From an uncultured Oscillospiraceae bacterium (GTDB lineage Bacteria > Bacillota_A > Clostridia > Oscillospirales > Oscillospiraceae), in assembly GCA_900754605.1 (NCBI GenBank), contig CAAEDK010000092.1:1-22309 (forward strand): a stretch of DNA of 22,309 bases, given 5' to 3'. Shown here piece by piece: positions 1 through 22,309 of the stretch; position 1 is the stretch's first letter, and every line of letters starts with the position of its first letter. A program made the translations under genes and the position numbers. The notes beneath the pieces were generated by a model. The model was not told where the DNA came from and did no database searches. It was given only the letters and a program-made list of their open reading frames with translations.

Positions 1-297
1 AACGGGGTGCCGGTGTCTATCCCCAGAGGGTCCTATGGCGTGACCCGCCTGACGGCCCGGCTGTATGAGTACCCCAAAGGGCATCCCTGCCGGGGGTGCC
101 CTTTTACTTTACGGACTTCCGTTCCGTCCTGTATGTTCCCCAGCCGAAAGGACGGCGGGTGCCTCTGGTACGATCTGAAGCGGAAGAAGCGCCCACCCCT
201 GCCGCACACCTATCCCCGGAGTCAGGCGGCGGCAGAGCGCATTTTTGATTTCATTGAAGTTCTCAAAAAGGTGATGAAACGAAAGGGTTACTCGTAA
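1..297 (+). CDS. Hypothetical Cys-containing protein, 5' end outside window
   Basis: This reading frame is open from the first base and ends at TAA 295-297, so it is probably the C-terminal part of a longer protein. A GTG at 7 is available as a start but has no visible ribosome site because the window begins there. The visible part has a run of cysteines (CRGCPF, then PSCMF and GGCLW), suggesting a small metal-binding or Fe-S site, and ends in a basic stretch (KKVMKRKGY). It is followed after 16 nt by the next gene, whose ribosome site AAAGGAGGT lies just past this stop, so both are likely co-transcribed. I do not recognise the family. The reverse-strand frame here carries no recognisable motif. 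Confidence 0.5.
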   Translation, partial: NGVPVSIPRGSYGVTRLTARLYEYPKGHPCRGCPFTLRTSVPSCMFPSRKDGGCLWYDLKRKKRPPLPHTYPRSQAAAERIFDFIEVLKKVMKRKGYS

Positions 298-313
298 AAA
301 GGAGGTTTGCCGG

Positions 314-997
314 TTGCGGAGCAAAACAGATTTTTACCGGCTGTTCTTTGAACAGCTCGCCCGAAAGGGCTTTGATGTAAAGCGGTCCCAATCTTCGGAT
401 TATATTGCGGACATCTACTATAAAAATCAGCTTGTGGCCTATTTTTCCAAGGCGGATACGGTGATCCAGAACCCGTTTATTGCTGTGAAAGAAAAGGTCA
501 TGCGGCTTATCAACGACACCGCCCAGAACACGGCGGTCAAGGCGGGCATCTGCCGGGACTGCCCCTACACGGACGCCAACGAAAAGCTGCCCAACGGTTC
601 CTACAAGCTGGCGGAATACAACGGCGTGACTTTGGCCTGCAAGGAGCATCACCTGTTCGGCTATGTGTTCTCCACCTACCGCACTGCCCCGGATTCCGGG
701 GAAATGCTGGCGCGTCAGGTCTTTTACAACAAAGAGTTTGCCGGTCAGGATTTTGCCAAGCGCAGCGGCCTGGTGGACGAAAAGGCCCTATTCAGCGAGG
801 AAGAATTGCGGGTCCTTCACGCCGGACTGGTCAAAATGAGCATACTCGATCACGATGTTTCCAATGACGCCCGTGAATCTGTGGAGCGGATTCTTGACAA
901 AATCGAGGAAATCATGCCGGAGCTGCGGGAGGCCGACATGGACTTTGATTTTGATATGGAATTTGGGCTGAATGATGAAATGGAGATGGGAGGATAG
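314..997 (+). CDS. Hypothetical protein with Cys motif and acidic C-terminus
   Basis: The 227-aa product starts at TTG 314, placed by AAAGGAGGT at about 299-306 with ideal spacing. There is no signal peptide or membrane segment. The N-terminal half is mixed alpha/beta. Around residues 77-115 there is a CRDCPY motif, a later LACKEHH and an HLFGYVF segment, which could bind a metal. The C-terminal third is helical and very acidic, with D, E and M residues (DFDFDMEFGLNDEMEMGG). I do not recognise a named family. The next gene begins 3 nt after its stop, so it belongs to the same operon of small accessory genes ahead of the conjugation genes. A DNA-end or replication accessory role is possible but unsupported. 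Confidence 0.7.
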   Translation: MRSKTDFYRLFFEQLARKGFDVKRSQSSDYIADIYYKNQLVAYFSKADTVIQNPFIAVKEKVMRLINDTAQNTAVKAGICRDCPYTDANEKLPNGSYKLAEYNGVTLACKEHHLFGYVFSTYRTAPDSGEMLARQVFYNKEFAGQDFAKRSGLVDEKALFSEEELRVLHAGLVKMSILDHDVSNDARESVERILDKIEEIMPELREADMDFDFDMEFGLNDEMEMGG

Positions 998-1000
998 CCT

Positions 1001-1288
1001 ATGATGAACAGCAAGCGGAATCAGACCATCGCTATCGCCCGGTTTCTCATGTATAAGCACAACCTGAACCAGCAACTTGAAGGCATGACAGACGAGGAAT
1101 ATCTGGCCGACCCTATCGGGCTGGATGTGGGCAGCTATGTAAAGGATTTGATGCGGTACTGCCCGGAAAATGTGGTGGATCAGGTCATGGAGCATCAGGA
1201 CGCGCTTTTGAGGCGGCTGGGGAGGGACTATCTCTCTGTGATTGCGTTTATGCCTTATGAGGAAGATGGAGGTGTGAGGTATGCGTGA
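1001..1288 (+). CDS. Small hypothetical protein
   Basis: This encodes 95 aa, starting at ATG 1001 with another ATG at 1004; GGGAGG at 988-993 supports either. The product is soluble, helical and rich in Met, Leu, Asp and Glu, with no signal peptide, membrane segment or catalytic motif that I can see. Its stop lies inside the next gene: the ATG at 1281 precedes TGA 1286-1288, an 8-nt overlap typical of translational coupling. I do not recognise the family. It sits with other small genes of the kind ICEs carry ahead of virD4. Confidence 0.65.
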   Translation: MMNSKRNQTIAIARFLMYKHNLNQQLEGMTDEEYLADPIGLDVGSYVKDLMRYCPENVVDQVMEHQDALLRRLGRDYLSVIAFMPYEEDGGVRYA

Positions 1289-1649
1289 CGGGCGCCCAAA
1301 TCCCGATATATGGGGAAACATCATCACCTGCGGCGAGATCGCCGTGGGTATCTATGAAATCGTCGGCACCAAAAAGCGGGGGCTTGAGATCCCCAAGGCC
1401 GTTGCGGAGGAAATCCTGCCGGAGTCCGTCATGGAGCAGGCCACACAGGACGGCGAGGCCCTGTGCTTTACCGACCCAGTTTCCAATGCCATTGTTGCCG
1501 ACGCTCTGCTGGAGCAGGAGCTTGTGATCGACCCCAAGGCCGCAGCACAATTGGAGGCTATCCGGCAGCTTGATGATGTGTCCTATGACACCGGCTTTGA
1601 GCCACCCATCAGCGATTTAGAGCTGGACGGGCTGGATTTGGAAAGGTAG
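1281..1649 (+). CDS. Small acidic hypothetical protein
   Basis: The 122-aa product starts at ATG 1281, supported by GGAGGTG at 1269-1275, and overlaps the preceding gene by 8 nt. It is acidic, soluble and mostly helical after residue 35, ending in a short acidic tail (DLELDGLDLER). A similar leucine/acid-rich tail recurs in other small proteins of this window, for example the hypothetical protein ending at 19709 and the DUF3849 product. No family recognised. A second ATG at 1285 opens a different frame, but that frame is Ser/Arg/Pro-rich and looks like a shadow. Next gene follows after 8 nt. Confidence 0.65.
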   Translation: MRDGRPNPDIWGNIITCGEIAVGIYEIVGTKKRGLEIPKAVAEEILPESVMEQATQDGEALCFTDPVSNAIVADALLEQELVIDPKAAAQLEAIRQLDDVSYDTGFEPPISDLELDGLDLER

Positions 1650-1657
1650 GTGATAAA

Positions 1658-2371
1658 TTGCGGCTGGTCTATATCTCATCCCCCCTGCGCGGGGATGTGG
1701 AGCGGAATATCCAAAGAGCAAGGGACTACTGTGCGTATGCGGCATCCTGCGGGGTGATTCCCTTGGCGCCCCACACGATCTTCACGCAATATCTGGATGA
1801 TGAACAGCCGGAGCAGCGTGAACAGGGATTGCGGATGGGCCGCGACCTGATGTGGCGCTGTGATGACCTCTGGGTAGTGGGCAGCACCATTTCTTCCGGG
1901 ATGCGGGAAGAAATTGAACTTGCAAAGAAGCTCTATATGCCCATTTTCTATGTGCCGGAAGATATGGTACAGGAGAAAGTTAAAATCCGTCAGCAGGATC
2001 ACCTCCTTAGATTGGATGACTGCATTGAGGGAAGCAGCAAGAGCAGCTATGAGGGACAGATTCTTGTCCTAAAACCGGAGGCTTACGGCAGCAGCATGGA
2101 TTTGACCGCAGACGATTCCCTGTGGTATGCCCGTGACGGGTTTGGCTGCATTTATGGAGCCAGAGGGCAGGCGGTCTATGCGGAAAACCTGCTGGATGGG
2201 CGGTACATTCACAGGGAGCGAAAGGACTTTTACGGTATCGTAAAGCCGGAAAGTCTGGCCGCATGGATCGCGGATAAGCCGATCCGCAGCGAGGCGGCGG
2301 AAGCGGTGCTGGAGGCCGCCGTACAGAACCTTGCCCCTGAACTGGAGGATGGGGAGGAATTGGAGCCATGA
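1658..2371 (+). CDS. DUF4406/DUF7768-like nucleotide-hydrolase-fold protein
   Basis: The product is 237 aa, starting at TTG 1658 after AGGTAGGTG. Residues 1-105 match what I know of DUF4406/DUF7768, a relative of nucleoside 2-deoxyribosyltransferases: an opening YISSPLRGD, a conserved Asn/Arg helix, PLAPHTIFTQYLDD, a CDDLWVVG strand and SSGMREEI. This fold handles nucleosides or their derivatives, and copies are common in phages and ICEs. Residues about 130-215 form a second part (GQILVLKP..., IYGARGQAVYAENLLDG, RERKDFYGIVKP) that I do not recognise. The stop overlaps the next ATG by 4 nt (ATGA), coupling it to the virD4 region. The domain call is from memory of the family; substrate unknown. 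Confidence 0.7.
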   Translation: MRLVYISSPLRGDVERNIQRARDYCAYAASCGVIPLAPHTIFTQYLDDEQPEQREQGLRMGRDLMWRCDDLWVVGSTISSGMREEIELAKKLYMPIFYVPEDMVQEKVKIRQQDHLLRLDDCIEGSSKSSYEGQILVLKPEAYGSSMDLTADDSLWYARDGFGCIYGARGQAVYAENLLDGRYIHRERKDFYGIVKPESLAAWIADKPIRSEAAEAVLEAAVQNLAPELEDGEELEP

Positions 2372-2814
2372 GGACCAAGGGGAAGTTGCTGGTCTGCGGG
2401 CTGATTTTTGTTTCCGGCGCAGTCCTGAATCTCTTTTTCTCCACCGCTGTTCATGGGCTGCTGACGAGGAAAATCACCCGGCTCTCCCTCCTTCCTATCG
2501 GGGACTGCCTTGCCAGCCTGTTTTCCAGCCGCCAACATTTGATGCTGTACCTCTGCCTGCAAGGATTTGTGTGTGTGCTGGCCGTGATGTTCTTTCTCAC
2601 CAATATGCGGCCCTATGAATCCGACCTGGATACCATCACGCCGGAGATCAAGACCCCCAAGGCGGTGGGTCAGTATCAGCATGGATCGGCCCGCTGGATG
2701 AGCGACGCGGAAAAAGAAAAAGCCTTTGACAGCTTCATCCTGGACCCGCATGACCCGGCCATGCGGGAACTACTGAAAACCGGTTGTGATGGGCTGGATT
2801 TTATGAAAAAGTGA
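2368..2814 (+). CDS. Membrane-anchor part of split VirD4/TraG coupling protein
   Basis: This 148-aa product has two membrane segments, about residues 6-30 and 62-82, with a short loop between them. A cytoplasmic tail follows with QYQHGSARW, the motif that precedes the ATPase domain in VirD4-like proteins of Clostridia ICEs (usually YGSARW). The P-loop ATPase expected to follow is encoded by the next gene, in the same reading frame, after a single TGA at 2812-2814. The N-terminal anchor and the ATPase of one coupling protein are therefore made as two polypeptides, or the stop is read through. Starts at ATG 2368 overlapping the upstream stop (ATGA). Confidence 0.75.
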   Translation: MRTKGKLLVCGLIFVSGAVLNLFFSTAVHGLLTRKITRLSLLPIGDCLASLFSSRQHLMLYLCLQGFVCVLAVMFFLTNMRPYESDLDTITPEIKTPKAVGQYQHGSARWMSDAEKEKAFDSFILDPHDPAMRELLKTGCDGLDFMKK

Positions 2815-2823
2815 GGTGTTTGT

Positions 2824-4380
2824 TTGAAACTGAATCTGCATCCTAAAGTGATCCCCAAGGACACGCCGCCTGCCCCGCTGACGAAAGGCGGCGTGGTGGT
2901 GGGCATGAAAAAGGAGGGCGACAAGGAAAAAATCTATTTTGTGGGGGATGACTGCCACCTGCTCTGCGTGGGCGCCACCCGTTCCGGCAAGTCCCGCTGC
3001 CTGGTACTGGAGAGCATCTGCCTTCTGGGGCTTGCCGGGGAATCTATTTTCTGTTCGGACCCCAAGGCCGAGCTGTTCCACTACACCTCTGAATTTCTGA
3101 AAAAGCTGGGGTATGAAGTGCTGGTGCTGGACTTCAAGAACCCGGCCAAGAGTATGCGCTACAACCTTCTCCAGCCTGTCATTGACGCCATCAACGAGGG
3201 TGACACAGACCGGGCGGAAATGCTGGCCTGGGATCTGACCAATAATCTGGTAGGCAAGCCGGAGGGAGAGAAAATCTGGACGAACGGCGAGTGTTCCATC
3301 ATCGCCGCCGCCATCCTCTGTGTGGTGTGCGATAACCAGAAGCGGCCGGAATTTCAGAATATGACCAATGTGTATTGGTTCATATCCGAGATGTGCCGTA
3401 CCATCGGGAATAAAATGCCCCTGCTGGAGTATCTGAAAAAGCAGTCGCCAACCCACCCGGCGCGGGCGCTGCTCTCCATCTCCGATGTGGCCCCGTCCCG
3501 CACCAGAGGTAGCTTTTACACCTCCGCCCTCACCACCCTACGGCTGTTTACCTCGAAATCCATTTACGCCATCACCCATACCAGCGATTTTACGCTCTCC
3601 GACCTGGGAACTAAAAAGCAGGCACTCTTTGTGATCCTGCCGGACGAGAAAACCACCTTTTACCCGATTGCCTCTCTCATTGTGTCCCAGCAGTATGAGC
3701 TTTTGGCGGAGGCGGCGGATCGCCGGGGCGGGCGGTTGGAGCGGCGGGTGAATTTCCTGCTGGATGAGTTTGGAAATTTTACCCCCATCAGCGATATGAC
3801 GAACAAGCTCACTGTGGCGGCAGGGCGCGGGATGCGCTATGCCCTCTATGTGCAGGGGTTCGATCAGCTCAAGGAGAAGTACAGCGACAACATCGCCAAC
3901 ACCATCAAGGGCAACTGCCAGATCTGGGCCTATCTCCAAAGCGATGACCCGGAAACCCTGCGGGAAATGTCGGACAAGCTGGGTAGCTACACCACATCCA
4001 GCTATCAGCTCTCGGCCAGCAACGGGCGGTTCACCACACCGTCCAGCTCCCAGAGCGTCAGCCTGACGGAGCGTAAGCTACTCAATACGGATGAGGTCCG
4101 GCGCGTCAAGCGGCCCTATCAGATCATCACCAGCCGGGACCATCCGGCCATGATGTACGCCCCCGACCTCTCCAAATGGCTGTTCAATCAAATGCTGGGC
4201 ATGGGAGACATGGAGCATAACCGGAAGCTGCGGGAGGAGCGGGAAAACAAACGGCCCGTTATCACCGATACCAAGCAAGAGATCGCATTGTGGAATATCT
4301 GGGTCTACTATCAAAAGGACATCATGCGCCGCCTTGCGCAGCAGAAAAACGCAGGGGGCGGCGCTTCTGATGATGAATAA
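2824..4380 (+). CDS. virD4: VirD4/TraG-type T4SS coupling ATPase
   Basis: This is the 518-aa motor domain of the type IV coupling protein, which brings the relaxase-DNA complex to the conjugation channel. Residues 50-57 are Walker A (GATRSGKS); about 310-316 are Walker B (NFLLDEF). FCSDPKAEL, VLDFKNP and the C-terminal TSRDHPAMMYAPDLSKW are typical of TraG/VirD4 of Clostridia elements. Its transmembrane anchor is in the preceding gene. Starts at TTG 2824, placed by GTGAGGTG at 2811-2818, which spans the upstream stop, so translation is probably coupled. It has no membrane segment itself, so it must join the anchor protein to work at the membrane. Followed after 16 nt by the VirB2-like gene. 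Confidence 0.93.
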   Translation: MKLNLHPKVIPKDTPPAPLTKGGVVVGMKKEGDKEKIYFVGDDCHLLCVGATRSGKSRCLVLESICLLGLAGESIFCSDPKAELFHYTSEFLKKLGYEVLVLDFKNPAKSMRYNLLQPVIDAINEGDTDRAEMLAWDLTNNLVGKPEGEKIWTNGECSIIAAAILCVVCDNQKRPEFQNMTNVYWFISEMCRTIGNKMPLLEYLKKQSPTHPARALLSISDVAPSRTRGSFYTSALTTLRLFTSKSIYAITHTSDFTLSDLGTKKQALFVILPDEKTTFYPIASLIVSQQYELLAEAADRRGGRLERRVNFLLDEFGNFTPISDMTNKLTVAAGRGMRYALYVQGFDQLKEKYSDNIANTIKGNCQIWAYLQSDDPETLREMSDKLGSYTTSSYQLSASNGRFTTPSSSQSVSLTERKLLNTDEVRRVKRPYQIITSRDHPAMMYAPDLSKWLFNQMLGMGDMEHNRKLREERENKRPVITDTKQEIALWNIWVYYQKDIMRRLAQQKNAGGGASDDE

Positions 4381-4396
4381 ATTTCAGGAGGTTTTG

Positions 4397-4759
4397 ATGA
4401 AAGAAAAAGTAAAACAGACGATGGGCGGGTTGCGTAAGTCCGTCCGGGCGGCAGGTGTCGGTCTTTCCACACTTGCCGCCTCTTTTTTCATGTCCGCACC
4501 GGCTTATGCGGCTGGTGTGGAGGACAGCCAGATTGTGACGGGCACCGAGCAGTTGATTGGCGACCTGACCACCTGGCTCATGGTCCTGGCCCCGGTGGTG
4601 TCCGGCCTGCTTATCATCTACTTCTGCATCCGGCGCGGAATGGCTGACGAGATGGATCAAAAGAAATGGAATAACCGCATTGTGGTGGCCGTGGTGTCCT
4701 GCATCGGCGCCGTTCTTGGTTCCGCCACTCTGAACCTGATCCTCGGCTACTATCAGTAA
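4397..4759 (+). CDS. VirB2/TrbC-like T4SS membrane subunit
   Basis: The 120-aa product starts at ATG 4397, chosen over in-frame upstream codons because CAGGAGG lies at 4385-4391. Residues 1-39 look like a long signal peptide with a basic start, a hydrophobic core and a cleavage site near PAYA/AG. Two further membrane segments follow at about 58-80 and 96-117 with a basic loop between them (RRGMADEMDQKKWNNR). This layout (signal peptide, two helices, short basic loop) is that of VirB2/TrbC pilins, and its position just after virD4 fits. The match is structural rather than by sequence, so the family name is inferred. Confidence 0.7.
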   Translation: MKEKVKQTMGGLRKSVRAAGVGLSTLAASFFMSAPAYAAGVEDSQIVTGTEQLIGDLTTWLMVLAPVVSGLLIIYFCIRRGMADEMDQKKWNNRIVVAVVSCIGAVLGSATLNLILGYYQ

Positions 4760-4773
4760 GCCGGGGGCTTTTT
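4758..4773 (+). terminator. Weak stem-loop with T run after VirB2-like gene
   Basis: AAGCC at 4758-4762 pairs with GGCTT at 4766-4770 around a GGG loop, followed by TTT. The stem is short and overlaps the stop codon, so it may reduce rather than end transcription before the abundant pilin-like gene. A second small stem (AGGCG/CGCCT) follows at about 4781-4797. Confidence 0.3.
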
Positions 4774-4836
4774 CGTAGTACAGGCGATTCCCACGCCTTA
4801 CTAAATAAATCACTTCATCAATAGGAGGAAAAAATT

Positions 4837-5100
4837 ATGGCTAACTTCATCCGCAACACTCAGGTTAAGGCTATGACTTCCATCTGGACGGCCAAGCAGA
4901 AGGCCCGTGAGCTGGCAGGCCGCACGAAGGAGGCGCTGGTAAACCGTGAGGGGCAGGGCACCCTTGATGTGGCGATCACGGTGCTGATCTCCATTGTCCT
5001 GGGCGCTCTGATCCTGGCGGGCCTCTACCTCATTGTGGACAGCACTGTGCTGCCGACCATTACCCAGCGCATCAAGGATATGTTCGATTACGCGGGCTGA
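4837..5100 (+). CDS. DUF6133-family small membrane protein, probable Flp-like pilin
   Basis: The 87-aa product starts at ATG 4837 after AGGAGG. A basic 38-residue N-terminus leads to EGQGTLD and then one long hydrophobic helix (about 45-67), ending in MFDYAG, which resembles DUF6133 proteins of Clostridia mobile elements as I recall them. The arrangement is that of a class III prepilin: cleavage after Gly39 would put Asp44 at position +5, where Flp/type IV pilins usually carry Glu. The window encodes a prepilin peptidase (9638-10084) and Tad assembly ATPase and platform proteins, so this is the best candidate for the major pilin. It has its own terminator at 5115-5144. Pilin role is inference. 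Confidence 0.75.
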   Translation: MANFIRNTQVKAMTSIWTAKQKARELAGRTKEALVNREGQGTLDVAITVLISIVLGALILAGLYLIVDSTVLPTITQRIKDMFDYAG

Positions 5101-5114
5101 TGTTTGGCGGAACC

Positions 5115-5144
5115 GGCGGGGCGTTATGCCCCGCCACACTTTTT
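5115..5144 (+). terminator. Rho-independent terminator after DUF6133 gene
   Basis: GGCGGGGC (5115-5122) and GCCCCGCC (5128-5135) form a perfect 8-bp GC stem with a GTTAT loop, followed by ACAC and TTTTT at 5140-5144. It lies 14 nt past the pilin-like stop and before spoVG, so it may keep the upstream transcript more abundant than the downstream genes. Confidence 0.7.
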
Positions 5145-5160
5145 ATCAAGGAGGTTTTCT

Positions 5161-5445
5161 ATGGAGTTCAGAGCGGAGATCAAACGGACGCTGACCGGTC
5201 CCGACAAGCTGCGGGCGGTGTGCAGCGTCATCCTGGACGATTGCTTTCTGGTGAAGAATGTCCGGGTGGTGGAGGGTGAAAAGGGGCTGTTCGTGTCCCT
5301 GCCCAGCCGCAGGAATGTAAAAGGCGAATGGACGGAACAGTGCTTCCCCATGACGAAGGAGCTGCGGGAGAAACTGTCCGCCGTGGTGCTGGCTGAATAT
5401 GACCGGGCGCTGGCGGAGGACGGCGGCGGGACGCCTGCCGCCTGA
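5161..5445 (+). CDS. spoVG: SpoVG-family protein
   Basis: The 94-aa product starts at ATG 5161 with AAGGAGG at about 5149-5155; an in-frame codon at 5104 would run through the terminator and is rejected. The order RAVCSVILDDCFLVKNVRVVEG, KGLFVSLPSRR and a C-terminal LSAVVLAEYDRAL helix follow SpoVG closely. SpoVG proteins bind RNA and DNA and affect septation, sporulation or virulence gene expression in Firmicutes and Borrelia. Copies are often carried on Clostridia ICEs beside conjugation genes, where they may regulate the element. The C-terminus (EDGGGTPAA) is a short unstructured tail. Function in this element is inferred. Confidence 0.88.
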   Translation: MEFRAEIKRTLTGPDKLRAVCSVILDDCFLVKNVRVVEGEKGLFVSLPSRRNVKGEWTEQCFPMTKELREKLSAVVLAEYDRALAEDGGGTPAA

Positions 5446-5473
5446 TCCACCCCGTTTTTAACTCATACGACAA

Positions 5474-5495
5474 GGGGGCGGCCCCGGCCGCCCCC
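5474..5495 (+). repeat. Perfect GC-rich inverted repeat before VirB6-like gene
   Basis: GGGGGCGGCC (5474-5483) and GGCCGCCCCC (5486-5495) are perfect inverted repeats separated by 2 nt. There is no T run. The ribosome site AAAGGAGGTGG starts 2-3 nt after the stem, so the hairpin could act as an mRNA processing or stability element, or affect translation of the next gene. Confidence 0.6.
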
Positions 5496-5515
5496 GGAAA
5501 GGAGGTGGCCGCTGG

Positions 5516-6352
5516 TTGGAATATATTCTGGTTCTGCTGATCGTCGCCCTGCTTAACGGAGCCATCGCCTACATTGATGGGCTGATGGAGGGCATTGTAC
5601 CGCTGACCCTGTATGCGGAACAGTATATGTCTACATTGGCCGGTGTCGATCTGTTTGAAGCCCTGTTTGATATTGTGTTTGGCTTTGGCGTGTCGCTTAT
5701 CATCCTGAAATTTCTCAAAAAGGGCTTTGAAACCTATGTGCTGTGGTCCGATGGTGACGCAGATGAAGAACCGATTGCCCTGCTGACGAACTTTTTCAAG
5801 GCGATGGCCGTGGCGGTCTGTTTCCCCACCATGTACGGCTGGCTTGCCGGAATTGTGGAGGAAATGAGCGACAAGATGCTGGAGGCCATCGGCCTTGCCA
5901 CCGCCTATGATTGGGCTGGCTGGGTGTCCGGTCTTTCCACACTCGGCCTTGTGACCGCCATCTTTGGGCTGGTGTTCGTCATCGTGTACTTTATCCTCTA
6001 TTTCCAGTTTCTCATGCGTGGGCTGGAAATTTTGATTTTGCGGGTGGGGATGCCCCTGGCCTGTGTGGGCCTGATCGACAACGACAAGGGCGTATTCAAG
6101 CCCTACATGAGCAAGTTCTTTCAATCGGCCCTTTCGGTGATTATCCAAATCGCCCTCGCCAAGCTGGGCGTGGGACTGATGATGAATATGCACATCTTCT
6201 GGGGCGTGGCCTGCATGATCCTGGCCGTGCGGACGCCGAAGTTCCTTCAGGAGTTCATCGTTACGACCGGAGGCGGCGGTGGCGGAGCCATTGTCAACAA
6301 CGCTTATCATTCCGTGCGCCTGGTGCAGATGGTCAAGGGTATGGGAAAGTGA
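5516..6352 (+). CDS. VirB6/TrbL-like polytopic T4SS channel protein
   Basis: The 278-aa integral membrane protein starts at TTG 5516, set by AAAGGAGGTGG at about 5498-5508. I count six or so hydrophobic helices: residues 1-18, 45-65, 98-120, 140-172, 176-192 and 210-240, with an acidic cytoplasmic-type loop (DGDADEEP, about 80-86). A glycine-rich patch (TTGGGGGGAIVNN) lies near the C-terminus, before a basic helix. Size, topology and place between the pilin and PrgI-like genes fit the VirB6/TrbL proteins of Firmicutes ICEs, which form the inner-membrane part of the channel. Sequence identity within this family is low, so the name rests on topology and context. Confidence 0.8.
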   Translation: MEYILVLLIVALLNGAIAYIDGLMEGIVPLTLYAEQYMSTLAGVDLFEALFDIVFGFGVSLIILKFLKKGFETYVLWSDGDADEEPIALLTNFFKAMAVAVCFPTMYGWLAGIVEEMSDKMLEAIGLATAYDWAGWVSGLSTLGLVTAIFGLVFVIVYFILYFQFLMRGLEILILRVGMPLACVGLIDNDKGVFKPYMSKFFQSALSVIIQIALAKLGVGLMMNMHIFWGVACMILAVRTPKFLQEFIVTTGGGGGGAIVNNAYHSVRLVQMVKGMGK

Positions 6353-6363
6353 GGTGACGGCGG

Positions 6364-6573
6364 ATGGTAACAATGGACGATCTCTCAAAGGCCATCATCC
6401 TGCTGGTGCGCGTGGGCGCCGTGGCAAGGTTTATCTACTGCATGGTGCGGCTGGCAGCCGCCGAGGAACAGGCGGCGCAGTACAAGAAACGAGCCCGCAA
6501 CACCGTGATCTTCTATGTGATCGCGGAATCCATCTGGCAGATCAAAGACCTGATTTTATATTACTACGCATAG
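6364..6573 (+). CDS. Small T4SS-linked membrane protein
   Basis: The 69-aa product starts at ATG 6364 (or ATG 6373), with GAGGTG at 6351-6356 overlapping the end of the VirB6-like gene. It has one hydrophobic stretch at about residues 8-30, a charged middle (AAAEEQAAQYKKRARN) and a second hydrophobic-aromatic stretch near the C-terminus. It overlaps the ribosome site of the PrgI-like gene: TAG 6571-6573 lies inside AGGAGGTG. The constant setting (VirB6-like, this gene, PrgI-like) suggests a structural part of the mating channel. No named family recognised. Confidence 0.7.
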   Translation: MVTMDDLSKAIILLVRVGAVARFIYCMVRLAAAEEQAAQYKKRARNTVIFYVIAESIWQIKDLILYYYA

Positions 6574-6582
6574 GAGGTGCGA

Positions 6583-6906
6583 ATGGACGAGGATTTGAAG
6601 CTGTATATCCCTCTGGGCGTGAAGCCGGAAACGGAGCTGTTCACCGGCTTTGGGAAAAAGCAGCTCTTTCAGGCATTGATTGGTTCCCTGGTGATGGGTG
6701 GCGTGGCCGCCCTGGTCTGGCTGTTCACCGCCAATGTGACTACCACCGTAGTCCTGGCGCTGGCCGGTATCTTTGGCTCGGTGATGATGACCACCAAGGA
6801 CCAGAGCAATTTGTCCGTGGTAGATCAGGTGCAGAACCTGGTCCGCTTTTTGCGCGGACAGAAAATCTACCCGTACCGTTACGGGGATGAATGGGGGCTT
6901 GAATAA
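6583..6906 (+). CDS. PrgI/VirB3-like T4SS membrane protein
   Basis: This encodes 107 aa from ATG 6583; the GTG at 6577 overlaps the ribosome site AGGAGGTG (6572-6579) and is rejected. The order is a short soluble N-terminus (LKLYIPLGVKPE), a GFGKKQL motif, two adjacent membrane helices (about 28-50 and 53-68), then a soluble tail with LVRFLRGQKIYPYRY. This is the PrgI-family plan: a VirB3-like partner of VirB4. In elements of this type PrgI is normally followed by a roughly 230-aa protein and then VirB4; here those two genes lie 13-15 kb downstream (19739 and 21399). Its stop overlaps the next start by one base (TAATG). Confidence 0.82.
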   Translation: MDEDLKLYIPLGVKPETELFTGFGKKQLFQALIGSLVMGGVAALVWLFTANVTTTVVLALAGIFGSVMMTTKDQSNLSVVDQVQNLVRFLRGQKIYPYRYGDEWGLE

Positions 6907-7384
6907 TGTACGCAGCCATTCCCGTTTACTATCCGTCGCTGGAAGAAGCCGCCCGAAAGGATGAAACGGCTCTTTGGTGCGACAGCTACAACATCAACGT
7001 GAACTGCCGGAATTTCATTCAAGACAAGGCCATGACCGCCATGAACAGCCGGGAGCTGGATTCCTTCATCGGATGGTGCGGGTTTACGGCGTGGAGCGGG
7101 CAATCTATGTCCTCTCCCGCACCATCCAGTTTTCCGATTGGGATTCCCGTTTCGATCAGGCGGTGCTTGACCGGGCCGGACAGACCGATTTCCCGGACGC
7201 CCGGACTCCGAGGGATGAAAACCATGTTGACCCGACCACCCGATATGTCACGGAGCTTGATCCGTGCGCTGTAAACGCCATCTTTATGAAGCTGATGGAA
7301 TTGGAGGAAGAACAGGAAGCGACCACTCAAATGGAGAACGACGGCCAGAAAGAGCTTGATGAGGATATGGCGTTGGAACTGTGA
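6906..7384 (+). pseudogene. DUF3849-domain protein, frameshifted
   Basis: Residues 1-57 from ATG 6906 (IPVYYPSLEEAARKDE..., then NINVNCRNFIQDKAM) are the start of a DUF3849 domain. After about 7074-7082 the homology continues in a different frame: VRVYGVERAIYVLSRTIQF and SDWDSRF, then an acidic tail ending at TGA 7382-7384. Joining needs a -1 shift, as if one base were lost near 7077-7081. The unshifted frame ends at 7274 with a Pro/Ser/Arg-rich tail of no clear meaning. There is no usual slippery heptamer in the correct phase at the junction, so a mutation or an assembly error is likelier than programmed shifting. DUF3849 genes are common, uncharacterised cargo of Clostridia ICEs. Confidence 0.7.
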
Positions 7385-7392
7385 GGCTGCCG

Positions 7393-8814
7393 ATGGCGCA
7401 GATGACATTCCTTGACTTCTTTTCCGGCATCGGCGGTTTCCGCAAGGGCTTTGAGCTGTGCGGGATGCGCTGTGTGGGGCATTGTGAGATCGACAAGTAT
7501 GCCGACCGCAGTTACAGAGCCATTCATAATGTGAAGGAGGATGAATGGTATGCAGCCGACATCACAAAAGTCACCCCAGCAGAACTCCCCAGAGCAGACC
7601 TGTGGGCAGCGGGATTCCCGTGTCAGGATATTTCAGTCAGCGGCCGTCAGCGGGGGATTAACGGAGCAAGAAGCGGACTCTTTTTTACACTTGCTCAACT
7701 CGTCAAAGGCCAAAGTCCTGAAAATCGACCCACATGGATTGTCCTTGAAAATGTTAAGAATCTCCTGTCCATTCATGGAGGATGGGACTTTGCGGCCGTT
7801 CTCGATACGCTGGCCTCACTCGGCTACCATATCGAGTACGGACTTCTCAATACAAAGGATTTCGGCCCCCCTCAAAACAGAGAGCGGGTCTACCTTGTCG
7901 CTTGCCGACATCCTGGAGCCGGAGGTGGACCAAAAGTATTTCCTATCCCAGCGGGCTGTGGAAAAGCTCTTATCCAACTCATAGGCGGGATGCAGGGCCA
8001 GCGGGTGTACGACCCGTCCGGCATCAGCGTGACAATGGCGGCGCAGTCCGGCGGCTGGGGCGGAAAGACCGGACTGTATTGTGTAGGGTATAATCGGGAA
8101 AAAGGAATAGATAAGGAATTAAAGGTAGCCCATTGTCTTAATGCCAGTGATACTCGTGGAATCAATAGAAATCAGACACAAAATGCTGTCTTTGTGGACC
8201 TTTGTAATGGTAGTCCCAAGCTGACGGAATATGCCCGGTGCATTAAGGCCAAGTATAACAGCGGGATCACCAACCGGGGCGGCGACAATTCCGGCGTGTT
8301 CTACGGCTGCCGAGCTGTCGTTACCCCGGAACGGGAAGAAAAGCGGCAGAACGGGCGGCGGGTCAAGGAGTGCGGAGAACCGGCCTTCACCCTTACGACG
8401 CAGGATCGCCACGGCGTTGTCTTTCAGGACTGCGAAAAATGCCCTCACGGTATGCGCGTCCGGGAGGCCACGAAGCAGGGCTACGCGGTTGCCCGGTGCG
8501 GGGACAGCATCAACCTGGCGTTCCCGGAGAGCCGGACAAGGCGGGGCCGGATCGGAAAGGACGGCGCCGGTACGCTGGACACCTCCTGCAATCAGGGAAC
8601 GCCGTTTGTGGGATGCGGCCTGATCCGCAGGCTGACGCCCCGTGAGTGCTGGCGGCTGCAAGGCTTTAGCGATGAAATGTTTGACCGGGCGCAGGCGGTC
8701 AACAGCGATAATCAGCTCTACCGGCAGGCGGGAAACTCTGTGACCATTCAAGTGGTCTATGCCGTGGGCAGGCAGATTCTCGCCGCGCAGGAGGCGTTGG
8801 AACAGGGGGAGTAA
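7393..8814 (+). CDS. dcm: DNA (cytosine-5) methyltransferase
   Basis: The 473-aa enzyme transfers a methyl group from S-adenosylmethionine to cytosine C5. From ATG 7393: motif I DFFSGIGG (8-15), motif IV GFPCQDIS with catalytic Cys77, motif VI ENVKNLL (from 119), motif VIII QNRERVY (from 161), then a long target-recognition region, motif IX RRLTPRECWRLQGF and motif X QAGNSV (GNS about 447-449). All are intact, so it should be active. The recognition region has loosely repeated units (VTMAAQ, CLNASDTRGI, CIKAKYNSGI, FTLTTQDRHGV, GTLDTSCNQG). GTG 7381 is another start, overlapping the upstream stop; TGAGG at 7382-7386 favours 7393. No restriction nuclease is nearby, so it probably protects the element. 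Bases 7541-7984 also carry another open frame. Confidence 0.95.
   Translation: MAQMTFLDFFSGIGGFRKGFELCGMRCVGHCEIDKYADRSYRAIHNVKEDEWYAADITKVTPAELPRADLWAAGFPCQDISVSGRQRGINGARSGLFFTLAQLVKGQSPENRPTWIVLENVKNLLSIHGGWDFAAVLDTLASLGYHIEYGLLNTKDFGPPQNRERVYLVACRHPGAGGGPKVFPIPAGCGKALIQLIGGMQGQRVYDPSGISVTMAAQSGGWGGKTGLYCVGYNREKGIDKELKVAHCLNASDTRGINRNQTQNAVFVDLCNGSPKLTEYARCIKAKYNSGITNRGGDNSGVFYGCRAVVTPEREEKRQNGRRVKECGEPAFTLTTQDRHGVVFQDCEKCPHGMRVREATKQGYAVARCGDSINLAFPESRTRRGRIGKDGAGTLDTSCNQGTPFVGCGLIRRLTPRECWRLQGFSDEMFDRAQAVNSDNQLYRQAGNSVTIQVVYAVGRQILAAQEALEQGE
7534..7540 (+). promoter_or_regulatory. Ribosome binding site inside dcm, ahead of the overlapping frame
   Basis: AAGGAGG at 7534-7540 lies 9 nt before ATG 7550 and directly before ATG 7541, both in the alternative frame. 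A near-perfect site within a coding gene is unusual, though in the dcm frame it simply encodes Lys-Glu-Asp. Confidence 0.5.
7550..7984 (+). CDS. Candidate overlapping gene inside dcm (LADILE/KYFLS protein)
   Basis: A 144-aa frame (147 aa from ATG 7541) lies wholly inside the methyltransferase gene, one base out of phase, behind AAGGAGG. Its sequence is not random: SLKMLRI, MEDGTLRPFSIRWPHS, then LSLADILEPEVDQKYFLS and AVEKLL, a pattern I recall from proteins encoded near methyltransferases in phages and mobile elements. Third-position GC supports it: for 7921-7980 I count 5/20 codons ending G/C in the dcm frame but 13/20 in this frame, while dcm codons at 7993-8052 give 19/20. It could be an overprinted gene, or a relic of an older frame. 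Translation is unproven. Confidence 0.4.
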   Translation: MQPTSQKSPQQNSPEQTCGQRDSRVRIFQSAAVSGGLTEQEADSFLHLLNSSKAKVLKIDPHGLSLKMLRISCPFMEDGTLRPFSIRWPHSATISSTDFSIQRISAPLKTESGSTLSLADILEPEVDQKYFLSQRAVEKLLSNS

Positions 8815-8816
8815 AA

Positions 8817-8912
8817 ATGATGTTTCAAAAAGGATGGAACCCGTGGCCCCTGATGATTGGGATGGCGGTCGGCCTGACCGCCATCCTTCTTTATTTCGGG
8901 CTGTATGCCTGA
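8817..8912 (+). CDS. 31-aa single-pass membrane peptide
   Basis: ATG 8817 directly follows the dcm stop (8812-8814), with GGGGGAG at about 8805-8811 as ribosome site; a second ATG follows at once. The peptide has a short start with MFQKGWNPW and then one hydrophobic helix (PLMIGMAVGLTAILLYFGLYA) to the end. It fills the gap between dcm and the next gene's ribosome site exactly, which supports real coding. I cannot name a family. Small helices like this may be toxins, regulators of membrane complexes or structural parts; nothing here decides which. Confidence 0.6.
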   Translation: MMFQKGWNPWPLMIGMAVGLTAILLYFGLYA

Positions 8913-8916
8913 CCGC

Positions 8917-8925
8917 AGGAGGTGG
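8917..8925 (+). promoter_or_regulatory. Ribosome binding site supporting a CTG start
   Basis: AGGAGGTGG at 8917-8925 is followed by an in-frame stop (TAA 8928-8930) and then CTG 8931. No ATG, GTG or TTG in this frame lies at useful distance; the first is ATG 9039, which has no matching site. Confidence 0.55.
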
Positions 8926-8930
8926 TTTAA

Positions 8931-9641
8931 CTGGAACAAGAGAAACTGAAAGAGAAGCTGGACGAAGAAATCCATAAGACGGCCAGACCGCTGGAGGAAC
9001 TGGCCCCCGATGATCCTTATTTTGCACAGCTTCAGGGGATGCTTGCCATCAAAAGCGAATTGGAGAACATCCCCCTGAGCGGTACGCAGCGGGATATGCT
9101 TCTGTCGATGGAGAATGTGCTGGAACAGGCGTGGGCTTTCCGAAATACGCCCGTCCCAGACCGCTGTATGAACCCGGAGAACATCAGCGAGGTGGTCTAC
9201 TACTTTCTTCAGGACAGGGGCGCCGAGTATCGGGCCAATCTGCTCTACGACCGGGCCAAGGCGGAATTTGACGCCCGCATGGAGGAAATCGCCGCTCTGC
9301 CGCCAAAAGAAATATTGAATCACGCTTATGAAAAGGTCATCAAGGAAGAATTTCTCGGAGAGTTGGAGCAAGGGCTGGATGAATGGGAAACCGACACCCT
9401 GCTGACCTATTCTCAGCCCCTTGCGGCCCTATATACGGAATGGATGGACAATGATTTTTCTTTTTGGGACAGCATCCGGGGAACGGTGGAGAAAACAGTA
9501 TCGAAACAGGCGGCGGATCTCCGCCGCTGCGCGTTCCATGTCGATGGGGAGCCGCCTGCGGAAATGAAGGACTTTTACGACCTTCATGGGGACGAACTGA
9601 GCGACACCGGACTGGAGCCTACCAGGGAGATTGAGCGGTGA
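8931..9641 (+). CDS. DUF3848-domain protein, probable CTG start
   Basis: This encodes 236 aa if started at CTG 8931, or 200 aa from ATG 9039. The extra 36 residues (EKLKEKLDEEIHKTARPLEEL...) read as a natural charged helix and are backed by AGGAGGTGG at 8917-8925. Residues about 110-190 (LPPKEILNHAYEKVIKEEFL, then a run with QPLAALYTEW and AADLRRC) match DUF3848, an uncharacterised domain common on Clostridia ICEs, often found beside DUF3849 as here. The N-terminal third is helical and unrecognised. Soluble and acidic. Its stop overlaps the prepilin peptidase start by 4 nt (GTGA), tying it to the pilus operon's transcript. Confidence 0.8.
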   Translation: MEQEKLKEKLDEEIHKTARPLEELAPDDPYFAQLQGMLAIKSELENIPLSGTQRDMLLSMENVLEQAWAFRNTPVPDRCMNPENISEVVYYFLQDRGAEYRANLLYDRAKAEFDARMEEIAALPPKEILNHAYEKVIKEEFLGELEQGLDEWETDTLLTYSQPLAALYTEWMDNDFSFWDSIRGTVEKTVSKQAADLRRCAFHVDGEPPAEMKDFYDLHGDELSDTGLEPTREIER

Positions 9642-10084
9642 CGCCGCTTATTGTCAAGGGGGCGTTGTTCGGCCTGCTGCTCCTGTCCGCCGCCGTGTGG
9701 GATATGCGAAGCCGGGAGATCCCAAACCTGATCCCGGCCCTGCTCCTGCTGTGCGGGCTGATCGGCTTCCGCCCTGCCGCTTCTGCGGCGGGGCTGTTTC
9801 TGGTCGGCGGCCCCTTTCTGCTGACGGCGGTCCTGATAAAACGGGACGGATTTGCCATCGGCGGCGGTGATGTGAAGCTGATGGGGGCCTGCGGGTTTGT
9901 TTTGGGCGTGTGGCCTGGGCTGATACAGACCGTTCTTTCCCTCTCGCTGGCGGTGCTGGCCGGGCTGGTGGAGTGCTGTTTGCAAAAACGGCCGCTGTCT
10001 ATGGTACGCCTGCCCTTGGCCCCCTTTTTCTGCTTTGGCGGCGTGTCCGCCTACTGGCTGACCGCATTTGCACTTCAAATCTGA
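9638..10084 (+). CDS. Prepilin peptidase (A24 family, TadV/CpaA-like)
   Basis: The 148-aa membrane aspartyl protease starts at GTG 9638, overlapping the upstream stop. The two catalytic aspartates are Asp22 (WDMRSREIPN) and Asp78 in the GGGD motif (IGGGDVKLMG). Five or six hydrophobic helices fill the rest. It lacks the N-terminal methylase domain of PilD, as is usual for Tad-type peptidases. It should cut the short basic leader from prepilins after Gly; likely substrates in this window are the products at 4837, 15489 and 15881. It opens the Tad gene run, followed 18 nt later by cpaB. Confidence 0.9.
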   Translation: MTPLIVKGALFGLLLLSAAVWDMRSREIPNLIPALLLLCGLIGFRPAASAAGLFLVGGPFLLTAVLIKRDGFAIGGGDVKLMGACGFVLGVWPGLIQTVLSLSLAVLAGLVECCLQKRPLSMVRLPLAPFFCFGGVSAYWLTAFALQI

Positions 10085-10102
10085 ACAAGTGGAGGTATCA
10101 AA

Positions 10103-10960
10103 TTGAACAAGAATATTTTTCGGAGCCGGACGGTCATCGGCGCGGTGTGCATCCTGCTGGCAGTCCTGGTCTGCTTTGGAATCACGCCGCTTTTCAACGA
10201 GGGACTGAAAGCCCAGACGGAGGCCGTCCGGGTAAAAGCCGAGGTGATTCCACGGGGGACATACATCACGGCGGACATGGTGGAGGTCTACACCAGAGGG
10301 GCCTCCGGCATGGAGGACAGTATCGCCACCTCGCTGGATGAGGTGGTGGGAAGATACACCTATGTGGAGCTGCGGAAAAATACCGATGTGAACACGGCGT
10401 GGCTGTCCTCTGAGCCATTGACGCAGTACGAGTACCTGACCCGACTGAACGGTTCCAAGGTAGCGATCTCCGTCACCATCCCCACCTTTGCCAAGGGCGG
10501 TTCCGGCAAGGTGGAGGCGGGCGATATTATCATGCTCTTTGCCACCGACAAGGACACCGGCGAAACCACCCAGCCCCCGGAGCTGAAATATGTGGAGGTC
10601 CTGGCCGCCACCCAGAGTTCCGGCGCGGACAAGGAATATCAGGCGCCGGTGGAAAATGAGGAAGAAGAAAACCCGGAGGAAACTCTGCCCGCCACCATCA
10701 CCCTGCTGGTGAACAGCGAACAGGCCCAGCTTTTAGCTCATTTGGAGGAATCCAACAGCCTCCACCTGGCCTTTGTCTACCGGGGCGCCCGTGCCAATGC
10801 CGAAAAGTTCCTGGCGGCGCAGGACGCCTTCTTTGCCGAACCGGAGGCGGAGGCCGGTGGGGAGAGCAGTCAGCCGGAGGCCCCTGTTGACGCTGCTGAC
10901 GGCGGGCAGTCCACAGAGGGCACGGAGGAACAGGAGGTGGAAACAACGGATGGCGAATAA
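10103..10960 (+). CDS. cpaB: CpaB/RcpC-like Flp pilus assembly protein
   Basis: The 285-aa product starts at TTG 10103, set by GGAGGT at 10091-10096. Residues about 10-31 are a membrane anchor or uncleaved signal. A SAF-type domain follows (VKAEVIPRGTYITADMVEV, DEVVGRYTYVELRKN, then DVNTAWLSS), as in CpaB/RcpC and flagellar FlgA-like proteins. The next domain has KVAISVTIPTFAKGGSGKVEAGDIIMLFA; the last 60 residues are a low-complexity Glu/Ser/Pro/Gly tail. In Gram-negatives CpaB works with the secretin; here there is no outer membrane and no secretin gene, so it may act at the wall. It overlaps the next gene by 11 nt. Confidence 0.85.
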   Translation: MNKNIFRSRTVIGAVCILLAVLVCFGITPLFNEGLKAQTEAVRVKAEVIPRGTYITADMVEVYTRGASGMEDSIATSLDEVVGRYTYVELRKNTDVNTAWLSSEPLTQYEYLTRLNGSKVAISVTIPTFAKGGSGKVEAGDIIMLFATDKDTGETTQPPELKYVEVLAATQSSGADKEYQAPVENEEEENPEETLPATITLLVNSEQAQLLAHLEESNSLHLAFVYRGARANAEKFLAAQDAFFAEPEAEAGGESSQPEAPVDAADGGQSTEGTEEQEVETTDGE

Positions 10961-11705
10961 GCAGAAACAGATGCTTGCTGTATGGGGCAGCCCCGGCGCT
11001 GGAAAGACGGTCACGGCGGTCAAGCTGGCGGCGGAGCTTGCCAAGCGGAAGAAAAATGTGGTGCTGGCGTTTACCGACCTTACCGCGCCCCCGCTTCCCG
11101 CTGTGGCGGCGGAGGGGAAGCTGCCGGAGGTGTCCGTGGGCGAACTGCTGTCCGCTCCCGGCATGACGCAGGAGCAGGTATTGAAAACCTGTGTCCCCTG
11201 TGAAAAGCACCCCTATATCAGCTTTCTGGGCTACAAGGCTGGGGAAAATGTGTTTACCTACGCAGAGTACAGCAAGGAAAAGGCGGTGGATATGCTGGTG
11301 CTTCTGCGGCATATCGCGGACTATGTGATCGTGGACTGTACCAGCGTCCTGACCGGGAATGTGCTTGCGACGGCGGCGCTGGAGGTGGCGGACGATGTGC
11401 TGCGGGTATGCGGATGCGATCTGAAAGCGATCTCCTATTTCGCGTCCTACCTTCCGCTGATTGAGGACCGGAAATTCAAGCCGGAGCAGCACATCCGGGT
11501 GCTGTCCAATACCCGGCCCTATCAGGGCGGAATGGAATACGAAAACTCATTTGGCGGGGTGAAGTACCGGCTGCCCTATCTTCCCATCGTGGAGGAACAG
11601 GCGGCCACGCTGAAGCTGCTGGAACCACTTGCCGGGAAAGAGGCAAAGAGCTATGAGCCGGTCATCGCTGCCATCGCCGCGGAGGTGTTCGGGGATGGCA
11701 AATAA
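10950..11705 (+). CDS. TadZ/CpaE-like ParA-family ATPase
   Basis: The 251-aa product starts at ATG 10950, set by CAGGAGGTGG at 10931-10940; a longer in-frame start at 10773 would run across the CpaB tail and is rejected. Residues 13-20 (GSPGAGKT) are the P-loop and the YVIVDCTSVL strand is the Walker B region of a MinD/ParA fold. It lacks the receiver domain present in CpaE of Caulobacter. In Tad systems this protein places the pilus machine at the cell pole or membrane, and its position between CpaB and CpaF is standard. It overlaps the CpaF start by 11 nt. Confidence 0.82.
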   Translation: MANKQKQMLAVWGSPGAGKTVTAVKLAAELAKRKKNVVLAFTDLTAPPLPAVAAEGKLPEVSVGELLSAPGMTQEQVLKTCVPCEKHPYISFLGYKAGENVFTYAEYSKEKAVDMLVLLRHIADYVIVDCTSVLTGNVLATAALEVADDVLRVCGCDLKAISYFASYLPLIEDRKFKPEQHIRVLSNTRPYQGGMEYENSFGGVKYRLPYLPIVEEQAATLKLLEPLAGKEAKSYEPVIAAIAAEVFGDGK

Positions 11706-13071
11706 CATCGGCCTTTTTTTCAACACCAGCAAAAACACGCGCTCATTCGCGGAGGTGCTGGCACAGGTGCAGGAGTACCTTGCCAGCAAGTATTCCACCC
11801 TGATAACCGACAACCCGGAGGAACAGCGCCAGCAGATCACCGCCTACATCGCCAAGTATCTCAATGATTACAGCCTGGGCGTAGAGGGCATGGATCACGA
11901 GGCCCTGATCGACAAGCTCTATACGGAAATGGCCGAGTTCTCCTTCCTGACTCCTTACCTCTTTGCCAGCGATGTGGAAGAGATCAACATCAACTCCTGG
12001 AAGGACACCAAGATCACCTATGCGGATGGGCGCGTGGTCCCCTCCAAGGAGCGGTTCCAAAGTCCTCAGCACGCCGTGGATGTGGTCCGCAGGCTGCTTC
12101 ATAAATCCGGGATGATCCTGGACAACAGCCAGCCGGGAGTGGTGGGCCATCTCTCCAATAAAATCCGTATCACGGTTCTGGGCAATCCGCTGACCGACAA
12201 GGACAAGGGCGTGGCGGCTTCCATCCGAATCGTAAACCCCAAAAAGCTGGGGCGGGATGATTTTGTCCGCTATGGGACGGCCACCGCCGAAATGCTGGAT
12301 TTCCTGGCGGCGGTGCTGCGGTTCGGCCTGTCTATTTGCGTCACCGGCTCCACCGGCAGCGGCAAGACCACGCTGATGAGCTGGATTCTCTCCACCATTC
12401 CCAATGAAAAAAGAATCTTCACCATCGAAAACGGGTGCCGAGAGTTTGATCTGGTGAAGGAGGATGCCGGGGGGAATGTCCTCAACAATGTAGTCCATAC
12501 CGTCACACGCTTTTCCGATGACCCCAAGCAGAACTACGATCAGGAGCGGCTTTTGGAGTTTGCCCTTACCTGCGACCCGGATGTGGTGTGCGTGGGCGAG
12601 ATGAAGTCGGCGGAAGCGTTTGCGGCGCAGGAGGCGGCCCGCACCGGCCACGCGGTCATTACCACCACCCACGCCAATAGCTGCAAGGCCACCTACTACC
12701 GCATGGTGACGCTGTGTACCCAGAAATACGACATGGGCGACAAGACCCTGTATAACCTGGTGACGGAGGCATTTCCCATTGTCCTCTTCGTGAAGAAGCT
12801 GGAGGACAACAGCCGCAGGGTAATGGAGATTACCGAGTGTGAGATTTTGGAGGACGGCTCCCGGCAGCTCCACACCCTCTACCGCTACCATGTATCGGAA
12901 ACCGCTGTCGAGGATGGCAAGGTCAAGGTGCATGGCGAGTTTCAAAAGGTGTCCCCAATCTCGGCCAGCCTGCAAAAGCGGCTGCTTGAGAATGGGATGC
13001 CGCCCCGCCTGCTGGAGCAGATCGCCGGTGGGCGGATGGATATAGACGATGGGAAGGAGGAAACCGCTTGA
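11695..13071 (+). CDS. cpaF: CpaF/TadA secretion ATPase
   Basis: The 458-aa hexameric motor of the Tad/Flp pilus belongs to the T2SS/T4P/VirB11 superfamily. It starts at ATG 11695 with GGAGGTG at 11681-11687; an upstream TTG at 11629 lies inside tadZ and is rejected. Features: a helical N-terminal domain, VEEININS and a central beta-rich domain with Arg fingers, Walker A GSTGSGKT at 218-225, an Asp box, Walker B about 296-303 (DVVCVGEM), and a His box (TGHAVITTTHANS). It is full length. VirB11 relatives also serve T4SS, so it might power either machine, but its CpaB/TadZ/TadB neighbours point to the pilus. Confidence 0.93.
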   Translation: MANNIGLFFNTSKNTRSFAEVLAQVQEYLASKYSTLITDNPEEQRQQITAYIAKYLNDYSLGVEGMDHEALIDKLYTEMAEFSFLTPYLFASDVEEININSWKDTKITYADGRVVPSKERFQSPQHAVDVVRRLLHKSGMILDNSQPGVVGHLSNKIRITVLGNPLTDKDKGVAASIRIVNPKKLGRDDFVRYGTATAEMLDFLAAVLRFGLSICVTGSTGSGKTTLMSWILSTIPNEKRIFTIENGCREFDLVKEDAGGNVLNNVVHTVTRFSDDPKQNYDQERLLEFALTCDPDVVCVGEMKSAEAFAAQEAARTGHAVITTTHANSCKATYYRMVTLCTQKYDMGDKTLYNLVTEAFPIVLFVKKLEDNSRRVMEITECEILEDGSRQLHTLYRYHVSETAVEDGKVKVHGEFQKVSPISASLQKRLLENGMPPRLLEQIAGGRMDIDDGKEETA

Positions 13072-13997
13072 TTGTATTGATCCTGCTGGCCTTTGCCGGT
13101 ATGCTGGCCGGTATTTTCCTGCTGCTGGGCATGACGCCCTTTGAGTTTGCGGAGGATCTGACGAGATCCTTTGCCAGCCGGGAGACGCCGATCTCCAAGA
13201 AGATTGGGCAGCTCAACCACCCCAGAGAGGTCAAGGGCATCCAAAAGACGGTGCGGGAGGCCAAGGAAATGATGATCCTGACCGGCAGGGGCGGCAAGTT
13301 TGCCGCCCTCTGCGCCCTCTCCCTGTTCCTGGCGGCGATGGGCGTGGTGATCTGCATTGTGATCCAAAACTATTTCATGCTTCCGGTGCTGGCGGTGGGC
13401 ATGGGGCTGATCCCATTCTGGTATGTCTTGTTCACCTCCCACAGCTACAAAAAGCTGATGAACAATGAGATCGAAACCGGGCTGTCCATTATCACCAGCT
13501 CCTATCTGCGCAGCGAGAGCATCATCACCGCCGTGGAGGAAAACATCCACTACCTGAACCCGCCCGTGGCCGATGTGTTCCGTGGCTTTTTGGCCGAAAC
13601 CGGCATGATAAGCGTCGATGTGAAGCAGGCCCTCTCCAATATGAAGCCCAAGCTGGACAACTACATCTTTCGGGAATGGGTGGATGCCGCTATCGCCTGT
13701 CAGGATGATAAGAGCCTGAAAAGCACGCTCACCCCCATCATCGGCAAGCTGTCCGATATGCGGATCGTGGCGGCGGAGCTGGACTACCTGATGTACGAGC
13801 CGTTCAAGGAGTTTATCACGATGGCCTTCCTGCTGGTGGGCAACATCCCCCTGCTCTATTTTCTGAATAAAGACTGGTACAATGTGCTGGTGAACACCGG
13901 CTTCGGCAAGGGCATCCTGGCGGCCTGCCTGCTGGTGCTGCTCATTTCCTTTGCGGCGGTCATTCGGCTGACAAAGCCGGTGGAGTACAAAAGATAA
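13068..13997 (+). CDS. tadB: TadB-like inner-membrane platform protein
   Basis: The 309-aa product starts at TTG 13068 (overlap TTGA with the cpaF stop), with AAGGAGG at about 13054-13060. It has membrane segments at about residues 2-22, 81-125 (two) and 265-300 (two), with a cytoplasmic helical T2SSF-type domain between them (IETGLSIITSSYLRSESI..., DVKQALSNMKPKLDNYI). This is the usual plan of TadB, the platform protein that couples the CpaF ATPase to pilin assembly. TadB and TadC are normally adjacent; here about 600 bp with a terminator and an unrelated gene separate them. Confidence 0.87.
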   Translation: MIVLILLAFAGMLAGIFLLLGMTPFEFAEDLTRSFASRETPISKKIGQLNHPREVKGIQKTVREAKEMMILTGRGGKFAALCALSLFLAAMGVVICIVIQNYFMLPVLAVGMGLIPFWYVLFTSHSYKKLMNNEIETGLSIITSSYLRSESIITAVEENIHYLNPPVADVFRGFLAETGMISVDVKQALSNMKPKLDNYIFREWVDAAIACQDDKSLKSTLTPIIGKLSDMRIVAAELDYLMYEPFKEFITMAFLLVGNIPLLYFLNKDWYNVLVNTGFGKGILAACLLVLLISFAAVIRLTKPVEYKR

Positions 13998-14038
13998 GTG
14001 GAACTATCTACTCCAAAATCAGACGGGATATTTCCACT
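13981..14038 (+). repeat. Two overlapping inverted repeats at the tadB end
   Basis: TGGAGTA (13981-13987) pairs with TACTCCA (14009-14015), and AGTGGAA (13997-14003) pairs with TTCCACT (14032-14038). The second repeat begins inside the loop of the first, so the two stems compete or form a pseudoknot. They begin in the tadB 3' end and run into the 139-nt spacer before the XF1762-type gene. An attenuator, or the edge of an inserted segment, are possible. Confidence 0.4.
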
Positions 14039-14102
14039 ATTTTGAGTTTGTGGAAATGAAGAAACCTGATATTTTCAATTCAAAGCCCATAAAGCCATTT
14101 CT

Positions 14103-14127
14103 ACTCACCCTTCCGGTGAGTATTTTT
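14103..14127 (+). terminator. Rho-independent terminator in tadB-tadC gap
   Basis: ACTCACC (14103-14109) and GGTGAGT (14115-14121) make a perfect 7-bp stem with a CTTCC loop, followed by ATTTTT. It lies just before the XF1762-type gene and would cut the pilus transcript between tadB and tadC unless read through. Confidence 0.6.
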
Positions 14128-14131
14128 CATT

Positions 14132-14145
14132 GGGAGGTGAGCATC
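14132..14145 (+). promoter_or_regulatory. Ribosome site pointing to an ATC start codon
   Basis: GGGAGGTG (14132-14139) is followed 3 nt later by ATC (14143-14145), in frame with the gene. The only standard in-frame start nearby is GTG 14137, which overlaps the site itself. Read from ATC, the protein would begin (M)AEIIPISLREAN, the natural start for its family. Confidence 0.45.
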
Positions 14146-14592
14146 GCGGAGATCATTCCAATCAGCTTGCGGGAAGCCAATCGCTTTATTGAAACGCACC
14201 ACCGGCACAGTGGGCGCGCACAGGGCTGTAAATTCTGTGTGGCGCTCTCCGATGAGCTGGGGGTGCTTCGTGGCGTTGCCGTTGTGGGACGGCCTGTTGC
14301 GCGCAGGCTGGACGATGGCAAAACAGCGGAGGTGACACGGCTGTGTACGGATGGCATCCACAACGGATGCAGTTTCCTGTATGCCCGCTGTGCCCGAATC
14401 GCCAGAGAAATGGGGTTTCGGAAGATCATCACCTACACGCTGGCGGAGGAAAGCGGGGCCAGCCTGCGGGCCTCCGGGTGGTCCTGTGCGCCGGGATTCC
14501 GGGGCGGCGGGAGCTGGAATGTGCCGGGCCGCCCCCGGACGGAAAGCCGGAATACCGGCCCAAAACGAATGTACTACAAGGAATTGAGGTGA
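14137..14592 (+). CDS. XF1762-family (GNAT-like) protein
   Basis: The product is about 150 aa. Residues IIPISLREANRF, ETHHRHSG, VGRPVARRLDDG, EVTRLCTDG and SGASLRASGW, then RGGGSWNVPGRPR, are the typical order of the XF1762 family, small acetyltransferase-fold proteins frequent in phages and ICEs. Their function is unknown; an anti-restriction or DNA-modification role is only a guess. A longer frame back to 14050 runs through the terminator and lacks a ribosome site. The start may be GTG 14137 or ATC 14143. It sits between tadB and tadC as apparent cargo, and ends 6 nt before tadC, whose ribosome site is within its last codons. Confidence 0.85.
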   Translation: MSIAEIIPISLREANRFIETHHRHSGRAQGCKFCVALSDELGVLRGVAVVGRPVARRLDDGKTAEVTRLCTDGIHNGCSFLYARCARIAREMGFRKIITYTLAEESGASLRASGWSCAPGFRGGGSWNVPGRPRTESRNTGPKRMYYKELR

Positions 14593-14598
14593 AACAGG

Positions 14599-15471
14599 TT
14601 GTATTTGATTTTGCTATGCTTCGGAACGCTCTTTGGCCTGGGAGCGTTCTTTTTACTGGCCGGACTTCTCCGGCTGCCCACTTCCGCCAGCACAAAGGCC
14701 GTACTGACCGTCACGAACCGGGGAAAGGCGAAAAAGAACAGCATGAACGCTATCCTGTTCGACATGGCGGCAAAGGCGGCGCCTCTGGTTCGGCTGGACG
14801 CCTATAAACGGCGCAAGCTGGAAGCCCAGCTTAAATCCGCCGAAATTCAAATGTCCCCGGAAACCTATGTGGCGGCGGCCTGGGTCAAGGGCGGGCTGAT
14901 CGGGCTGCTGGTGATCCCTGCCCTGCTGATTTTTCCTATCCTGGCGCCGGTGATCCTTTTTCTGGCGGTGGCCGTCTTTTTTAAGGAGCAGAAACGGGCG
15001 GATGAGATCGTCCAGCAGCGGCGGGAAGAAATTGAAACGGAACTGCCCCGTTTTGTCAATACTGTGGAACAGGAGCTTCGTTCCTCCCGTGATGTGCTGA
15101 ATATCCTGAAAGCCTATCAGCACAACGCTGGTCACGCCATGAAGCGGGAGCTGGAGATCACGATTGCGGATATGGCCTCCGGCAACGAGGAAAACGCCCT
15201 GACGCGCTGGGAGAGCCGGATTGGAAGCACCATGCTCTCCGATGTGGTGCGCGGGCTGATCTCCGTCAAGCGCGGCGATAACGGCATTATGTACTTTCAA
15301 ATGCTCTCCATGACCTTCAAACAGCTTGAACTCCAAAAGCTGAAACTGGAGGCCATGAAGCAGCCGGGGAAAATGCGTAAATATTCCTTCATGCTTCTGG
15401 GCTGTTTCCTGCTGATGTATCTGGGCGTTCTGGGCTATGTGGTCTTGGAAGCCTTTGGAGATTTGTTCTGA
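14599..15471 (+). CDS. tadC: TadC-like inner-membrane platform protein
   Basis: The 290-aa product starts at TTG 14599 with GAGGTGA at 14585-14591, inside the end of the preceding gene. It has a membrane helix at residues 1-22, two in the middle (about 93-130) and one at the C-terminus (about 263-285). Between the last two is a helical T2SSF domain (ETELPRFVNTVEQELRSSRDV..., LQKLKLEAMKQPGKMRKYS). It is the paralogous partner of TadB; together they form the platform that CpaF turns or pushes. Overlaps the next frame's ATG by 4 nt (ATGA), though translation there probably starts 18 nt later. Confidence 0.85.
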   Translation: MYLILLCFGTLFGLGAFFLLAGLLRLPTSASTKAVLTVTNRGKAKKNSMNAILFDMAAKAAPLVRLDAYKRRKLEAQLKSAEIQMSPETYVAAAWVKGGLIGLLVIPALLIFPILAPVILFLAVAVFFKEQKRADEIVQQRREEIETELPRFVNTVEQELRSSRDVLNILKAYQHNAGHAMKRELEITIADMASGNEENALTRWESRIGSTMLSDVVRGLISVKRGDNGIMYFQMLSMTFKQLELQKLKLEAMKQPGKMRKYSFMLLGCFLLMYLGVLGYVVLEAFGDLF

Positions 15472-15488
15472 TGAAGGGAGGTGGCTGT

Positions 15489-15884
15489 TTGAGGCGGCTG
15501 CTGAAAGAAAAACACGGGGAAGGCTTTGTGGATGTATGCGTCCTTGTCCTGTCCGTTGCCCTCGTTCTGGCGCTGGTGGTCCGCATCGCCCCGGTGTTTG
15601 TGGCGAAACAAAACCTGGATGTGTTTGCGGATGAGCTGGTGCGGACAGCGGAGATCAATGGGCGGGTCGGTTCCGCCACCAGCTCAAAAGCGGCGGCTCT
15701 CCGGGAGGAAACCGGACTTGACCCGGATATTTCATGGAGCGACACCGGGAAAATCCAACTTGGCAACGAGGTGACGGTGACGCTCACCACCACCGTCAAT
15801 CTCGGCCTGTTCGGAGAATTTGCGTCCTTTCCTGTCACACTCACCGCAAGGGCCACAGGAGTCTCGGAGGTATATTGGAAATGA
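15489..15884 (+). CDS. DUF4320-family TadE-like pseudopilin
   Basis: The 131-aa product starts at TTG 15489, chosen because GGGAGGTGG (15476-15484) sits ideally before it; ATG 15471 lies upstream of that site. The N-terminus has basic residues, then HGEGFVD and a hydrophobic helix (about 14-36). Cleavage after Gly10 puts Asp15 at +5, like the DUF6133 pilin candidate. The rest is a small beta-rich domain (EVTVTLTTTVNLGLFGEF..., PVTLTARATGVSEVYWK). DUF4320 proteins occur beside Tad genes in Clostridia elements. Likely a minor pilin that starts or caps the fibre. Overlaps the next gene by 4 nt (ATGA). Confidence 0.78.
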   Translation: MRRLLKEKHGEGFVDVCVLVLSVALVLALVVRIAPVFVAKQNLDVFADELVRTAEINGRVGSATSSKAAALREETGLDPDISWSDTGKIQLGNEVTVTLTTTVNLGLFGEFASFPVTLTARATGVSEVYWK

Positions 15885-16426
15885 ACAGGCTGAAAACAGT
15901 TTTGAAAGACAGGTCCGGGCAGGGCACGCCCATGATTCTGGCGGTGGTGGTCTGCTGCCTGATTTTAGCCTGCGTGGTGTTTGAATATATGCGGCTGATG
16001 ATCGTGGCGCAGGGCGTCCGGGATTCCGTTCAATCCGCTATCGTAGCTGTGGCAACGGAAAATTGGGATGAAGCCTACCCCGGCCTGCGGGAAGGGTATT
16101 CGGGCGGCTACCAGCTCTCCGGTTCGTCCTGGACGCAGAATGTGACCACCGGGAATGTATATGACCGGCTGCAACAGGTGTTGGGCCTGGTGTACGAGGA
16201 TGGGCGGTATCTGAAATACGCGGGGCCGGATTTGGAATACCGCTTTTACGATCTGCACATGGAACTGGAAAACGCCCCGCTTGCCCCCTCCGCGCCGGAG
16301 GGGATTACGCAGCTTAATGTGACGGGAACAGTCACGGTGGAGGTGCCCCTTTCCTTTGGGTTCGGCCATCTACCGCCCATGCAGATCACCATGAAGCTGA
16401 ACGCCAAATATGTTCCCCGGTTTTAG
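15881..16426 (+). CDS. TadE/TadF-like pseudopilin
   Basis: The 181-aa product starts at ATG 15881 with GGAGGT at 15866-15871; the in-frame codon at 15734 lies within the previous gene and is rejected. Basic leader, then DRSGQGTPM and a hydrophobic helix (about 17-39). Cleavage after Gly13 would give a mature start QGTPM. The extracellular part (about 140 residues) contains SVQSAIVAVATENWDEAYPGLREG and a beta-rich C-terminus ending KLNAKYVPRF. Matches the plan of TadE/TadF minor pilins, which have one N-terminal helix and a larger globular head. Last gene of this pilus run; a spacer with promoters follows. Confidence 0.72.
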   Translation: MNRLKTVLKDRSGQGTPMILAVVVCCLILACVVFEYMRLMIVAQGVRDSVQSAIVAVATENWDEAYPGLREGYSGGYQLSGSSWTQNVTTGNVYDRLQQVLGLVYEDGRYLKYAGPDLEYRFYDLHMELENAPLAPSAPEGITQLNVTGTVTVEVPLSFGFGHLPPMQITMKLNAKYVPRF

Positions 16427-16490
16427 ATTTTGTCTATTTCTGCCTGGGGGGTTCCCATAGCGCAAAAAAAAGTTTGTGTGTTCTTCCACC

Positions 16491-16520
16491 TGGACGCCGG
16501 TATTGTGCAACTGATATAAT
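16491..16520 (+). promoter_or_regulatory. Extended -10 promoter P1
   Basis: TGATATAAT ends at 16520: a perfect TATAAT -10 (16515-16520) with the extended TG motif. TGGACG at 16491-16496, 18 nt upstream, matches 4 of 6 bases of the -35 consensus. It lies 58 nt before the DUF6550 gene. Confidence 0.6.
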
Positions 16521-16545
16521 TAGGACGGGGAACACATTGATTTTT

Positions 16546-16554
16546 TGATATAAT
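16546..16554 (+). promoter_or_regulatory. Extended -10 promoter P2
   Basis: A second TGATATAAT (-10 TATAAT at 16549-16554) lies 34 nt after the first. No good -35 is present (AGGACG at 16522 is 21 nt upstream), so it would depend on the extended -10. A transcript would start about 16561 and have a short leader holding AAAAGGAGG. Confidence 0.45.
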
Positions 16555-16578
16555 TTCACCTGAAAAGGAGGATTCCAG

Positions 16579-17130
16579 ATGAACGCAAAAAATAAGAAGC
16601 TGCTTGCCATCGTCGGTGTGGCGGCGGTGCTGCTGATCGTGATCGGCGTTTCCGTGTCTATGCTCGGCAAAGACGATCAGCCAACCGGAACGGACCCGGT
16701 CGCTGCCCCCACGGATGTTACAACGGAGGATGTGAGCCAGCCCCCGGAGGAAGAAACCCCGACGCCAACAGTGGAGGTTCCCGATGTTTCCGCGCCGGAA
16801 AACACCACCGCACAGGAACAGGCTGATCCCGTCCTGGATGTAGAGCAGGAGGACCAGGTGGATGTTGATTTGACTGACAGTGAGAAAAAGCCGGAAACCA
16901 CTCCGCCGCCCGCCCCGTCCCCGGAGGAACAGCAGGCGGCCAGCGAGAACAATGAGCCGATTGTTTCCGATCCCGCCGCCAATCAGCCCCAAAACGGCGA
17001 TACGCAGAACGGCTCCATCTACATTGAGGGTTTTGGATGGATTCCCGATGAAGGAGGCAGTTCCGTTGGGATTCCGGTTGGGAATGATGGAGATGAATTG
17101 ACCGGAAATCAGGTTGGCAGTATGGGCTAA
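16579..17130 (+). CDS. DUF6550-family anchored low-complexity protein
   Basis: The 183-aa product starts at ATG 16579 with AAAAGGAGG before it. A basic N-terminus (MNAKNKKLL) leads into one membrane helix (about 9-28), then a long Pro/Glu/Asp/Thr/Val-rich stretch (about 33-140) and a conserved-looking end, NGSIYIEGFGWIPDEGG, which I associate with DUF6550 proteins of Clostridia mobile elements. Topology suggests an extracellular or wall-spanning stalk with a small C-terminal docking motif. It has two promoters upstream (TATAAT at 16515 and 16549) and a strong terminator just after it, so it can be made independently of its neighbours. Role unknown; a pilus-linked surface protein is likely. 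Confidence 0.78.
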   Translation: MNAKNKKLLAIVGVAAVLLIVIGVSVSMLGKDDQPTGTDPVAAPTDVTTEDVSQPPEEETPTPTVEVPDVSAPENTTAQEQADPVLDVEQEDQVDVDLTDSEKKPETTPPPAPSPEEQQAASENNEPIVSDPAANQPQNGDTQNGSIYIEGFGWIPDEGGSSVGIPVGNDGDELTGNQVGSMG

Positions 17131-17140
17131 TATCGCATTA

Positions 17141-17170
17141 AGAGTACGGCAGAAATGCCGTACTCTTTTT
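17141..17170 (+). terminator. Strong rho-independent terminator
   Basis: AGAGTACGGCA (17141-17151) and TGCCGTACTCT (17156-17166) are a perfect 11-bp stem closed by a GAAA tetraloop and run directly into five T. It ends the DUF6550 transcript before the large secreted protein. Confidence 0.92.
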
Positions 17171-17209
17171 ATGTCCTTTTTCAAAAATCAGCAGACTGGA
17201 GGTGCGCTT

Positions 17210-18910
17210 TTGAAACGGATTTTTGCCTTCTTTTTAAGCATTTTGCTTATCCTGGGCATTTGCCCTATGAGCGCCCTGGCCGATACCGGAGGCAGCGGAA
17301 ATGTGGACGGCGGTGGCGGCAGTATGGGACAGGGAACCTCGCAGAACTCATGGAATCCGGGCATGGATGGAGTAAGAGTTACCGTGATTTACTCCGAAAC
17401 GCAGAAACCGGCATCCGCTTCTATTGACTTAACAAGCAAGACCCCCGCAATTAAAATCCATTTTGGCAAGGTATCAAAAATCCAATATAGGGATGGAAGC
17501 TCTATCTCTCCGACAACAAGCAGCTATGTTTATTACAATCCTGCGATTACAATGCCGAGGATCATCAGCACCGGCAGTAGCAAGGCGAGTATTGAAGCAA
17601 TCAAGAAATATTTTTGTGACGAAATCATTGTCCGTTATATCGCAGAACTTACGGGTATTTCTTATGATGATTTGATAACGGGAAAGTATAAATTGCTTTT
17701 GGAGCCAATCGCCTACTTCAAGCACAATGGAGTTATGTACGCCATGACTGCCCATGAAGCGGCCCTCTACGACAACCAGACGGGCGGCGCCCTGCGCAGG
17801 ACCATGACGAGCCTGACCCATAAAAATCTCCCGCTGGCGATGTACCTTGAATATTCGGATTTGGGCTTTGCGGCCTATTCCGGCCCCACGAACAAGACCT
17901 GTTCCAATGACACCATCATCGCCTACCTGGGTATGGGCATTGTCCGGTTTGAGGAACAGCCCCCTGAACAGCCGGAACCTACCGACTATGACTACGAATA
18001 CCGGGTAGACACCGATGTGATAACGCCGGTAACGCTCTATGCCGGTTCTGAGATCAACCCGGACGGCCCCGCCACTGTGACCTTTACCATCAAGGGCAGC
18101 ACCTACCGCATGAGCAATATCGTCATCCCGGAGGGGGACAGTCAGCTTGCATGGGTGAAGTGGCATACCCCGTCCGAACCGCAGGATATTACCATCACGG
18201 TGCGCACAAACCGGGGGGCTCTGAGCCAGACTACCATCAAGGCAAAAGTGGTTGATCTTTCCGGCAACGACCCGCCGGACCCGAAGGCCACCGATACCGC
18301 TGGAAGCTGGCGGCCCAGCAGCGTTCCCAGCCGGGAGGAAAAGTCCTATGCCGCATGGAGCGTGTGGTGGGCACAGTGGCACCCGTATTGGGTGTGGCAC
18401 AGCACCGGCGATGGTGATGGATATTGGGTGGATGAGGGCTGGTATGATTTCTTCCGGGACAACTACTCCGCTTCCATGACCGCCACCACAAGGATTGAAC
18501 CGGATGAGAAGGTGCCCACGGCGGCCGGGGACACCATGAAATCCGGCTACGGCGTGAGCAACACCGTCACCGCCACGGTCAGCACATCCGCGCCCATGTC
18601 CCACTACACCTACGGCCAGACGGCGGTTTCCTACTTCCCCGAATTTAACTATACGACCTACTGGCGCCTGCTGGACCGGCTCTCCAGCGGAAGAACAGCC
18701 CGGTTCCAGTTTGCCGAAAACATTTACAGCACCTACAAGCAGCGGGTCCATTTTTCGCCGGTGTGGTTCCCCGATGGGAGCTATACGGTCAATACCCATG
18801 TGATGGATATTTGGACCCCGGCCGGGATGCTCTGCGCCAACCTCACCGATTCCGTGACGATCAGCGGTTCCCTTTACGATGACTGGCATATCGCACCGGG
18901 GAACCCATGA
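17210..18910 (+). CDS. Large secreted surface protein
   Basis: The 566-aa product starts at TTG 17210 after GGAGGTG; ATGs further upstream lie in the terminator. Residues 1-24 form a signal peptide with cleavage near ALA/D, then a Gly/Ser-rich linker. The middle (about 60-250) is mixed; about 270-370 is Ig-like beta (VTLYAGSEINPDGPATVTFTIKG, ITITVRTNRGA). Residues about 383-411 are strikingly Trp-rich (SVWWAQWHPYWVW, GYWVDEGW). No LPXTG or C-terminal anchor is visible. Bases about 17395-17700 are AT-rich with different codons from the rest. I recognise no named family. The setting suggests a pilus-tip or adhesin-type partner. Its stop overlaps the next frame by 4 nt. Confidence 0.8.
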   Translation: MKRIFAFFLSILLILGICPMSALADTGGSGNVDGGGGSMGQGTSQNSWNPGMDGVRVTVIYSETQKPASASIDLTSKTPAIKIHFGKVSKIQYRDGSSISPTTSSYVYYNPAITMPRIISTGSSKASIEAIKKYFCDEIIVRYIAELTGISYDDLITGKYKLLLEPIAYFKHNGVMYAMTAHEAALYDNQTGGALRRTMTSLTHKNLPLAMYLEYSDLGFAAYSGPTNKTCSNDTIIAYLGMGIVRFEEQPPEQPEPTDYDYEYRVDTDVITPVTLYAGSEINPDGPATVTFTIKGSTYRMSNIVIPEGDSQLAWVKWHTPSEPQDITITVRTNRGALSQTTIKAKVVDLSGNDPPDPKATDTAGSWRPSSVPSREEKSYAAWSVWWAQWHPYWVWHSTGDGDGYWVDEGWYDFFRDNYSASMTATTRIEPDEKVPTAAGDTMKSGYGVSNTVTATVSTSAPMSHYTYGQTAVSYFPEFNYTTYWRLLDRLSSGRTARFQFAENIYSTYKQRVHFSPVWFPDGSYTVNTHVMDIWTPAGMLCANLTDSVTISGSLYDDWHIAPGNP

Positions 18911-18927
18911 CAGGAAAGGAAAAGACA

Positions 18928-19338
18928 ATGGACAGCAATAGAGAAATCAGGGTAATGATATTTGAGCCGGGAAAGGAACCTTATACCGCTGTGCTGGAGG
19001 ATTCCCTGGAACACCGGCAGGCCCTTGTCGGCGGCGAGATCAAATGTATCTCCCTGCCCCATGAAACCGTCCTGTGCTGTAATGCTGGTGGCAAATGGAT
19101 GGGCCTGCCCGTAAATCGACAGTTCGGGAATGACATGATCCACGGGACATTCTTTCTCTACGGCGACACCCCGGAAGGGCACGGCCTATCGCTGACCGAG
19201 AACCAGATCGCCTATTTCCGGCATTACTTTACGGGGCCGCAGCCCTCCGCCGTGACCTTTGAGGTACAATCAGCGAAAGATACGGAGGAATTCCTGCGGC
19301 TGATGTTTGGAGGCCGGAAAGGTGGTGGTTCAAAATGA
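18928..19338 (+). CDS. DUF3846-domain protein
   Basis: The 136-aa product starts at ATG 18928 with AGGAAAGG at about 18911-18920; ATG 18907 overlaps the upstream stop (ATGA) and is a weaker choice. The run VMIFEPGKEPYTAVLEDSL, LVGGEIKCISL, CNAGGKWMGLPVNRQF and IHGTFFLYG is the DUF3846 pattern, a small domain common on Clostridia phages and ICEs beside DUF3848/DUF3849 genes. A further 40 residues (LTENQIAYFRHYF...) follow the domain. Soluble; role unknown, with anti-restriction or plasmid maintenance sometimes suggested but not shown here. The next gene overlaps its stop by 4 nt. Confidence 0.82.
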   Translation: MDSNREIRVMIFEPGKEPYTAVLEDSLEHRQALVGGEIKCISLPHETVLCCNAGGKWMGLPVNRQFGNDMIHGTFFLYGDTPEGHGLSLTENQIAYFRHYFTGPQPSAVTFEVQSAKDTEEFLRLMFGGRKGGGSK

Positions 19339-19709
19339 GCAAGATGTTTTCTGTTGTGACCCTGGCCTCGGACTCCGGCCTGCTGGAAGAATACTACGCT
19401 CCCGGAAGCCCGGACTGTGCGGAAGATCTTCTGGAGGACGAAATCATCCGGGATGATCTGAGAAGCCTGCCGAAAAGCGACCGGGTTTATGCAGAGATAG
19501 GCACCTACCTCTACGGGGAAGGTGAAACAGAACGGGCCAGTGAAGAAGAACTGGCCTATTTCAGCAAGAACTTTGAAGAACTGTATGCCTCTGTGCAAGT
19601 AGACTGGATCGGCGGACACAGCTTTGGATTTGCGGTTGAGGATGTGTTGCCAGACTATACCGATGAGCCGGAACCAGAACTGGAGGACGAGGATGATTTG
19701 GAACTATAA
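19335..19709 (+). CDS. Acidic hypothetical protein
   Basis: The 124-aa product starts at ATG 19335, overlapping the stop of the DUF3846 gene (ATGA). It is soluble and very acidic throughout, ending in an Asp/Glu tail (EPELEDEDDLEL). The start (FSVVTLASDSGLLEEYYAPGS) and the regular helices suggest a compact fold. Highly acidic small proteins of mobile elements are sometimes DNA mimics that block restriction or other defence enzymes, and its company (DUF3846, methyltransferase) fits that, but I see no ArdA or Ocr sequence match. Followed 29 nt later by the T4SS gene. Confidence 0.65.
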   Translation: MSKMFSVVTLASDSGLLEEYYAPGSPDCAEDLLEDEIIRDDLRSLPKSDRVYAEIGTYLYGEGETERASEEELAYFSKNFEELYASVQVDWIGGHSFGFAVEDVLPDYTDEPEPELEDEDDLEL

Positions 19710-19738
19710 GCTGCAGCAAGGAAAGCGAGGTTGATAGG

Positions 19739-20437
19739 TTGCTGCTGCCGATCATTATGATTTTGGTATGCGTACTGCTGGGAGGCGGTACGCTTCTTTT
19801 TTTGAAATTCTCAGAAAAGCGTAAGAAAGCCAAGAGCAGGGATAAGGAAGAACTGGCACAGATGACCGCCAATGAGTTCGTCAATGTCAAGGATATTCGC
19901 GGGAGCTTCCTCTACACCCGTGACGGCATGGCGCTGGCGTACCTGAAAATATTTCCCATCAGTACAGAACTGTTCAGCAAGAATGAAAAACGCCTGATTG
20001 CCAAACAGCTCACGGCAAGCCTGTCCAGTGGCCAGTACCCATTTCAGCTTTTGGCGGTTTCCCGCCCGGTGGATATTTCTCCCCTGATGGCGGAGCTGTC
20101 CTCTACCCTCACAGCTTCCTCTAATATCAAGCAAAAGGAACTGTTGAAGCATGAGATCGTGGAGATGGGCGGGTTTGCCCTCTCCGGCGAGGTGGTGGAA
20201 CGGCAGTTTTACATCAAAATCTGGGACAAGGCGGTTGATGGAGTGGAGCGTGATCTGCTTCAAAAGCTGAAATATCTGTCGGGCTATTTTGCCGACTGCG
20301 GCATCCAAGCCGAGATTTTGGAGCAGCAGGACATTGTACGGCTGTGCAATTTGGTGAATAACCCGGCCTATGTCCATTTGGAGGACGCTGGGTTTGAAGC
20401 GGCGATCCCGATTTTAGAAAGTGTAGGTGTTGTGTAA
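19739..20437 (+). CDS. Conserved T4SS protein found between PrgI and VirB4
   Basis: The 232-aa product starts at TTG 19739 with GAGG at 19727-19730. Residues 1-24 form a membrane anchor, then a basic stretch (KFSEKRKKAKSRDK), MTANEFVNVKDIRGSFLYTRDG, AYLKIFPISTELFSKNEKR and FQLLAVSRPVDISPLM, then VVERQFYIKIWDK and QDIVRLCNLVNNPAY. This is the pattern of the protein I know from Clostridia ICEs directly before VirB4, with a fold like the N-terminal domain of VirB4/TraC. It probably works with VirB4 at the membrane. Here it is separated from PrgI by about 13 kb of pilus and cargo genes and from VirB4 by the PAPS-reductase-like gene. Confidence 0.8.
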   Translation: MLLPIIMILVCVLLGGGTLLFLKFSEKRKKAKSRDKEELAQMTANEFVNVKDIRGSFLYTRDGMALAYLKIFPISTELFSKNEKRLIAKQLTASLSSGQYPFQLLAVSRPVDISPLMAELSSTLTASSNIKQKELLKHEIVEMGGFALSGEVVERQFYIKIWDKAVDGVERDLLQKLKYLSGYFADCGIQAEILEQQDIVRLCNLVNNPAYVHLEDAGFEAAIPILESVGVV

Positions 20438-20439
20438 GA

Positions 20440-21384
20440 ATGAAGCACACCCGGCAGGATTTGAACATCATGCAGGGTTGGAGCCTCGAAAAAAAGATCA
20501 AAGTATCGCAGATGAAAATATTGGAATGGTACAGGGCGTACAACGGGCAGGTCTTTACCAGCTTTTCGGGCGGTAAGGATTCCACGGTACTCCTTGATTT
20601 GGCACGGCAGGTCTGCCCGGATATTCCTGCCGTGTATGTTGACACAGGGTTGGAATACCCGGAACTGCGCGATTTTGTAAAAACGAAAGACAATGTGATT
20701 TGGCTTCGCCCGCGCTATCCGTTTACTCAGATCATTGAGAAATACGGCTATCCGGTTATTTCTAAGGAAGTATCCGATGTTATAAACGGCGCACGGAAGG
20801 GCCAGCCTTACCGTCTGGCCCGCCTGAACGGTGAATTGCTGGATAAGGACGGAAAGAAGTCGATTTACAACTGCGAGAAGTATAAATATCTTCTGGACGC
20901 CCCCTTTGCGGTTTCGGCCCGGTGCTGTTACCACATGAAAAAGGCCCCGCTGAACAAATTTGAACGGCAGTCCGGGCGGCATCCCATTACGGGAGTGCTG
21001 GCCTGTGAGAGCAAGCTGCGGGAACAGTCATACCTCAAATTCGGCTGCAACGGCTATGAACGCAAACGCCCTCTCAGCCAGCCCCTTGCGTTCTGGCGGG
21101 AGGAAGATATTTTGCGCTACCTGAAAATGACCGGCATCCCCTATGCCCCCATCTATGGGGATATTGTGGAGGTCAAAAAGAGGAACGGCGCCCTGACTCT
21201 GAAAACCACCGGCGTTTCCAGATCAGGGTGTATGTATTGTATGTACGGCGTTCATCTGGAGCATGAGCCGAACCGTTTTCAGCTCATGGAGAAAACCCAT
21301 CCCCGGCAGTACCACTACTGCATCCATGAGCTGGGGCTGGGCGCCGTGCTGGATTATATTGGCGTGCCGTACTCGTGCCGCTGA
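20440..21384 (+). CDS. PAPS/APS-reductase-like ATP-pyrophosphatase-fold protein
   Basis: The 314-aa product starts at ATG 20440 (ATG 20470 is an option), 2 nt after the upstream stop. SGGKDST at residues 43-49 is the PP-loop; VDTGLEYPEL follows. RCCYHMKKAPLN holds Cys162-Cys163, and Cys264-x-x-Cys267 lies near the C-terminus: together the Cys-Cys...Cys-x-x-Cys order that binds a 4Fe-4S cluster in APS-type reductases. Relatives on phages and ICEs are not sulfate-assimilation enzymes but probably modify nucleic acids; DndC of the phosphorothioate system has the same core. No dnd partners are visible. It sits between two T4SS genes as inserted cargo. Chemistry is inferred. Confidence 0.85.
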   Translation: MKHTRQDLNIMQGWSLEKKIKVSQMKILEWYRAYNGQVFTSFSGGKDSTVLLDLARQVCPDIPAVYVDTGLEYPELRDFVKTKDNVIWLRPRYPFTQIIEKYGYPVISKEVSDVINGARKGQPYRLARLNGELLDKDGKKSIYNCEKYKYLLDAPFAVSARCCYHMKKAPLNKFERQSGRHPITGVLACESKLREQSYLKFGCNGYERKRPLSQPLAFWREEDILRYLKMTGIPYAPIYGDIVEVKKRNGALTLKTTGVSRSGCMYCMYGVHLEHEPNRFQLMEKTHPRQYHYCIHELGLGAVLDYIGVPYSCR

Positions 21385-21398
21385 TTGGAGGTGTATCA

Positions 21399-22271
21399 TT
21401 GTTAAGAACCAGGAAAAAGGAAGAAACGCTCCCTGTTAATGAAGCGTTGCTGAATGTCATTACCCCGATGGGGCTGGAAATCAAGCGGAACAGCCTTATG
21501 ATCGGTGAGAATATGGGAAAGGTCTACGGTGCGGTTCGTTATCCGCAAAAGGTGGAGATGGGCTGGCTCTCCAAAATCACGAACATCCCCAGCACCATTG
21601 TGTCGGTGGGGATCACCCCGATTGATAACAGCACCCTGATCTCCGCCCTCTCCAAGAGCATTGTCCAGCAGCGGGGCGCCGCCGACAGCGCCAAAGACCC
21701 GCTGACCCGTCAGCGGGCGGAAAAAGCCGCCGAGGACGGGGAGCATATCATGCAGAAGATCGACCAGGAGGGCGAAACCGTCGCCATGATGTCGCTCACG
21801 GTGATGCCGGTGGCGCAGGACGAGGCGGCCTTCTCCAAAATCTGCCGCCGTGTGGAGAGCGCGTTCAGCGTTCAGAAATGCAAGGTCCGCACCCTTGCCA
21901 ATCTGCAAAAGGAGGGGTTTCAGAGCATTTCGCCCACTTATCCCGCCAACGGGACGGTGGACAGCATTGTTTCCCGTATCATCCCCATGAGTACCTTTGT
22001 GGGCGGTTTCCCCTTCGCAAGCTCCGGTTACAGCGACGGCCGGGGCTATTATTTTGCCAAGGACAGCAGTGGCGGGCTGGTGATTCTGGACCCCTGGACA
22101 CGCGGGAACGACCGCACCAACAGCAGCTTCGTTGTCATGGGCGTGGCCGGTATCGGCAAAAGCACCGTGGTCAAGCACATCATGCTCTCGGAGTACATGA
22201 AGGGAACCAAAATCCTGTGTATCGACCCGGAATCCGAAGTGCGACACGAGGTCGCGCAACAAATTGCCTAA
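21399..22271 (+). CDS. virB4: VirB4-type conjugation ATPase, interrupted at 22239
   Basis: Starts at TTG 21399 with GGAGGTG at 21387-21393. The first 280 residues, to GAA 22236-22238, are the N-terminal part of VirB4: LPVNEALLNVITPMG, VRYPQKVEMGWLSKITNIPS, DPLTRQRAEKAAEDGE, FVGGFPFASSG, then Walker A GVAGIGKS (248-255) and KILCIDPESE. In homologues the next residues are usually Y plus a Leu/Asn-rich ATPase stretch. Here the frame instead reads VRHEVAQQIA and stops at 22269-22271, because the sequence changes to GTGCGAC... at 22239, the likely start of a group II intron. The rest of virB4 should lie past the window. If the intron splices, a normal protein is made. Confidence 0.9.
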   Translation: MLRTRKKEETLPVNEALLNVITPMGLEIKRNSLMIGENMGKVYGAVRYPQKVEMGWLSKITNIPSTIVSVGITPIDNSTLISALSKSIVQQRGAADSAKDPLTRQRAEKAAEDGEHIMQKIDQEGETVAMMSLTVMPVAQDEAAFSKICRRVESAFSVQKCKVRTLANLQKEGFQSISPTYPANGTVDSIVSRIIPMSTFVGGFPFASSGYSDGRGYYFAKDSSGGLVILDPWTRGNDRTNSSFVVMGVAGIGKSTVVKHIMLSEYMKGTKILCIDPESEVRHEVAQQIA

Positions 22272-22309
22272 GAAGCTACCCTATCCATTTGGGGTAATCC
22301 TACCACAGC
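22239..22309 (+). mobile_element. Probable 5' end of a group II intron in virB4
   Basis: The coding match to VirB4 stops exactly at GAA 22236-22238. The next bases, GTGCGAC, fit the conserved 5' GUGYG of bacterial group II introns. GTGCGAC (22239-22245) pairs with GTCGCGC (22251-22257) around an ACGAG loop, like the short first stem of domain I in such introns. The last 50 bases of the window are non-coding in the virB4 frame. The catalytic domains V/VI and any reverse transcriptase would be downstream, outside the window, so this call is inference from the 5' end only. Confidence 0.6.

What the first reader, a model, noticed from the sequence alone, without database searches (positions are those of the whole stretch)
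7541..7984. Two reading frames look real inside the cytosine methyltransferase
The dcm frame carries catalytic motifs IV, VI and VIII here. The frame one base away is open for 147 codons, has AAGGAGG ahead of it, and encodes a recognisable pattern (SLKMLRI, EDGTLRPFSIRWPHS, LADILEPEVDQKYFLS). Hand counts of G/C-ending codons: dcm frame 15/20 at 7402-7461, 11/20 at 7561-7620, 5/20 at 7921-7980, 19/20 at 7993-8052; the alternative frame has 13/20 at 7922-7981. The drop coincides with the second frame. Parts of the two patterns are simple frame shifts of each other (ENVKN and LKMLR; QNRERVY and KTESGST; KVFPI and KYFLS), so proteins I recall from phages with the second pattern may have arisen by overprinting of methyltransferase genes. 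A nested protein could be a methyltransferase partner, an anti-defence factor, or a relic of an older frame.
Basis: partly seen in the sequence, partly recalled or inferred. Interest (0 to 1): 0.82.

Follow-up and report, generated by a model that had tools for sequence, protein, structure and literature searches.

The report
Hidden second gene inside DNA methyltransferase
The same stretch of DNA is read in two frames, giving a cytosine methyltransferase and a second, separately conserved protein that is probably its partner subunit; the arrangement recurs in methyltransferase genes of phages and mobile elements of very different bacteria and is seldom annotated.

Summary
Confirmed, and broader than stated. 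The +1 frame of the window's C5 cytosine methyltransferase (dcm, 7381-8814) holds a nested gene (7541-7984, probable start 7550). In 63 dcm homologues the core of that frame has 0 stops where synonymous shuffling predicts 264, and fourfold-site divergence there is 3- to 10-fold lower than downstream, rising at the nested stop. Sets seeded by Vibrio, Mycobacterium and Pseudomonas phage genes agree: the core is lower in 123 of 125 disjoint pairs over four sets. Open nested frames also lie in P1 dmt and SpSL1. Of 18 scorable dcm genes from sampled Bacillota genomes, 17 carry stops there. The nested protein ends in a 'DILE..KYFLS' module that some ordinary enzymes have in their main chain; here it is in the nested frame (245 of 263), never in the main chain (0 of 263). 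Best reading: second subunit of a split methyltransferase, as in M.EcoHK31I; that role is inferred. Prior art: M.EcoHK31I and a phage MM1 record naming alpha and beta subunits. New, as far as searched: breadth, two-frame selection, displaced module.

The parts
7381..8814 (+). C5 cytosine DNA methyltransferase, main frame (alpha), 477 aa
7541..7984 (+). Nested gene in the +1 frame (beta-like protein), 147 codons from first ATG, 144 aa from ATG 7550
   Evidence: ORF; 0 stops vs 263.8 expected in core of 63 homologues; synonymous constraint
7534..7540 (+). Shine-Dalgarno AAGGAGG of the nested gene
   Evidence: sequence; +1 start codon with SD of 5+ nt at dcm residues 55-60 in 40 of 63 homologues vs 22.0 expected under synonymous shuffling
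7550..7552 (+). Probable start codon of the nested gene, 9 nt after the SD
   Evidence: 144-aa database ORF calls such as P0001 begin here
7681..7981 (+). Core of the nested gene: part under strongest two-frame constraint (dcm residues 101-200)
   Evidence: 4-fold divergence 0.043/0.093/0.19 vs 0.34-0.61 downstream in three clades
7892..7981 (+). C-terminal module TLSLADILEPEVDQKYFLSQRAVEKLLSNS, read in the nested frame
   Evidence: module HMM: nested frame 245 of 263 at 10+ bits, main frame 0 of 263; main frame of some ordinary dcms
7618..7626 (+). dcm motif IV (PCQ), main frame, overlapped by the nested gene
   Evidence: translation, conserved columns; motif names recalled
7747..7755 (+). 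dcm motif VI (ENV), main frame, overlapped
   Evidence: motif name recalled
7873..7890 (+). dcm motif VIII (QNRERV), main frame, overlapped
   Evidence: motif name recalled
8623..8667 (+). dcm motif IX (IRRLTPRECWRLQGF), in the main frame
   Evidence: motif name recalled; so the main chain keeps motif IX, unlike the large subunit of M.EcoHK31I as described in PMC3404938

Best explanation
The nested frame is a real gene under selection, hence almost surely translated. Its product is most likely the second (beta) subunit of a split C5 cytosine methyltransferase whose large subunit is the surrounding dcm chain. Some ordinary C5 methyltransferases carry a 'DILE..V..KYYLS' segment in their own chain, between motif VIII and the target recognition domain. 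In this lineage that segment is read one base out of frame, as the C-terminus of the nested protein, and is missing from the main chain. I infer that the small protein folds onto the large one at this hinge and is needed for, or tunes, methylation, as shown for M.EcoHK31I (recalled). Nesting guarantees that the two parts are inherited together and expressed from one message, the small one from its own start (SD AAGGAGG, ATG 7550). Shown here: two-frame selection, displacement of the module, an enriched start plus SD in two of four sets, occurrence inside C5 methyltransferase genes. Inferred: translation, heterodimer, hinge contact, effect on activity.
For: Openness: 0 stops vs 263.8 expected in 63 homologues, while the +2 frame has 566 vs 479.0. 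Selection: nested-frame dNN/dNS 0.18, 0.20, 0.34 in the core vs 0.62, 0.63, 0.84 downstream; +2 frame 3.2, 3.8, 1.55. Synonymous suppression in 123 of 125 disjoint pairs over four sets. Start and SD: 40 of 63 vs 22.0 (Firmicutes set), 32 of 67 vs 12.6 (Mycobacterium-seeded set). Module: nested frame 245/263, main frame 0/263; main frame in some ordinary dcms. Linkage: nested-type ORFs that I placed are inside C5 methyltransferase genes. Precedents: two-polypeptide M.EcoHK31I (passages of PMC3404938); GenBank DQ113772 labels MM1 orf13/orf14 alpha and beta subunit. SpSL1 dcm, which holds the nested ORF, goes with an active m5C enzyme (102 of 113 sites methylated; passages of PMC6755750).
Against: No biochemical or proteomic datum for any of these nested proteins was available. 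The main chain keeps motif IX (166 of 263 by a strict pattern) and models as an M.HhaI-like enzyme, so it might work alone. In SpSL1 both frames were intact, so its activity does not show that beta is needed. Only 3 of 17 scored ordinary dcms show the module at 10+ bits in the main chain, and the module is short (about 30 residues; 9.8-18.5 bits in ordinary enzymes). The nested model is weak (mean pLDDT 68.6, pTM 0.41) with no significant fold match. The start is not uniformly marked: in the Vibrio- and Pseudomonas-seeded sets the strongest SD bins lie elsewhere. The N-terminal part gives dNN/dNS 0.96 and 0.75 in two clades.
Confidence: 0.6

Rival explanations
1. The nested gene makes an independent effector that rides with the methyltransferase: for example an inhibitor of enzymes that cut m5C DNA (type IV, McrBC-like), another anti-defence protein, or a protein that docks on the host replication clamp. 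Nesting then serves only co-inheritance.
For: Both genes travel in phages, plasmids and ICEs. 16 of 262 nested ORFs carry a Q[LM]xL[FL] motif in the first 57 codons of the open frame, vs 1 of 262 after one synonymous shuffle per gene and 0 of 262 in the +2 frame; several of the 16 are close relatives; the motif resembles the beta-clamp peptide (recalled).
Against: The C-terminal module resembles a piece of methyltransferase, which an unrelated effector would not need. No free-standing copy was found. The clamp-like motif is in a minority and not in the window. No PADLOC match for the two nested proteins tried.
Confidence: 0.25
2. The nested frame is reached by frameshifting from dcm rather than by its own start, giving a dcm N-terminus fused to the nested C-terminus.
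For: Database proteins of about 196 aa join the dcm N-terminus to the nested frame, several at a T6 run. N-terminal nested codons are less constrained in some clades. L006 has 4 stops in the N-terminal part only.
Against: Fusion points are scattered along the gene, as random indels or assembly errors would give. Start plus SD are enriched at the nested N-terminus in two of four sets.
Confidence: 0.08
3. The constraint is on RNA or DNA signals or is a by-product of dcm conservation, and no second protein matters.
For: One frame shift of a conserved protein always looks somewhat conserved; ordinary dcms give weak +1 hits to the nested profile. In the window's own clade 4-fold divergence is low upstream of the nested gene too (0.052 in residues 1-50, 9 genes).
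Against: The ordinary hits mostly hold stops and end before the module. First-position changes (often nested-silent) stay high while third-position changes fall; dNN/dNS points to the nested frame, not the +2 frame. The streptococcal and third clades show no upstream dip (0.31, 0.57).
Confidence: 0.02

Closest known systems
M.EcoHK31I (and M.EaeI), two-polypeptide C5 methyltransferase
   Same: C5 methyltransferase made of two polypeptides (passages of PMC3404938); beta read from another frame within the alpha gene, and M.EaeI as a relative (both recalled).
   Different: There motif IX is said to lie in the small polypeptide only; here the main chain keeps motif IX. No sequence of M.EcoHK31I was available for comparison.
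Phage MM1 orf13/orf14 (GenBank DQ113772; NC_003050 MM1p14/p15) and PHROG 16143
   Same: Same arrangement and family: nested ORF open in the +1 frame.
   Different: Seen here only as database labels ('C5 methyltransferase beta subunit', 'DNA methyltransferase'); no test or evolutionary analysis found in the searches made.
M.AquI, split C5 methyltransferase
   Same: Two polypeptides form one enzyme.
   Different: There the chain is cut into two successive parts within the variable region; here the large chain is continuous.
ShiLan-domain hidden HNH endonuclease in a phage methylase (PMC11855218)
   Same: Out-of-frame gene inside a phage DNA methylase gene (abstract and discussion section).
   Different: That is an inserted homing endonuclease; here the catalytic motifs themselves are overprinted.

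Membership tests
C5 cytosine DNA methyltransferase (PF00145), main chain | PF00145 domain with PCQ, ENV and motif VIII | tested here: met
   E=1.2e-63; conserved columns
Overlapping (dual-coding) gene | Purifying selection in both frames | tested here: met
M.EcoHK31I-type two-polypeptide methyltransferase | Small subunit gene nested in the large one in another frame | tested here: met
   (that M.EcoHK31I itself is nested is recalled)
M.EcoHK31I-type two-polypeptide methyltransferase | Motif IX only in the small polypeptide | tested here: not met
   motif IX in the window's main chain and in 166 of 263 main chains by a strict pattern; so not filed as a member
M.EcoHK31I-type two-polypeptide methyltransferase | Both polypeptides needed for methylation | not testable with these tools
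   needs enzymology
M.EcoHK31I-type two-polypeptide methyltransferase | Sequence homology of the small polypeptides | not tested
   no M.EcoHK31I sequence at hand; original paper not held
PHROG 16143 | Profile match | tested here: met
   26 of 26 nested proteins of A1 at E<=0.1; window 9.3e-07; 5 of 7 named-phage nested proteins at E<=0.01
Beta-clamp-binding protein | N-terminal QL[SD]LF-like motif (recalled) | tested here: not met
   absent from the window's protein; Q[LM][STDNEG]L[FL] in 16 of 262 relatives

The most novel reading that the evidence does not exclude
One ancient overprinting event, or a few, turned the hinge segment of a phage C5 methyltransferase into a separate nested subunit. 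Since then a superfamily of mobile-element methyltransferases, from gut ICEs and streptococcal phages to mycobacteriophages, vibriophages and P1, has worked as a heterodimer encoded twice in one DNA stretch; in some branches the nested subunit has gained a peptide that tethers the enzyme to the replication clamp, as PCNA does for DNMT1 (recalled).
Probability: 0.4. Interest if true: 0.87.

Novelty: new variant of a known kind. Interest (0 to 1): 0.77.

Why it matters
[quoted passage not shown] This one seems to have been kept from Bacillota elements to P1 and mycobacteriophages, sits over the catalytic motifs of a well-studied enzyme, and can be tested in one experiment. If it is a required subunit, phage cytosine methyltransferases expressed from recoded genes could lack their partner, and many phage and P1-like plasmid records miss a gene. 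It is also a natural model for how a protein segment moves from one frame to another while staying under selection.

Tried and rejected
Spurious ORF: rejected, with dcm genes of sampled genomes as negative controls.

Pfam, PDB-sequence and PADLOC searches with nested proteins gave nothing usable (one of 26 members reached E=6e-4 to a Cpf1 domain, judged chance). Foldseek: PDB best E 1.1; viral library best E 0.012, an unnamed 178-aa protein.

PHROG 1008 as a free-standing family: 3 of 249 genomes gave matches; the two I could read (L171, L173) also lay in the +1 frame of a C5 methyltransferase; the third (G208) had a main frame with stops.

Frameshift fusion as the normal product: set aside because fusion points scatter.

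Clamp binding as the general function: motif in only 16 of 262.

[quoted passage not shown] four held papers mention M.EcoHK31I (passages seen). A review of frameshifting had no DNA methylase case in the part held (passages). Most subscription papers are not held, so this does not show absence from print.

Structure of the main chain: confirms an M.HhaI-like fold, but residues 205-335, in the recognition region, have pLDDT under 50, so whether the module's site is vacant could not be judged.

Full report
WHAT IS THERE. The window carries a C5 cytosine methyltransferase gene, 7381-8814 (+), 477 codons, PF00145 E=1.2e-63. One base ahead, 7541-7984 is open for 147 codons. AAGGAGG at 7534-7540 touches the ATG at 7541, so the next in-frame ATG at 7550 (spacing 9) is the better start. 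On this sequence alone the ORF is weak evidence: with dcm amino acids and codon usage fixed, the same interval is open in 0.7% of 20,000 shuffles, and some open run of 149 or more codons in the other two frames appears in 10%.

COMPARISON. I collected dcm homologues by similarity of the main protein plus one locus found by a nested protein and annotated phage and plasmid regions found by nested proteins. Of 171 sequences 168 gave a dcm ORF (3 were skipped), 126 distinct, 63 representatives at 85% identity. Over dcm residues 101-195 the +1 frame has 0 stops in 63 genes against 263.8 expected under synonymous shuffling; over residues 56-100 it has 6 against 68.6; the +2 frame, as control, has 566 against 479.0 and 162 against 189.4. 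The nested frame most often ends near dcm residue 200-201, in some genes at 212-249.

SELECTION. Fourfold-degenerate divergence in dcm residues 101-200 is 0.043 (38 streptococcal-type genes), 0.093 (9 genes of the window's clade) and 0.19 (16 genes of a third clade), against 0.37-0.47, 0.34-0.49 and 0.55-0.61 downstream; it jumps back at residue 201, the nested stop. Third-to-first-position ratios are 0.95, 1.08 and 1.28 inside and 2.3-5.2 downstream, as expected when dcm third positions are nested-frame second positions. Not everything fits: in the window's own clade residues 1-50, upstream of the nested gene, are also low (0.052, 612 sites), whereas the other two clades give 0.31 and 0.57 there. 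Simple dNN/dNS for the nested frame is 0.18 (20 of the 38 streptococcal genes, drawn at random), 0.20 and 0.34 in the core, 0.62, 0.63 and 0.84 downstream, and 3.2, 3.8 and 1.55 for the +2 frame in the core; in the N-terminal part (54-100) it is 0.96, 0.31 and 0.75, so the protein-level signal is firm for the core only. In 16 diverse homologues residues 171-190 of the nested frame are better conserved (0.56-0.60) than dcm itself (0.39-0.40).

BREADTH. tblastn with nested proteins found matches in 140, 212, 130 and 210 phage records and in 62, 534 and 532 plasmid records; the sets overlap and the listings are capped. In seven named phages read in detail (P1, Mycobacterium Dove, Vibrio K459, Pseudomonas TC7, Caulobacter DMCA, Streptococcus Javan102, Faecalibacterium Toutatis) the match lies in the +1 frame of the annotated methyltransferase; six have an open nested frame of 135-221 codons, P1 dmt 165; in Toutatis the nested ORF is broken and its end is joined to the dcm N-terminus. 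Four hits not annotated as methyltransferases were checked and all four lie in the +1 frame of a frame that reads as a C5 methyltransferase. Three further sets seeded by the Vibrio, Mycobacterium and Pseudomonas genes (60, 67 and 75 non-redundant members, all but the seeds IMG/VR contigs without host names) show the same trough of synonymous change over the nested interval. Taking disjoint pairs to avoid counting shared history twice, the core is less diverged than the comparison region in 47/47, 22/22, 30/31 and 24/25 pairs, 123 of 125 in all (comparison region downstream, but residues 6-55 for the Mycobacterium-seeded set, whose reference chain is short). P1 itself was not in these sets; for P1 I have openness and similarity only.

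NEGATIVE CONTROLS. Among 30 PF00145 loci fetched from 119 sampled Bacillota genomes (the best-scoring places, capped), motif VIII could be placed by my pattern in 18; 17 have 2-9 stops in the +1 frame between motif VI and just past motif VIII and no nested module, and one (L462, of the nested type) has none and a 57-bit module. The 12 others were not scored. Weak +1 hits of the nested profile to other dcms mostly carry stops and end before the module. So the +1 shadow of a dcm does not stay open by itself.

THE DISPLACED MODULE. The nested proteins end in L..IL......KY.LS (invariant or near-invariant L, I, L, K, Y, L, S). In some ordinary dcms a similar segment is in the main frame after motif VIII: L180 (L203 is the same gene), L185, L186, L200, L204 (9.8-18.5 bits), and 3 of the 17 ordinary loci (L454, L467, L468; L468 is the same gene as L185); the other 14 show none at 10 bits. 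In the nested-gene dcms the module is in the nested frame at 10 or more bits in 245 of 263 (62/62, 59/60, 50/67, 74/74) and in the main frame in 0 of 263. The simplest history is a pair of compensating frame changes around this hinge, after which the old frame was kept as the end of a new gene. That history is inference.

EXPRESSION. A +1 start codon with an SD match of 5 or more nt falls at dcm residues 55-60 in 40 of 63 Firmicutes representatives (22.0 expected) and at 61-66 in 32 of 67 of the Mycobacterium-seeded set (12.6 expected; other bins of that set also exceed expectation). In the other two sets the strongest SD bins lie elsewhere, but an ATG is near-universal near the nested N-terminus: 59 of 60 (43.1 expected) and 70 of 75 (42.4 expected); internal bins exceed expectation by similar amounts. 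This favours separate initiation without proving it.

FUNCTION. Best reading: beta subunit of a split methyltransferase. For: the module resembles a methyltransferase part; the nested-type ORFs I placed are inside C5 methyltransferases; M.EcoHK31I is a known two-polypeptide C5 enzyme (passages of PMC3404938; that its small gene is nested in the large one is recalled from Lee, Kam and Shaw 1995, not held; the title of that paper, seen in the reference list, says two proteins are required in vitro); a GenBank record of phage MM1 calls the same pair C5 methyltransferase alpha and beta subunits. Against filing it as M.EcoHK31I-type: there motif IX is said to lie in the small chain only, here it is in the main chain (166 of 263 by a strict pattern; only 2 of 67 in the Mycobacterium-seeded set, whose reference is a short chain followed by a second methyltransferase CDS). 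SpSL1, whose dcm holds an open nested frame, makes an active m5C enzyme (passages of PMC6755750), which does not tell whether beta is needed.

A SIDE LEAD. 16 of 262 nested ORFs have a Q[LM][STDNEG]L[FL] motif, all in the first 57 codons of the open frame and 8 starting in the first 10, against 1 after one shuffle per gene and 0 in the +2 frame; several of the 16 are close relatives. It resembles the bacterial sliding-clamp motif (recalled) and appears at different places of the dcm gene in different branches. The window's protein lacks it.

SETTING. The window looks like a conjugative element: TraG/VirD4-type coupling protein, TrbL, a weak TrbC-like pilin match, DUF3849/3848/3846 proteins and a Tad-like set (prepilin peptidase, RcpC, secretion ATPase). 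The closest dcm found (95% identity) is in Eisenbergiella porci.

NOVELTY. Two-polypeptide C5 methyltransferases with a nested small gene are a known kind (one or two enzymes, recalled). PHROGs holds nested ORFs as family 16143 labelled DNA methyltransferase, and MM1 and S. thermophilus phage P0092 annotate them. I found no report of two-frame selection, of the breadth or of the displaced module (ten searches, listed under Tried and rejected).

Noticed in passing
window 8101-8190: Within the dcm recognition region GC3 falls to 7/30 next to windows of 20-21/30, suggesting an AT-rich segment of other origin in the main frame.
   Followed up: no
database proteins P0034, P0035, P0036, P0039, P0096, P0098: Several dcm proteins run into the nested frame at the T6 run (SGLFF); P0096 stands for 43 sequences and P0098 for 15. 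Could be recurrent slippage, real pseudogenes or assembly errors.
   Followed up: partly
L206 (Escherichia phage P1) 2698-3195: P1 dmt contains an open, unannotated 165-codon +1 frame of this family; 534 plasmid records, 450 of them Escherichia, hold a relative and look P1-like from the listed annotations.
   Followed up: partly
L033 2432-2866, L205 1375-1872, L207 2231-2710, L209 2273-2722, L485 1444-1872: Nested proteins with a QMTLF, QMSLF, QLDLF, QLTLL or QMNLF motif near the N-terminus, resembling sliding-clamp peptides.
   Followed up: partly
L207 2059-3177: Mycobacterium phage Dove has two successive methyltransferase CDS (gp107, gp108), with the nested ORF inside the first: perhaps a three-part enzyme.
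   Followed up: no
L212 2293-2898: In Faecalibacterium phage FP_Toutatis the annotated methyltransferase N-terminus runs into the nested frame and ends with the KYFLS-type module.
   Followed up: no
window 9638-13071: The conjugative element carries Tad-pilus-like genes: prepilin peptidase, RcpC/CpaB and secretion ATPase.
   Followed up: no
window 20440-21384: PAPS-reductase-family protein, possibly DNA phosphorothioation-like; neighbours not examined.
   Followed up: no
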